A stretch of 64,000 nucleotides of DNA from an uncultured Oscillibacter sp. (lineage in GTDB: Bacteria; Bacillota; Clostridia; Oscillospirales; Oscillospiraceae), in NCBI GenBank assembly GCA_946551795.1, contig CAMNRF010000001.1:62001-126000 (forward strand). Direction: 5' to 3'. This document shows, piece by piece, positions 1 to 64,000 of this stretch (positions are counted from its first letter, which is position 1; each line of letters opens with the position of its first letter). Under the pieces are notes generated by a model. That model did not search any database. It was given only the letters and a program-made list of their open reading frames with translations, and had not been told where the DNA came from. Position numbers and translations under genes: made by a program.

Positions 1-360
1 CTATGGCTGGACAAGGACATGGAGCAGGTGAAAGTGGATCTGGAGAGGGGCCTTGCGGAGCGGCTTCCGGAGGATGTGACCCTCCAACGGGCGGAGCACC
101 GGAAAGGCGGGTGGATTCTGATTTTCCTGGTGAAAGAGGAGGAGGGAAAGGGCCACCGAAGTCCTATGAGTATGACCTTCTATGACGAGGAGGGGAATGA
201 GTTTTACGCGGCCAGCTCCGGATACTCCACCAATGACGAAACCGGAGTCGCGGAACAGATGCTGCCCCTGCCGGATTTCCACGGGGATATTGTCTGGCTC
301 TGCCCAAATTACAGCCGGTGGACCAGGGAGGCAATTCCTGTGACCATCCCGGTCAAATGA
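1..360 (+). CDS. Hypothetical protein, C-terminal fragment (5' end outside window)
   Basis: Frame 1 is open from base 1 to the TGA at 358-360; followed by a strong terminator. Confidence 0.6.
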   Translation, partial: LWLDKDMEQVKVDLERGLAERLPEDVTLQRAEHRKGGWILIFLVKEEEGKGHRSPMSMTFYDEEGNEFYAASSGYSTNDETGVAEQMLPLPDFHGDIVWLCPNYSRWTREAIPVTIPVK

Positions 361-367
361 CGAAAAA

Positions 368-392
368 GAGCGCCCGCCGGGCGCTCTTTTTT
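368..392 (+). terminator. Rho-independent terminator
   Basis: GAGCGCCCGCCGGGCGCTC hairpin followed by TTTTTT. Confidence 0.85.
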
Positions 393-396
393 ATGG

Positions 397-425
397 TTGC
401 GCTTTTTTCAAAAATTTGCTATACT
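397..425 (+). promoter_or_regulatory. SigA-type promoter for ruvCAB
   Basis: TTGCGC-17 nt-TATACT upstream of ruvC. Confidence 0.6.
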
Positions 426-456
426 ATTAAAGTATGCAATTTGAAAGGGGAGCGCC

Positions 457-966
457 ATGCGCATCTTAGGCATTGACCCCGGTTTCGCCACCATCGGCTT
501 CGGGCTGATCGAGGCGGAGCGGGCACAAGTCCACATGGTGACCTACGGCGCCATCACCACCCCGGCGGGACTGCCCCTCAGCCGCCGCCTGTACCAGATC
601 AGCTGTGACGCCGAGGAGCTGATCGGCCAGCTGAAACCGGAAGTGATCTCCATCGAGGAGCTGTTCTTCAACACCAACATCACCACCGGCATCGCCGTGG
701 CCCACGGGCGGGGGGTCCTCCTCTGCGCCGCGGAGCGGTGCGGCGTCCCCCTCTATGAGTACACCCCCTCCCAGGTGAAGCTGGCGGTAACGGGCTACGG
801 CAAGGCGGAAAAGCGCCAGGTGATGGATATGACCCGGCGGCTTTTAAAATTGAAGGCGGTCCCCAGGCCGGACGACGCCGCGGACGCCCTGGCGCTGGCC
901 CTTTGCCACGCAAGGAGCTTTACCTCGCGGCTTCCCCAGGAGGGAGCCGTGCGGGAGACCATTTGA
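457..966 (+). CDS. ruvC: Crossover junction endodeoxyribonuclease RuvC
   Basis: MRILGIDPGFATIGFGLIE start, DDAADALALALCH motif, followed by ruvA and ruvB. Confidence 0.96.
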   Translation: MRILGIDPGFATIGFGLIEAERAQVHMVTYGAITTPAGLPLSRRLYQISCDAEELIGQLKPEVISIEELFFNTNITTGIAVAHGRGVLLCAAERCGVPLYEYTPSQVKLAVTGYGKAEKRQVMDMTRRLLKLKAVPRPDDAADALALALCHARSFTSRLPQEGAVRETI

Positions 967-976
967 GGAGGTCCCT

Positions 977-1582
977 ATGTTCTACTATCTCGACGGTACT
1001 GTGGCGGAGCTTCTGCCGTACCTCGCGGTCATCGACTGCGGCGGCGTGGGCTACGCCTGCAAGACCACCAACAACACCCTCTCTGCCCTGAAAAAGGGCC
1101 AGCGGGGGAGAGTCTATACCTATCTGAACGTGGGGGAGGACCTGTTCGACCTCTACGGCTTCGCCACCCAGAGCGAGCTCAACAGCTTCAAGCTGCTGAT
1201 CGGCGTCTCCGGCGTGGGGCCCAAGGCGGCCCTGGCGATCTTGTCTGTGGGGACGCCGGAGTCCCTGGCCATGGCCATCGTCACCGGGGACGAGAAGTCC
1301 CTGACCGCCGCCCCGGGGGTGGGGAAGAAGCTGGCCCAGCGCATCATTCTGGAGCTGAAAGACAAGATGGCCCGGGAGAGCGGCGGGAGCCTGGACTTCT
1401 CCAGCGGCCGGGGCGTGCCCGCTCCGGCGGTGTTTGCCAGCAAGGCCGCGGAGGCGGCCCAGGCCCTGGCGGTGCTGGGCTACTCCAGCCAGGAGGTCTC
1501 CGCCGCCCTGAAAGGCGTGGACATGGAGAACCTGCCTCTGGAGGAGATCATCCGCCAGAGCCTGAAAAAGATGCTGCGCTGA
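977..1582 (+). CDS. ruvA: Holliday junction branch migration protein RuvA
   Basis: MFYYLDGTVAEL start, GVGPKAALAIL and GVGKKLAQRIILELKDK HhH motifs. Confidence 0.96.
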   Translation: MFYYLDGTVAELLPYLAVIDCGGVGYACKTTNNTLSALKKGQRGRVYTYLNVGEDLFDLYGFATQSELNSFKLLIGVSGVGPKAALAILSVGTPESLAMAIVTGDEKSLTAAPGVGKKLAQRIILELKDKMARESGGSLDFSSGRGVPAPAVFASKAAEAAQALAVLGYSSQEVSAALKGVDMENLPLEEIIRQSLKKMLR

Positions 1583-1622
1583 GGGCGGATCAGTGCCGCC
1601 GCGGCGGAGAGGGGGTCGTCCT

Positions 1623-1838
1623 TTGCGTTTTTCCGATTTGATCGGCTGGTGCTTTGTGGCCAGCATCTTCATGATGTGGCGGTTTTCCAAGTACAGCCGC
1701 ATCCTGATTCACAACAAGAGTCTGGAGCCGGAGGAGCAGGCCCGGTACCGGAAGAAGGCCCAGATGGCGCTGGGGGCGGCGGGGAGCTTCCTGGCCCTGA
1801 GTGTTCTCTGCATCATCCTGGCGGTCCTGTTCCAGTGA
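1623..1838 (+). CDS. Small two-TM protein between ruvA and ruvB (TTG start proposed)
   Basis: GGAGAGGGGG SD just before in-frame TTG at 1623; hydrophobic segments IGWCFVASIFMMW and AAGSFLALSVLCIILAVLF. Confidence 0.6.
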   Translation: MRFSDLIGWCFVASIFMMWRFSKYSRILIHNKSLEPEEQARYRKKAQMALGAAGSFLALSVLCIILAVLFQ

Positions 1839-1863
1839 TCCGCGGTAAAGAGGAGGCGGCGTT

Positions 1864-2925
1864 TTGAGTATCGACTTTGGAAACGACATCTATGAGGAGC
1901 CTATCGTGGCCAAGACCTTCCTCCAGGAGGACGCGCAGGAGGGCTCTCTCCGGCCCAAGCTCCTGCGGGAGTACATCGGTCAGGAGAAGGCCAAGGAGAA
2001 TCTCGCCATTTTCATCGCCGCCGCCCGGAAGCGGGAGGAGGCCCTGGACCACGTTCTGCTCCACGGCCCCCCGGGGCTGGGCAAGACCACGCTGGCGGGC
2101 ATCATCGCCCAGGAGATGGGGGTCAACATCCGCATCACCTCCGGCCCCGCCATTGAGAAGCCCGGGGACCTGGCCGCCCTTCTGACCAACCTCAACGAGG
2201 GGGACATCCTCTTTGTGGACGAGATTCACCGGCTGAACCGCTCTGTGGAGGAGATCCTGTACCCGGCCATGGAGGACTATGCCCTGGACATCATCGTGGG
2301 GAAGGGCCCCAGCGCCAACTCCATCCGGCTGGACCTGCCCAGGTTCACCCTCATCGGCGCCACCACCCGGGCGGGTCAGCTGTCCGCACCGCTGCGGGAC
2401 CGCTTCGGCGTGACGCTGCGGCTGGAGCTGTACACGGCGGAGGAGCTGGCGGAGATCGTCACCCGGAGCGCCGGCATTTTGAATGTGGACATCGTTCCGG
2501 AGGGAGCCTATGAGATCGCCCGCCGCAGCCGGGGAACCCCCCGGATCGCCAACCGGATGCTGCGCCGGGTCCGGGACTTCGCCCAAGTGAAGGCCGACGG
2601 CGTCATCGCGAGGGATGTGGCGGACCAGGCCCTCTGCGCCCTGGAGATCGACTACCTGGGCCTGGACCCCGTGGACCGGCGGATGCTGGGGGCCATCATC
2701 GACCACTACAACGGCGGCCCGGTGGGACTGGAGACCTTGGCCGCCACCATCGGCGAGGAGTCCGTGACCCTGGAGGACGTGTACGAGCCCTATCTCATGC
2801 AGCTGGGATTCCTGACCCGGACCCCCCGGGGCCGGTGTGTCACCCAGAAAGCCTACCAGCACCTCCACAAAGCCATCCCCGGCGGCGCCGCGCCGGAAAA
2901 TCCCATGGAACAGCTGACGCTGTGA
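1864..2925 (+). CDS. ruvB: Holliday junction branch migration helicase RuvB (TTG start)
   Basis: [29 protein letters not shown] Walker A, DEIHRL Walker B. Confidence 0.97.
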
Positions 2926-2938
2926 GGGGAGAGGCGCC

Positions 2939-3307
2939 ATGGCGGATTTTCTGTTCTGGCTGTTCACACTGGTGACGGCACTGCTGATCCCGGTTTGTAT
3001 GCTGTTTCTTGGCCGGCACTTTCAGAAGAAGCCGCCCAGGGAAATCAACAGCGGCTATGGCTACCGGACCACCCGCTCCATGCGGAGTCAGGAGGCGTGG
3101 GATTTTGCCCAAAGGTACAGCGGACGGTTTTGGGTCCGGGCCGCCCGGCCCACGCTGGCGGTCTCTCTGGTGTGGATGCTCCCGCTCCTCGGACGGGACA
3201 TCGGCACGGCGGGTGCCTCCGCCACAGTATTGATGGGGCTCCAGATGTTTCCATTTTTGGCGGTGATTCCCGCCACGGAGCGAGCCCTGCGGCGAAAATT
3301 CGGCTGA
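2939..3307 (+). CDS. SdpI family membrane protein
   Basis: INSGYGYRTTRSMRSQEAWDFAQRYSG motif typical of SdpI family, TM segments. Confidence 0.75.
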   Translation: MADFLFWLFTLVTALLIPVCMLFLGRHFQKKPPREINSGYGYRTTRSMRSQEAWDFAQRYSGRFWVRAARPTLAVSLVWMLPLLGRDIGTAGASATVLMGLQMFPFLAVIPATERALRRKFG

Positions 3308-3406
3308 TTGGGGAAAAATAACAGCCGGTCCCCTGAAAAGCGGCTGTTGAATTCCATAAAATCCCTGATTTTTTCAGAAATTTCCTTGTTAATTTTGATA
3401 ATTCCC

Positions 3407-3436
3407 TTGACATTTCTATCGAGAAACAGGTATAAT
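3407..3436 (+). promoter_or_regulatory. Strong SigA promoter for sigH
   Basis: TTGACA (3407-3412), 18 nt spacer, TATAAT (3431-3436). Confidence 0.8.
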
Positions 3437-3441
3437 ACAAT

Positions 3442-4083
3442 ATGTGTAAATCTTATGAGTACTCACAGCCCTTCATAGAGCGAATGACCGACGAGGACCT
3501 GTGTGGTCTGGCGGCCTCCGGAAACCGTGTGGCGGAGGAGGTCCTGGTCACCCGCTACAACCGCTTGGTCCGCACCTGCGCCCGCCCCTTCTTTCTCTTC
3601 GGCGGCGACAGCGAGGACCTGACCCAGGAGGGTATGGTGGGTCTCATCAAAGCCGTTCGGGAGTATGACGCCTCCAAAGAGGCATCCTTCCGGACATTCG
3701 CGGAAATCTGCATTCGCAGCCGGCTGTATTCCGTTCTCCGCGCCGCGGCGCGGGATAAGCACGTACCGCTCAATCAGTCGGTTCCTCTGGATACGCCCTT
3801 CTTTGACAGTAATTCCTACACCTCTGGTACCAGTAATTTGGCGCAGCGGGACCCTGAAGACGATCTGATCGACAGGGAGCACACGGCAGCCCTCTTATCC
3901 GGTGTCCGGAAACAGTTGTCCGAATTTGAAGCGAAGATTTTGGGGTACTATTTAGACGGTCTTTCATGCAGGGAAATTGCCAAGACGGTTGGCAGGCCCC
4001 CAAAGTCCGTGGACAACGCCGTGCAGCGCATCCGGCGCAAGGTAGCGCGGCAGTTACTTTCCGGCGATGTCAGCGAGAGCTGA
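3442..4083 (+). CDS. sigH: RNA polymerase sporulation sigma factor SigH
   Basis: Sigma-70 region 2 (DSEDLTQEGMVGLIKAVREYDASKEASFRTFAEICIRSRLYSVLRAAARDKH) and region 4 HTH (LSCREIAKTVGRPPKSVDNAVQRIRRK). Confidence 0.88.
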   Translation: MCKSYEYSQPFIERMTDEDLCGLAASGNRVAEEVLVTRYNRLVRTCARPFFLFGGDSEDLTQEGMVGLIKAVREYDASKEASFRTFAEICIRSRLYSVLRAAARDKHVPLNQSVPLDTPFFDSNSYTSGTSNLAQRDPEDDLIDREHTAALLSGVRKQLSEFEAKILGYYLDGLSCREIAKTVGRPPKSVDNAVQRIRRKVARQLLSGDVSES

Positions 4084-4121
4084 GCGCAATATTTTTTTCT
4101 TTTCAAAGAGAGGGTAAAATC

Positions 4122-4403
4122 ATGTACGAAGACAAGACTTTAGTGTGCAAAGAGTGCGGCCAGGAGTTCGTGTTCACCGCCGGCGAGCAGGAGTTCTACG
4201 CTGAGCGCGGCTTCCAGAACGAGCCCCAGCGCTGCAAGGCCTGCCGTGACGCCCGCAAGAACGCCGCCCGCGGTCCCCGTGAGTACTTCACCGCCGTGTG
4301 CGCTGCCTGCGGCGGCGAGGCGAAGGTTCCCTTCGAGCCCAAGTCTGACCGGCCCGTCTACTGCAGCGAGTGCTTCGCCAAGATGCGCGAGGAGCAGAGA
4401 TAA
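4122..4403 (+). CDS. Zinc-ribbon domain protein with two CxxC pairs
   Basis: CKECGQEF...CKACRDARKN and CAACGGEAKVPFEP..RPVYCSECF. Confidence 0.85.
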   Translation: MYEDKTLVCKECGQEFVFTAGEQEFYAERGFQNEPQRCKACRDARKNAARGPREYFTAVCAACGGEAKVPFEPKSDRPVYCSECFAKMREEQR

Positions 4404-4432
4404 CGACAATTTCGTTTTGTCTCTTGCGGAAC

Positions 4433-4467
4433 AAAACCGGCGTCCGTGTATACGGACGCCGGTTTTT
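4433..4467 (+). terminator. Rho-independent terminator
   Basis: AAAACCGGCGTCCG-tgta-TACGGACGCCGGTTTTTT. Confidence 0.85.
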
Positions 4468-4500
4468 TGCGAAAACGCCAAGGTTTTCTTCGGTTTTCTA

Positions 4501-4529
4501 TTGAACTTGCGCAGATAATAGAGTATAAT
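4501..4529 (+). promoter_or_regulatory. SigA promoter upstream of DUF1858 gene
   Basis: TTGAAC-17 nt-TATAAT. Confidence 0.75.
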
Positions 4530-4628
4530 AGCACACAAGCGGTTTTGCGCCGGAAGACCACCGCCTTTTTTCGCTGAAAAAGCGGGTGGAGCTCCGGCGC
4601 GAGGATTAAAATCAAAGGAGACATCTCT

Positions 4629-4838
4629 ATGGTTACCATCACAAAAGATACCGTCATCGGCGATATTCTGGACATCGCGCCCCAGACGGCGCCCATCTTC
4701 CTGTCCATCGGCATGCACTGCCTGGGCTGTCCCTCCTCCCGGGGGGAGACGGTGGAGGAGGCCTGCATGGTCCACGGCGTGGACGTGGATAAGCTGCTGG
4801 CCCTGGTGAATGAGGAGGCCAACAAGGCCGCCCAGTAA
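4629..4838 (+). CDS. DUF1858 domain protein
   Basis: ITKDTVIGDILDIAPQTAPIFLSIGMHCLGCPSSRGETVEEACMVHGVD pattern. Confidence 0.88.
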   Translation: MVTITKDTVIGDILDIAPQTAPIFLSIGMHCLGCPSSRGETVEEACMVHGVDVDKLLALVNEEANKAAQ

Positions 4839-4909
4839 GACCACTCTTGCAAGGACGCATACGGGAACCCGTATGCGTCCTTCCGCGGGATATTTCAAGG
4901 AGGTTTCCC

Positions 4910-5614
4910 ATGAGGCACCTGGAGCTCTCCCCCCGGCTGCGGCTGCTGGCCGGCTGGGTGCGGCCCGGCGCTCGGATCGCTGATGTTGGCACAGATCACG
5001 CCTATCTGCCCGTGTGGCTGGTGCTCCACGGCTGTGTGGCCTCTGCCATTGCCAGCGACCTGCGGGAGGGACCTCTGGCGCGGGCCCGGGAGACCGGACG
5101 GATCTATGGGGCGGCCGGCGTGGACTTCCGCCTGTGCGGCGGCCTCTCGGGGATTCAGCCCGATGAGGCGGACACCGTCATCATCGCCGGCATGGGCGGG
5201 GAGAACATCGCCGCCATTCTGGCCGCCGCGCCCTGGACGGCCGACGGCGGTCATACGCTGCTGCTGCAGCCCCAGTCCAAGGCGGAGGATCTGCGGCGGT
5301 TTCTCTCGGAACACGGCTACCGGATCGTCCGGGAGGCGCTGGTCCGGGACCGGGGGATTCTCTATCCCTGCATGGAGGTCACGGCGGGGCAAGAGGCGCT
5401 GACGCCGGGTCAGATCTACGGCGGAGCAAAACTCCTCCATGACCCTTTGGGAGAACCGTACATCATCGCGAAGATCATTCGCCTGCAGGGCGCCGTGGCG
5501 GGGCTGAACCGGGCCGGTGGCCCGGAAAATCAGAAAAAAGCGGACGGACTGCGGGAGGTTTTGACCGCGCTGCTGTCCATGAGAGAGGAGTGGCGCCATG
5601 CCAACTGTCCGTGA
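4910..5614 (+). CDS. trmK: tRNA (adenine(22)-N(1))-methyltransferase TrmK
   Basis: LSPRLRLLAGWVRPGARIADVGTDHAYLPVWL, next to Nif3-like gene; SD AAGGAGG. Confidence 0.92.
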   Translation: MRHLELSPRLRLLAGWVRPGARIADVGTDHAYLPVWLVLHGCVASAIASDLREGPLARARETGRIYGAAGVDFRLCGGLSGIQPDEADTVIIAGMGGENIAAILAAAPWTADGGHTLLLQPQSKAEDLRRFLSEHGYRIVREALVRDRGILYPCMEVTAGQEALTPGQIYGGAKLLHDPLGEPYIIAKIIRLQGAVAGLNRAGGPENQKKADGLREVLTALLSMREEWRHANCP

Positions 5615-6386
5615 GGTGGAACAGGCCCTGTTCGACTGGGCGCCAAAGGAGCTGGCCGCCGGCTGGGACAATGTGGGGCATCTCCTGGGGGGGCCTGATG
5701 ACCGGGTCTCCCGTGTCCTGGTGGCGCTGGACATCACGGAGGATGTGGCGGACGAGGCCCTGGCCCTGGGCTGCCAGCTGATCGTATCCCACCATCCGGT
5801 GATGAACTGCAAGTGGCTGCCGGTGCAGAGCGTCCGGGAGGACCGGCCCCAGGGGCATCTGCTGTTGAAGCTCCTGCGAAATCGCATCTCCGCCGTCTGT
5901 ATGCACACCAACCTGGACGCCGCCCAGGGGGGCGTCAACGACCTGCTGGCAAAGGCCCTCCATCTGGCGGACCCCGTCCCGCTCCATGAATCCGGGATCG
6001 GGCGGCACGGCTTTCTGCGGTCGCCCATGGCCCTGCCGGAGTTCGTCCGATTCGTCTGCAAAACCCTGCAATGCAACGGCGTCCGCTACGCCGGGGCCGG
6101 GAGGCCGGTGTCCCATGTGGCGGTGGGCGGCGGCGCCTGCGGGGACTTTGAGGCCGACGCCATCGCCGCCGGGTGCGACACCTTCGTCACCTCCGACCTC
6201 AGCTACCACCAGTTCCTGGACGCGGCGGGGAAGGGGATCACCCTCATTGACGCGGGCCATTTTCCCACGGAAGACTTGGTCTGCGGCGAGATCGTCTCGT
6301 ATCTGTCGGCCCGCTTTCCTGAGCTGGCCGTTACAAAATCCGCTTCCCACCGGGAAGTGATCCAGTACTATATTGAAGGAGAGTAA
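5598..6386 (+). CDS. Nif3-like dinuclear metal center hexameric protein
   Basis: LAAGWDNVGHLLG, ISHHPVM, THTNLD-like (MHTNLDAAQGGVND), overlaps trmK end. Confidence 0.93.
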   Translation: MPTVREVEQALFDWAPKELAAGWDNVGHLLGGPDDRVSRVLVALDITEDVADEALALGCQLIVSHHPVMNCKWLPVQSVREDRPQGHLLLKLLRNRISAVCMHTNLDAAQGGVNDLLAKALHLADPVPLHESGIGRHGFLRSPMALPEFVRFVCKTLQCNGVRYAGAGRPVSHVAVGGGACGDFEADAIAAGCDTFVTSDLSYHQFLDAAGKGITLIDAGHFPTEDLVCGEIVSYLSARFPELAVTKSASHREVIQYYIEGE

Positions 6387-6392
6387 TACACT

Positions 6393-7127
6393 ATGTCCGG
6401 ACATTCCAAATGGCATAATATCCAGAAGACCAAGGGCGCGGCCGACGCCAAACGCTCCGCCGCCTTCACCAAGATCGCCCGGGAGATCATCGTGGCGGTG
6501 AAGGAGGGCGGCTCCGGCGACCCCAACAACAACTCCCGCCTGGCCACCGTCATCGCCAAGGCCAAGGCCGTGAATATGCCCAACGACAATATCAAGCGCA
6601 CCATCGACAAGGCCCTGGGCTCCGGAAACACCGACAACTACGAGTCCGTCACCTACGAGGGCTACGGCCCCGGCGGCGTGGCCGTCATCGTGGACGCCCT
6701 GACCGACAACCGCCAGCGCACCGCGCCGGAGGTCCGCCACGCCTTTGACAAGTGCAACGGCAACCTGGGCGCTCAGGGCTGCGTCAGCTGGTCCTTCGAC
6801 AAAAAGGGCGTCATCATCATCGACAATGAGGAGGGCGAGCTGGACGAGGACACCGTCATGATGGACGCCCTGGAAGCCGGCGCGGCGGACTTCGAGGCCG
6901 ACGGCACAGCCCTGGAGATCACCTGCGACCCCGATGCCTTCAACGACGTGGTGAAGGCCCTGGAGGAGAAGGGGTATACCTTCGCCAGCGCCGAGGTGGA
7001 GATGGTCCCACAGAATTACATCCAGCTCTCCGGCGAGGGCGACGTGAAGAACATGGAAAAGCTCATTGATATGCTGGAGGACAACGACGACGTACAGAAC
7101 GTCTGGCACAACTGGGACAACGACTGA
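6393..7127 (+). CDS. YebC/PmpR family transcriptional regulator
   Basis: MSGHSKWHNIQKTKGAADAKRSAAFTKIAREI signature. Confidence 0.97.
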   Translation: MSGHSKWHNIQKTKGAADAKRSAAFTKIAREIIVAVKEGGSGDPNNNSRLATVIAKAKAVNMPNDNIKRTIDKALGSGNTDNYESVTYEGYGPGGVAVIVDALTDNRQRTAPEVRHAFDKCNGNLGAQGCVSWSFDKKGVIIIDNEEGELDEDTVMMDALEAGAADFEADGTALEITCDPDAFNDVVKALEEKGYTFASAEVEMVPQNYIQLSGEGDVKNMEKLIDMLEDNDDVQNVWHNWDND

Positions 7128-7131
7128 GGCA

Positions 7132-7157
7132 GAGGGGCGGCGGGAGCCGCCCCTCTC
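7132..7157 (+). terminator. Rho-independent terminator
   Basis: AGAGGGGCGGC-ggga-GCCGCCCCTCT then CTTTTT. Confidence 0.85.
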
Positions 7158-7280
7158 TTTTTGGCCTATAATTAAACAAAACCTAGTTTTTGTGTATATT
7201 GTGGGGCGTAATAGGACTCTCGACCGCTGGTCGGTTGCTTTTTCCGGCGGGGAGGGGTAGACTGAGGGCGAGGTGATACC

Positions 7281-8297
7281 ATGACAAAAGAACAGCTTGG
7301 CGCGTTTATCGCGAAAAACCGACGGGACCGGGGACTGACCCAGCGGGATCTGGCGGAGCGGCTCCACATCACGGACAAGGCCGTGAGCAAGTGGGAGCGG
7401 GGGTTGAGCTACCCGGACGTGACGCTGCTGGAGCCCCTGGCGGAGGTTTTTGGCCTGGGGGTGGAGGAATTGGTGGCCTGCCGCAGGGCGGAGGAAAAGG
7501 AGGCGGCAGAGCAGCCCATAAAAACCATTCTGGAGATTTCCCGGGAAAATATACAGTCGGATCGCTGGAAGACAATGCTCCGGACGGCACTGTCAGCATT
7601 GGCGATGGTGGGGATCGCCCTGCTGGTGGTCTGGTATTCCGCCACATTCGTCCATGAGGTGCGGGAGGACAGCATTTTCTTGATGGAGACGGTGGGAGAT
7701 GTCCATTATATCTACGTGGAGCATGAGGGGCACCTTCTGCGGCTGAGATGTGGAGACAGCGTGGACTTCCATGCCATTTCCCCCACAAACGAGCGGGGAG
7801 ACGAAATTGTATACCGTTTGGACTGCCGCTGGAACCGGAGGACCTACCAGGGGACTGTCAGCTCCTGTGAGATGACAGATATGTACGTTTTGGGTGGCAT
7901 GATGGATGTTGAGACCACAGCTATGTCACCGGAACATATCAATTTTTTGTTCGGCCATACGCTGGTGCTGTATACCAGGGAAAAGCCCTACCCGGACCCC
8001 TTTGGTGAGCCAAGAGGCCAGGTATGGCTCTGGGACTACCGCTTTTACACCGGCGTGCTGAATGAGAAGACGGGCGTATGGGAGACTGGAGAGGAACTGT
8101 TGGTAATCAAAGACTGCGTGGAAGTGACGGCGGCGGACTTCGACGGCGACGGGGAAAATGAGCTCATCGTCCGGACCCGTTACCCGGAGAAGCCCTACAC
8201 AGTGTACAAAGAGGTGGACGGTGAGATCGTCTCCACCTGGCCGGAGGAGGTGCCGGAGGACATTGGGGAGGCCCTGCGCGGTATATGGGAGGAATGA
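7281..8297 (+). CDS. XRE-family HTH regulator with TM segment and long C-terminal domain
   Basis: HTH: IAKNRRDRGLTQRDLAERLHITDKAVSKWERGLSYPD; TM: ALSALAMVGIALLVVW; FG-GAP/EF-like DFDGDGENELIV. Confidence 0.85.
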   Translation: MTKEQLGAFIAKNRRDRGLTQRDLAERLHITDKAVSKWERGLSYPDVTLLEPLAEVFGLGVEELVACRRAEEKEAAEQPIKTILEISRENIQSDRWKTMLRTALSALAMVGIALLVVWYSATFVHEVREDSIFLMETVGDVHYIYVEHEGHLLRLRCGDSVDFHAISPTNERGDEIVYRLDCRWNRRTYQGTVSSCEMTDMYVLGGMMDVETTAMSPEHINFLFGHTLVLYTREKPYPDPFGEPRGQVWLWDYRFYTGVLNEKTGVWETGEELLVIKDCVEVTAADFDGDGENELIVRTRYPEKPYTVYKEVDGEIVSTWPEEVPEDIGEALRGIWEE

Positions 8298-8311
8298 TTT
8301 TATAAAAGAAA

Positions 8312-8343
8312 AGGACACGGCTGCGTATTACGCAGCCGTGTCC
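8312..8343. terminator. Bidirectional terminator between XRE gene (+) and rnpB (-)
   Basis: GGACACGGCTGCG-tatta-CGCAGCCGTGTCC; U-rich tract on the minus side. Confidence 0.8.
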
Positions 8344-8351
8344 ATACTTTT

Positions 8352-8885
8352 ACGAGCAAAACTGTAAGCCGGGTTCTGTATTTGACAGTCATCTATCTAG
8401 GCGTACCGTTGCCGGCACGCTCAAGCCACCTCCTGAGGACGGCCGGGCCAGCCTGTTGAGTCCTCCCACGGTGTTGCTCCGGATAGAGTTTACAGCGACG
8501 GACAGTTCCCAGCCGTCGGGTGCGCTCTTACCGCACCTTTCCACCCTTACCATTACGGCAAAACCGCAATGGTAAGGGTGGAAAGGTGTCCGCCCCCATA
8601 GGGGGCGGTCCGCTGCGGCGGGGTTGATTGAAATCGTGAAAGGCGGGCCTCGCCGGCCCCCTTTCACACTATCCCCCGCTTCCCGGCTCCGCTGCGCGAT
8701 TGCCGGGAACGCAGTGATCCATGTTCCTTATCAGCACGGTTTTACCGCAATGGCGGTATATCTCTGTTGCACTTTTCCTGAAGTCGCCTTCGGCGGGCGT
8801 TACCCGTTATCCTTGCCCTGTGGAGCCCGGACTTTCCTCATGGACGGCCTTTCGGCCTGCCCACGCGACCGTCTGTTTTACTCGC
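8352..8885 (-). ncRNA. rnpB: RNase P RNA (class A), with a greatly expanded P12 region
   Basis: Minus strand: GAGGAAAGTCCGGGCTCCACAGGGCA, GTGCAACAGAGA, GTGCGGTAAGAGCGCACC, CTAGATAGATGACTGTC..ACAGAACCCGGCTTA; P1 CGAGTAAAAC/GTTTTGCTCG. Confidence 0.96.
8583..8672 (+). repeat. Two-hairpin repeat element copy 1 (inside rnpB P12)
   Basis: CCGCCCCCATAGGGGGCGG hairpin + TCCGCTGCGGCGGGGTTGATTGAAATCGTG core + GTGAAAG..CTTTCAC hairpin + CACAC; core shared with 19067-19155. Confidence 0.75.
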
Positions 8886-8891
8886 CCGTCT

Positions 8892-8920
8892 ATTTTACAG
8901 GAAAGGAGGGGGATTGTCAA
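8892..8920 (-). promoter_or_regulatory. Near-consensus SigA promoter of rnpB
   Basis: Minus strand TTGACA-17 nt-TAAAAT, TSS predicted about 8885. Confidence 0.85.
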
Positions 8921-9627
8921 CGGATAAAATCCCCGCCTGTCTCCCGCAGCCAGCCGGTCAGGGCGGACAGGTCCGACTGCGTGTGAAACCAGTGCTCCGC
9001 GTGTTCCGCCGTCCGCAGGCGGCAGGAGAACCGCTCCGCGAAAGCGGCCGTCACAGCCCGGTCGCACAGTGTATCCCGTTCGCCCACCAGAATCTCCGTG
9101 GGAATGGGCCAGCGGCGGATAGGGTGGTCCCGCACATAGCAGAAGTAGTCCCAGTAGAGGGTCTGTCCCATGGGGGTGGGGACGGCTCCTTCCCGCTCCA
9201 GCCGCTCCGGGGTCACATCGAACCAGGTCATCATGCTGTGGATCAGCGCGCCCATATCCACCACCGGGGAGAGGAACCAGGCCCGCTCTATCCGGCGGCC
9301 TCCATAGGCAAGCAGGCTGAAATAGGCGCCCATGCTGACGGCGAACAGCCCAACATGCTTCCACCGGTCCTCGGCGTAATCCAGCACGGCTGTGAGATCC
9401 CGGACGCAGGCAGGGGGCTTGCAGAGCGTGGGCTTTCCCTGCCGCGCTCCATGTTCCGGCAGGTCGAAGCTGAGAATCTGACAGCCTCTGAATGTATCCG
9501 CCAGGAGGCGGAAGGGCGTATCCTCCTTGTGGGACTGGGCTCCGTGGACGGCCACCAGCACACGGTCCGACTCCGCGCCCCAGAGGGCGCAGGGGATGGC
9601 CTGGATTTGAAAGAGATGGGGATTCAT
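8917..9627 (-). CDS. Alpha/beta hydrolase
   Basis: HGAQSHKEDT, GLFAVSMGAYFSLL (GxSxG nucleophile elbow), ILVGERDTLCDR, EHWFHT; SD GGAAGGA. Confidence 0.85.
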   Translation of the reverse strand: MNPHLFQIQAIPCALWGAESDRVLVAVHGAQSHKEDTPFRLLADTFRGCQILSFDLPEHGARQGKPTLCKPPACVRDLTAVLDYAEDRWKHVGLFAVSMGAYFSLLAYGGRRIERAWFLSPVVDMGALIHSMMTWFDVTPERLEREGAVPTPMGQTLYWDYFCYVRDHPIRRWPIPTEILVGERDTLCDRAVTAAFAERFSCRLRTAEHAEHWFHTQSDLSALTGWLRETGGDFIR

Positions 9628-9725
9628 AGCGGTCCTTCCTTTTTCAAAGTGTTGCCACATCATCATACCACGGCAGTCCCATCTCCGCAAGAGGGCGAGG
9701 GGAGGGAGAAAATTTCCGCGCCTCG

Positions 9726-9754
9726 TTGTAATTCGCCGCCGCTTGCGGTATAAT
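9726..9754 (+). promoter_or_regulatory. SigA promoter of murD
   Basis: TTGTAA-17 nt-TATAAT. Confidence 0.75.
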
Positions 9755-9794
9755 TTCACTGTCTATTTTTCCGAACACGTAAGGAGCGGTTTCC

Positions 9795-11171
9795 ATGACA
9801 TTTGAGGAGTACTTAAAAAGTTTACAGGGCAGGAGCGTGGCCGTCATCGGCATCGGCGTGTCCAACCAGCCGCTGATCCAGCTGCTGCTCTCCCGGGGCA
9901 TCTCCGTCACCGCCTGTGACAAAAAGAGCCGGGAGACCCTGGGCCCCCTGGCGGAGGAGCTGGAGAAGCGCGGCTGCCGCCTGCGCCTGGGAGAGGACTA
10001 TCTCCAGGGCCTGAACCAGGACATCATCTTCCGCACTCCCGGGATGCGCCCGGACCTGCCGGAGCTGACGGCCGCCGTGGAGCGAGGAAGCCTCCTCACC
10101 AGTGAGATGGAGGTCTTTTTCCAGGTCTGTCCCTGCACGAAGATCGCGGTGACCGGCAGCGACGGCAAGACCACCACCACCACCATCATCGCGGAGCTGC
10201 TGCGGGCCGCCGGGAAAACCGTCCACCTGGGGGGAAACATCGGCCATCCTCTGCTGGCGGAGACCGGGGAGATGAAGCCGGAGGACGTGGCGGTGCTGGA
10301 GCTGAGCTCCTTCCAGCTGATGACCATGACCCACAGCCCCCACATCGCCGTCGTCACTAATCTGGCCCCCAACCATCTGGATGTCCACAGAGATTTTGCG
10401 GAGTATATTTCCGCAAAGGAAAATATCTTTACACACCAGTCTGTGGAGGATATTGCCGTCTTTAATGCCGACAATGACATCACCCTTGAGGAGTCGTGCC
10501 GCGTCCCGGGCCGGGCCAGGCTGTTCTCCCGGCGGCGGGAGGTGGAGGACGGCGTGTTCCTGCGGGGAGACGCTGTTATCGCCCGGAGCGGCGGCTCGGA
10601 GCGGGAGGTCCTGAAAGTCTCCGGCATCAAGCTGCCCGGCGTCCACAACGTGGAGAACTACATGGCGGCCATCGCCGCCGTGGACGGCCTGGTCCCTGAC
10701 GAGATCATCCGGAGATTCGCCGCGGAGTTCGGCGGCGTGGAGCACCGCATTGAGCTGGTGCGGGAGCTGGACGGCGTGCGCTGGTACAACGACTCCATCG
10801 CCTCCAGCCCCAGCCGCACCATCGCGGGGCTCCGCTCCTTTGACCGGAAGGTCATCCTCATCGCCGGCGGCAAGGACAAGGGGATTCCCTATGACGCCCT
10901 GGGGCCGGAGGTCAACGACCACGTGAAGCTGCTGATCCTCTGCGGCGCCACGGCGGGCGTGATCCGCCGGGCCGTGGAGGAGGCGGAGAACTACGACGGA
11001 TTGGAGATTGTGGATGTGTCCGACTACCGGGAGGCGGTCTCCCTTGCCCGAAGCCGGGCAGGGGAGGGGGACGTGGTGATGCTCTCCCCGGCCAGCACCT
11101 CCTTTGACCGCTTTGCCAATTTCATGGAGCGGGGCAGGGTGTTCAAGGAGATCGTCAACAGCCTGAAATAG
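9795..11171 (+). CDS. murD: UDP-N-acetylmuramoylalanine--D-glutamate ligase MurD
   Basis: VAVIGIGVSNQPL, VTGSDGKTTTTTII, NHLDVH, HRIELV, YNDSIASSP motifs. Confidence 0.95.
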   Translation: MTFEEYLKSLQGRSVAVIGIGVSNQPLIQLLLSRGISVTACDKKSRETLGPLAEELEKRGCRLRLGEDYLQGLNQDIIFRTPGMRPDLPELTAAVERGSLLTSEMEVFFQVCPCTKIAVTGSDGKTTTTTIIAELLRAAGKTVHLGGNIGHPLLAETGEMKPEDVAVLELSSFQLMTMTHSPHIAVVTNLAPNHLDVHRDFAEYISAKENIFTHQSVEDIAVFNADNDITLEESCRVPGRARLFSRRREVEDGVFLRGDAVIARSGGSEREVLKVSGIKLPGVHNVENYMAAIAAVDGLVPDEIIRRFAAEFGGVEHRIELVRELDGVRWYNDSIASSPSRTIAGLRSFDRKVILIAGGKDKGIPYDALGPEVNDHVKLLILCGATAGVIRRAVEEAENYDGLEIVDVSDYREAVSLARSRAGEGDVVMLSPASTSFDRFANFMERGRVFKEIVNSLK

Positions 11172-11223
11172 TGAGATAGGGCCAAGCCGCCGCCGCATAG
11201 GATTGCCGGAGGGGGTGGCGCTC

Positions 11224-13910
<2,687 letters not shown>

Positions 13911-13947
13911 CGGTGCAAACCGTGCTGCCGGCAGGGAGGGGAGAGAG

Positions 13948-14157
13948 ATGGATGCTATGGAACACAGGGATGCCGGAGAGGTGCTCCGGCAGATCGACAG
14001 CACCCTTTCGGAGATCGAGCGCACCCTGGACCAGATGCTGGCGCTGGCGGAGCTGTCCGCCAGCGACCTGAACCTAGACCGGGCCGCGCTGCAAAAGACC
14101 CTGGAGCGCCTGGGGCAGAAGATCGACCGTCTGGCGGACGGTCTCCCGTCTCCGTGA
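13948..14157 (+). CDS. Small coiled-coil hypothetical protein
   Basis: GGGAGGGGAGAGAG SD before ATG; 69 aa helical ORF downstream of ligA. Confidence 0.55.
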   Translation: MDAMEHRDAGEVLRQIDSTLSEIERTLDQMLALAELSASDLNLDRAALQKTLERLGQKIDRLADGLPSP

Positions 14158-14177
14158 GTGCAAAGGCGCTGAAAAGA

Positions 14178-14206
14178 GGGCCGGGACGGCAGTGCCGTCC
14201 CGGCCC
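14178..14206. terminator. Terminator hairpin between convergent genes
   Basis: GGGCCGGGACGG-cagt-GCCGTCCCGGCCC. Confidence 0.65.
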
Positions 14207-14243
14207 TGATGCTTTCTCCGCGGATTTACAGCGGGGAAAAACC

Positions 14244-14840
14244 TCACTTGTCAAACGCCGGATTCATATAGTAGACGTTTTTCTCGTTCATCTTATCCTT
14301 TGCCAGCCGCAGGCCCTCGCCGAACCGCTGGAAGTGGACCACCTCCCGGGCCCGCAGGAACCGGATGACATCGTTGACATCCGGGTCGTCGCTGAGGCGC
14401 AGGATGTTGTCGTAGGTCACGCGGGCCTTCTGCTCCGCCGCCAGGTCCTCCGTCAGATCGGCGATGACGTCGCCGGTGACCTGCATGGTGGAGGCGGACC
14501 AGGGGTAGCCGGAGGCGAACTGGGGATAGACGCCGGTGGTGTGATCCACAAAGTAGGTGTCAAACCCGGCGGTCCGGATCTGCTCCTCCGTCAGGTTCCG
14601 GGTCAGCTGATGGACAAGGGTGCCCACCATCTCCAGGTGGCCTAGCTCCTCCGTGCCAATATCGGTCAGCAGCCCCTTCAGCTCGGCGTAGGGCATGGAG
14701 TACCGCTGGCTCAGATACCGCAGAGAGGCCCCCAGCTCCCCGTCGGGACCGCCGTACTGGCTGATGATGACCGACGCCAGCTTGGGGTTGCTGTTCTTGA
14801 TTTTCACCGGATACTGCAATTTCTTCTCATAGATAAACAT
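14244..14840 (-). CDS. cotJC: Spore coat manganese catalase CotJC
   Basis: KNSNPKLASVIISQYGGPDGELGASLRYLSQRY, DIGTEELGHLEMV, AAEQKARVTYDNI. Confidence 0.93.
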   Translation of the reverse strand: MFIYEKKLQYPVKIKNSNPKLASVIISQYGGPDGELGASLRYLSQRYSMPYAELKGLLTDIGTEELGHLEMVGTLVHQLTRNLTEEQIRTAGFDTYFVDHTTGVYPQFASGYPWSASTMQVTGDVIADLTEDLAAEQKARVTYDNILRLSDDPDVNDVIRFLRAREVVHFQRFGEGLRLAKDKMNEKNVYYMNPAFDK

Positions 14841-15301
14841 CAGTCATTCCCTCCAAAATCCCAGGGCCAGGGGTCTTTCAGCCAGGCGTAGCCGTCCTCC
14901 GGGGTCAGATCGGTCTGGAGCAGGGGACCGTGCATCTTCTGGTACTTCTCCTGTCCCTCCTTCAGCAGCTTGACATAGGACCAGTACAGCTGCAGCGCCT
15001 CCTGGTCCTGGGCGTGGGTGGTCAGGTACAGGCCCAGCTCGTCGACGGCGAAGCTCAGAGCCATCAGCTCCACCAGGGCGGTGTTGGCCAGCTTGGTCCT
15101 GGCCTGGATGGCCGCCTTGAAGGGCAGGTTCAGTCCGGGAAAGAGGGTGCCGGTCTCCAGCGCCTCCATCCGGCTGTACCGGGTGGGATTGTTCTCCTGC
15201 ATGGGGATATAGGGAAACGCCAGCTGGGCGCAGCCGGGCAGGGGACCCTGGCCCACGCCGCAGGCGGAATTCTCAGGCCTGTTCTGTTCAGGTTTTTCCA
15301 T
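14840..15301 (-). CDS. Fused CotJA-like + CotJB-like spore coat protein
   Basis: N-term LAFPYIPMQENNPTRYSRMEALETGTLFPGLNLPF (CotJA-like), C-term LVELMALSFAVDELGLYLTTHAQDQEALQLY..YGPLLQ..WLKDPWPW-like (CotJB-like); TGATG coupling to cotJC. Confidence 0.85.
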   Translation of the reverse strand: MEKPEQNRPENSACGVGQGPLPGCAQLAFPYIPMQENNPTRYSRMEALETGTLFPGLNLPFKAAIQARTKLANTALVELMALSFAVDELGLYLTTHAQDQEALQLYWSYVKLLKEGQEKYQKMHGPLLQTDLTPEDGYAWLKDPWPWDFGGND

Positions 15302-15470
15302 TTGTTATGGACGCCTCCTTCTGAGTGAGGCGCGCAAATGAAAACAGCCGCGCTCTGATTTGCGCGCCACGCGTTGGCACGATCCGCCGGAAAGACGGGA
15401 TGGGCCGCGCCACGCGTTACTCCATTGTATGCCGGGAGGGGGAGAAGGGGAACGCGGTCAAAATTAGCGT

Positions 15471-15499
15471 TTGCTTTCACCGGGCGGAAACGGTATAAT
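15471..15499 (+). promoter_or_regulatory. SigA-like promoter upstream of cwlD-like gene
   Basis: TTGCTT-17 nt-TATAAT. Confidence 0.6.
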
Positions 15500-15563
15500 G
15501 GAGATAAGGTGCGGCGCTGTGAAGAATATGGGATAAGCCGTCCGGCATAGCCTCCAGAAGGGG

Positions 15564-16304
15564 GTGCTGTCTGTGATTATTCTGATTCGTAAACGCGTAT
15601 TTCTGCTCTCCGCGTTCTTTTGCTGTTTTCTCGCGGGATTGGCCGCCGTCCTCTTTTTCGGCCATACGCCGGCGGCTCCGGTCTTTGCCGCCCGGGACGG
15701 CGTGCCGGTGACCGTGGTGGTGGACGCCGGGCACGGCGGGGAGGACGGCGGCGCCACATCGCCGGACGGCGTGGAGGAGAGCCGCCTCAACCTGGAGATC
15801 GCCCTGCGGGTGAACGACCTGCTGCGCTTTGCGGGGCAGCGGACGCTGCTGACCCGCAGCGAGGATGTCACCATCGCCGACCCGGACCTGGGCACCGTCC
15901 GCCAGCGGAAGGTCTCCGATCTGAAAAACCGGGTGGCGATGGTGAACGGCACGGAGAACGCCGTACTGCTGAGCGTCCACCAGAACAGCCTGCCCTCCTC
16001 CGTCGTGACCCATGGGGCCCAGGTGTTCTGGAACCGGCAGGAGGGGGCGGAGACGCTGGCGGAGACTGTGCAGGAGGCGCTGAACGAATCCATCAACGCG
16101 GGAAATGAAAAACATCCGAAGCCAATCCCCGCCACCATCTACCTGATGAAAAATATCACGGCTCCGGGAATCATTGTGGAGTGCGGCTTTTTGTCCAACC
16201 CGGAGGAAACCGTCCAACTGCAGCAGCCGGACTATCAACTGAAGCTGGCCGCCGCCATTGCCGCCGGGTATCTGCGGTGCGCGGCGGGGGAGGAAGTGCC
16301 ATGA
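15564..16304 (+). CDS. cwlD: N-acetylmuramoyl-L-alanine amidase, CwlD-like
   Basis: VVVDAGHGGEDGGA, LLSVHQNS, IVECGFLSNPEE motifs of Amidase_3. Confidence 0.9.
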   Translation: MLSVIILIRKRVFLLSAFFCCFLAGLAAVLFFGHTPAAPVFAARDGVPVTVVVDAGHGGEDGGATSPDGVEESRLNLEIALRVNDLLRFAGQRTLLTRSEDVTIADPDLGTVRQRKVSDLKNRVAMVNGTENAVLLSVHQNSLPSSVVTHGAQVFWNRQEGAETLAETVQEALNESINAGNEKHPKPIPATIYLMKNITAPGIIVECGFLSNPEETVQLQQPDYQLKLAAAIAAGYLRCAAGEEVP

Positions 16305-17677
16305 AACAGAAAACCATGTTCTACTGCACGGAGTGCGGCAACGAGACGGCGAAATGGGCGGGGAAGTGCCCCGCCTGCGGCGCCTGGAATACCATCGTGG
16401 AGCAGCCTGAGACGCCCCGGGCGGCAAAGGGCGGGAAGGCGGCCCGCTCCCCGCTGCCCGGCCGCCGGGCCTGTCCGGTGACGGAGCTGGAGACCGACGA
16501 GGAGATCCGGTTTCCCACCGGCATGGGGGAGCTGGACCGGGTCCTGGGCGGCGGCGCGGTGAAGGGCTCCCTGGTGCTGGTAGGCGGCGCGCCGGGCATC
16601 GGAAAGTCCACGCTGATGCTGCAGATCTGCAGCAAGCTCAGCGAGACCTGCAAGATCCTGTATGTATCCGGTGAGGAGTCGGAGCACCAGCTGAAGCTGC
16701 GGGCCCGGCGGCTCCGTGTGGAGAGCGGAAACCTCTACGTGGTCTCGGAGACCAGCCTGGGTGCTGTTCTGGAGTCCGTGGCGGCGGAACAGCCCGATGT
16801 TCTGATCGTGGACTCCATCCAGACCCTGTACAATGAGTCCCTGGACTCCCCGGCGGGCAGTGTCAGCCAGGTAAAGGACTGTACCATGGCACTGATGCAG
16901 CTGGCGAAAGGACAGGGGGGGACCACGGTCTTCGTCATCGGCCATGTAAACAAAGAGGGCTCCATTGCCGGCCCCAAGGTCCTGGAGCACATGGTGGACT
17001 GTGTACTGTACTTTGAAGGTGACCAGCACACCTCCTACCGCATCCTGCGGGCGGCGAAAAACCGCTTCGGCGCCACCAATGAGATTGGCGTCTTCGAGAT
17101 GCGGGACGAGGGGCTGACGGAGGTGGAGAATCCCTCGGAGATGCTGCTCTCAGGCCGTCCGGAGGACGCGCCGGGCACCTGCGTCACCTGCGTCATGGAG
17201 GGGATGCGCCCGGTGCTGGCGGAGATTCAGGCCCTGGTGGTGACCTCCGCCGGGGGCAATCCCCGGCGCACCAGCAACGGCTTTGACTACAACCGGGCGG
17301 CCATGCTGCTGGCCGTTCTGGAGAAGCGGGGCGGGCTGAAGGTCTCCGCCTGCGACGCCTACCTGAATATCATCGGCGGCCTCTGGCTGGACGAGCCCGC
17401 CGCGGACCTCGCGGCGGTGGTGGCGCTGGCCTCCAGCTATCTGGACAGGCCCGTCCCCAACGACCTGGTGGCCATTGGGGAGGTGGGCCTGACCGGGGAG
17501 CTGCGGACCGTCAACCAGCTGGCCCAGCGGATTTCCGAGGTGCGGCGGCTGGGCTTTCGGAAGTGTGTCATTCCGGCCCACCGGGCCGGGAGCCTGGGGG
17601 CGTTTCCCGGTCTGGAGCTGCTGCCGGCTCGAAATATCGGTGAGGCGATCCGAGCCGCTTTGCGTCCGCGGGAATGA
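16301..17677 (+). CDS. radA: DNA repair protein RadA
   Basis: CTECGNETAKWAGKCPACGAWNT zinc finger, GGAPGIGKSTLMLQ, KNRFGATNEIGVFEM. Confidence 0.97.
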   Translation: MKQKTMFYCTECGNETAKWAGKCPACGAWNTIVEQPETPRAAKGGKAARSPLPGRRACPVTELETDEEIRFPTGMGELDRVLGGGAVKGSLVLVGGAPGIGKSTLMLQICSKLSETCKILYVSGEESEHQLKLRARRLRVESGNLYVVSETSLGAVLESVAAEQPDVLIVDSIQTLYNESLDSPAGSVSQVKDCTMALMQLAKGQGGTTVFVIGHVNKEGSIAGPKVLEHMVDCVLYFEGDQHTSYRILRAAKNRFGATNEIGVFEMRDEGLTEVENPSEMLLSGRPEDAPGTCVTCVMEGMRPVLAEIQALVVTSAGGNPRRTSNGFDYNRAAMLLAVLEKRGGLKVSACDAYLNIIGGLWLDEPAADLAAVVALASSYLDRPVPNDLVAIGEVGLTGELRTVNQLAQRISEVRRLGFRKCVIPAHRAGSLGAFPGLELLPARNIGEAIRAALRPRE

Positions 17678-17798
17678 AGTGGACGCAGGCGCCTCCCAGG
17701 GCGGGCACCCCGGCGGCGGCCGCGCTGTCCAGCGTACAGACACCGTCGGACTGATAGACGCAGGAACTGGTGCAGGGAATCAAGCTCATGGCAATCAT
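17568..17798 (-). CDS. Small Cys-rich protein, overlapping radA 3' end antisense
   Basis: MIAMSLIPCTSSCVYQSDGVCTLDSAAAAGVPALGGACVHFIP with AAGGAG SD 5 nt upstream of ATG. Confidence 0.6.
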   Translation of the reverse strand: MIAMSLIPCTSSCVYQSDGVCTLDSAAAAGVPALGGACVHFIPADAKRLGSPHRYFEPAAAPDRETPPGSRPGGPE

Positions 17799-17862
17799 CC
17801 ATTCTCCTTGAATTTTTCTTAGCTTGACCCGCCTGACGGAATTTCATGCAGAAGGGGAGACC

Positions 17863-18279
17863 ATGGATATGAAGACGTGGCTCTATTTTCTAACGGCCGG
17901 CTCTGCGGTCTGCCTCGTGGTTTACCTGCTCTATTGCCGGGGGATCGCGGTGACAAAAAGGATCACCGCCGTCTTATTCGTCTTTCGGACGGGAAAAATG
18001 GGGACAGAGCCTCTGAATTCCTGCACCGGCTGGGTACGCCGCGTGGAAAGATTCCGGACTAGCGGGATCTATACATTCACCCTGGATTGTCAGCTGTCAA
18101 AGGGAGATGCGGCAGTATCGCTGCTGGACAAAGACAAGCGGGAACTGCTGCGTCTGGACCGAATCTCAGCCGGCGGAACAGTCGCGCTCTGTCGGGAAAA
18201 CAGGTATTATCTGTGCTGGAGGTTTCACGGCGCCACGGGAACGTGCGGGCTGCACTGGAAAAGTGGTTCCGCGATATGA
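17863..18279 (+). CDS. Hypothetical single-TM protein
   Basis: GGGGAGACC SD, MDMKTWLYFLTAGSAVCLVVYLLYC TM helix, ORF to 18279. Confidence 0.6.
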   Translation: MDMKTWLYFLTAGSAVCLVVYLLYCRGIAVTKRITAVLFVFRTGKMGTEPLNSCTGWVRRVERFRTSGIYTFTLDCQLSKGDAAVSLLDKDKRELLRLDRISAGGTVALCRENRYYLCWRFHGATGTCGLHWKSGSAI

Positions 18280-18287
18280 GGTAAAGC

Positions 18288-18872
18288 ATGATTATTTGGA
18301 TAAATGGGGCGTTTGGAGCGGGGAAGACCCAGGCCGCGTATGAACTGCGGCGCAGGAGCGGGAACGCGTATGTATACGACCCCGAAAACGCGGGCTGTTT
18401 TATTCGGAAAAACCTCCCCGCGTCCGCCTGTACCGACGATTTTCAGGACTATCCTATGTGGCGCACCGTCAACCTGGAGATGCTGCGTTATATTATGGAC
18501 CACTATACGGGAGATGTCATCGTTCCCATGACCGTCACCAGCCGGCAGTATTATGACGAGCTGATCGGCGGCCTGTCGGCGAACTATGACGTCAAACATA
18601 TCATCCTGTCCGCGGGGAAAAAGACACTTTTGAAAAGGCTGGCCTCCAGATTGGAGGGCCGCCGGTCCTGGGCCGCGCAGCAGATCGACAGATGTATCAC
18701 GGCCTTTGACAGCACTATCCCCGGGCACCAAATCGACACCGACCACATGGACATCGACCAAGTTGTCGAGGCGGTCGCGGCGGCTGCCGGGATCGCCATA
18801 CCGGCGGATGACCGGAGCGTTCTCCGCCGTTGGTTCGACAGGCGGGCGGTCCAGTGGCAAAACATCCGGTAA
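18288..18872 (+). CDS. tmrB: TmrB-like ATP-binding protein (tunicamycin resistance family)
   Basis: MIIWINGAFGAGKTQAAYELRRR, VYDPEN, DDFQDYPMWR, RSWAAQQIDRC resemble TmrB. Confidence 0.85.
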   Translation: MIIWINGAFGAGKTQAAYELRRRSGNAYVYDPENAGCFIRKNLPASACTDDFQDYPMWRTVNLEMLRYIMDHYTGDVIVPMTVTSRQYYDELIGGLSANYDVKHIILSAGKKTLLKRLASRLEGRRSWAAQQIDRCITAFDSTIPGHQIDTDHMDIDQVVEAVAAAAGIAIPADDRSVLRRWFDRRAVQWQNIR

Positions 18873-18945
18873 CCGGGATGACCTTTTGATTGACAGGCCG
18901 TCCAGAACGTGGTAAAATGCCAACAGTCTGCGGATTTTGTATCAC

Positions 18946-19022
18946 GCGTCCGTAGCTCAGCAGGATAGAGCGTCCGCCTCCTAAGCGGAAGGCCAGCGGT
19001 TCGAATCCGCTCGGGCGTACCA
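18946..19022 (+). tRNA. tRNA-Arg (anticodon CCU)
   Basis: GCGTCCG acceptor, TAGCTCAGCAGGATAGAGC D-arm, CCGCCTCCTAAGCGG anticodon arm (CCT), GGTTCGAATCC, encoded CCA. Confidence 0.96.
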
Positions 19023-19066
19023 GAAGAAAGAGACAGCCATCGGCTGTCTCTTTCTTCTGGTACGCC
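19014..19066 (+). repeat. Perfect 25-bp inverted repeat/terminator-like hairpin that includes the tRNA-Arg 3' end
   Basis: GGCGTACCAGAAGAAAGAGACAGCC-atc-GGCTGTCTCTTTCTTCTGGTACGCC. Confidence 0.95.
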
Positions 19067-19155
19067 GCCTTTTGCCTTTTGCAAGAGGCGGTCGCTGCGG
19101 CGGGTTGATTTCAATCATGCGGAAAAAACCCGCAAAGGTTTTTCCCGCACACACC
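19065..19155 (+). repeat. Two-hairpin repeat element copy 2 (downstream of tRNA-Arg)
   Basis: CCGCCT..AGGCGG hairpin + TCGCTGCGGCGGGTTGATTTCAATCATG core + GCGGaAAAAACC..GGTTTTTcCCGC hairpin + CACAC. Confidence 0.75.
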
Positions 19156-19287
19156 CTTTTCCTCGCGTAATCGGGGAGTTTTCTAAAATACCAAAGGTCT
19201 TCGCGGTGTTGGCGGCTGGACTTGTCGGGAAAACCGTGATATAATTGCTTTAGAACTCGGGGAGGAGGAATTTGCGGGGATTGACAC

Positions 19288-19317
19288 AATTGAACAAAAT
19301 AAAAATTTTGTTCAATT
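19288..19317. promoter_or_regulatory. AT-rich perfect palindrome upstream of xer gene
   Basis: AATTGAACAAAAT-aaaa-ATTTTGTTCAATT. Confidence 0.5.
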
Positions 19318-19383
19318 CAGGGGAGCTGAAAGCGCCCGGATGCACCTGAGGAGCCGCTTTCAGCCGATCCGCAAAACAGCAAT

Positions 19384-20397
19384 ATGGCCGATTACCGCAC
19401 CGAAGCTCCGCAGATCCTGCGGGACTTTCTCTCGTATCACGAAAACGTCAAGGCCCACTCCAAGCGCACCGTCGACGAATACTTTCTGGACCTTCGGAAT
19501 TTTTTCCGCTATATCAAGCAGATCCGTGATCCGGCTCTGGCCGGCAAACCGCTGGATGAGATCGACATTATGGATGTGGACATTGACCTGATGGCCACTG
19601 TATCCCTGACGGATATTTACGGCTATATGACCTATCTCAGCCGTGAGCGTCCGCAGCACCCCAACAGCCGCCACTCCGACTACGGCCTCAATGCCTCGTC
19701 CCGGGCCAGAAAAATCGCCACCATCCGGTCGTTTTACAATTATCTGACCAACAAGGCCCACCTACTTCGTGAAAATCCTGTCAAAGATATGGATTCTCCC
19801 AAATTGCGGAAATCCCTGCCAAAATACCTGACTCTGGATGAAAGCCTGAATCTTCTGTCCTCCGTAGACGGCAAGAATCAGGAGCGGGACTACTGCATTT
19901 TAACGCTCTTTCTCAACTGCGGCCTTCGGATCTCCGAATTGGTGGGCCTGAATCTCAACGACATCCAGGGCGACGCCCTGCGGGTCCTCGGCAAGGGCAA
20001 CAAGGTCCGCATCATCTACCTGAACGACGCCTGCCAGGACGCCCTCTCCCGGTACCTGGCGGTGCGGCGGAATATCACCGGCCGCCATGCCAACGCCCTG
20101 TTTCTCTCCGCGCAGAATGAGCGGATCAGCCGCTCCACCGTCCACGCCATGGTGAAAAAACGCCTGACGGCGGCGGGGCTGGACAGCACCCAGTACTCCT
20201 CTCATAAGCTGCGCCATACCGCCGCGACTCTGATGCTGCAAAACGGCGTGGACGTCCGGGCCGTGCAGGAGGTCCTGGGACACGACCACCTGAACACCAC
20301 TCAGATCTACACCCATATCGACAACGAATCCTTACGGGTAGCCGCAAAGGCAAATCCCTTGTCACGTGTTAAGAAATCCGGGAAACAGGAGACATAG
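19384..20397 (+). CDS. Tyrosine recombinase XerC/XerD family
   Basis: GLRISELVGLNL (Arg), HKLRHTAATLM, LGHDHLNTTQIYTH (His/Tyr) catalytic motifs. Confidence 0.93.
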   Translation: MADYRTEAPQILRDFLSYHENVKAHSKRTVDEYFLDLRNFFRYIKQIRDPALAGKPLDEIDIMDVDIDLMATVSLTDIYGYMTYLSRERPQHPNSRHSDYGLNASSRARKIATIRSFYNYLTNKAHLLRENPVKDMDSPKLRKSLPKYLTLDESLNLLSSVDGKNQERDYCILTLFLNCGLRISELVGLNLNDIQGDALRVLGKGNKVRIIYLNDACQDALSRYLAVRRNITGRHANALFLSAQNERISRSTVHAMVKKRLTAAGLDSTQYSSHKLRHTAATLMLQNGVDVRAVQEVLGHDHLNTTQIYTHIDNESLRVAAKANPLSRVKKSGKQET

Positions 20398-20403
20398 TTG
20401 AGA

Positions 20404-20430
20404 AGCGCCGCCCGTAAAAGGCGGCGCTTT
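20404..20430. terminator. Bidirectional terminator
   Basis: GCGCCGCC-cgtaaaa-GGCGGCGC followed by TTTCTCTTT. Confidence 0.75.
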
Positions 20431-20444
20431 CTCTTTCCTGCCGT

Positions 20445-22088
20445 TCAGCTCACCAGCAGATTCATCCAGTTAAAGCTGGCTCTGGTGGGAACGATTCCAA
20501 GGCGCCAGATGGAGACGTCCGTGATCCCCAGCAGCTTGGCCGCATTCAGCTTTATCTGAACGCTGGTGCTGTCGTCATACCAGGTGAAATACCGCTCACC
20601 GCTCTCCGTCGTGTAGATGGCGTAGCTGGTCTGGTAGCTGTCCGACCAGCCGCGGATGGTATCCGGCTGCTCCAGCCGCTTGTACAGGGTCTCGTTGGAG
20701 GGATACAGCGGCTTGCCGGAGACCAGCCGTTCATTCTCGTCGATCTGCCAGGCGATGTTCTTGCAGCTGAACCCCAGCGCGATCTTCCCGGGGTCCTGGA
20801 CCGCGGCGGTGATGGCCTCCAGGGACATGAACACCTGGTCGATGGGTGCCTGGGCAATATTTTTATAGTACTCCGTCCCCTCGAAGCCGGAGAGGTCCCG
20901 GGCATCATAGTCGTAGGCCATCAGGATCACCTGATCCGCCAGGGCGGCGATGGCGCGGTAGTCGTATCCGTCGTAATAGGGGCCGGAGGACAGCACCGGG
21001 GAGACACAGACATACAGCGTCTTGCCCATTCCGTGGACCTCCCTGCCGAGGTCCGTCAAAAAGGCGGTAAAATCGCCGCGGGAGGCGGCCCGCAGGCCCT
21101 CAAAGTCCACCGTGACGCCGCTGTACGGGTTCCGCCCCAGCTGGCGGTAGGAGATGGTCAGCTCGTTGACGATTTCCGATACGGCCTGCGCGCGCCCCTC
21201 CGGGCTGGCCAGCAGCTCCCTGGGGGCGCCGCCGTCCATATAGACGTTGAGGTGCAGCCGTTTTCTGCCGTCCTCCAGATAGGCGGCCACCTCCTGGTAG
21301 CCGTTGGGAATATAGTATTCGTTGCCGCTGACGCTGGTGGTGGAGAGCCGGGCCCGCTCTCCGTCCCAGGTCATCCGGCTCCAGCCCACGCTGACGGCGT
21401 CCAGGTAATCCGTCAGGGACAGCTGGCCGTATGACCCGCCGGTATAAAAGCCGTGGACCCATCCGTTTTTCTGATGGAGCTTTTCATAGATCCGCACCAG
21501 CATGGCAGCGGCCTGGGCCCGGGTGGCAGTGCTGTCCGGAGAGAATGTATTGGCGGAGGTGCCGTTGGTCATGCCGATGGTATAGGCCACGGCGATGTAT
21601 CCCCGGCGGCTGGTGACGTCGCCGAAGGGCAGGGCGATTCCCTTTTCGGCCAGCGCCGCCGCGCTCTTCAGCCCCAGGGCCCGCACCAGCATCTCCGACA
21701 TCTCCGCCCGCGTGATCCGATCGCCGGGCCGGAAGGGAACACCAGTGTCCACCACATCGTTTTTCACGGCGTAATTGACGGCGTTCCGATAGGTATCAGA
21801 GAGGCCCGCCGGCAGTTCCATGGCGGCGGTGACCCGATTTTCCGCCGGAGAGGCCGCCCAATCCATCATCCGGCCCAGCACGGTGACAAACTGAGCCCGG
21901 GTCATGGGGTCCCCATAGCCGAACCGGGAGGCGCTGTAGCCCTCCATCAGGCCGTATTGCACGGCTTTTTGGACCTCGCCCGACAGAACGCTCCCTGCTG
22001 GAATATCCCCATAGGCGGCTCCCGCCGCCGGAACAGCAAAACTCGCCGCCAGCGCCGCCGCCAGCAGCCACGAAATCACACGTTTCAT
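20445..22088 (-). CDS. Secreted protein: SLH repeats plus GH18-like domain
   Basis: Signal peptide; SLH-like YGDPMTRAQFVTVLGRMM, FRPGDRITRAEMSEMLVRAL, FSPDSTATRAQAAAMLVRI; GH18-like GVTVDFEGLR. Confidence 0.88.
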   Translation of the reverse strand: MKRVISWLLAAALAASFAVPAAGAAYGDIPAGSVLSGEVQKAVQYGLMEGYSASRFGYGDPMTRAQFVTVLGRMMDWAASPAENRVTAAMELPAGLSDTYRNAVNYAVKNDVVDTGVPFRPGDRITRAEMSEMLVRALGLKSAAALAEKGIALPFGDVTSRRGYIAVAYTIGMTNGTSANTFSPDSTATRAQAAAMLVRIYEKLHQKNGWVHGFYTGGSYGQLSLTDYLDAVSVGWSRMTWDGERARLSTTSVSGNEYYIPNGYQEVAAYLEDGRKRLHLNVYMDGGAPRELLASPEGRAQAVSEIVNELTISYRQLGRNPYSGVTVDFEGLRAASRGDFTAFLTDLGREVHGMGKTLYVCVSPVLSSGPYYDGYDYRAIAALADQVILMAYDYDARDLSGFEGTEYYKNIAQAPIDQVFMSLEAITAAVQDPGKIALGFSCKNIAWQIDENERLVSGKPLYPSNETLYKRLEQPDTIRGWSDSYQTSYAIYTTESGERYFTWYDDSTSVQIKLNAAKLLGITDVSIWRLGIVPTRASFNWMNLLVS

Positions 22089-22256
22089 GGGTTCCTCTCT
22101 CTTTCTCAAAGCTCCTGAACATTTTCTCTTCCGTCGACGCAGGCGCGCGAACAGTGATAGTCACCGCGGTTGAAAAGAAGCAACCACTCCTTTTCAATGG
22201 CGCGGCAAAAAATGCTGCGGCAGGCCGCAAAGCGGCCTGCCGGTAGACTTCCCAGA

Positions 22257-22331
22257 CAACGCACGGCGCATTTTATGCGCCGCCGGGCTCCGGCCGGCTT
22301 GAAAACCGTTTACCGGTTTTCAAGTGCGTTG
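22257..22331. other. Cloverleaf-like inverted-repeat cluster in the leader of the SLH/GH18 gene
   Basis: CAACGCAC/GTGCGTTG closing stem around three hairpins (GGCGCAT/ATGCGCC, GCCGG/CCGGC, TTGAAAACCG/CGGTTTTCAA). Confidence 0.55.
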
Positions 22332-22414
22332 ACCATACAATAGCCGCATTGCGGCTATTATAGCACAGATAACATCTGTATGGTAACTCTTTTATAAAAT
22401 TTTTGAAAATAAAT

Positions 22415-22918
22415 TTAGGGCCAGATGATTCCGGTGATGTGCACGAATCGGATGTCCCGGTATTCATAAGTGACCAGCGGCCGGTTATCGGCGTCGTAGC
22501 TGTGGGCGGCAATGAGAATATTCTTCGGATCAGGGTGCTCGCCTACGGACACCACGATGGGCGAATGCTGAAACTCCTCTCCCTTGAAGGAGAGCTGGAT
22601 CAGATCCCCGGGGCGCAGGTCCTCCATGGCGCAGGGCTCCCCCACCGGCCCCACGGAGGGTCCCCGGCGGGTCAGGAAATTGTAGAGATACGGCACGCCC
22701 GTCCAGGCCGGTGCCTTTTGGTTGGCGTCGATGTAATACCATCCGATGTCCGGCGTAAAGTTCATGACGCCGCTTCCGGCGTAGATGCACTGGGAGGCGA
22801 AGTTGGTGCAGTCTCCGCCGAGGGTCTCGTAGTCGTAAAACCGGGGATTCCGCCCATAGGCCCACTTGTGGGCGTACATCACCGCCGCGGCGCGGTTGTA
22901 GTTCTGGATAAAGCGCAT
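22415..22918 (-). CDS. Amidase_6-type amidase domain protein
   Basis: YNRAAAVMYAHKWAYGRNPRFYDYETLGGDCTNFASQCIYAG; HSPIVV; AAHSYDADNRPL. Confidence 0.88.
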   Translation of the reverse strand: MRFIQNYNRAAAVMYAHKWAYGRNPRFYDYETLGGDCTNFASQCIYAGSGVMNFTPDIGWYYIDANQKAPAWTGVPYLYNFLTRRGPSVGPVGEPCAMEDLRPGDLIQLSFKGEEFQHSPIVVSVGEHPDPKNILIAAHSYDADNRPLVTYEYRDIRFVHITGIIWP

Positions 22919-22977
22919 GGTCTCCCCCTCCTCTTCCCCACATCCTATGCGGCGGGGGCCGGGGCGGATACAAAAGG

Positions 22978-23004
22978 ACCGGAGGCATTTCATGCCTCCG
23001 GTCT
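22978..23004 (-). terminator. Terminator downstream of fba
   Basis: GACCGGAGGCA-tttca-TGCCTCCGGTC, T-rich on minus side. Confidence 0.75.
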
Positions 23005-23019
23005 CTGTAAACTGGCAGC

Positions 23020-23988
23020 TTACGCCTTACCGTTGCAGCCCAGAACGTCCACCAGCTTGTGGCGAACCAGTTCCTTGATGTTGGCGCGGGCAGGCTTGAG
23101 ATACTCGCGGGGATCGAACTTGTCGGGGTGCTCGTTGAAGAACTGCCGGATGGTGCCGGTCATGGCCAGGCGCAGGTCGGAGTCGATGTTGATCTTGCAC
23201 ACGGCGCTGCGGGCGGCCTTGCGGAGCTGCTCCTCGGGGATGCCCACGGCGTCGGGCATCTTGCCGCCGTTGGCGTTGACCATCTTCACATACTCCTGGG
23301 GCACGCTGGAGGAGCCGTGGAGCACGATGGGGAAGCCGGGCAGACGCTTGACGACCTCATCCAGGATGTCGAAGCGCAGCGGGGGCGGAACCAGCTCGCC
23401 TTTCTCGTTGCGGGTGCACTGAGCGGCGGTGAACTTGTAGGCGCCGTGGCTGGTGCCGATGGCGATGGCCAGGGAGTCGCAGCCGGTCTTGGAGACGAAC
23501 TCCTCCACCTCCTCGGGACGGGTGTAGTGGGACTGCTCGGCGGAGACGTTGACCTCGTCCTCCACGCCGGCCAGAGCGCCCAGCTCGGCCTCGACCACCA
23601 CGCCGTGGTCATGGGCGTACTCCACCACCTTCTTGGTGATCTCAATATTCTCGGCAAAGGGCTTGGAGCTGGCGTCGATCATGACGGAGGTAAAGCCGCC
23701 GTCGATGCAGGACTTGCAGGTCTCAAAGCTGTCGCCGTGGTCCAGATGCAGCACGATGGGGATCTCGGGGCACTCGATGACCGCGGACTCCACCAGCTTC
23801 ACAAGATAGGTGTGGTTGGCGTAGGCCCGGGCGCCCTTGGAGACCTGGAGAATCACAGGGGCCTTCTCCTCGCGGCAGGCCTCGGTAATGCCCTGCACGA
23901 TCTCCATGTTGTTGACGTTGAAGGCTCCGATGGCGTAGCCCCCGTTATAGGCCTTCTTGAACATCTCGGTAGAAGTGACCAGTGCCAT
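23020..23988 (-). CDS. fba: Class II fructose-bisphosphate aldolase
   Basis: GAFNVNNMEIVQ, VLHLDHGDSFETCKSCIDGGFTSVMIDAS, VLHGSSSVPQEYV. Confidence 0.96.
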   Translation of the reverse strand: MALVTSTEMFKKAYNGGYAIGAFNVNNMEIVQGITEACREEKAPVILQVSKGARAYANHTYLVKLVESAVIECPEIPIVLHLDHGDSFETCKSCIDGGFTSVMIDASSKPFAENIEITKKVVEYAHDHGVVVEAELGALAGVEDEVNVSAEQSHYTRPEEVEEFVSKTGCDSLAIAIGTSHGAYKFTAAQCTRNEKGELVPPPLRFDILDEVVKRLPGFPIVLHGSSSVPQEYVKMVNANGGKMPDAVGIPEEQLRKAARSAVCKINIDSDLRLAMTGTIRQFFNEHPDKFDPREYLKPARANIKELVRHKLVDVLGCNGKA

Positions 23989-24233
23989 AACAATCATCTC
24001 CTTGTTTTATTGCGTCCGCCTCTTCCCCTCCTGTTCCCGCAGGGCGGGCGAATCCCCGCCAAATTGGAAAATTCAGTATTTGAAAAGGCGAAAACGTTTT
24101 TCTCCCTAGATAATATCACAAAAAAATTAAAATGCAAGTATTTACAATTCTTTTTTTCAATGATATGATAAATCATACCATTGACCGTCATTATATAATC
24201 AGGGACAACACAAATTTTTAGGAGGTTTTTCCC

Positions 24234-25472
24234 ATGAGTGAATTGAAAGGCGCCTGCATCTTCGGCCAATCCGGAGGTCCCACCTCTGTCATCAACGCCA
24301 GTGCCTACGGCGTGATCAGCACCGCCCTGAAAAATCCCAATATCACCCGGGTGCTGGGCGCGGAGCACGGCATCAAGGGCGTTCTGAACGACCGCCTCTT
24401 CGACATGGGCCAGGAGGACCCCGCCGAGCTGGAGCTGCTGAAGTACACCCCCTCCTCCGCCCTGGGCTCCTGCCGCTACAAGATCGCGGACCCGGACGTG
24501 GACGACACCGACTACAAGCGCATTCTGGAGATCTTCAAGAAGTACGACGTCCGCTATTTCTTCTACAACGGCGGCAACGACTCCATGGACACCTGCAACA
24601 AAATCAGCAAGTATATGCAGAAGGTGGGGTATGACTGCCGCGTGATGGGCGTGCCCAAGACCATCGACAACGACCTCTTCGGCACCGACCACTGCCCCGG
24701 CTTCGCCTCCGCCGCCAAGTATATCGCCACCTCCTGCATGGAGGTCTACCAGGACGCCCGGGTCTATGACACCGGCATGGTCTGCGTCATCGAGATCATG
24801 GGCCGCCACGCCGGCTGGCTGGCCGGCGCCGCCGCCTTGGCCACCGCCTACGGCGCGGGCCCCGACCTGGTGTACCTCCCCGAGGTGGACTTTGACATGG
24901 AGCAGTTCCTCAGCGACGTGGACCGCATCTATAAGGAGAAGGGCAACTGCATGGTGGCCGTCTCCGAGGGCATCCACTATGCCGACGGCTCCTTCGTCTC
25001 CGAGGCCAAGACCAGCGCCACCGACGGCTTCGGCCACGCCCAGCTGGGCGGCCTGGCCGCCACTCTGGCCGAGGCCTGCAAGCAGAAGACCGGCGCCAAG
25101 GTCCGGGGCATCGAGCTGAGCCTGCTCCAACGCTGCGGCGCGCACCTGGCCTCCGAGACCGACATCGAGGAGAGCTTCATGTCCGGCAAGGCCGCCGTGG
25201 AGAACGCCGTGGCCGGCATCACCGACAAGATGGTGGGCTTTGAGCGCAGCTATGAGGGCGGGCAGTACGTCTGCAAGACCAAGCTGCTGGGCCTCACCGA
25301 TGTGGCCAACACCGAGAAGAAGGTGCCTCTGGAGTGGATCAACGAGACCCACAACGGCGTGAAAAAGGAGTTCATCGACTATGCCCTTCCCCTGATCCAG
25401 GGCGAGCCCAAACTGCCCAAGCAGGACTCCCTGCCCCGGTTTGCCAGGCTGAAGAAGGTTCTGGCAAAGTAA
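24234..25472 (+). CDS. pfp: 6-phosphofructokinase, PPi-dependent type
   Basis: FGQSGGPTSVINAS, YNGGNDSMDTCNKI, PKTIDNDL, IEIMGRHAGWLAGA. Confidence 0.92.
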   Translation: MSELKGACIFGQSGGPTSVINASAYGVISTALKNPNITRVLGAEHGIKGVLNDRLFDMGQEDPAELELLKYTPSSALGSCRYKIADPDVDDTDYKRILEIFKKYDVRYFFYNGGNDSMDTCNKISKYMQKVGYDCRVMGVPKTIDNDLFGTDHCPGFASAAKYIATSCMEVYQDARVYDTGMVCVIEIMGRHAGWLAGAAALATAYGAGPDLVYLPEVDFDMEQFLSDVDRIYKEKGNCMVAVSEGIHYADGSFVSEAKTSATDGFGHAQLGGLAATLAEACKQKTGAKVRGIELSLLQRCGAHLASETDIEESFMSGKAAVENAVAGITDKMVGFERSYEGGQYVCKTKLLGLTDVANTEKKVPLEWINETHNGVKKEFIDYALPLIQGEPKLPKQDSLPRFARLKKVLAK

Positions 25473-25483
25473 ATCATCCGCTG

Positions 25484-25514
25484 AACAGCCCCTGCCCAAA
25501 TGAGCAGGGGCTGT
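25484..25514 (+). terminator. Rho-independent terminator
   Basis: ACAGCCCCTGC-ccaaatga-GCAGGGGCTGTTTTTA. Confidence 0.85.
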
Positions 25515-25519
25515 TTTTA

Positions 25520-26422
25520 TCACCGCCAGGCCAGGCAGTAGATCAGGGCGCAGACACAGATGACATCCACAAACGCGTACAGGCAGATGAATATCACAGG
25601 GAGCGACTTCTCGCCGTCTGTAAAAGAAATATAGGGCGTCTTGTTGTATTGATTGCTCATAACTTGCCACTCCGCGTCATACAGAGAGGCCGCCAGGCGC
25701 TTTTCAATCAGGCTGATGATCTTCATTTTGCTGCTGTTGGTGATCCCATAGGCCACCAGTATCTTTTTCCAGGAGTGATTCAGCAGAATTCCGGGAACTG
25801 TCAGCGCCAGCGTGATGAGAATCTTGGAGAGCACATCGCCGTTCAGCGAAAAGGCCGTAGCCGCGATCGTGATCAAGGCGGTATTTGCCGTGATATAAAA
25901 ACTGTTCACGTTCTGCCGCCGGTTGACCAACGCCTCCGAGGTCTCCGTGAAGAGCCTGTACTGTTCAAAAAGCTCCGCCTGCGTCAGCTCCTCTTCCCTG
26001 TCGTTGGCATTGAAGATGTTGATATAGCGGCCCTGCTCGTAGTTCATCACGATGTCCGCCACATGATCGATGCTCTCCACCTCCTCGGCCAGCAGGATCG
26101 GCTCATGGGTAAAGGGGTCCCTGGCCCGCAGGACCGCGTTGAGGCTGTACGCCGGGTCCAGCTTACAGCAGACGATCCCCTTGCCGTATTTCAGCGCCTT
26201 TTTTAATTCCCAATCGATGTTTCGGCTCTTCGCGGAGTTCCGGCCCACAAGATAGAGGATCATCTGGGCCTGACGCATCAGGCGTTTTGCCTCCCTCTTC
26301 CAGAACGGTCTGCGATATTCCAGAAGCAGTACCCTCGCCTTGCCGCATTTCGCGCACAATTCGTCCTTCTTTTGCCGGATGAGCTCCAGATCGTCTCCGG
26401 AGTGTATGATAAAAATGTTCAA
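25520..26422 (-). CDS. TIR-like (MTH538/DUF1863-like) domain fused to RipA/SLATT-like membrane module (TTG start)
   Basis: N-term MNIFIIHSGDD..QMILYLVGRNSAKSRNIDWELKKALKYGKGIV; C-term EQYRLFTETSEALVNRRQNVNSFYITANTALITIAATAFSL plus further TMs. Confidence 0.75.
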   Translation of the reverse strand: MNIFIIHSGDDLELIRQKKDELCAKCGKARVLLLEYRRPFWKREAKRLMRQAQMILYLVGRNSAKSRNIDWELKKALKYGKGIVCCKLDPAYSLNAVLRARDPFTHEPILLAEEVESIDHVADIVMNYEQGRYINIFNANDREEELTQAELFEQYRLFTETSEALVNRRQNVNSFYITANTALITIAATAFSLNGDVLSKILITLALTVPGILLNHSWKKILVAYGITNSSKMKIISLIEKRLAASLYDAEWQVMSNQYNKTPYISFTDGEKSLPVIFICLYAFVDVICVCALIYCLAWR

Positions 26423-26437
26423 CCCGTCTCCCCCATC

Positions 26438-27208
26438 TCACCGGTTTTTTTGATAGATGGTCCAGAGCCCGTCCATCAGCAGGAATTTGTCATATACGAT
26501 GGGATTCCGGCAGTACCGCACGATCACCGGGGCGTTGCCGCCGGTGGCCACCGCGCTGACCTCCTGCCCCGGGAACTCCTCCCGGATGCGGTCGATGATG
26601 CCGTCCAGCATCCCGGCGGTGCCGTAGACGATGCCGGAGCGCATACAGTCCTCAGTGGTCTTCCCGATCAGCGATTTGGGGTGCTGGAGAGAGATGTCCG
26701 GCAGCTGGGCGGCCCGGCGGCTCAGGGCCTCCAGGGACACATTGACGCCGGGGAGCAGCAGCCCGCCCTCGTAGTTCCGTCCCTGGGAGATGACGCCAAT
26801 GGTGGTGGCGGTGCCCATGTCGATGGTGATGATGGGCGGGGAGAACTTCTCCAGCGCCGCCACGGCGTCCGCCACGATGTCCGCCCCCACCTGTGTCTGG
26901 ACCGTCAGACGGATGTTCAGCCCCGTCCTGACGCCGGGGCCCACCACCATGGGCGGGCGGCCCAGGAGCCGCGTCAGGGCCTTCTCCATCATAAAGTTCA
27001 GGGGCGGCACCACGCTGCACAAGATTGCGCCGCTGACCTGGGTGTAGTCAAAGCGGTACAGGGTGAACAGGTTCATCAGGTCCACGCTGATCTGATCGGC
27101 GGTCTTCCGGCTGTCCGTGTCCAGGGAGGCCAGGAACCGCAGCTTCTTTCCACTGTCAAACAACCCCACCGAGGTGTTGGAATTGCCCACGTCAATGGCC
27201 AGCAGCAT
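26438..27208 (-). CDS. coaX: Type III pantothenate kinase CoaX
   Basis: MLLAIDVGNSNTSVGLF, GADIVADAVAAL, TIDMGTATTI, GGLLLPGVNVSLEAL. Confidence 0.96.
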   Translation of the reverse strand: MLLAIDVGNSNTSVGLFDSGKKLRFLASLDTDSRKTADQISVDLMNLFTLYRFDYTQVSGAILCSVVPPLNFMMEKALTRLLGRPPMVVGPGVRTGLNIRLTVQTQVGADIVADAVAALEKFSPPIITIDMGTATTIGVISQGRNYEGGLLLPGVNVSLEALSRRAAQLPDISLQHPKSLIGKTTEDCMRSGIVYGTAGMLDGIIDRIREEFPGQEVSAVATGGNAPVIVRYCRNPIVYDKFLLMDGLWTIYQKNR

Positions 27209-27289
27209 AGAGGTCGCCCCTTTCCAACTCATGTTTTTATATATAGTATCACGAGTTTGGCCGCCTGGCAAGAGCGGTGAAAAAATGGC

Positions 27290-27318
27290 TTGTATTCGTA
27301 CATCTGTTCTGCTATAAT
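27290..27318 (+). promoter_or_regulatory. SigA promoter of ogt-CPCC gene
   Basis: TTGTAT-17 nt-TATAAT. Confidence 0.75.
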
Positions 27319-27350
27319 GGGAATATCAAACGATGAGGAAGGTGCCGCAT

Positions 27351-28157
27351 ATGACGTATCGGACAACACTGGCCTCCCCTGTCGGCCCGCTACTTCTGGC
27401 CTCCGACGGGACAGCCCTCACCGGGCTCTGGCTGGAAGATCAGAAGTACTTTGCCGCCGGGCTGGACCCCGCGGCGCAAAAGGCGCCGGCCCTTCCGGTC
27501 TTCCGGGAGACCGAACGCTGGCTCAGGGATTATTTTGCCGGGAAGCGCCCCCCTGCCCTGCCGCCCCTGGCCCCAACGGGAACCGTCTTCCGGCAGTCCG
27601 TATGGAAGCGGCTGCTGGAGATCCCCTACGGGCAGACCTGTACATACGGGGCTCTGGCGGCGGAGCTGGGTTCCTCTCCCCGGGCGGTGGGAAGCGCGGT
27701 TGGGCACAATCCCATCTCCATTCTCATTCCCTGCCACCGCCTTCTGGGCGCGGACGGCAGTCTGACGGGCTATGCCGGCGGCCTGGAGAAAAAGCGGTTC
27801 CTGCTGGCACTGGAGCAGGCGGGACTGGAGCGGCGAAAAAAGGCAATGATTCTGCCGGAGGCCTCCTCCACGCCTTCCTCTGAGCCCCGGGAACCGGAAC
27901 CGCCCGTCCCGGGAACGTTCCCCTGTCCCTGCTGCGGCTACAGAACCTTCCCCGTTCCCAGAGAGGACGCCATCGCTTTTATCTGCCCGGTCTGCTTCTG
28001 GGAAAACGATGTGTTCGACCCCGGCGAGGATCAGCCCAGCGACGAGAACCGCGGCATGACCCTCCGCCAGGGCCGGGAGGCCTTCCAGCGGCTGGGGGCC
28101 GTCAGAGAGGAATTTTTGCAGCACGTCCGGGAACCTCTCCCGGAGGAAGTTCCATAA
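27351..28157 (+). CDS. ogt: Methylated-DNA--protein-cysteine methyltransferase fused to C-terminal Cys-rich CPCC domain
   Basis: ISILIPCHRLLGADGSLTGYAGGLEKKRFLL (Ogt PCHR); C-term CPCCGYRTFP..FICPVCFWENDVFDPGEDQPSDENRGMTLRQGREAF. Confidence 0.9.
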   Translation: MTYRTTLASPVGPLLLASDGTALTGLWLEDQKYFAAGLDPAAQKAPALPVFRETERWLRDYFAGKRPPALPPLAPTGTVFRQSVWKRLLEIPYGQTCTYGALAAELGSSPRAVGSAVGHNPISILIPCHRLLGADGSLTGYAGGLEKKRFLLALEQAGLERRKKAMILPEASSTPSSEPREPEPPVPGTFPCPCCGYRTFPVPREDAIAFICPVCFWENDVFDPGEDQPSDENRGMTLRQGREAFQRLGAVREEFLQHVREPLPEEVP

Positions 28158-28206
28158 GGAGAGCGGGCATTGGAAAACCAATGCCCGCTCCTCTATTTAT
28201 AAATAT

Positions 28207-29682
28207 TTATAAAATGATGCAGATCAGCCCGCCGCTGCCCTCGTTGATGATGCGGGTCAAGGTCTCCTGGAGCTTCTTCCGGGCGTCCTCCGGCATCCGT
28301 TTGAGCTTGGCCTGGAGGTCGTCGTTCACCAGCTCGTGGAAGCTGCGGCCAAAGATGTTGGACTGCCAGATCTTGCTGGTGTCCCCCTCGAACTCCTGGA
28401 GCAGGTAGTTCACCATGTCCTCCGACTGCTTCTCGTTGCCCACGATGGGCGAGACGGCGGTCTCGATGTCCGCCCGGATCATGTGGATGCTGGGGGCGCT
28501 GGCCTTCAGCTTCACGCCGTACCGGCCTCCCTGCTTCATGATCTCCGGCTCCTCCAGCTTCAGCTCGCTGATACCGGGGACCACGATGCCGTAACCCGTC
28601 TCCCGCACGTCCCGCAGGGCTCCGGCCACCTTGTCGTACTCCGCCTTCACCGCCGCCAGACGAGTCAGCAGGCTCATGAGGTCGCCGTCGTCCCCCACCT
28701 CAAAGCCGGACTGCTCCGACAAGGTGTGGTAGAACAGCTCCCTGGGCAGGCTCAGCCTGGCCGTGGCCACGCCGGTGCCCAGGTCGATGCCGGTGATCTT
28801 GGCCTCGCTGATATTCTCGCCGCCGCCCAAGGCGCTGATGACGCCCTCGATCTCCCGGATGTGGCGCAGCTCCGCCGTCCCCTGGCGGATGGCGTCGTAC
28901 AGCCCCGCTTTGATGGGATGGTCCGCCGGCAGCGCGTCCACCCAGGGAGGCAGGAACAGGTCCAGCTCCTGCATGGGGAACTCGTAGAGGACGGCCTTGA
29001 GGATATTCGCCACGTCCTCCTCTCCCAAGTCCAGACAGTTCACCGCCGCGCAGTTCACCTCATACCGGGAGGCGATGTCCCTGGCGATGGCCTCCGCCCG
29101 GTCCCCTTTCGGGTCCGCGGAGTTCAGCAGGACGATGAAGGGCTTCCCCAGCTCCTGGAGCTCCCGGATCACCCGCTCCTCCGCCTCCAGGTAGTCCTCC
29201 CGGGGAATGTCGGACACCGTGCCGTCGGTGGTGATGACAATGCCGATGGTGGAGTGCTCCGAGATCACCTTCCGGGTGCCGATCTCCGCCGCCTCGGTCA
29301 TGGGGATCTCGTGGTCGAACCAGGGGGTGGTGACCATGCGGGGGGCGTCGTCCTCAAACTGGCCGATGGCCCCCCGGACCATATAGCCCACGCAGTCGAT
29401 GAGCCGCACGGAGAAGGAAACGCCGCCCTCCAGCTGGATCTGGGCCGCCTCCTCCGGCACGAACTTCGGCTCCGCCGTCATGATGGTGCGGCCGGAGCCG
29501 CTCTGGGGCAGCTCATCCCGGGCCCGCTCCTTGCGGTAGACGTTTTCGATGTTGGGGATCACCTGGGTCTCCATAAAACGCTTGATAAAGGTGGATTTGC
29601 CCGTGCGCACCGGCCCCACCACACCGATGTAAATATCCCCCGCCGTGCGGGTGGCGATATTCTGGTAGATCGTGGTATTCAT
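28207..29682 (-). CDS. spoIVA: Stage IV sporulation protein A SpoIVA
   Basis: YIGVVGPVRTGKSTFIKRFME Walker A, RKERARDELPQSGSGRTIMTAEPKFVP. Confidence 0.97.
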   Translation of the reverse strand: MNTTIYQNIATRTAGDIYIGVVGPVRTGKSTFIKRFMETQVIPNIENVYRKERARDELPQSGSGRTIMTAEPKFVPEEAAQIQLEGGVSFSVRLIDCVGYMVRGAIGQFEDDAPRMVTTPWFDHEIPMTEAAEIGTRKVISEHSTIGIVITTDGTVSDIPREDYLEAEERVIRELQELGKPFIVLLNSADPKGDRAEAIARDIASRYEVNCAAVNCLDLGEEDVANILKAVLYEFPMQELDLFLPPWVDALPADHPIKAGLYDAIRQGTAELRHIREIEGVISALGGGENISEAKITGIDLGTGVATARLSLPRELFYHTLSEQSGFEVGDDGDLMSLLTRLAAVKAEYDKVAGALRDVRETGYGIVVPGISELKLEEPEIMKQGGRYGVKLKASAPSIHMIRADIETAVSPIVGNEKQSEDMVNYLLQEFEGDTSKIWQSNIFGRSFHELVNDDLQAKLKRMPEDARKKLQETLTRIINEGSGGLICIIL

Positions 29683-29719
29683 AGCATCCCGTCCTTTTTC
29701 CGCTCCATATTCATGCTTC

Positions 29720-29749
29720 ACTCTATGTCCCAGCAAGAGAAAGTATGAC
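29720..29749 (-). promoter_or_regulatory. Sigma-E-like promoter of spoIVA
   Basis: Minus strand GTCATACT-14 nt-CATAGAGT. Confidence 0.7.
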
Positions 29750-29822
29750 AGCCCGTCTTGTTTTGGCAAAAGCGCACAAAATGAGCCCCGTTTCTTTTTG
29801 CGGTTTCCGGTTGTTTTTTGTA

Positions 29823-29851
29823 TTTACAGGGGCGATTTAGCGTGATAAACT
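29823..29851 (+). promoter_or_regulatory. SigA-like promoter of amino-acid ABC operon
   Basis: TTTACA-17 nt-TAAACT. Confidence 0.5.
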
Positions 29852-29898
29852 GCTAATGTACTAAACGGACGGACAGCCGTCCCAATTTGGAGGATGAA

Positions 29899-30750
29899 AT
29901 GATGAACAATACAAAGAAGTTTTGGACCCTGCTGCTGGCCCTGGCCATGGTATTGTCCCTGGCCGCCTGCGGCGGCAAAAAGGACGACGCCGTCATCGGC
30001 GGAGCGGACGGCCCCACCGACATTCAGGTGACCGACAGCGACTTGGCCTATGTGAAGGACAAGGGCACTCTGATCGTGGGCATCACCGAGTTTGAGCCCA
30101 TGGACTACCAGAATACCTCCGGCGAGTGGATCGGCTTTGACGCCGACATGGCCAAGGCCTTTGCCGATAGCCTGGGCGTAAAGGCCGAGTTCCAGGTCAT
30201 TGACTGGGACAACAAGGTCTTCGAGCTGGACGGCAAGACCATCGACGTGGTGTGGAACGGCATGACCCTCACCGACGAGGTGAAGAGCGCCATGGAGTGC
30301 TCCAACGCTTACTGCAACAACACCCAGGTGGTGGTGGTTCCCGCTGCGAAGGCCGCGGACATCCAGAGCAGGGAGAGCCTGGCGGGACTGAACTTCGCCG
30401 TGGAGTCCGGCTCCGCCGGTCAGGCCCAGGTGGAGCTGCTGGGTGAGAGCTACACCGAGGTGCTGGACCAGGCCACCGCCCTGCTGGAGGTCAACTCCGG
30501 GACCGCCGACGCCGCCGTCATCGACTCTCTGATGGCCGGCGCTATGGTGGGCGAGGGCACCGGCTACGCCAATTTGACCTACACCGTCTCCCTCAACGAG
30601 GAGGAGGGCGAGCAGTACGGCGTGGGCTTCCGGAAGGGGTCCGACCTGGCCGCCGCGCTGAACGACTTCTTCAAGGCCAGCTACGCCGACGGCTCCATGG
30701 TGGCCTGCGCCGAGACCTACGGCATCCAGGCCGCCCTGATCGAGCAGTAA
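29899..30750 (+). CDS. Amino-acid ABC transporter substrate-binding lipoprotein
   Basis: Lipobox LAAC, GTLIVGITEFEPMDYQNTSGEWIGFDADMAKAFADSLGV; SD GGAGG. Confidence 0.93.
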   Translation: MMNNTKKFWTLLLALAMVLSLAACGGKKDDAVIGGADGPTDIQVTDSDLAYVKDKGTLIVGITEFEPMDYQNTSGEWIGFDADMAKAFADSLGVKAEFQVIDWDNKVFELDGKTIDVVWNGMTLTDEVKSAMECSNAYCNNTQVVVVPAAKAADIQSRESLAGLNFAVESGSAGQAQVELLGESYTEVLDQATALLEVNSGTADAAVIDSLMAGAMVGEGTGYANLTYTVSLNEEEGEQYGVGFRKGSDLAAALNDFFKASYADGSMVACAETYGIQAALIEQ

Positions 30751-30841
30751 AGAAATCAAACCGCAGACAGAGAAACGCGGAGGGGAAATCTGCCCCTCTG
30801 CGTTTCCCGTCTGTCAAAATCAACGACGAGGTGGGAGAACC

Positions 30842-31510
30842 GTGTTTGAAACCGTCCTTGGCGCCCTGACCATGGGCTTTCTCCAAACGCTGAAACTGTT
30901 TGCCGTTACCCTGATCGGGGCCATTCCCCTGGGACTGGTGGTCTCTTTCGGCTCCATGAGCCGCTTCACCCCCCTGCGGTGGCTGACCCGGACCGTGGTG
31001 TGGGTGATCCGCGGAACGCCGCTGATGCTCCAGCTGCTGATCATCTTCTTCATCCCCGGCCAATGGATGGGCTCCAGCCCCTGGCCCAGCGGGGAGTCCG
31101 GCCGCTTTCTGGCCGCCGCCATTGCCTTTATCATCAACTACGCCTGCTACTTCTCCGAGATCTACCGGGGGGGCATCCAGAGCGTCCCGGTGGGACAGCA
31201 GGAGGCCGGCCTGGTGCTGGGCATGACCAAACGCCAGATTTTCTTCAAGGTGACGCTGCTGCAGATGATCAAGCGCATCGTCCCCCCCATGTCCAACGAG
31301 ATCATCACCCTGGTGAAGGACACCTCCATCGCCCGCATCATCTCCCTCCAGGAGGTCATCTGGGCGGGGTACGCCTTTTTGAAGGGCTCCCACGGGTACT
31401 CCGGACTGACCTGGCCCCTGTTCTTCACCGGCGTATACTACCTGGTGTTCAACGGCGGGCTGACTCTGCTCTTCGGCTGGGTGGAGAAGAAGCTGGACTA
31501 TTTCAAGTGA
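30842..31510 (+). CDS. Amino-acid ABC transporter permease
   Basis: VIRGTPLMLQLLIIFF, YFSEIYRGGIQSVPVGQQEAGLVLGMTKRQIF EAA loop. Confidence 0.95.
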   Translation: MFETVLGALTMGFLQTLKLFAVTLIGAIPLGLVVSFGSMSRFTPLRWLTRTVVWVIRGTPLMLQLLIIFFIPGQWMGSSPWPSGESGRFLAAAIAFIINYACYFSEIYRGGIQSVPVGQQEAGLVLGMTKRQIFFKVTLLQMIKRIVPPMSNEIITLVKDTSIARIISLQEVIWAGYAFLKGSHGYSGLTWPLFFTGVYYLVFNGGLTLLFGWVEKKLDYFK

Positions 31511-31524
31511 GGGGGCGCGGTTAT

Positions 31525-32292
31525 ATGTCTATTTTGGAAGTACATCACATCGAAAAGCACTTTGGCGCCACCCATGTGCTGGAGGACATCAGCTTTTCCC
31601 TGGAGCAGGGCCAGGCGCTGGCCATCATCGGCTCCTCCGGCAGCGGCAAAACCACCCTTCTGCGGTGCCTGAATTTTCTGGAGGTCCCGGACCAGGGACG
31701 CATCCTGGTGAATGGTGAGACCCTCTTCGACGCCGCGGACCCCGCGACGCAGCTGGAGAGCGAGATCCGGAAAAAGCGCCTCCACTTTGGTCTGGTATTT
31801 CAGAACTTCAACCTCTTCCCTCAGTACACGGCGCTGCAGAATGTCACCCTGGCCCGGGAGCTGCTGGCCAGGGAGCAGGGCGGCGAGAGCCGGGAGCATA
31901 TCCTGGAGGCCGGCAAAGAGCTGCTGGCTCAGATGGGCCTCGCGGACCGTGCCGGCCACTATCCCCACCAGCTCTCCGGCGGACAGCAGCAGCGGGTAGC
32001 TATTGCAAGGGCATTAGCTTTACAGCCGGACATCCTCTGCTTCGACGAGCCCACCTCCGCTCTGGACCCGGAGCTCACCGGCGAGGTCCTGCGGGTCATC
32101 CGAGGACTGGCGGAAAAGAAGACCACGATGATTATTGTCACCCACGAGATGGCCTTTGCCCGAGATGTGGCGGACCAGGTCATCTTCATGGACGGCGGTA
32201 TCATCGTGGAGCAGGGTGACCCCCGTCAGGTCATTGAGCACCCCCGGGAGGAGCGGACCCGGCAGTTCCTGTCCCGGTATGAGGAAGGCTGA
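31525..32292 (+). CDS. Amino-acid ABC transporter ATP-binding protein
   Basis: GSSGSGKTTLLRCLNFLE, LSGGQQQRVAIARALAL, ILCFDEPTSALDPEL. Confidence 0.97.
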   Translation: MSILEVHHIEKHFGATHVLEDISFSLEQGQALAIIGSSGSGKTTLLRCLNFLEVPDQGRILVNGETLFDAADPATQLESEIRKKRLHFGLVFQNFNLFPQYTALQNVTLARELLAREQGGESREHILEAGKELLAQMGLADRAGHYPHQLSGGQQQRVAIARALALQPDILCFDEPTSALDPELTGEVLRVIRGLAEKKTTMIIVTHEMAFARDVADQVIFMDGGIIVEQGDPRQVIEHPREERTRQFLSRYEEG

Positions 32293-32293
32293 C

Positions 32294-32770
32294 ATGGATG
32301 CGCTGAGGCTCACCAGCCCCGCCTTTGAGGAGGGCTGTCCCATTCCCAAGCGGCACACCGGCTTCGGGGAGGACCTCTCCCCTGCCATGCACTTGTCCGG
32401 TCTCGGCCGGGAAGCCGTCTCCCTGGCCCTGATTCTGGAGGACTTGGATGTCCCCTTTTGCAGGACCTGCTGCCACTGGCTGATCTGGAACCTGCCGCCC
32501 ATGGCGGAGATCCCGGAGGGGATTCCCCACGGCCCGTCGGTCCTGTCTCTGAGAAATGCCGCACAGGGTGTTGGATACGGCCGCCACCGCTACCGCGGGC
32601 CCTGCCCTCCGCCGTTTCTGCGCGGGGCACACCGGTATGTTTTTCGGGCCTATGCCCTGGACTGCAAGCTGGACCTTCCGCCCACTGCCCGCCGGCGGGC
32701 ACTTTTGAAGGCCATGTCCGGACACATTTTACAGGAGGCTTCCCTCGCCGGGACCTTCCAAAGGCCCTAA
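32294..32770 (+). CDS. YbhB/YbcL family (PEBP-like) protein
   Basis: LTSPAFEEGCPIPKRHTGFGEDLSPAMHLSGL, GYGRHRYRGPCPP, HRYVFRAYALD. Confidence 0.85.
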   Translation: MDALRLTSPAFEEGCPIPKRHTGFGEDLSPAMHLSGLGREAVSLALILEDLDVPFCRTCCHWLIWNLPPMAEIPEGIPHGPSVLSLRNAAQGVGYGRHRYRGPCPPPFLRGAHRYVFRAYALDCKLDLPPTARRRALLKAMSGHILQEASLAGTFQRP

Positions 32771-32776
32771 ATCGAA

Positions 32777-32817
32777 AAAGAGCGTGGAGCGCACCGTGAG
32801 GCGTCTCCACGCTCTTT
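32777..32817. terminator. Bidirectional terminator
   Basis: AAAGAGCGTGGAG..CTCCACGCTCTTT. Confidence 0.75.
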
Positions 32818-32819
32818 GA

Positions 32820-34358
32820 TTATGTCCGCTTTCTGGGAATCAGCAGCAGCTTTTCCCGGGGGATGTCCTGCTCCGTCTCCAGCTGGTTGGCCGACAGGAT
32901 GGTGGGGATGGTAGTGTTGTACTTCTTCGCCAGATCCCAGGCGGTCTCCTGCTTTCCAAGGCACCGCAGCACCAGGGACGGCGCTCCGCTGAGGTCCTTG
33001 GCGGACTCCGTGTCCAGCTTGGCGGAGGAGATGCAGATCTTCTTCACCCTGGCCGTGGCCTCCACCCGGAAATCCACCGGGAAGCGCACCTCGATCCCCC
33101 GGTCGCCCAGAGTGCCCTGCACCTCCTCAGCGCAGACGGCCCGGGCAACGATCCGGCAGTCCTCCGGCAGATCCAGCTGACAGGCCACGTCGATGCACCG
33201 CTCCGCCACCAGCGGCACACCGCCCTCGTCCAGATACAGTGCCTGAACGGAGGCCCCGGTCCGCAGGGTGACCCCCTCTCCCTCCCGGCTGACAGACACC
33301 GGACCGCAGCTGACCGACAGGGACAGAATGGACTCCGCCACCACGCCGATCTCCAGGACCTCCCGGACAGTCTGCCGGCGGACCATGGTCTCACAGAAGC
33401 TGGTCAGGTTCAGCGGGGCGGCCTCATAGGTCATGTCGTAGGCGGTGGAATAGAGGTCGTTCAGCACCGTGACCTCCTCCTCCACCCGCAGAAGGGCCAC
33501 GGCGTGGAAATACAGCGTCACCGCGATCTGGCGGCCCTCGTCATCCGCGCCGTCGATCTGGAAGTCTGTCCCGGTGAGCTGCAGCTGCACGGAGGCCGCG
33601 GCTCCCTCCGACGCGCCCTCCATCTCCATGATCTGGGAGAAGGGCAGCTCCGCAGAGGAGGTACAGCAGCGGCCCTCCGCCGTGCGGTAGAGCAGGGTGA
33701 CGCTGAACATCCCCTTGAAGACCAGCTTGCTGCCCACCACCTTCGCCTCGGTAACCGTGCCGCACACCCGGCTGGTCAGCAGCTCCGCCGCCCCCTCCCG
33801 GCCGGGAGAGAGATTCATCTCCTCTGAAAAGGTATAATCCTTTTCAGCAATGTGGGTCAGCAGAATGGCGTGCTGCTGCTCCTGCCGCTTCTCCACACAC
33901 AGCTCCGGCTCCGCCTCCACATCCGCGCAGAAGTCCAGCGGTGCCCGCTGATAGCCGGTGAGGCGTGTCACCAGCTTGCAGTGGGTGAAGACCTTCCTGG
34001 GATTCAGCATCCGGGTCTCCAGAAACTCCGACTCCGTCTCCGCCGTCAAATATGTACAGCCCGCCAGGAGGCGGTTGTCGCTCTCCACGGTGAAGGGAAT
34101 GGCAAATTCCAGTGTGCGGATACCGCTCTCCCCATCCGGCGTGTACAGCACCGTCACCCGGATGGTGCCGGATACTTCCGCCTTTCCGTCCCGCAGCTCC
34201 CGGCTGTGGAGGAAAACCTTTCCCTCCGTCTCAATGATTCGCGCGATGTCCGGGCAGTAGTCCGGCACAATGGTCTCCGTCGTCTCCTCCTGGGTCAGCG
34301 CCAGCTCCCCGCCCACCTCATAGGCGTCCAGACCGGCTCTTTTCAATTCCAGCTCCAT
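32820..34358 (-). CDS. sipL: SipL-like spore coat morphogenesis protein (DUF3794/SPOCS repeats + C-terminal LysM)
   Basis: SPOCS-like repeats ending with ETAWDLAKKYNTTIPTILSANQLETEQDIPREKLLLIPR LysM. Confidence 0.88.
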   Translation of the reverse strand: MELELKRAGLDAYEVGGELALTQEETTETIVPDYCPDIARIIETEGKVFLHSRELRDGKAEVSGTIRVTVLYTPDGESGIRTLEFAIPFTVESDNRLLAGCTYLTAETESEFLETRMLNPRKVFTHCKLVTRLTGYQRAPLDFCADVEAEPELCVEKRQEQQHAILLTHIAEKDYTFSEEMNLSPGREGAAELLTSRVCGTVTEAKVVGSKLVFKGMFSVTLLYRTAEGRCCTSSAELPFSQIMEMEGASEGAAASVQLQLTGTDFQIDGADDEGRQIAVTLYFHAVALLRVEEEVTVLNDLYSTAYDMTYEAAPLNLTSFCETMVRRQTVREVLEIGVVAESILSLSVSCGPVSVSREGEGVTLRTGASVQALYLDEGGVPLVAERCIDVACQLDLPEDCRIVARAVCAEEVQGTLGDRGIEVRFPVDFRVEATARVKKICISSAKLDTESAKDLSGAPSLVLRCLGKQETAWDLAKKYNTTIPTILSANQLETEQDIPREKLLLIPRKRT

Positions 34359-34394
34359 ATTGGCAGTCCTTCCTTTCCCGGCAGTTCATGTCCC

Positions 34395-34424
34395 AGTCTA
34401 TGAGCCGCCGGAATCGTTTATGCC
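34395..34424 (-). promoter_or_regulatory. Sigma-E-like promoter of sipL
   Basis: Minus strand GGCATAAA-14 nt-CATAGACT. Confidence 0.6.
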
Positions 34425-34450
34425 ATCTTTCAAAGGACAGACCGCATCCC

Positions 34451-34525
34451 TCAGTCCTTGATCTTGAACAGCCTGCGCAGGATGCCCCGCAGGGCCTTGG
34501 GGGATTTCCAGACAACAATGTTCAT
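34451..34525 (-). CDS. spoVM: SpoVM-like 24-residue amphipathic peptide, absent from supplied ORF track as its own ORF
   Basis: MNIVVWKSPKALRGILRRLFKIKD; SD AAGGAG 7 nt before ATG; aligns to SpoVM K7,P9,K10,L12,G14,I15,R17. Confidence 0.85.
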   Translation of the reverse strand: MNIVVWKSPKALRGILRRLFKIKD

Positions 34526-34539
34526 ATCCATACTCCTTT

Positions 34540-34698
34540 CTACCGCTTGCAGCAGGCAAGGCCGCAGGCGATCAGCACACAGGCCACCAGGAACATCAGC
34601 GCACCCACAGGAAAAATCGCCGCGATCAAAATCCCGGCCCCCAGCGCCACCGCGAAAACGCCGATGAACCAGCCTCCTCCCGGCCCTTGATTGCACAC
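34540..34698 (-). CDS. Small two-TM hydrophobic protein upstream of spoVM (GTG start proposed)
   Basis: CNQGPGGGWFIGVFAVALGAGILIAAIFPVGALMFLVACVLIACGLACCKR; AGGAGAGGGGG SD. Confidence 0.5.
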   Translation of the reverse strand: MCNQGPGGGWFIGVFAVALGAGILIAAIFPVGALMFLVACVLIACGLACCKR

Positions 34699-34856
34699 AG
34701 GTCCTGCCCCCTCTCCTGATATGGTCAGCAAATTTGGAAAACACCCAGTTGGTACCTCTCGGTTATCCGCTGTTAAAGAGTTCCTTCTGATACTTTTCAA
34801 ATTTGCTGGCTATCACAGTATATCCATGGAGATTGTCCCAGGTGCGGGAGTATAAA

Positions 34857-34891
34857 AAAAACCGCCGGAGATTTGATCTTCAGGCGGTTTT
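34857..34891 (-). terminator. Terminator downstream of rsgA
   Basis: AAACCGCC..GGCGGTTT hairpin; T-run (ttttttt on minus strand) after it. Confidence 0.7.
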
Positions 34892-34934
34892 TAAAGGTTG
34901 CAATATAATAATTATTTTACTCAATATAATGGAA

Positions 34935-35831
34935 TCACTTTTTTTCCTTCCGCGCCTGCCAATCCTGGAGTGGTTTCAGCTCCTCATAGAGCCGCAGATA
35001 GCTTCTGTGGCGGCTCCTCTGAATCTTTCCCTGCTCCAGGGCCTCCAAAACGGCGCAGCCCTTCTCCCTGGTGTGGCTGCATCCCACAAAGCGGCACTTG
35101 CCGAGGTACGGCCCAAACTCCAAAAAAGTCTCCGGCAGGCGGTCTTTCAGCTCCAGGTTCAGCTCCTCCGTCTCGAAGGAGGAAAAGCCCGGGGAGTCCA
35201 CCACCTCGGCCCCGCAGCTGAGCTTATAGAGCTCCACATGGCGGGTGGTGTGGCGGCCCCGTCCCAGGGCCTGGCTGACCTCCCCCACCTGAATGTGGAA
35301 GGCCGGGTCCAGGGCGTTCAAAATGCTGGATTTTCCCACGCCGGAATTCCCTGTAAAGGCAGAGAGCTTTCCAGCGATCAGAGCCTTCAAATCCTCCAAT
35401 CCCTCCCCGGTCTCCGCGCTGACGCGGAGGGTTGGAAAACCGGCGGCCCGGTAGATCCCGTATAATTCATCCGCCCGGTCCAGATCGCATTTGTTCAGGA
35501 GGACCACCACCCGGCACCCTTTCAGCGCCGCGATGGCCGCCACCCGGTCAATGAGGTACGGGTCCGTCCTGGGAATGGCGGCAGAGGCGATAACCACCAG
35601 CTGGTCGATATTGGCCACGGCGGGCCGGGTAAAGGTGTTCCTTCTGGGGAGGATCTGCTCCACGAATCCCTCCCCATTGCCCAGCTCCCGCACCTCCACC
35701 CGGTCCCCCACCAGGGGGGAGATCCCGTCTCTGCGGAATTTTCCCCTGGCACGGCAGGTGAGGATCTGTTCGCCGGCATCCACATAATAGAAGCCGCTGA
35801 GGGCCTTCTGAATCCGTCCCTCCGTCATCAT
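34935..35831 (-). CDS. rsgA: Ribosome small subunit-dependent GTPase A RsgA
   Basis: LLNKCDL, TGNSGVGKSSILNAL, RGRHTTRHVELYKL, VDSPGF circularly permuted G motifs. Confidence 0.96.
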   Translation of the reverse strand: MMTEGRIQKALSGFYYVDAGEQILTCRARGKFRRDGISPLVGDRVEVRELGNGEGFVEQILPRRNTFTRPAVANIDQLVVIASAAIPRTDPYLIDRVAAIAALKGCRVVVLLNKCDLDRADELYGIYRAAGFPTLRVSAETGEGLEDLKALIAGKLSAFTGNSGVGKSSILNALDPAFHIQVGEVSQALGRGRHTTRHVELYKLSCGAEVVDSPGFSSFETEELNLELKDRLPETFLEFGPYLGKCRFVGCSHTREKGCAVLEALEQGKIQRSRHRSYLRLYEELKPLQDWQARKEKK

Positions 35832-37807
35832 GAGCCGAACGTGATGTCCTCATCCTGCTTGATCTCGCCATCGATATAGACGGTCACATGGTGGACCGCT
35901 CCGATCCCCTCCAGAAGGCGGAAATAGCTGCCGGGACGGCAGTCCACATACTCATTCAGCAGACACTCCTCATCCTGGAAAATCTGGAGCAGGGCGCTGT
36001 CCCGGTCCGTGGGCAGGGACACCGTCAAAGGATAGGTCATGAGGTCGCCCGATCCGTCCTCCGGACCGCTGCTGACCACCACGTTGACCTTGGTGCCTGG
36101 GGCAACTTCGGCCTCGTTGGCGGGGTCCTGGCGGATAATCAGTCCCGCCCGTACCTCCGTGCTGGCCTCGGGTGTGACCTCACCGAGGTCCAGGCCGCAG
36201 GCCTGGAGCAGCGACTTCGCCAGATCCGTTTCAATACCCGTCACGGAGATCACAGAAACCGGTTGAGGTCCCTTGCTGAGAACCACCCGGACCGTATCTC
36301 CGTCCTTCAAAACCGAGCCCTCGGCGGGCTCAAAGGAGATCACATGGCCCTCGGTCACCTCGTCGTTGAACTCCCTCTCCCCTTCCTCGATGGTCAGATT
36401 GAACTCCTCCTTCAGATCCTGCATCATTACCGTGACCTCCGCCATGGAGCGGTCCTTCAGGTTCAGCATGGTTCCGGTCTTCTGGCCGGCGCTGATCCAG
36501 ACACGGATCTCCAGGCTGTCGCCTTTGCGGGTATCTCCCGCCGCCGGCTCCTGTTTGGCGATCTCTCCCGGGGCGTAGTCGTTGGAATAGACGGCCTCGT
36601 CCTGCTTTTTAATGGTAAAAATTCCCTTGACCTCCGGCAGTTCGGCGGCGGTCTCCAGGGTCTCACCCAGCACACTGGGCACGGTATAGTGCTCCGGCGC
36701 CACCGGCTGGAAGGAGCTCAGGATCGAGCGGAACAGCACCCCCGCCAGGGCCAGGGCCAGCACACAGGCCACCACGATCAACGCCACCCGGCCCTTGCTG
36801 ACGCCGGGCTCCGGCGGATCGTAGTCGGCGTAATCCCGCCGGCGCTCCCGCTCCCGGACCGGAGTGGAGCGGTGGGAAACCGCGATGCTGCCGCCGTGGG
36901 ACCCGCCGGTCCGCACTTTCATGGTGGGCTCATCCACCTCCTCGGGCCGCAGGTCCTTCATCTCGAAATCCAGGTTGGTATCGGGGTTCTTGCGGAAGGC
37001 CTCCAAATCCAGAATCATCTCCTCCGCGGAGCTGTACCGGCGGTCGATGTCCGGGGCCATGGCCTTCATGCAGATCAGCTCCAGCTGCTCCGGAATCTCC
37101 GGGTTGACCTCCCGGGGGGCCAGGGGGATGGAGCTCAGGTGCTGAATGGCCACGGACACGGCGGAGTCCCCCTCAAAGGGCAGCCGCCCCGCCAGCATCT
37201 CGTAGAGCACCACGCCGGCGGAATAGATGTCGCTGCGGGCGTCGGTCCGGTCGCCCCGGGCCTGCTCTGGCGAGATATAGTGGACGGAGCCCAGGGCCTC
37301 CTGGGTCAGGGTCTGGGCGGAGTTCTCCAGGCACGCGATGCCGAAGTCGGCCACCTTCACACTGCCGTCCCGCAGGACCATGATGTTCTGGGGCTTGATG
37401 TCCCGGTGGACAATGCCCCGGCTGTGGGCATGGGAGAGGCCCCGCATGATCTGGGTGATGAAGTGCAGAGACTCCCGCCAGTTGAGATGGCCCCGCTTCT
37501 CCATATACTGCTTGAGCGTGATGCCGTCAATCAGCTCCATGACGATATACTCGATGTCGCCGCCCTTGGACACGTCGTAGACGGACACGATATTGGGGTG
37601 GGACAGCTGGGCAACGGCCTGGGACTCCGCGTTGAAGCGGCGGCGGAAATCCGCATCCTGGGCCAGGTCGCTCTTTAAGATCTTGATGGCCACCAGGCGG
37701 TTCAGCCGGTGGCACTTGGCCTTGTAGACCACCGCCATGCCGCCCATGCCGATCCGCTCTAAAATCTCGTAGCGGTTATCCAGCATTCTTCCGATGTACT
37801 GATCCAT
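35828..37807 (-). CDS. prkC: PASTA-domain Ser/Thr protein kinase (PrkC/Stk1)
   Basis: Kinase motifs VAIKIL, IVHRDIKPQNIM, VADFGIA; TM; three PASTA-like repeats. Confidence 0.96.
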   Translation of the reverse strand: MDQYIGRMLDNRYEILERIGMGGMAVVYKAKCHRLNRLVAIKILKSDLAQDADFRRRFNAESQAVAQLSHPNIVSVYDVSKGGDIEYIVMELIDGITLKQYMEKRGHLNWRESLHFITQIMRGLSHAHSRGIVHRDIKPQNIMVLRDGSVKVADFGIACLENSAQTLTQEALGSVHYISPEQARGDRTDARSDIYSAGVVLYEMLAGRLPFEGDSAVSVAIQHLSSIPLAPREVNPEIPEQLELICMKAMAPDIDRRYSSAEEMILDLEAFRKNPDTNLDFEMKDLRPEEVDEPTMKVRTGGSHGGSIAVSHRSTPVRERERRRDYADYDPPEPGVSKGRVALIVVACVLALALAGVLFRSILSSFQPVAPEHYTVPSVLGETLETAAELPEVKGIFTIKKQDEAVYSNDYAPGEIAKQEPAAGDTRKGDSLEIRVWISAGQKTGTMLNLKDRSMAEVTVMMQDLKEEFNLTIEEGEREFNDEVTEGHVISFEPAEGSVLKDGDTVRVVLSKGPQPVSVISVTGIETDLAKSLLQACGLDLGEVTPEASTEVRAGLIIRQDPANEAEVAPGTKVNVVVSSGPEDGSGDLMTYPLTVSLPTDRDSALLQIFQDEECLLNEYVDCRPGSYFRLLEGIGAVHHVTVYIDGEIKQDEDITFGS

Positions 37808-37822
37808 ACGTCTCCCCCTCTC

Positions 37823-38563
37823 TTACAGCACTTGCAGCAGCACGGCCGTCACGTTGTCCGGCGCGCCGTGCTCCTTGGCGATCTGAAACAGCCGCTCCAG
37901 AGACTGCTCCAGATCCTCGCCCCGGAGGATCTCGGAGAGCATCTCCTGGTCGGTGACGGTGTTGACCAGACCGTCGCTGCAAAGCAGCAGAAATTCCCCC
38001 GCAGCCAGGGGGCAGATGTACCCGTCGCACTCGGCGTCGATGTCCGGGCCCAAGGCCCGGGTGATGAGGTTCCGGTTGGGGTGGCGGCGGGCCTCCTCGG
38101 CGGTGATGTCCCCCCGCTCCACCATGCTCTGCACCAGGGAGTGGTCCCGGGTGACCCGGGTGATCTCCCCGCCGGCGATGTGGTAGGCCCGGCTGTCCCC
38201 CACGTTGGTGATGACCGCCCCGCCCTCATAGACCACGGCGGAGACCAGTGTGGTTCCCATGCCGCTGTACTCCGGCGACTCCCCGGCGGCGGCGCGGATG
38301 GCCTTGTTGGCCAGGGAGACGGCGTAGGACGACGCCTCCCGCAGCTGCTCCGGGTCCATGGAGGCGGAGAGCACCTTCTCCAGCTCCTCCAGATAGGTGG
38401 TGACGGCGATGCGGCTGGCCAGCTTTCCGCCGGCGGCGCCGCCCATGCCGTCACAGACCACGCAGATGGTGTGGCCGGAATCGGTCTCCTGCCTCACCGC
38501 GTAGGCGTCCTGGTTCTCCTTTCGGACCAGGCCCACGTCGGTGATGCCCTGTACTCGAATCAT
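37823..38563 (-). CDS. prpC: PP2C-type Ser/Thr phosphatase (PrpC/Stp1)
   Basis: GLVRKENQDAY, CVVCDGMGGAAGG, LLLCSDGLVN, GAPDNVTAVLL. Confidence 0.96.
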   Translation of the reverse strand: MIRVQGITDVGLVRKENQDAYAVRQETDSGHTICVVCDGMGGAAGGKLASRIAVTTYLEELEKVLSASMDPEQLREASSYAVSLANKAIRAAAGESPEYSGMGTTLVSAVVYEGGAVITNVGDSRAYHIAGGEITRVTRDHSLVQSMVERGDITAEEARRHPNRNLITRALGPDIDAECDGYICPLAAGEFLLLCSDGLVNTVTDQEMLSEILRGEDLEQSLERLFQIAKEHGAPDNVTAVLLQVL

Positions 38564-39603
38564 TGGGAATCCTCCCCTTTCTGTGCTTCTTCCATCGCCT
38601 TCCGGCGGAGCTGTCCGCAGGAGGCGTCTATATCTCCGCCCAGACTCCGCCGCACGGTGGCGGTGAGACCGTGGGATTCCAGACGCTTTTGAAAGGCCGC
38701 CAGATGCCTGGAGGGCCTCCAGGGGCTCTCCGCCACGTCGTTCAGCGGGATCAGGTTCACGTGGCCGGGCATCCCCCGGAGCTTTTGGGCAATGAGGTCC
38801 GCCTGCCAGTCGTAGTCGTTGACGCCGTCGATCATGGCGTACTCAAAGGAGATCCGCCGCCCGGTCTTTCGGAAATAGTCGTGGCAGGCGTCAAACAGCT
38901 CCTCCACGTCATAGGCCCGGTTCACCGGCATGATCCTGGAGCGGGTCTCGCTGTCCGGCGCATGGAGGGAGACCGACAGCGTCAATTGCAGCTCCAGCTC
39001 CGCCAGGCGCCGGATGCCGGGTACCAGCCCGCAGGTGGACAGGGAGATGTGCCGCATCCCGATGTTCAGCCCGTCGGGGTGGTTCACCAGCTCCAGAAAA
39101 CGCAGCACCGCGTCCAGATTGTCCAGCGGCTCGCCGATGCCCATCAGCACGATGTTGGAGACCGTCTCCCCGGAGTCCAGCTGAGTGAAGATCACCTGGT
39201 CCAATATCTCGGCGGGCGTCAGGTCCCGCACCTTTCCCGCGATGGTGGAGGCACAGAAGGCGCAGCCCATCCGGCAGCCCACCTGGGTGGAGACGCACAC
39301 GGTATTGCCGTGGCGGTAGCGCATGAGGACGGACTCCACGCAATTGCCGTCCGCCAGCTCCCAGAGGTATTTGACGGTGCCGTCCAGCCGGGAGACCTGC
39401 TTGCGGGCAACCCTCGGCGCGGCAAGGGGATCGGTCTGGGCCAGCTTCTCCCGGAGGCTCTTGGGGACATTTCCCATCTCCTCATAGGATTGTATCCCCT
39501 TATGCAGCCAGGTAAACACCTGCTTTCCCCGAAAGGCGGGCTCCCCCATGGATTGCAGAGCCGCCGTCAGCTCCTGGAGGGTCATTGATTTCAGCTCGTT
39601 CAT
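38560..39603 (-). CDS. rlmN: 23S rRNA/tRNA methyltransferase RlmN
   Basis: GCRMGCAFCAST radical-SAM motif, FRGKQVFTWLHKG, LMGIGEPLDN. Confidence 0.97.
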   Translation of the reverse strand: MNELKSMTLQELTAALQSMGEPAFRGKQVFTWLHKGIQSYEEMGNVPKSLREKLAQTDPLAAPRVARKQVSRLDGTVKYLWELADGNCVESVLMRYRHGNTVCVSTQVGCRMGCAFCASTIAGKVRDLTPAEILDQVIFTQLDSGETVSNIVLMGIGEPLDNLDAVLRFLELVNHPDGLNIGMRHISLSTCGLVPGIRRLAELELQLTLSVSLHAPDSETRSRIMPVNRAYDVEELFDACHDYFRKTGRRISFEYAMIDGVNDYDWQADLIAQKLRGMPGHVNLIPLNDVAESPWRPSRHLAAFQKRLESHGLTATVRRSLGGDIDASCGQLRRKAMEEAQKGEDSQ

Positions 39604-40928
39604 GGCTCCCTCGCTTGACGCCGCATGCGGCAGATGTAAAAGCCGTCGGTCCCGTGGCGCTGGGGCCACAGGGTGATCTCCCCCGGGACCTGGCCCAGGG
39701 ACGGCAGAGAGAAAATCTCCCGGGAGAAGTCCGGGTGCTCCGCCAAAAAGGTATCCGCCGTCTGGCCGTTCTCCTCCGGCAGAACCGTACAGGTGGAATA
39801 CACCAGCAGGCCGCCGGGACGGACACAGGCGGACGCGCTGTCCAGAATGTCGTGCTGCACCAGCGGCAGGGAGAAGAGGTCATCCGCCTTCTTATAGCGG
39901 ACGTCCGGCTTTTTCCGGATGATGCCCAGGCCGGAACAGGGGGCGTCCACCAGCACCGCGTCAAACTGTCCCGCCCACTCCGGCGGGCATCTCCTTCCGT
40001 CGGCGGCGGCGGTCTCAAGGCAGGTGAGGCCCAGCCGCGCCGCGCCGTCCCGGATGCGCTTGAGCTTTTTTTCGTGGAGGTCACAGGCCAGCACACGGCC
40101 CTGATCCCCCATGGCGATGGCGGCGGCAAAGGACTTTCCCCCAGGCGCGGCGCACACGTCCAGCACCCGGTCCCCGGGCTTTAGATCCATGGCCATGACC
40201 ACGAGGCGCGCCGCGGGGTCCTGAATGTAGAACATCCCCTTACGAAAAGCGTCCAGGCGCTCCAGATCCCCGGTCCCGGACAGGAGCAGGCAGTCCGGGA
40301 GCCAGGGGTGGAATTCCGCCTCCACGCCCTCCGCCTCCAGGGCCTCCCGGAGCTCCGCCGCCGGTCCCCGCAGGGGATTCACCTGGGCCGCCGCGGGCGG
40401 CTGGCTGTTGCCGGCGGCCAGGAACCGCTCCGCCTCCTCCCTGCCCAGCAGGGACAAGAGGCGCTTTACCAGCCACCTGGGATGGCTGTATCGAATGGAG
40501 AGGTACTTCGCCTCATCCCGCTCCGGGATGGGCGGCAGATTGTCCTTGTTCTGAGAGAGCTTTCGCAGAACGGCATTTACCAGTCCGGCGGCCTGTCCCC
40601 GTCCCGCCGTCTTCGCCAGCTCCACGGAGGTATTCACCGCGGCACTGTCGGGCACCTTGTCCAGAAACAGGATCTGATACGCGCCGATGCGGAGGATGTC
40701 CAGCAGCGGCGGCTGGAGGTGGTCCGGCTTCTGGGAGCAATAGGCGGTGAGGTAGAAATCCAGCAGCAGCCGGTTCTGGGTCACGCCGTAGACGATCCTG
40801 CTGCAAAGCGCCGCCTCGGGTCCGGACAGGCCGTCCCGGCCCAGCTGGGCTCTCAGGGCGGCGTCCGCCCAGGCGCCGCCGGTGCGGCAGCTGCACAGCA
40901 CCCGCAGGGCCGTCTCCCGGGCGCTCAC
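39600..40928 (-). CDS. rsmB: 16S rRNA (cytosine(967)-C(5))-methyltransferase RsmB
   Basis: VLDVCAAPGGKSF, VDAPCSGLGIIRKKPDVRY, YSTCTVLPEEN. Confidence 0.96.
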   Translation of the reverse strand: MSARETALRVLCSCRTGGAWADAALRAQLGRDGLSGPEAALCSRIVYGVTQNRLLLDFYLTAYCSQKPDHLQPPLLDILRIGAYQILFLDKVPDSAAVNTSVELAKTAGRGQAAGLVNAVLRKLSQNKDNLPPIPERDEAKYLSIRYSHPRWLVKRLLSLLGREEAERFLAAGNSQPPAAAQVNPLRGPAAELREALEAEGVEAEFHPWLPDCLLLSGTGDLERLDAFRKGMFYIQDPAARLVVMAMDLKPGDRVLDVCAAPGGKSFAAAIAMGDQGRVLACDLHEKKLKRIRDGAARLGLTCLETAAADGRRCPPEWAGQFDAVLVDAPCSGLGIIRKKPDVRYKKADDLFSLPLVQHDILDSASACVRPGGLLVYSTCTVLPEENGQTADTFLAEHPDFSREIFSLPSLGQVPGEITLWPQRHGTDGFYICRMRRQAREP

Positions 40929-41659
40929 CGCCTGCCTCCCCTGCGTCCGTTATCGCTCCGGCCCAGGAAGATCAGCACGAACCGCAGCAGCTGCAGAGCG
41001 GACATCAGAAGCGCCGCCACATAGGTCATGGCCGCCGCCCGCAGGACCTTCTTCGCCCCGCCGACCTCGTCGCCCTCCAGCAGACCCTGGTCCTCAATGG
41101 CGGCGACGGCCCGGGCGGAGGCGTTGAACTCCACCGGCAGCGTCACCAGCTGGAAAAGTGTTGTCAGGGAGAACAGCAGAATGCCCGCCAGAAACAGCGT
41201 CTGGCTGTACAGCACCATGCCGATGATCAGCAGAATAAAGGAGAACTTGGAGCCGATCTGGGTGGCGGGGATGATGGCGCCCCGCAGCCGCACGGGGCCG
41301 TAGTTCTCTGCGTACTGGACGGCGTGGCCCGCCTCATGGGCCGCCACGCCCACCGCCGCGATGGTGGGGGCATTGTAGACGGAGTCCGAGAGATAGATGG
41401 TGTTGTCCCTGGGATCGTAGTGGTCCGTCAAATTTCCCCGGCAGGGGCGGATGGGCACATCGTACACGCCGTGGGCGTGGAGGACCGCCTCCGCCGCCTG
41501 GGCGCCGGTGAGACGCCTGCGGTTGTTGACGGCGCTGTACCGCCGGAAGTTTCCGCTGACCTGGACCTGGGCCCAGAGGGAGAGAATCATCACCGGGATC
41601 AGCAGAATACAGTAGAGGTTGTTGGCAAGAAAATCTCCGTAGTTGTAGTAGTAAGGCAT
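40925..41659 (-). CDS. YugP-type membrane zinc metallopeptidase
   Basis: HEAGHAVQYAENY zinc motif, DHYDPRDNTIYLSDSVY. Confidence 0.93.
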   Translation of the reverse strand: MPYYYNYGDFLANNLYCILLIPVMILSLWAQVQVSGNFRRYSAVNNRRRLTGAQAAEAVLHAHGVYDVPIRPCRGNLTDHYDPRDNTIYLSDSVYNAPTIAAVGVAAHEAGHAVQYAENYGPVRLRGAIIPATQIGSKFSFILLIIGMVLYSQTLFLAGILLFSLTTLFQLVTLPVEFNASARAVAAIEDQGLLEGDEVGGAKKVLRAAAMTYVAALLMSALQLLRFVLIFLGRSDNGRRGGRR

Positions 41660-41672
41660 AAAAATCCTCGAT

Positions 41673-42593
41673 TCAGCATTGGATTGGGTGCCCCAGCAGG
41701 TAGGCCGCCGCGGTCATCCGCTTTCCCCCCCGGGCCTGGAGCTCCAGAATCCGCAGGAGCCTGCCGTCTCCACAGGCGACGTCGATCCCCTGCTTTCCCG
41801 CCGCCGTAACGGTTCCGGGCCGGGCCGCGGTCTCCTCCCCAAGCTCCCGCACGGAGTAGAGCTTCATGGGCTCCCCGCCGATGACATCCGTAGAGGCGCA
41901 GGGCCAGGGAATCAGCCCCCGCACCTGGCAGGCGATCCCGTGGGCGGAGCGGGTCCAGTCCACGGGGGACATCTCCCTGCTGAGCATGGAGGCATAGGTC
42001 TGCCGGCTCCCGTCCTGGGGCGTCCGGCCGGCAGTTCCGTCCGCCAGGGACGCCACCGCCTCAGAGAGCGCCTCCGCCCCCAGCTCCGCCAGACGGGCCG
42101 TCAGAGACTGGGCGTCCTCCTCCGCCCCGATGGGCGTGGACTTCTGCAAAATCACGTCCCCGGCATCCAGCTCCTTCGCTATATGCATGATGGAGACGCC
42201 GGTCTCCGTCTCGCCGTTCAAAATCGCCCAGTTGATGGGAGCCGCGCCCCGGTACTTGGGCAGAAGGGACGAGTGGACGTTGATGGAGCCATAGGGCGGA
42301 ATATGCAGGATGTCCTCCGGCAGAATCTTCCCATAGGCCGCCACCACGATCAGCTCCGGCGACAGCTCCCGCACCAGGTTCAGCACCCCGCCGTCCCGCA
42401 TGGTGAGAGGCTGGTAAACCGGGATTTCTTTTATCAAGGCATATTCCTTTACTGGCGAGAAGGCCAGCTTATGCCCCCGGTTTTTCGGCTTGTCCGGCTG
42501 AGTGAGCACCCCGCAGACCATGTGGCCGTCCTCCACCATGCGGCGCAGCGACGACACGGCGAACTCCGGCGTCCCCATGAAGAGAATTCGCAT
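41673..42593 (-). CDS. fmt: Methionyl-tRNA formyltransferase
   Basis: MRILFMGTPEFAVSSLRRM, NVHSSLLPKYRGAAPINWAI. Confidence 0.97.
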   Translation of the reverse strand: MRILFMGTPEFAVSSLRRMVEDGHMVCGVLTQPDKPKNRGHKLAFSPVKEYALIKEIPVYQPLTMRDGGVLNLVRELSPELIVVAAYGKILPEDILHIPPYGSINVHSSLLPKYRGAAPINWAILNGETETGVSIMHIAKELDAGDVILQKSTPIGAEEDAQSLTARLAELGAEALSEAVASLADGTAGRTPQDGSRQTYASMLSREMSPVDWTRSAHGIACQVRGLIPWPCASTDVIGGEPMKLYSVRELGEETAARPGTVTAAGKQGIDVACGDGRLLRILELQARGGKRMTAAAYLLGHPIQC

Positions 42594-42597
42594 GGGC

Positions 42598-43092
42598 TTA
42601 CTCCTCCTCCTCGTCCAGATACTCCTGCAGCTCCTCCTCCGTGAGGAAGTGGTCGATGTGCTCGGTGTACATATGGCCGTCCAGATGCTCGATCTCGTGG
42701 CAGAAGGCCCGGGCCGTCAGGCCCTCGCCCTCGGCCTCAAACCAGTTTCCATCCCGGTCCTGGGCCCTGATCCGCACCACATTGGGCCGGGTGACGATAC
42801 CCCATTTGCCGGGGACGCTGAGACAGCCCTCCAGCCCCGTCTGCTCGCCGCTCTGGGCGATGATCTCGGGATTGATCAGCTCCAGATACTCCTCCGAGTC
42901 CTCGTCCAGCACCAGGCAGACCCGGCGCAGCACCCCCACCTGGGGCGCCGCGAGCCCCGCGCCGCTGGCCTCCTCCAGCGTCTCCGCCATGTCGTCCAGC
43001 AACTGGTGCAGACGGGCGTTGAAGTCCGTCACGGGGCGGCAGACCTTGGTCAGGCAGTCCGCCCCCTGTTCCACAATTTTACGCAATGCCAT
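42598..43092 (-). CDS. def: Peptide deformylase
   Basis: GAGLAAPQVGVLRRV, GLEGCLSVPG, CHEIEHLDG. Confidence 0.97.
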   Translation of the reverse strand: MALRKIVEQGADCLTKVCRPVTDFNARLHQLLDDMAETLEEASGAGLAAPQVGVLRRVCLVLDEDSEEYLELINPEIIAQSGEQTGLEGCLSVPGKWGIVTRPNVVRIRAQDRDGNWFEAEGEGLTARAFCHEIEHLDGHMYTEHIDHFLTEEELQEYLDEEEE

Positions 43093-43133
43093 ACGTTTTA
43101 TCCTCCCCAATGGTCCGGACCCTTGTTTTGGAC

Positions 43134-45602
43134 TCACTCCAGTCCGTTGCAGTCCGCAAAAATATGAAGTCCGCGGTTTTCGCGGCTGTTGGCAAATTCC
43201 TTGATGACCCAGCTCACCACTTCCCTGGTGGGCCGGTCGTTCTTCCCCACCAGCAGCACCCGGTAGCGGTAGCGGTTGTTCAGCTTCACCACCGGCGCCG
43301 GTGCGGGGCCCAGAACCTCCGGCTGGCTGGCCGCCACCTGATCCGCCGCGCACAGAACCCGCAGCCGCTCCCGCAGGGCCGCGGCCGCCCGCAGGACGCG
43401 CCCTTCCTCCGCTCCGGAGACCGTGAAGGTGAAGAGGTCCGCGAAGGGCGGGCAGCGCCGCAGACGCCGCAGACGGATCTCCTGTTCATAAAACCCCTCG
43501 TAGTCCTGCCGGGCGGCACAGCGGATCACGTCGTTTTGCGGCGTATAGGTCTGGATCACCGCGCGGCCTGTCCGCTCTCCCCGGCCCGCACGGCCCACCA
43601 CCTGGGTCAGCAGGCTGAAGGTCCGCTCCGCGGAGCGGTAGTTGTCCACATACAGCGAAAGGTCGGCGCAAAGAACCCCCACCAGCGTCACATTCTCAAA
43701 ATCCAGTCCCTTGGCCACCATCTGGGTGCCCAGGAGGATGGGAATCTTTTCCCTTTCAAACTGAGACAAAATCTCCTCATGGCGGCCGGAGGCCGTGTCC
43801 GCGTCCATGCGCAGAATCCCCGCCTCCGGAAACAGGTCCCGCAGCTCCTCCTCCACCCGCTGGGTGCCGGTTCCCACGTGCTTCATCAGGCCGCCGCACA
43901 CGGGGCAGGTCTCGCTCACCCGCTGGGAGTGGCCGCAGTAGTGGCACATCAGCCGCCCGTTGGCGGAGTGGTAGGTCAGCGCCGTGCTGCACCGGGGACA
44001 CTCCGGCACATGTCCGCACTCCCCGCACAGCAGCATGCGGCTGCTGCCCCGGCGGTTCAAAAACAGAATGCTCTGCTCCCCCCGGGAGAGAGTTTTCTCC
44101 AGCTCCCGCCGCAGAACGGCGCCGATCAATCCGGGATTCCCCCCGCGGATCTCCTCCCGCAGGTCCGCCACCAGCACCTCCGGCAGGCTCCGGCGGTTGT
44201 AACGCTGCCGCAGCACCGCCCTGTGGTAAATTCCGCTCTCCGCGGCCCACGCGGTCTCCACCGCCGGCGTGGCGGAGCCCAGCACCAGCGTGGCCTTGCT
44301 GCGGCCGCAGAGGTATTTTGCCACGTCCCGGGTGTGATACCGGGGCGGGTTCTCCGACTGGTAGCTGGCCTCCTGCTCCTCGTCCAAAATAATCAGCCCC
44401 AGGTTCCGCAGCGGGGCGAAGATGGCGGAGCGGGTGCCCAGCACCACCTGGACCTCTCCCCGCCGGATGCGCTTCCACTGGTCGTAACGCTCCGTCATGC
44501 GCAGTCCGCTGTGGAGCATGGCGGCCCGGTCCCCAAAATAGGAGGAGAACTTCCGCATCATCTGGGGCGTCAGCGCGATCTCCGGCACCAGCACCATGGC
44601 GTCCCTGCCCCGGGCCAGCATCTCCTGCACCAGGCGCAAATAGACCTGGGTCTTTCCGCTGCCGGTGACGCCCTGGAGCAGCACCGCCTGGGCGGCGGGC
44701 TCCTCCGTCAGGGAGAGAATCTGGTCAAAGGCGGCCTGCTGCTCCCCGCTCAGCACGATGGCCGGCCCCGGTTCCACCTGCTCCGGAGGGGCGAGCCGCA
44801 GGGACTCCTCCTCGGAAAAGGTCACCAGGCCGCTCTTCTCCAGAGCCCGCAGCGTCCTCATGGACGCGCCGGTGAAATAGCACACGTCGGCGGCGGAAGT
44901 CCGTCCGGCGGAGGCCAGAAGACGCACCGCCTCGTACCGCTGGGGCGCGGAGCGCCGTTTCGGCTCCACCGCGGCCAGGGCCTCCTCCGCGGGAAGGGCC
45001 AGCTCCGCCATCCGGCGGGACCGGTCCACCACCTTCCGCCTGGCGGCGGTCTCACAGGTCACCAGGCCCGCCTTCTGGAGCTTCCACAGCACCGTGTCTG
45101 TCTGACCACCGCAGCTGGACCGCAGCGTCTCCGCATCCGCGCTGCCGCCGCCCGCGTACAGCACGTCCAAAATCGGAATGGCCTGCTTGACAGAGGCGGC
45201 CATACCGTCAGCCGTCAGCCGGTCCATCTGGGGGTCCGCCAGCTTCCAGACCTCCCGGAGCTGGTACCACAGTCCGGTGGGCAGGATGGCCTTCACCGCC
45301 TCAAAGAGCGTGCAGAAGTACCGCTGCCGCATCCACAGCGCCAGCTCGATCTCCGCCCGGTCCAGCACCGGCTCCCGGTCCAGCACCGCGGTCAGGGGCT
45401 TGAGACGCTTCGTCCGCTCCCCCGTTCCCCGGGCCAGGACCACCCCCTCAGAGCTGCGGTTTCCCCGTCCGAAGGGAACCATCACCCGGACGCCGGGGAC
45501 AGCGGTCTCCAGCATAGCCTCCGGCACCAGATAGTCGTAGGGCTTATCGATGGCATAGGGCGCGGCACTGACCGCGACCTTGCAAATCACAGCGGCCTCC
45601 AA
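43134..45602 (-). CDS. priA: Primosomal protein N' (PriA helicase)
   Basis: LLQGVTGSGKTQVYL, ILDEEQEASYQSENPPRYHTRDVA, Zn motifs CGECGHVPECPRCSTALTYH. Confidence 0.97.
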   Translation of the reverse strand: MEAAVICKVAVSAAPYAIDKPYDYLVPEAMLETAVPGVRVMVPFGRGNRSSEGVVLARGTGERTKRLKPLTAVLDREPVLDRAEIELALWMRQRYFCTLFEAVKAILPTGLWYQLREVWKLADPQMDRLTADGMAASVKQAIPILDVLYAGGGSADAETLRSSCGGQTDTVLWKLQKAGLVTCETAARRKVVDRSRRMAELALPAEEALAAVEPKRRSAPQRYEAVRLLASAGRTSAADVCYFTGASMRTLRALEKSGLVTFSEEESLRLAPPEQVEPGPAIVLSGEQQAAFDQILSLTEEPAAQAVLLQGVTGSGKTQVYLRLVQEMLARGRDAMVLVPEIALTPQMMRKFSSYFGDRAAMLHSGLRMTERYDQWKRIRRGEVQVVLGTRSAIFAPLRNLGLIILDEEQEASYQSENPPRYHTRDVAKYLCGRSKATLVLGSATPAVETAWAAESGIYHRAVLRQRYNRRSLPEVLVADLREEIRGGNPGLIGAVLRRELEKTLSRGEQSILFLNRRGSSRMLLCGECGHVPECPRCSTALTYHSANGRLMCHYCGHSQRVSETCPVCGGLMKHVGTGTQRVEEELRDLFPEAGILRMDADTASGRHEEILSQFEREKIPILLGTQMVAKGLDFENVTLVGVLCADLSLYVDNYRSAERTFSLLTQVVGRAGRGERTGRAVIQTYTPQNDVIRCAARQDYEGFYEQEIRLRRLRRCPPFADLFTFTVSGAEEGRVLRAAAALRERLRVLCAADQVAASQPEVLGPAPAPVVKLNNRYRYRVLLVGKNDRPTREVVSWVIKEFANSRENRGLHIFADCNGLE

Positions 45603-45623
45603 TGCCCCGCCCCCTCTCGCCTG

Positions 45624-45848
45624 TTACTCCTGCTCTTCTTCCGCCCTCATGAGGTCCGTACTGCCGGCGTCCAGGCGGCCCTCCGCCACCTCGTTGATGG
45701 CCAGGGTCACCGGCTTTTCCTCCAGCGGCTCCCCGATCTCCTCGGCGGCCTCAGCGATCTGGCGGGCCCGGCGGGCCACCACATTCACCAGCATATAGCG
45801 GTTGGGAACATAGCTTGTCAATTTGTCCATTGCGGGATACAGCATCAT
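45624..45848 (-). CDS. rpoZ: DNA-directed RNA polymerase omega subunit
   Basis: NRYMLVNVVARRARQIAE..KPVTLAINEVAEGRL. Confidence 0.93.
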   Translation of the reverse strand: MMLYPAMDKLTSYVPNRYMLVNVVARRARQIAEAAEEIGEPLEEKPVTLAINEVAEGRLDAGSTDLMRAEEEQE

Positions 45849-45920
45849 AGTACTCTACTTCCATTCTGCCAAATCAGGCGTAAAATTTTTGCCGGAAACC
45901 GCCGCCGTTGAAAAACAGCC

Positions 45921-46517
45921 TCAATCTCCGCTGATGATCTCCATGCGCTCCTTGGGCTTGCAGTGCTCCGCGGTCATGATGGCGTCCAGCTCCCGCACCG
46001 CGCTCTCCACATTGTCGTTGATGACAAAGTAGTCATAGGTGTGGGCCGTCTGGAACTCCACCTTGGCCCGCAGCAGCCGCTTCTGGACCTTTTCGGGGCT
46101 GTCGGTGCCCCGCTCGGTGAGACGGCGCTCCAGCTCGGCCCAGCTGGGCGGGGCGATGAAGATGCTCACCGTCTCCGGCCGCTTGCTCTTCACCTGGATG
46201 GCCCCCTGGATCTCGATGTCCAGGATCACGTCCTCTCCCCGGTCCATGGCCTCGTCCACATACCGCTTGGGGGTGCCGTAGAAATTGCCTACATACTCCG
46301 CGTACTCCAAAAAGTCCCCCCTGGCGATCCACTGCCGGAAGGTATCCACCTCCAGGAAGTGATAGTGCACGCCGTTCTCCTCGCCGGGCCGAATCTCCCG
46401 GGTGGTGGCGGATACGGAGAAATACACGTTCTTTCTCCGTTCCAGCAGCGATTTGAGCACGGTGCTCTTGCCGACCCCCGACGGGCCGGAGACAATAAAG
46501 GTCTTTCCCCTCTTCAT
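45921..46517 (-). CDS. gmk: Guanylate kinase
   Basis: [37 protein letters not shown]. Confidence 0.97.
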
Positions 46518-46768
46518 ATGCGCTCACTCTCCTCCGTATTCTCCGCTCTGCCGCCAAACCGCTCCGGCGGCAGGGCCGACAGGATCACATGGCCGCTGTC
46601 CGCCACAAAGACGGAGGCGGTCTTGCGTCCATAGGTGGCGTCGATCAGCAGCCCCCGCTCCCGGGTCTCCTGAATCATGCGCTTCACCGGGGCGGAGTCC
46701 GGGCTGATGACGGCCACCAGCCGCTCCTCCGACACCAGGTTTCCAAATCCGATATTGATCAGCTTCAT
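46514..46768 (-). CDS. remA: RemA family extracellular matrix regulator (DUF370)
   Basis: [50 protein letters not shown]. Confidence 0.95.
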
Positions 46769-46771
46769 GGC

Positions 46772-47653
46772 TCACTCCACATTCTGGACCTGCTCGCGCA
46801 TCTTCTCCACCTCGGCCTTGAGGCCCACCACCACCTGGGCAATCTCCACATCGCTGCACTTGGAGCCGATGGTATTGGACTCCCGGTTGACCTCCTGGAT
46901 CAGAAAGTCCATCTTCCGGCCCATGGGGTCATCGGACTCCAGCATGGTCCGCAGCTGGCTCACGTGGCTCCGCAGACGGACGGTCTCCTCGTCCACCGCC
47001 ACCTTGTCGGCGTAGATGGCCGCCTCGGTGAGGATGCGCTGCTCGTCCACCGCGGCGCTCTGGAGCACCTCCTGCATCCTGGCGGTGAGCTTCCGGCGGT
47101 ATTCCGCCACCGTCTCCGGGGAGCGGGCCTCCACCTGGGCGGTGTAGGACAGGATGTTGTCCAGGCGGTTCCCGATGTCCTCCGCCAGCCTGGCGCCCTC
47201 CGTGGCCCGCATGGCGTTGAAGGCCGTCAGGGCCTCCTCCAGCACGGCGCACAGGTCGCCGCTGACCGTCTCCAGGTCCTCGTCCGCCTTGGTGACGGTG
47301 AGGACGTCCGGAAAGCGGGCCAGCTGGTCGGGCGTGACTTTATAGGCCGTGGGACCGCAGACCTCCGCCAAGGTGTTCAGCGCAGCGGCGTACTGGGCCG
47401 CCAGCTCCCGGTTGACCGTGACCTTTGCCACGTCGGCGGCGGAGGCGTCCACGGCGATGAACACATCCACCTTTCCCCGGGAGACGGTCTTCTGCACGCT
47501 GCTCTTCACCGCGTCCTCGGCAAAGGTGTACATCCGGGGCATCTTCACCGTACAGTCCAGATAGCGGTTGTTGACGGAGCGCACCTCCACAGTGATGTCC
47601 CGCTTGTGCAGCTCCCGCCTCGCCCGGCCGTAGCCGGTCATACTCTTGATCAA
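46772..47653 (-). CDS. YicC family protein, TTG start (L/M-IKSMTGYG)
   Basis: IKSMTGYGRARREL start, YADKVAVDEETVRLRSHV, KMDFLIQEVNRESNTIGSK. Confidence 0.94.
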   Translation of the reverse strand: MIKSMTGYGRARRELHKRDITVEVRSVNNRYLDCTVKMPRMYTFAEDAVKSSVQKTVSRGKVDVFIAVDASAADVAKVTVNRELAAQYAAALNTLAEVCGPTAYKVTPDQLARFPDVLTVTKADEDLETVSGDLCAVLEEALTAFNAMRATEGARLAEDIGNRLDNILSYTAQVEARSPETVAEYRRKLTARMQEVLQSAAVDEQRILTEAAIYADKVAVDEETVRLRSHVSQLRTMLESDDPMGRKMDFLIQEVNRESNTIGSKCSDVEIAQVVVGLKAEVEKMREQVQNVE

Positions 47654-47675
47654 ATCTGTTCCCTCCCTAGACTCT

Positions 47676-48299
47676 TCAGCAGCAGAAGAAGTACCCGCCG
47701 CCGTTGCAGAGCGTATAGATACAGCACAGCTCCAGGCACAGATTGCCCGGGCAGACCTCCGTTCCAAAGGGGCCGCCGCCGGGCCGGTAGGCGCCCCGGG
47801 GTCCGCCCGCCATAAAGTTCAGCGCCTGGCGGTACTCCGGATTGCCGGGGTCCATCTGGCAGGCGGTCTCATAGTACCGCTTTGCCTCGTCCATCCAGCC
47901 CCGGCGGTAGCAGATCACGCCCTTGAGAAAATTCCACTCGGCGTTGTGGTCGCTGTAATTGGCCAGCAGCGCCTCGGCCCGGCTCAGATCGCCGGAGTTG
48001 ACCGCCATGCGGGCCTGCTGGAGCACGGAGGAGGAGCCGGAGGACCGGTACTGCTGCCCGCCTCCGTAGCTGTAGCCGCCATAGCTGCTTCCCGGCCGCC
48101 CGCCGCCTCCGCTGCGCTCCTTGGTGATCTGCTCGTAGGCGGCGTTGATCTCCTTCATCCGCTCCTGGGCCAGATCCGCCAGAGGATTGTCGTGGTAGTT
48201 GTCCGGGTGGTACTTCCGGGCCAGGTCCCGGTAGGCCTTTTTGATCTCTTCATCCGTCGCGCTCTCGGAGACGCCTAAAACCTGATAGGGATCGTTCAT
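47676..48299 (-). CDS. DnaJ (J-domain) protein with TPR-like region and Cys-rich C-terminus
   Basis: DPYQVLGVSESATDEEIKKAYRDLARKYHPDN; C-term CLELCCIYTLCNGGGYFFCC. Confidence 0.9.
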   Translation of the reverse strand: MNDPYQVLGVSESATDEEIKKAYRDLARKYHPDNYHDNPLADLAQERMKEINAAYEQITKERSGGGGRPGSSYGGYSYGGGQQYRSSGSSSVLQQARMAVNSGDLSRAEALLANYSDHNAEWNFLKGVICYRRGWMDEAKRYYETACQMDPGNPEYRQALNFMAGGPRGAYRPGGGPFGTEVCPGNLCLELCCIYTLCNGGGYFFCC

Positions 48300-49201
48300 G
48301 TGGTTTCCTCTTCATTCTTGTGATTCTTTCTGATCCTGCCCCGCCGGACCGCCTGGAACGTGCCGTCCAGCACGGCCCTTCCCACCTGGAAGAGGCCGGT
48401 GTACAGGGTGCTCTCCAAAACCGGCGTCCATACGCCGAAGTCCCACAGCTCAAAGGCCGTCGCCATCATGTGGATCGAGTGGTCCAGCGTCACGGCGAAT
48501 TCCCGCCGCGCCTCCGCCGTCCAGACGCCGCCCTCCAGGCCGAAGCGCAGCGCCACGGGGTTGTAGTTCCCGGAGGCGGCGTCCTTTTTCAGATCGTCCG
48601 CCGCGTCCACCAGGTAGACCCACCGCCCCAGGTGGTACAGCAGCTGCCCCAGCACCCGCCGCCGGACAGGGTCCTCCACCTCTCCGGCGGCCGCGCCCAG
48701 CAGCGCCGCGAAGGCGTCCGCCGCCCGGTCGATGGAGGGACACCGCTCCTCCTCCAGACGCCCCAGCAGCTCCAGCTGGCGGCGGGCCGCCTTGTCAAAC
48801 CCGGGCCGGAGAGACGCCGCCCTGCGATAGGCGGGCTCCAGAACTCCGGCGACGCCTCGATATTTCAGCCCGTGGAGCCAATCGTGGTCCGCCACGCCGT
48901 CCCGCAGCTGCCAGTAGGCCAGAATGACGCTCTCATCCGCCGCCAGCTCCAGAGCGGCGCTGGGCGGCTGAAAGCTCCTCCGCCGGAGAGGGCTGACGAG
49001 GCATCTGGCCTTATCAGGCCCCTCCTCCACAGGGGCGGACAGGAGAATGGCCAAAAAGGTGAAATCGTAATTGAGGATAAACCGGGCCGCCGGCCCATAC
49101 CGCCGGCCCAGCGTGTGGCACAGTCCGCAGTAGACGCGGCGGAACCGCTCTGTCTCCTCCTCCGGCAGTGTCCCAAGGGGCGGCCTGACATAGCCGTACA
49201 T
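48296..49201 (-). CDS. DUF5685 family protein
   Basis: MYGYVRPPLGTLPEEETERFRRVYCGLCHTLGRRYG; next to J-domain gene. Confidence 0.8.
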   Translation of the reverse strand: MYGYVRPPLGTLPEEETERFRRVYCGLCHTLGRRYGPAARFILNYDFTFLAILLSAPVEEGPDKARCLVSPLRRRSFQPPSAALELAADESVILAYWQLRDGVADHDWLHGLKYRGVAGVLEPAYRRAASLRPGFDKAARRQLELLGRLEEERCPSIDRAADAFAALLGAAAGEVEDPVRRRVLGQLLYHLGRWVYLVDAADDLKKDAASGNYNPVALRFGLEGGVWTAEARREFAVTLDHSIHMMATAFELWDFGVWTPVLESTLYTGLFQVGRAVLDGTFQAVRRGRIRKNHKNEEETT

Positions 49202-49611
49202 CAGAACAGCCGGACGATCTGAAACGAGAGGCCGCCCTGCCGCCGCAGGCGGCGGTCATAGAGAACCGCCAGCAGAATCCCCGCCGCGAAGCCGACGCCG
49301 GCGGTCAGATATTGGACGGCCGTGCTGGGTGTCACCGCCATGGCGGCGAAATACCCGATCAGAAACAGCAGCACCGGTGTGAGATACACCAGGGCGATGA
49401 TCCGCAGCATCTTGCCGGTATCGCTCTGCACCACCACCTTCTGCCCGGGCCGGGCGCCGATGGGGTTCAGGGCCCTGGCGTGAACCGCCGCGCCGGTGAC
49501 GCCGCAGCCGGCGCACTCCTCGCAGTCGTGCCCGCAGGCGGACTTCCGCGGCACGGAGATCTCGGCGTGGCTGGCGTCGATGATCCGCTCCACAGTGGCG
49601 ATCTGGGTCAT
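49201..49611 (-). CDS. SoxR-reducing system/RseC-MucC family protein
   Basis: CGHDCEECAGCG Cys motif, GQKVVVQSDTGKMLRI, two TMs. Confidence 0.85.
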   Translation of the reverse strand: MTQIATVERIIDASHAEISVPRKSACGHDCEECAGCGVTGAAVHARALNPIGARPGQKVVVQSDTGKMLRIIALVYLTPVLLFLIGYFAAMAVTPSTAVQYLTAGVGFAAGILLAVLYDRRLRRQGGLSFQIVRLF

Positions 49612-50930
49612 GGCTCCTCACCTTCCTCTCCGCCCTCCTCCGGGTTCATGGCGGGAATCTGGCCGTCCTCCGGAGGCTCCGGCTCGTCTCCGGCCTCCCG
49701 GATGGTCACCTGTACCTCGTACTCCCCGGTGACGCCGATGTCGCCGCCGGAGTCGATCCGTACCACGGCGGGAATCGTGTAGCTGCCCAGGGCGGAACCG
49801 AAATCGCTCAGGTCCGCCACCAGGGTGAGGTTCTCCCCGTTGACGGCCGACACCTCCGCCTCGCTGCCAAAGATAGAGACCGTCACCTGAGGCGTCAGCA
49901 CATCCAGATTCTTCCCCTCCGGCTTATTTTCAAACTGGATGCGGTCCGTGAGCACCGCGGCCGTCGTCCTGTCCGGGTAGGAGATGGTCAGCGTGGACCG
50001 GGTGACGCCGCTGAGGTTCGTACATCCATCCGGCACCGTGATGCCGTAGGTGTGGGTGCTCTCCGCGTTCTCAACAGTCAGCAGATCGAAGTCCCCCAGG
50101 ATGATGGTCTCCCGGTCCCGCAGCACCTCCGCCGGTCCCGAGACCATAATGGTGGCAGGGTCCAGCTTAGCCTGCATATTCCGGAACCTGGCGCCGGGGG
50201 CGTCGATATAGTTCATGGTGAGCCGCAGCTCCTTGGTGACAAACACCGGCAGGGACACCTGGATCTTCTCCACCGTTGTGCGGATGCCGGCGCTCTCCAG
50301 CATCTGACCGTCCTCCGTGCAGTACTGCACGTCCAGCGTCTCTGAGACGCTGCCCGTGGCGTTGCCGATGTCCAGCTTCACCTTGGCGTAGGCGACCTGG
50401 TCGATGATCTCCTGCTGGCCCCATATATCAATTTTGCTGTGGGAGATCTGGAGCTGTCCGGCGTTGTAGCCCTCCGCCACGTTGCCCACCAGCTCGCACT
50501 TGACCTCCACCTGCTTGCTGTACAGCTCGCTGATGTTCACCGTGGCCATGGAGATGCTCTTCTTCGTCACCTGCACGAGGTCATCAAATTTTGAGACCAC
50601 CGACAGCTGGTAGGGCACTCGCTGCTCTCCCGGGGAGGTGACATTTTTCAGCTCCACAATCACGCGGATGCTGCTGCTGTCCATCTGGGAGACATCCCAG
50701 CGTTTTCCCTTGACGGTGACGTCCATGAGGCCGTCCGTGTTCTCCTCCAGCAGCATCAATCCGCGGTCCGCCAAAACGGTGTCCTCGTCCGTGTAGACGA
50801 TGGGGATGTCCGTGATCTCCCGCTCCACCTGCTTGTCGTTGGTGGTGTCCACAAAAAACCAGAGGATCGCCGCCACACAGAAGGCCAGCAGAAGGTACAG
50901 CACCTTGCGCGTTCCCATGCTATTCTCCAT
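49608..50930 (-). CDS. cdaR: CdaR/YbbR-domain regulator
   Basis: N-term TM, repeated YbbR-like domains (VERE..DIPI.., VDVTVKGKRWDVSQ), directly downstream of cdaA. Confidence 0.92.
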   Translation of the reverse strand: MENSMGTRKVLYLLLAFCVAAILWFFVDTTNDKQVEREITDIPIVYTDEDTVLADRGLMLLEENTDGLMDVTVKGKRWDVSQMDSSSIRVIVELKNVTSPGEQRVPYQLSVVSKFDDLVQVTKKSISMATVNISELYSKQVEVKCELVGNVAEGYNAGQLQISHSKIDIWGQQEIIDQVAYAKVKLDIGNATGSVSETLDVQYCTEDGQMLESAGIRTTVEKIQVSLPVFVTKELRLTMNYIDAPGARFRNMQAKLDPATIMVSGPAEVLRDRETIILGDFDLLTVENAESTHTYGITVPDGCTNLSGVTRSTLTISYPDRTTAAVLTDRIQFENKPEGKNLDVLTPQVTVSIFGSEAEVSAVNGENLTLVADLSDFGSALGSYTIPAVVRIDSGGDIGVTGEYEVQVTIREAGDEPEPPEDGQIPAMNPEEGGEEGEEP

Positions 50931-51804
50931 CGTCAGAACCTCCGTCCTTCCTGCTCCGCAGCAGACGCAGCAGGTTGAACTTCTGCTTCACGCCGTCCGC
51001 GTCCTCCTGCGGCAGCAGCTCGTTCCGCAGCAGATTTTCCAGGGTCTCCGGCTTCAGGTGCCGTTTGAGCATCCCTCCAATGGTCACAGAGATGGACCCC
51101 GTCTCCTCCGAGACGATGACCACCACCGCGTCGGAGTTCTCGCTCATGCCGATGCCGGCCCTGTGGCGCATCCCCAGGTCCCGGCTCAGGTTCATATTCT
51201 TGCTCAGGGGGAGCATGCATCCGGCGCCTAAGATCCGCCCGTGGCGGACGATCACCGCCCCGTCGTGCATGGGGGCCTTTACAAAAAAGATGTTTTTCAG
51301 CAGCTCGCTGGAGACCGACGCGTCCAGCACCGTGCCGCTGCGGACCAGGTCGTCCAGCATGATCTCCCGCTCAAAGACAATCAGCGCCCCGGTGCGGCTC
51401 TGGGACATCTCCGTACAGGCCAGCACCGTCTGGCCGATGGTCTGCTCCATCACGTTCCCCGCCTCGCTGTGGCTGAAAAACGCCACAATGCGGCGGCTAC
51501 CCACCTGCTCCAGAATCCGGCGGATCTCCGGCTGAAACAGGATGATCAGGGCCAGGACGCCCCACTCCATCAGTTTATTCAGGATGTAGTAGATTCCGTT
51601 GAGCTGAAAGGCATAGGACAGGGCCAGCACGGCGAAAAAGACCAGCAGTCCCTTCAGCAGACTGGCGGCCTTTGTGCTGCGCACCAGCGTCAGCAGCTTG
51701 TACAGCAAAAACGCGATGATGAGAATATCCAGCACATCGGTGATTTGGAGCGTCAGCAGATACCTGCCGGCAAACGCCGGAATCTGCGAGAACTTCAGTT
51801 CCAT
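50920..51804 (-). CDS. cdaA: Diadenylate cyclase CdaA
   Basis: APMHDGAVIV, LGMRHRAGIGMSENSDAVVVIVSEETG (DGA/RHR motifs), N-term TMs. Confidence 0.97.
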   Translation of the reverse strand: MELKFSQIPAFAGRYLLTLQITDVLDILIIAFLLYKLLTLVRSTKAASLLKGLLVFFAVLALSYAFQLNGIYYILNKLMEWGVLALIILFQPEIRRILEQVGSRRIVAFFSHSEAGNVMEQTIGQTVLACTEMSQSRTGALIVFEREIMLDDLVRSGTVLDASVSSELLKNIFFVKAPMHDGAVIVRHGRILGAGCMLPLSKNMNLSRDLGMRHRAGIGMSENSDAVVVIVSEETGSISVTIGGMLKRHLKPETLENLLRNELLPQEDADGVKQKFNLLRLLRSRKDGGSDDGE

Positions 51805-51842
51805 AATTGGGTCATCATCCCTTTCAGGCCATGAATATTTTG

Positions 51843-51871
51843 ATTATATAAAATATACCGGTAGATTGCAA
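51843..51871 (-). promoter_or_regulatory. SigA promoter of cdaAR
   Basis: Minus strand TTGCAA-17 nt-TATAAT. Confidence 0.75.
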
Positions 51872-51952
51872 GGCAAACCGGGGAAAAATTCACGGACTGT
51901 TCAGAAAATCCCAGCGTTTTCAGGCGAGGCGGCCGCAGGAAGGGATTGGAAA

Positions 51953-51982
51953 ATAAAAACCGCCTTCCGGCGGTTTTTATTT
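51953..51982 (-). terminator. Terminator upstream of cdaA region
   Basis: AAAAACCGCC-ttcc-GGCGGTTTTT. Confidence 0.75.
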
Positions 51983-52001
51983 CGAAGCCGTTTTTCCCGC
52001 C

Positions 52002-53126
52002 TCAGGAGAGAATCTCCCCCACGGCGGACACCAGACAGGACACCTCTTCCGACGTGTTGAAGTCGGAGAAGCTGAGGCGGACGGTGCCGCTGTCCAGGGT
52101 CCCGGCGGTGCGGTGGGCCAGCGGCGCGCAGTGGAGCCCGGACCGCACGGCGATCCCCCGGTCCGCCAGGGCCTGCCCCAGGGCCTCCACCTCCCGGCCC
52201 TCCGCGGTGAAGGACAGCACGCCCGCCTGGGCGTGGAGGTCCGGCCGGGCGTACACCGTCACGCCGGGCAGAGCCCGCAGCTCCTCCGCCGCCATCTGGG
52301 CCAGCTGGCGCTCCCGCCGGCAGACGGCCTCCAGGCCCCGCCGGCGGACGTACCGGACGCCGGCCAGCAGTCCGGCGATGCCGGGCATATTGTGGGTGCC
52401 CGCCTCCAGGCGGTCCGGCAAAAAGTCCGGCATCTCCTGCTGGATAGAGAGGCTCCCGGTGCCGCCCTCCAGAAGCGTATGGGGGGTAATCCCCTCCCCG
52501 CACAGCAGCACGCCGGTCCCCTGGGGGCCATAGAGCCCCTTGTGCCCCGGCATGGCAATGAACGCCGCCCCCAGCTCCGCCAGATTCAGGGGCAGCACTC
52601 CGGCGGCTTGGGAGTCGTCTATGATCAGCGGCACGCCACGGGTCCGGCAGAGCGCCGCCACGGCCTCCACGGGCTGGATAAACCCGAAGACGTTGGAGAC
52701 ATGGCTGCAGATCACCGCGTCCACGCTCCCGTCCACCAGAGCGGCAAAGGACTCCGAGACTGCCTCCGGTTGGAACAGCGGCGCCTCCGCAATCCGCACA
52801 TCCGCCCCCAGGGCCGACAGGGGCCGGGTGACGGCATTGTGCTCGTAGCCGGAGATGACCGCCCGTCCGCCGGGGGGCACCAGGGTCTTGACGGCGATAT
52901 TCAGCGCATGGGTGGCGTTCAGCGTGAACACCACCCGCTCTGGGCTGTCCAGGCCGTAGAGCTCCGCCAGCTCGCTCCGGCAGTCGAATGCGGCGTCGGC
53001 CGCCGCAGCCGCGGCGGGATACCCCCCCCGCCCCGGGGAGCTCATGGTGTGCAGAGCCTCCACCATGGCCGCCTCTACGGCGGGGGGCTTCTGGAAGGTG
53101 GTGGCGGCGCTGTCGAGATAGATCAT
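52002..53126 (-). CDS. Aminotransferase class V / cysteine desulfurase family protein
   Basis: MIYLDSAATTFQKPPAV, MPGHKGLYGPQGTGVL, RSGLHCAPLAH. Confidence 0.93.
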   Translation of the reverse strand: MIYLDSAATTFQKPPAVEAAMVEALHTMSSPGRGGYPAAAAAADAAFDCRSELAELYGLDSPERVVFTLNATHALNIAVKTLVPPGGRAVISGYEHNAVTRPLSALGADVRIAEAPLFQPEAVSESFAALVDGSVDAVICSHVSNVFGFIQPVEAVAALCRTRGVPLIIDDSQAAGVLPLNLAELGAAFIAMPGHKGLYGPQGTGVLLCGEGITPHTLLEGGTGSLSIQQEMPDFLPDRLEAGTHNMPGIAGLLAGVRYVRRRGLEAVCRRERQLAQMAAEELRALPGVTVYARPDLHAQAGVLSFTAEGREVEALGQALADRGIAVRSGLHCAPLAHRTAGTLDSGTVRLSFSDFNTSEEVSCLVSAVGEILS

Positions 53127-53380
53127 TTCCCCACCTCCCGGTACAGTCCTCTTTGGTACAAAAATATCTGAACAGGGTCCAGCGATTCCCTGTGAAGGGC
53201 AGTCAGCGCACCGGTCAGGTCGCCGGACGCCACGCGCACGGCGTAGGCGCAGCCCAGCTCCGTCAGATCCCGGGGGGCGCGGAAAATCTGGCAGCGGACG
53301 CCCGCCCGTGCCAGCGCCCGCTGCATCCGCTGCGCGTAGGTGACGGACCGTGCGATAATCAGATAGTGGTCCACAGGCAC
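53123..53380 (-). CDS. DUF3343, putative Se/S carrier-like protein
   Basis: YLIIARSVTYAQRMQRALARAGVRCQIFRAPRDLTELGCAYAVRV; overlaps start of class V aminotransferase. Confidence 0.85.
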   Translation of the reverse strand: MPVDHYLIIARSVTYAQRMQRALARAGVRCQIFRAPRDLTELGCAYAVRVASGDLTGALTALHRESLDPVQIFLYQRGLYREVGK

Positions 53381-53417
53381 TCCTCCTCTCTACCCATTCT
53401 ATGGACAGAGCGGAGAA

Positions 53418-53457
53418 AGGTGAGAGAAAGAACTCGTCGGAGCTCTTTCTCTCACCT
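53418..53457 (-). terminator. Long hairpin between ispF and DUF3343 gene
   Basis: AGGTGAGAGAAAGAaCTC-gtcg-GAGcTCTTTCTCTCACCT, 18-nt arms with one mismatch. Confidence 0.55.
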
Positions 53458-53509
53458 CGCGCGTATCAATCTTCTCTCCGGGCCGCCTCTCAAGAAGACG
53501 GCTGGTTTC

Positions 53510-53995
53510 TTACTCCAGCAGCTCCAGCAGCGCCGCGGCGTGGGCCGCCATGCCGGAGCCGTCCCCGGTGAAGCCCAGGCCCTCCTCCGTGGTGGCCTTG
53601 ACGTTGACCTGTTCCGGACTGATCCCCAGCGCCGCGGCGATGTTCTCCGCCATCCGCTCTTTATAAGGGGCGATCTTCGGCGCCTGGGCCAGGAGCACGG
53701 CGTCGATGTTCACCACGGCGAAGCCCCGCTCCGCCAGCAGCCGCCCCACCTCCGCCAGTAATTTCAGGCTGGAGATTCCGGCATAGGCCGGGTCCGTGTC
53801 CGGGAACAGCTTCCCGATGTCCCCCAGGCGGGCCGCCCCGGTCAGGGCGTCCATGACGGCGTGGACCAGCACGTCGGCGTCGGAGTGGCCCAGGAGCCCC
53901 CGCTCCCAGGGAATCTCCACCCCGCCCAGAATCAGCTTTCGTCCCGCCGCCAGCCGGTGGACGTCATACCCGTGTCCGATACGGAGATTCGTCAT
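53510..53995 (-). CDS. ispF: 2-C-methyl-D-erythritol 2,4-cyclodiphosphate synthase
   Basis: [44 protein letters not shown]. Confidence 0.98.
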
Positions 53996-54723
53996 CGCCC
54001 TTCCTCCCGGGCCTGTAAGATGGCCTCCGCCAAAATCAGATCCACCGGGGTGGTGATCTTCAGGTTCTCCTCCTCGCCCTCCACCAGGAACACCACCTTG
54101 CCCAGCCGTTCCACGGCGGAGCAGTCGTCGGTGACAGGCACACCGCTCTCCAGCGCCGACTGGAGCGCCACCTTCAAGAGGCTGGCCTCAAACACCTGGG
54201 GCGTCTGGACAGCCCGCAGGACGTCCCGGTCCAGCGTCTCCGCTACGGCGCCGTCCTCCCGGACGGCCTTGACCGTGTCCTTCACCGCCACCGCGGGGGC
54301 CGCGGCGCCGCAGCGGGCGGCGGCGCTGACCACACGGCCGATCAGCTCCGGCGTCACCAAAGGGCGCGCGCCGTCCTGCACCGCCAGCAGATCCGACTCC
54401 GGCGAGGCCTCCAGGGCCGCCAGCAGCACGGAGTGTGCGCGGCTCTCGCCGCCCCGGACCACCTTGGCGCACTTGGTGATGCCATATGTATGGCACAGGC
54501 GGGAGATCTCCACCAGGTCCTCCTCCCGGGCGGCCACCACGATCTCATCCACCTCCTCGGCCAGCTGGAACGAGACCAGCGTCCGCACCAGCACGGGGAC
54601 CCCATCCAGGGGCTCCAGCAGCTTGTTCACGCCCCCCATGCGGCTGGAAGCGCCCGCGGCGGCCACCAGAGCGGCACAGCGCGGGCGGTTTGCGTCTTTG
54701 ATTCTGCGCAGAAAAGAAAACAT
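53992..54723 (-). CDS. ispD: 2-C-methyl-D-erythritol 4-phosphate cytidylyltransferase
   Basis: [64 protein letters not shown]. Confidence 0.95.
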
Positions 54724-54780
54724 ATCGGCCTCCATGCGCCTCTCCGGCGCTCTCATAGAACGAAACCGGCCGCCCGCCGG

Positions 54781-55272
54781 TCAGACCGCGGCCTCCTGGG
54801 TCATGGCGCGGTCGACACGGGTTTCCACGGCCTCGTAATCCGCCTGCTCCGTCAAGACGATCTCGGAGATCAATATCCGCTTCGCCGTCTGGAGCATCTT
54901 CCGCTCTCCGGTGGACAGCCCGCGTCTGGCGTCCCGGGTCATCAGCCCCTTGACCACCCGGGATACCTCCCGCAGGTCCCCGCTCTTTAACCTCTGCAAA
55001 TTCTCCTGATACCGCTTGTTCCAATTGGCGCTGCTCTCCACCTCAAGGGAGGGGATCGCCGCCATCAGCGACTCCGCCTCCTCCGGCGTGATGATGGCGC
55101 GAAGGCCGATGGTCTCGCTGTTGGCCACCGGGATCTTCAACAGCAGCCCGCCCACAGGCATCTTGAACACGTAGTACTCCTGCATACTTCCAGCGACCTT
55201 CTCCTGCGTGATGGCGTCTATGACGCCAGCCCCGTGCATTGGGTGCGCGACGAGATCTCCGATCCTGAACAT
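54781..55272 (-). CDS. CarD family transcriptional regulator
   Basis: FRIGDLVAHPMHGAGVIDAI, KSGDLREVSRVVKGLMTRDARRGLSTGERKMLQTAKRIL. Confidence 0.94.
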   Translation of the reverse strand: MFRIGDLVAHPMHGAGVIDAITQEKVAGSMQEYYVFKMPVGGLLLKIPVANSETIGLRAIITPEEAESLMAAIPSLEVESSANWNKRYQENLQRLKSGDLREVSRVVKGLMTRDARRGLSTGERKMLQTAKRILISEIVLTEQADYEAVETRVDRAMTQEAAV

Positions 55273-55370
55273 GGCAAACCCCTCCCCTTTTTCATCGGTT
55301 CATTGTGGTGCCTGGTATTCGCTGGTACATCATTTTCCTGTTTGCTATATTTTTCCTATATAATATCTTT

Positions 55371-55399
55371 ATTATATCCTGCTTTCTCCATATTTACAA
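55371..55399 (-). promoter_or_regulatory. SigA promoter of carD-ispD-ispF
   Basis: Minus strand TTGTAA-17 nt-TATAAT. Confidence 0.75.
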
Positions 55400-55450
55400 G
55401 CACTTTTTCAAAAAAATTACAGATAATTTTCCGGGAATGATGCAAAAAAT

Positions 55451-55477
55451 GGCGGACAGCCTATGGCTGTCCGCCAT
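55451..55477 (-). terminator. Terminator hairpin
   Basis: GGCGGACAG-cctatgg-CTGTCCGCC, ATTTTTT on minus side. Confidence 0.75.
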
Positions 55478-55491
55478 TTTCAGATGCCTGC

Positions 55492-56838
55492 TTACCGCTT
55501 GTTGGAGCGGCGCCAGATGTGCATCCTCTCCGCCGCGGCGATGAGCTCCTCCCGGAACTGGGGATGGGCAATGCCGATAATTCCCTCTGCCCGCTCCCAG
55601 GTGGACTTGCCCTTGACGTTGAACATGCCGTACTCGGTCACCAGGTAGTGGAGGTTCGCCCGGGTGGCGGTGACGATGGAGCCCTCCAACAGCGTGGGCC
55701 GGATGCGGGATTTCAGCTGGCCGCTCTTCTTGTCCATATAGGATGAGGAGCAGCAGATGAAGCTCTTGCCGCCCTTGGCCAGGTACGCGCCCATGACAAA
55801 GTCCTGCTGGCCGCCGGCGCCGGAGATATGGCGGGTGCCGGAGGACTCAGAGGACACCTGGCCGAAGAGGTCGATGTCCACCGCGCTGTTGATGGACATA
55901 AAGTTTTCGATCTGGGACACCCGGGTAATGTCGTTGACGTAGTTGACAGGAGCGATCATGCACTCGGGGTTGTTGTCCAGGAAGTCATACAGCTTCTGAG
56001 AGCCCGCGGCGAAGGCATAGGTCTGGCGGCCCCGGTCAAAGGGCTTGCGCATGCCGGTGATGCGGCCCGCCTCGGACATATCCACAAAGGCGTCCACGTA
56101 CATCTCCGTATGTATGCCCAGATCCTTGAGATCGGACTCGGCGATCATCTTGCCGATGGCGTTTGGCATGGCGCCGATTCCCAGCTGGAGGCAGGCGCCG
56201 TTTGGAATCTCCCCCACCACCAGACGGGCCACGGCCAGGTCCACCTCGGAGGCGGCTCCGCCGCCGCCCAGGACGTCCATAGGGGGATTCTCCCCCTCCA
56301 CGATCATATCCACGTCGCTGATGTGAATACAGTTGTCATAGCCGCCCAGGCACACGGGCATATTCCGGTTGACCTCCACGATGATGGTCTTGGCACACTC
56401 GCAGACCGCCTTCAGATGGTCGCCGACGGGGCCGAAATTGAACCAGCCTTTCTGATCCATGGGTGCCACCTGGAACATGGCCACGTCCAAGGTCTTGATC
56501 ACATTGGTGTAAAAACCGGGCAGCTCGGAATAGCGCATGGGGATGTAGTAGCAAAATCCCTGATCCACAGCCTTGCGCTCCACGCCGCCCATGTGCCAGG
56601 AGTTCCAGGTGAAGTGGCTGGCGGCGTCGGGCACGTCAAAAATCGCGGGCTTGTGGGTGAGGATGCCGCCCCGGATCTTCACGTCCGTCAGCTCCCCCAT
56701 CCGCTGGGCCAGCGCCTTGTCCAGCGCGATGGGAGAACAGAGACTCCAGCCGTAATCCAGCCACTGGCCGGATTCCACCACCTTGACCGCCTCGCCGGCG
56801 GAGGTCAGCTTCTGTTGATATTCGTCCTGATAGCTCAT
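55492..56838 (-). CDS. Acetyl-CoA hydrolase/transferase family, butyryl-CoA:acetate CoA-transferase-like
   Basis: [75 protein letters not shown] resembles But-type CoA-transferases. Confidence 0.9.
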
Positions 56839-57001
56839 TTTCGTTCCTCCTGTATTCCCTTTTATGGCTAAGCGGACACAAACCCGCTGCGGCGCGGCCT
56901 CCTGGTCAAATCGTCCGGAGAGCCCTTTCCCCATTGCGGCCCCCGGCCGGGCGCCCCTCAAAATGGGCCGGCCGGGATTGTCACACTTTTCACAAGACGG
57001 C

Positions 57002-57030
57002 ATTATACCATACCGGTTTCACGATTGCAA
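57002..57030 (-). promoter_or_regulatory. SigA promoter of CoA-transferase gene
   Basis: Minus strand TTGCAA-17 nt-TATAAT. Confidence 0.75.
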
Positions 57031-57067
57031 CGAAAATGTCAAAAAAATCACAAATTTTTTCAAAAAG

Positions 57068-57095
57068 AGAGGCGGCCCAAAGGCCCGCCTCTCTT
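57068..57095 (-). terminator. Terminator of ispH-rpsA operon
   Basis: GAGAGGCGG..CCGCCTCTC with TTTTTG on minus side. Confidence 0.75.
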
Positions 57096-57106
57096 CGCGC
57101 GTGCGC

Positions 57107-59077
57107 TTATTCCTCGGTCTCCACGGCCTCGGCGTCCTCCTCCGGCTCAGCGGCGGGGGTCAGCAGGGCGCGGATGGACAGGGAGATCTTCTGCTTCTCC
57201 TCGTCGATGGCAGTGATCTTCACATCCACGGTCTGGTTCTCAGACAGCACGTCCTCCGGCTTGTCGATGCGGCGGTCGGCGATCTGAGAGATGTGGATCA
57301 GGCCGTCCACGCCGGGGACCACCTCGGCAAAGGCGCCGAAGGTCATCAGCTTGACAATGCGGACGGTGGCCACATCGCCCACGGCGTACTTGTCCATGAA
57401 CACCTGCCAGGGATTGACGTTGTGGTCCTTGACGCCCAGGGAGATCTTCCGCTTCTCGGGGTCGAAGGAGATGACATACACCTCCATGGGGTCGCCCACC
57501 TTGCACACCTCGGCGGGGGTCTTGATGCGGCTCCAGCTCAGCTCGGAGATATGTACCATACCGTCCACGCCGCCGATGTCCACGAACACGCCGTAGCTGG
57601 TCATGGACTTCACAACGCCGGAGTAACGCTTGCCCACCTCGATGTTGGCCCAGACCTCCTCCTGCGCGGCTTTGCGGGCCTCGTCGGTGACGGCCCGGAT
57701 GGAGCCCACCACCCGGCGGCGGGCGCGGTTGACCTCGGTGACGCGCAGCTGCACCTTCTGCTTGACCATGGCGCTCAGATCCGCGCCGCGGGGCTGGCCG
57801 CTCTGGGAGGCGGGGACGAACACCCGCACGCCCTTGACGGACACCACGATGCCGCCCTTGTTCTCCTCGGTGACGGTGCCCTCCAGCACCGTCTTCTCCT
57901 CCACGGCGGTCTCGATGTTCTCCCACACCTTGACGGCGTCCAGGCGCTTTTTGGAGAGCTCGGCGTAGCCCTCCACGTCGTTGACGCGGACGATGTAGGT
58001 CTCGATCTCGTCGCCCACCTTGACGATGTCCTCGGGCTTGGCGTTGGGGTCGTCGCTCAGCTCACTGAATTTGATGTAGGCGGCCTGCTTGGCGCCCACA
58101 TCCACCTGCACCTCGGTCGGCGTGATGGCCGTGACGATGCCGGTTACTTTCTCTCCTGTATTTAAAGTTTTGAAAGACTGATTCAGTAATTCCTCGAAGG
58201 ACTCCTCTTTGCCCTCGGCCGCTTTGATTTCTTCGCTCATCGTTGCATATACCTCCTTAATAATGCCCGCTGGCGTGGAGGCTCCGGCCGTAAGGCCCGC
58301 AACAGAACAACCATCGAAAAAATCCGGCGAGAGCTCGTCCGCCCCCTCGATCTGGAGGACGCGGGGACATCTCTCCTTGCAAATTTCTGTCAAATGTTTG
58401 GTGTTGGCGCTCTTACGGTCTCCCACCACGACCATCACGTCCGCCCGGGCGGCGATTTCCACCGCCTCGGACTGGCGCTTGTGCGTAGCATTGCATATTG
58501 TATCAAATATTTTCGCGTTTGTACACTCTTTTTTTATGATTTTCCAAGAAGTTTCAAAAAGTTCACGAATACAGGTGGTCTGGGCCACCACCGTCAGGGG
58601 GATCTCCCGGTTCGCCGGGGCGCTGTCCAGCCAGCGGCGGACGGCCTCCGGCCCGTCGAATACCAGCGGGTCCCGGCACCAGCTGGCCACTCCCGCCACC
58701 TCCGGGTGGCCGGGGTCGCCGATGATCACCGCCCGGCGGCCCTCCGCCTCGGCCTGGGCCACCAGACGCTGGATGCGCACCACGTTGGGGCAGGTGGCGT
58801 TGACACAGCGCACTCCCCGGGCCTCCAGCTCCTCCAGCACACTTTTCCGCTCCCCATGGGATCGGATCACCACCGTGTCCCCGGGGCCCAGGGACGACGG
58901 GTCCGCCGTCCTCCGGACGCCCCTCTGGGCCAGCTCCTCCACCACGTGGGCGTTGTGGATCAGATCTCCCAGCATCCGGCAGCCGCCGTTCTCCGCGGCG
59001 GTGCGCTCCGCCAGCTCCACGGCCCGGCGCACGCCGTAGCAGAATCCGGCGCTCCGCGCCAGCAGAATCTCCCTCAC
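57107..59077 (-). CDS. Fused IspH (HMBPP reductase) - ribosomal protein S1 (GTG start)
   Basis: N-term REILLARSAGFCYGVRRAV, CPNV, TAGASTP; C-term four S1 domains (GIVTAITPTEVQVDVG, VFVPASQSG, GVFVDIGGVDGMVHISELSW, DGLIHISQIA). Confidence 0.95.
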   Translation of the reverse strand: MREILLARSAGFCYGVRRAVELAERTAAENGGCRMLGDLIHNAHVVEELAQRGVRRTADPSSLGPGDTVVIRSHGERKSVLEELEARGVRCVNATCPNVVRIQRLVAQAEAEGRRAVIIGDPGHPEVAGVASWCRDPLVFDGPEAVRRWLDSAPANREIPLTVVAQTTCIRELFETSWKIIKKECTNAKIFDTICNATHKRQSEAVEIAARADVMVVVGDRKSANTKHLTEICKERCPRVLQIEGADELSPDFFDGCSVAGLTAGASTPAGIIKEVYATMSEEIKAAEGKEESFEELLNQSFKTLNTGEKVTGIVTAITPTEVQVDVGAKQAAYIKFSELSDDPNAKPEDIVKVGDEIETYIVRVNDVEGYAELSKKRLDAVKVWENIETAVEEKTVLEGTVTEENKGGIVVSVKGVRVFVPASQSGQPRGADLSAMVKQKVQLRVTEVNRARRRVVGSIRAVTDEARKAAQEEVWANIEVGKRYSGVVKSMTSYGVFVDIGGVDGMVHISELSWSRIKTPAEVCKVGDPMEVYVISFDPEKRKISLGVKDHNVNPWQVFMDKYAVGDVATVRIVKLMTFGAFAEVVPGVDGLIHISQIADRRIDKPEDVLSENQTVDVKITAIDEEKQKISLSIRALLTPAAEPEEDAEAVETEE

Positions 59078-59709
59078 AGCGGCTTCCCCCCTACGGCCTG
59101 GCCGCCCAGGGCGTAGGCCGCCGCCAGGACCTCGTCCGCGATCTTCTGCATCTCCTCCGACGTGCCCCGGCGTCCGGTATAGCGGGGCTCGTAGGGCTCG
59201 CCGAAGATGATGCGAGTACGGTGGAACAGCTTCTTCTCCCCGTCTACAAAGACCGGCACCAGCGCGGCTCCGGTGCGCACGCCGATCATGGCCACCCCGG
59301 CCTTGGCGTGGGCCGGCAGGCCGTCTATGTACCCCACGCCGTTGCGGACCACCGTCCCCTCCGGGAAGATCAGCAGATTGTCCCCGTCCTTGATGGCCTG
59401 CATGGCGGTGCGCACGGTGTTGATGTCGTTGTTCCCCCGGCTGACCGGGAAGGCCCCCACCTTCCGCAGCAGCCAGCCCAGCAGAGGATTTTTGAACAGC
59501 TCTTCCTTGGCCATGATGTGGAGGCGGTAGTTCTTGGGCAGCTTCAGCGCCACCAGGATGGGGTCCCAGTTGCTGGCGTGGTTGGGGCACAGCAGAACGC
59601 CGCTTTTGGGCAGGCGCTCCAGCCCCTCCACGGAGACCGGGTGCAGGATGTCCGCCACCAGGCCCACTACATAGTAAATAAAGACAAACAGACGATTGAA
59701 TGGCCTCAT
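59074..59709 (-). CDS. plsC: 1-acyl-sn-glycerol-3-phosphate acyltransferase (PlsC)
   Basis: CPNHASNWDPILV (NHxxxxD), FPEGTVVRNG. Confidence 0.94.
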   Translation of the reverse strand: MRPFNRLFVFIYYVVGLVADILHPVSVEGLERLPKSGVLLCPNHASNWDPILVALKLPKNYRLHIMAKEELFKNPLLGWLLRKVGAFPVSRGNNDINTVRTAMQAIKDGDNLLIFPEGTVVRNGVGYIDGLPAHAKAGVAMIGVRTGAALVPVFVDGEKKLFHRTRIIFGEPYEPRYTGRRGTSEEMQKIADEVLAAAYALGGQAVGGKPL

Positions 59710-60386
59710 GCGCCGCCCGTCCTTTCCGCGATGATGGCCAGCAGCGCCGCCTCGCTCTCCTGGAAACCCAGGTCCGTGGTGTCCAGCAGCACGGCGTCCT
59801 CCGCCTGGCGCAGGGGCGCGGTATCCCGGTGGGTGTCGTTCCAGTCCCGCTCCTGGATCTCCCGCAGGACCTCCTCATAGGGCTGAGGCGTCCCCCGTCC
59901 CTCCAGCTCCAGGCAGCGGCGGCGGGCCCGGGCCTCGGTCGAGGCGGTGAGGAAGATCTTCACCTCCGCGTCCGGCAGCACCACGGTGCCGATGTCCCGC
60001 CCGTCCATAATGACATCATGTTCCCGAGCCAGCTTCCGCTGCATCTCCAGAAGGAAGGCCCGCACAGCGGGGTGGGCGGAGACGGCGGAGGCGCACAGGG
60101 AGATCTCCGGCAGGCGGATGGCCGCCGTCACATCCTCCCCGTTCAGCAGCATATGCTGCAATCCGTCCTCTCCGTAGGCCATCTCCACGGTGATCCCCGG
60201 CAGAGCGGCGGAAACGGCAGCCCCGTCCTTCGGGTCCAGACCATGGGTGTGGGCATAGTAGCCGACGGTGCGGTAGATGGCCCCGGTGTCCACATACAGA
60301 TAGCCGAGCCTCCCGGCCACCGCTCTGGCCAGGGTGCTCTTTCCGGCGCCGGAGGGTCCGTCAATGGCAACGCGGATGGTTTTCAT
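59706..60386 (-). CDS. cmk: Cytidylate kinase
   Basis: RVAIDGPSGAGKSTLARAVA, YVDTGAIYRTVGYY, VMDGRDIGTVVLPDA. Confidence 0.97.
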   Translation of the reverse strand: MKTIRVAIDGPSGAGKSTLARAVAGRLGYLYVDTGAIYRTVGYYAHTHGLDPKDGAAVSAALPGITVEMAYGEDGLQHMLLNGEDVTAAIRLPEISLCASAVSAHPAVRAFLLEMQRKLAREHDVIMDGRDIGTVVLPDAEVKIFLTASTEARARRRCLELEGRGTPQPYEEVLREIQERDWNDTHRDTAPLRQAEDAVLLDTTDLGFQESEAALLAIIAERTGGA

Positions 60387-60405
60387 ATCTCTTCTCTCCT
60401 GTCAG

Positions 60406-61644
60406 TCATCGTAATTCGCCGCTCTCCGCCGCCGCGAATCCGGCGGCACGGCCCGTGGCCCAGGCGATCTGCAGATTGAATCCGCCGGTATAGGCGTCCA
60501 CATCGATCAGCTCACCCGCAAAGTATAATCCCTTTACAATTTTTGACTCCATGGTGTTTGGGTTGATCTCCCCCACCTTGACGCCGCCGGAGGTGACGAT
60601 GGCGTCCGTCACCGGGCAGGGACCGGCGATCACCACGGGAAAGTGCTTCAGAACCGTCAGCAGGCCCCGCCGCTGCTCCCGGGTGATGTCGTGTACCTTC
60701 CGGCGGGGCTCGATCCCGGAGAGGCGGACGATCACCGGGATCAGCTTTTGGGGCAGCAGGTCGTCCAGGGCGTTGCAGAAATCGTGGTTGGCGTACTTTT
60801 CAAAATCCGACAGCAGCCGCCGGTCCAGCGTCTGCTCATCCAGCGCGGGTTTCAGGTCGATCTCCAGGTGGTAGGCCCGCTGGCCGAACCGCCGCATATG
60901 GGCGGAGGCCGACAGGACCAGCGGCCCGCTGACGCCGAAGTGGGTAAAGACCAGCTCGCCAAAATCCGTGTAGATTTTCTTATTGTTCTCGTAGACCGTC
61001 AGTCCCACGTTCCGCAGGCTCAGGCCCTGCAGCTCCCGGCCCACGCCGAAATCCCGCAGGGGCACCAGAGAGCCCCGGAGGGGCGTCACCGTGTGCCCCG
61101 CCTCCGCCGCCATGCGGTGGCCCTCCCCGGTGGAGCCGGTGGCGGGATAGGAGACCCCTCCCGTGGCCAGGATCACCGCCTCCGCCGGATAGCGGCGGCG
61201 CTCTCCCCTCACAGCTTGAACCACGCCGTCTTCGGTCTCCAGGGCCAGGGCCCGGTCCCGGACCAGGGAAACCCCCAGGGCCTTCAGCCGCCGCTCCAGG
61301 GCGGCGCTGATGTCAAAGGCCCGGTCGCTGACCGGAAAGACCCGGTTTCCCCGCTCGGTTTTCAGCGGCACGCCCAGTCCCTCAAAAAATGCCATGGCAT
61401 CCCGTCCATCAAAGCGGGAAAAGGCGCTGTAAAGGAATTTTCCATTCCTGGGAACATTGGCCAGCAGCTCCTCTGTCCCCGCGTTGCTGGTGACGTTGCA
61501 GCGGCCCTTTCCGGTGATGTTAAGCTTCTTCCCCAGCCGCTCGTTGGGCTCCAGCAGAGTGACGGAGCCCCCCCGCTCCGCGGCGGAGACGGCCGCCATC
61601 ATCCCGGCGGCGCCGCCGCCGACCACAACGATCCGTCTACTCAT
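60406..61644 (-). CDS. HI0933/YhiN-type NAD(P)/FAD-dependent oxidoreductase
   Basis: IVVVGGGAAGMMAAVSAAERG, GRCNVTS, TSGGVKVGEINPNTMESKIVKGLYFAGELIDVDAYTGGFNLQIAWATG. Confidence 0.95.
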   Translation of the reverse strand: MSRRIVVVGGGAAGMMAAVSAAERGGSVTLLEPNERLGKKLNITGKGRCNVTSNAGTEELLANVPRNGKFLYSAFSRFDGRDAMAFFEGLGVPLKTERGNRVFPVSDRAFDISAALERRLKALGVSLVRDRALALETEDGVVQAVRGERRRYPAEAVILATGGVSYPATGSTGEGHRMAAEAGHTVTPLRGSLVPLRDFGVGRELQGLSLRNVGLTVYENNKKIYTDFGELVFTHFGVSGPLVLSASAHMRRFGQRAYHLEIDLKPALDEQTLDRRLLSDFEKYANHDFCNALDDLLPQKLIPVIVRLSGIEPRRKVHDITREQRRGLLTVLKHFPVVIAGPCPVTDAIVTSGGVKVGEINPNTMESKIVKGLYFAGELIDVDAYTGGFNLQIAWATGRAAGFAAAESGELR

Positions 61645-62503
61645 CGTCCGTCTTCCCAAATATGCCGTAGGCGTTCCAGATATTCTCCAGCTCCGCGAAG
61701 GTCTTGGCCGCGTCGGTCCCCAGGCGGACGCCGATGGAGATCAGCAGGGCGTTGATCAGGGACAGCGGCGCCACCATGGAGTCCACAAAGGAGATCATCT
61801 CACAGGGGGCCAGCAGCGCCGCGTCCGCCATCTGGTAGAGCGGGGACAGCTCGTTGTCGGTGATGGCTACGATGGACGCCCCCCGGTCCTGGGCGAATTT
61901 CACGGTGTTCAGCGTCACCCGGGAGTACCGGGGGAAGCTGATGGCCACCATCACGTCCTCGGGCCCGATGCGCAGCAGCTGCTCGAAGATCTCCCCGGCG
62001 GCGTTGGACTGCACCAGCGTCACGTTCTCCGTCAGCAGGTGCATATAGAAATTCAGATAGCCCGCCACAAAGGAGGAGGAGCGAACCCCCAGGATATAGA
62101 TGTGGCGGCAGCTGAGAAGCTGGTCCACCACCCGGTCAAACTCGCTCTGGTTGGCCTCGCTGGCCATCAGCCGGAGCTTTTCGATGTCCGACTGCACCAC
62201 CGCCGGCAGGATGGACCGCCGGTCAAACAGGTCCCCCGCCGCCTGAATGCGCTGGGTGGAGGTCAGGCGGCTGCGAATCATCTCCTGCAGGGCACGCTGC
62301 ATACTGGGGTAGCCGTCGTACCCCAGCTCCGAGGCAAAGCGCACCACTGTGGACTCGCTGACCTCCGCCAGCTTTCCCAGCTTGCTGGCAGTCAGAAAGG
62401 CCGCCTTGTCGTAATTTTCCAGAATATAGTTGGCGATCCGCTTCTGTCCTTTGGAAAAGCTCGCCATATTGGTCTCAATTGTATGTAAAATACTCTTTGT
62501 CAC
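61637..62503 (-). CDS. MurR/RpiR family transcriptional regulator
   Basis: FSKGQKRIANYILENYDKAAFLTASKLGKLAEVSESTVVRFASELGYDGYPSMQRAL; SIS-like domain. Confidence 0.93.
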   Translation of the reverse strand: MTKSILHTIETNMASFSKGQKRIANYILENYDKAAFLTASKLGKLAEVSESTVVRFASELGYDGYPSMQRALQEMIRSRLTSTQRIQAAGDLFDRRSILPAVVQSDIEKLRLMASEANQSEFDRVVDQLLSCRHIYILGVRSSSFVAGYLNFYMHLLTENVTLVQSNAAGEIFEQLLRIGPEDVMVAISFPRYSRVTLNTVKFAQDRGASIVAITDNELSPLYQMADAALLAPCEMISFVDSMVAPLSLINALLISIGVRLGTDAAKTFAELENIWNAYGIFGKTDDE

Positions 62504-62721
62504 GGCAGTTCCTCCAGCCCGCTCCAGGCGACGGATTCGCGGTTTCCGGCTTTCTGAACGGGAAACCGCATCCTGTGGTATTGTACCACAAATTCCGCAG
62601 GATTCAACCGTTTCTTTGGAGGATTTTTTCCACGTCCTGCAAAACGGAGGCCATGTTCCACCCCTTCTCCGCCGCGCCGGTAAAAAAGGCCGTTATTTTC
62701 CAAATTATTTTGAAAAATAGT

Positions 62722-62750
62722 TTGACAACGGGACCGCAATCCCTTATAAT
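62722..62750 (+). promoter_or_regulatory. Consensus SigA promoter of yceD-rpmF
   Basis: TTGACA-17 nt-TATAAT. Confidence 0.85.
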
Positions 62751-62777
62751 ACTATTCGTGTCATTGCGAGGTAGCTT

Positions 62778-63275
62778 ATGCTTTTAGATGTAAAACCGAT
62801 TCTGCACACCCCGGGCGGCTGCCTGGATTTCCAGTTTACCCTGGACCTCTCTGACGTGGAGTTCTCCGGCCGGTATCCGGTCTCCCGTCCCGTCTCCGTC
62901 TCCGGCGAGGTGCGGAACGCCGCCGACGTGCTCTACCTGGACCTGACGGCCCGGACCACGCTGGACGCCGTCTGTGACCGGTGCGGCAAAGAGTTTCCTC
63001 TGGACAGGGAGATCTCCTACCACTGCATGCTGGCGGAATCCCTGGAGAACGGAGAGAGCGACGAGATCGAGCTGCTGGAGGACGGCAGGGCGGATCTCGG
63101 CGAGCTGGCTCGCATCGCGTTCATCCTCGGGATGGACACCAAAATTCTGTGTTCTGAAGATTGCAAGGGACTGTGCTCCCGCTGCGGCGCCGACCTGAAC
63201 CTCGGCCCCTGCTCCTGCAAAAAGGAGATCGATCCGCGGCTGGCGGCCCTTGCCAAGCTTTTGGAGAACAAATAA
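62778..63275 (+). CDS. DUF177 (YceD-like) protein
   Basis: YLDLTARTTLDAVCDRCGKEFP, LCSEDCKGLCSRCGADLNLGPCSC; upstream of rpmF. Confidence 0.93.
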   Translation: MLLDVKPILHTPGGCLDFQFTLDLSDVEFSGRYPVSRPVSVSGEVRNAADVLYLDLTARTTLDAVCDRCGKEFPLDREISYHCMLAESLENGESDEIELLEDGRADLGELARIAFILGMDTKILCSEDCKGLCSRCGADLNLGPCSCKKEIDPRLAALAKLLENK

Positions 63276-63335
63276 GAGAAATGAGATAAGGACAGGCCCC
63301 CGCCTGTGCCTTTGAACGATCAAGGAGGTGTCACA

Positions 63336-63530
63336 ATGGCAGTACCCAAGGGAAAAGTATCCAAAGCAAGACGCGACAAGCGCCGCAGCTCCACCTGGAA
63401 GCTGACGTCCCCCGCTCTCGTCGTTTGCCCGAAGTGCGGTGCGCAGCACCTGCCTCACAGAATGTGTCAGGAGTGCGGTACGTACAACGGCCGCGAGGTC
63501 AAGGTCGTCAAGTCCGTCGTCGCGAAATAA
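63336..63530 (+). CDS. rpmF: 50S ribosomal protein L32
   Basis: MAVPKGKVSKARRDKRRSSTWKL; Zn motif CPKCGAQHLPHRMCQECGTY. Confidence 0.98.
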   Translation: MAVPKGKVSKARRDKRRSSTWKLTSPALVVCPKCGAQHLPHRMCQECGTYNGREVKVVKSVVAK

Positions 63531-63550
63531 GGGATTTTGCACGCCTGCTT

Positions 63551-63576
63551 AGGAGGGAAGATCGGTCTTCCCTCCT
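63551..63576 (+). terminator. Rho-independent terminator after rpmF
   Basis: AGGAGGGAAGA-tcgg-TCTTCCCTCCT then TGCTTTTTG. Confidence 0.8.
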
Positions 63577-63587
63577 TGCTTTTTGTC

Positions 63588-63616
63588 TTGCTATCCGGAC
63601 TGCAGACGGGTATAAT
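63588..63616 (+). promoter_or_regulatory. SigA promoter of der
   Basis: TTGCTA-17 nt-TATAAT. Confidence 0.65.
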
Positions 63617-63663
63617 AATCTATATCAGCCATGATCTTACAGACAGAAAGGAAGTGAGGGCCT

Positions 63664-64000
63664 ATGAAACCCATCGTCGCCATCGTGGGGCGGCCCAACG
63701 TGGGCAAGTCCCAGCTGTTCAACAAACTGATTGGCCGGCGGGTCTCCATCGTGGAGGACACCCCCGGCGTCACCCGGGACCGCATCTACGGAGAGACCGA
63801 CTGGAATGGGCGGCAGTTCACCCTCATCGATACCGGCGGCATCGAGCCCCGCACCGACAACCTGATCCTGGAATTCATGCGGGACCAGGCCCAGACCGCT
63901 ATTGAGACCGCCACGGTCATCATCTTCTTGACGGACATCCGCACCGGCCTCACCGCCTCCGACCACGAGGTGGCCAACATGCTGCTGCGCAGCGGCAAGC
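63664..64000 (+). CDS. der: Ribosome-associated GTPase Der/EngA, N-terminal part (truncated by window end)
   Basis: [51 protein letters not shown]. Confidence 0.96.

Follow-up and report, generated by a model that had tools for sequence, protein, structure and literature searches.

In an Oscillibacter genome, the RNase P RNA gene (rnpB) holds a long fold-back in P12 that is most likely the insertion scar of a small dispersed hairpin element. We regard it as fairly probable that the element entered P12 and left behind an inverted copy of host sequence, with the native P12 kept as a ~28-bp helix and an alternative hairpin made possible. A puzzling RNase P RNA that may be bistable is thereby tied to a statistically clear and recurrent insertion scar at tRNA genes, from which we infer how the insertion may have proceeded.

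The rnpB gene and its expanded P12

The window, i.e., the whole stretch of 64,000 nt that was analyzed, carries rnpB on the minus strand, as the initial annotation had it, although the gene measures 536 nt and not 534 nt. The match to the RF00010 covariance model scored 256.7 bits (gathering score 100) and was complete over model positions 1–367. As had been claimed from the letters, the excess length sits in P12: the RF00010 alignment placed all notable extra sequence there, in a P12 region of ~224 nt versus 32–60 nt in many relatives. The match was single, and a check for an intact second rnpB in this genome (85.7% complete) found none. A perfect 15-bp hairpin at window positions 8313–8343, directly downstream of rnpB, is probably its terminator. 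Two other assemblies of the genus each contained two rnpB sequences, i.e., G024 (L040 and L045, with differing P12 inserts) and G059 (L004 and L049), in which mixed strains or true duplicates are both possible.

The 5' side of the expanded P12 consists of the segments A, A', and Xdeg, and the 3' side of X', B, and C (Table 1). A' and Xdeg form a degenerate first copy of the P12 3' strand and the start of CR III, and are the partner of B-X' in an extended P12. An inverted-repeat search recovered the proposed 25-nt fold-back with 96% identity between the arms and a spacer of 5 nt. The alternative pairing of the 5' with the 3' P12 strand, put at 17 bp in the initial annotation, proved real and longer, as A-C, A'-B, and Xdeg-X' together make a helix of ~28 bp by way of the degenerate copy GAUAAGG. 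The RNA fold of positions 8534–8760 (minus strand) had a z-score of −10.3, and 0 of 200 shuffles were equally stable.

Table 1 Coordinates, strands, and supporting evidence of rnpB, tRNA-Arg, and element features in the window.
Feature	Position	Strand	Evidence
rnpB, class A RNase P RNA with expanded P12	8349..8884	(-)	RF00010, 256.7 bits, full model
P12 5' strand (A) CCAUUGCGG, native-fold partner of the 3' strand	8745..8753	(-)	RF00010 alignment; A-C pairing in ten genomes
A' + Xdeg, CCGUGCUG-AUAAGG	8726..8739	(-)	direct/inverted repeat alignments
Dispersed hairpin element (hp1, GAUUUCAAUCA, CCGCCGCAGCGG, hp3)	8590..8680	(-)	model R1 match C1:70583-70679, E 4.8e-17
Fold-back 5' arm X'-B, inverted copy of CR III/P12 3' strand	8564..8588	(-)	inverted-repeat search
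5-nt loop of the fold-back	8559..8563	(-)	inverted-repeat search
Native P12 3' strand and start of conserved region (C-X)	8534..8558	(-)	RF00010 alignment; inverted repeat
tRNA-Arg(CCU), second element host in the window	18946..19022	(+)	
Fold-back 5' arm at tRNA-Arg: last 9 tRNA nt and terminator arm	19014..19038	(+)	
Fold-back 3' arm at tRNA-Arg, ending in the inverted copy of the tRNA 3' end (TGGTACGCC)	19042..19066	(+)	
Second element copy in the window	19065..19160	(-)	model R1 match C1:81065-81160, E 1.6e-19

A dispersed element and inverted host copies beside tRNA genes

The insert had been taken for a repeat, and its core (hairpin, GAUUUCAAUCA, CCCGCCGCAGCGG, hairpin) indeed recurs as a dispersed element elsewhere in the window's genome and in related genomes. 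Model R1, built from 24 copies, gave some 65 strong matches in the genus. Many copies lie directly 3' of tRNA genes in antisense orientation, and tandem arrays of two or three copies were observed (L066, L155, L074, L197, and G101:C18:14489-14761). When 85,462 species were scanned for an exact pattern, a strict one that divergent relatives could escape, the element was detected in the Oscillibacter/Dysosmobacter group only. The public records with a match are named Oscillibacter, Dysosmobacter, Oscillospiraceae, or uncultured Clostridia, which places the genome in this group. The element is a small, non-coding, hairpin-forming, lineage-specific repeat of the Oscillibacter/Dysosmobacter group.

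Several identities were considered for the element. No Rfam family matched at its gathering score at the copies within the window, and a known Rfam RNA was rejected since only sub-threshold, chance-like matches were obtained, in four copies. A REP/RAYT or IS200-derived repeat was not supported either, with no match to a Y1 transposase (PF01797) in the window's genome (86% complete) although several element copies are present there. In a search of nine genomes, RVT_1 matches were found in G000 (the window's genome), G064, G097, G100, G012, and G099 and none in G080, G101, and G017, i.e., reverse transcriptase genes do not clearly track the element. The mixed alignment of element copies was poorly registered for consensus-structure covariation (only 8 pairs) and served sequence search only.

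Beside the second element copy, the last 9 nt of tRNA-Arg (19014–19022) recur as an inverted repeat at 19058–19066. At tRNA sites read in the direction of the element, the element comes first, followed by X', the terminator hairpin, and the tRNA, and X' repeats the 3' end of that tRNA in inverted orientation. This matches the order in rnpB, i.e., element, X', P12 hairpin, and CR III.

We measured the reach of the terminator stem into the mature tRNA for genes with an element within 100 nt and for genes without one, and the window's own genome contributed both kinds. The stem entered the mature tRNA by 4–16 nt in 23 of 24 element-adjacent genes versus 2 of 46 element-free genes (p = 4e-15), by 4 nt in each of these two, in a set that includes orthologous loci so that the cases are not fully independent. 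Extensions of ≥6 nt were found in 21/24 and 0/46, respectively (Fisher p about 5e-15). The difference was also seen within isoacceptors, with extensions with versus without the element of 10–13 versus 1 and −4 (Cys), 9 and 13 versus ≤1 (Tyr), and 8 and 12 versus −3 (Lys). A tRNA-Ala near a weak element copy had no extension. Given that the copied sequences vary with the tRNA (Cys, Lys, Tyr, Ser, Leu, Gly, and Arg), X' was made at each site. The fold-back duplication described for rnpB is supported, yet it is not specific to this gene, as inverted host copies mark the tRNA-adjacent copies of the element too. A GACA[CG] motif was shared by the terminators of 13 of the 24 element-adjacent tRNA sites (0/46 without the element), and the terminator hairpin may thus be part of the element and not of the host.

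Among the rnpB and tRNA-Arg relatives compared, no clean and unambiguous ancestral empty site, i.e., one without the inverted copy, was found. In G097, the closest relative, the terminator region of the orthologous tRNA-Arg has itself been remodelled by other repeats and contains a direct duplication, long but imperfect (L221 1108-1370). Host flank is directly duplicated around several element copies at rnpB and at gene ends, with identical stretches that reach at least 50 nt, and the gene-end copies showed the direct duplication and no clear inverted copy. One such case is the end of a dapH-like gene (named from its sequence) in G102, where at least 50 identical nt are directly duplicated around an element copy (L200 1443-1492 and 1615-1664) and the reading frame is kept. 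Literature searches of open-access text found no description of the repeat, nor of host-copy scars of such regularity.

Origin of the fold-back

The mirror-copy scar wherever the element adjoins a tRNA gene suggests that DNA can be inserted at hairpins by a hitherto undescribed route. In our model, the element would settle beside host hairpins, i.e., tRNA terminators and the P12 hairpin. A 3' end at the base of the host hairpin would fold back (hairpin-primed snap-back synthesis) and copy 4–25 nt of the flank, after which synthesis would switch template to the element. The scar, lying between the 3' end of the element and the host hairpin, would repeat in inverted form the host sequence on the far side of that hairpin, and a return upstream would sometimes yield a direct duplication of the target. 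In rnpB, the copied flank would be the P12 3' strand with the start of the conserved tRNA-binding region, and the native P12 would persist as a ~28-bp helix with the element as its cap. A version that uses reverse transcriptase is possible. Only tentatively do we extend this to a mobile family that uses hairpin-primed snap-back synthesis to enter structural RNA genes at their ends, each insertion leaving beside it antisense sequence to part of a tRNA or RNase P RNA, with the degenerate second copy guarding the RNase P RNA during transcription. The system offers a handle on the spread of small gene-less bacterial repeats and the origin of long perfect hairpins, and on the means by which an essential ribozyme tolerates antisense sequence to its conserved region.

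Template switching creates and maintains perfect RNA hairpins (PMC8794818), and ordinary replication template switching at inverted repeats could have made and maintained the fold-back, with the element a bystander at a hot spot. In the ten fold-back genomes, B-C pairing comprised 88 Watson-Crick pairs, 2 GU pairs, and 0 mismatches, and A-C pairing 85, 4, and 1, respectively. In G100 and G090, B follows C even where the pairing of A with C breaks or weakens, as palindrome correction predicts. The inverted copies at 23/24 versus 2/46 tRNA sites are unexpected for a bystander, however, and this explanation is rather doubtful. Since palindrome correction would do the same, the tracking of C by B is no proof of a fold-back function at the RNA level, a warning that seeming covariation in fold-back stems can stem from palindrome maintenance and not from RNA-level selection.

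The genus sample comprised 86 genomes, including that of the window (G000). The relatives do not all have a long P12; the region spans 32–295 nt across 59 rnpB genes and holds several unrelated inserts. The fold-back was present in ten genomes (G000, G097, G100, G002, G080, G012, G090, G017, G062, and G108), and in G017, G062, and G108 the P12 stem sequence differs from that of the other seven. Five genomes (G028, G006, G093, G007, and G024) have the insert core in common and lack the long CR III copy. An assembly artefact was rejected as the source of the fold-back because many independent genomes carry it, including G108, which is a single contig. In both the rnpB-core tree, which is weak, and the LigA tree, which represents one linked gene, genomes with the fold-back are interspersed with relatives that lack it, and a single-clade origin of the insert is not supported by this patchy placement. 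Given the range of lengths, the unrelated inserts, and the scattered fold-back genomes, we conclude that P12 is a turnover hot spot with no ancestral helix common to all, and that close relatives vary in whether they carry the insert. A different dispersed repeat, unrelated to the element and marked by the motif GAACCCAGCGMAGCGG, fills P12 in other species of the genus (G011, G023, G061, and G082; loci L025, L039, L125, and L128) and was also found outside rnpB.

A long P12 that was inherited and repeatedly lost, or that moved between species by recombination, would agree with the A'-Xdeg sequence that seven genomes have in common, indicating one shared origin among those seven, and with the scatter of these genomes in the trees. 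It is nevertheless quite improbable, as short P12 regions are common in the genus and P12 content was wholly replaced within tight groups (G062/G108/G017 versus G023/G061). This alternative concerns history and is compatible with the fold-back being an insertion scar.

Predicted competing folds and known systems

Because X'-B-C-X is also palindromic, a hairpin pairing B with C and X' with X competes with the ~28-bp P12. This alternative hairpin of 18–25 bp is predicted to be able to sequester the conserved strand after P12. The GUAAGG closure of P12 and the GUGGAAA segment are present, and the native fold is possible, with the fold-back predicted to be more stable. The forced native fold was worse than the fold-back by a predicted 7–16 kcal/mol in 9/10 genomes and 1.3 in G080, in energies computed without tertiary contacts, Mg2+, or protein. 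Over 56 rnpB genes, the median energy gap was 8.7 for the fold-back class versus 1.3 for the others (maximum 3.4).

In growing-prefix folding, which gives the equilibrium for each prefix and is not a kinetic simulation, native pairs dominated at the end of C in 10/10 genomes, and the fold-back won only once X (the conserved strand) had emerged. The native fold was still dominant at the end of P13 in four of the ten. This order suggests native-first folding followed by a more stable trap, and we infer that transcription order could protect the native P12 kinetically and that the fold-back may be tolerated in vivo.

Among the seven genomes with the same insert, mean identity was 92–95% for the arms A, A'+Xdeg (92%), X' (CCACCCTTACC; 95%), and C+X, versus 74% for the element and 53% for the spacer, a pattern suggesting that the long P12 probably forms. 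Formation of the extended P12 would be expected to keep A'+Xdeg conserved, whereas the fold-back on its own would not. The two mutually exclusive P12 folds of the initial annotation thus stand as computed in ten genomes and make a bistable RNase P RNA computationally credible, a functional bistable switch being hypothetical. A selected regulatory switch, in which the fold-back covers the conserved region to turn the RNase P RNA off until a signal releases it, could explain why ten genomes keep full B-C pairing and the large predicted stability gap, but it is very unlikely given that the tRNA scars lie beyond the predicted terminator, where both arms would not normally be on one transcript, that close relatives without the insert exist in a patchy distribution, and that neither a ligand nor a conserved feature of regulation was found.

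REP/BIME-type and other bacterial palindromic repeats are, like the element, short, non-coding, palindromic, and dispersed, whereas here the junction carries an inverted host tRNA or rnpB copy and a Y1 transposase was not found in the genome. Group IIC introns prefer sites adjoining terminator hairpins, a preference that the element shares, but the element is ~100 nt, has no recognizable intron domains, and comes with inverted host copies. Rickettsia palindromic elements also enter functional genes, and we know of no host fold-back scar for them. STRR sequences are reportedly short tandem heptamer-type repeats inside cyanobacterial rnpB; they were rejected as the identity of the insert, which consists of hairpins and inverted repeats with no tandem heptamer-type units. 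The rnpB of heterocyst-forming cyanobacteria with STRR repeats (Vioque 1997, as cited in PMC2858038) is alike in having repetitive DNA within the gene and P12 as a tolerant site, and differs from the structured hairpin element and host-derived fold-back described here. RNA hairpins made by template switching (PMC8794818) likewise gain inverted copies in one event and have palindrome arms that are later homogenized, whereas here the inverted copy is recurrently tied to a dispersed element and to the ends of functional RNAs.
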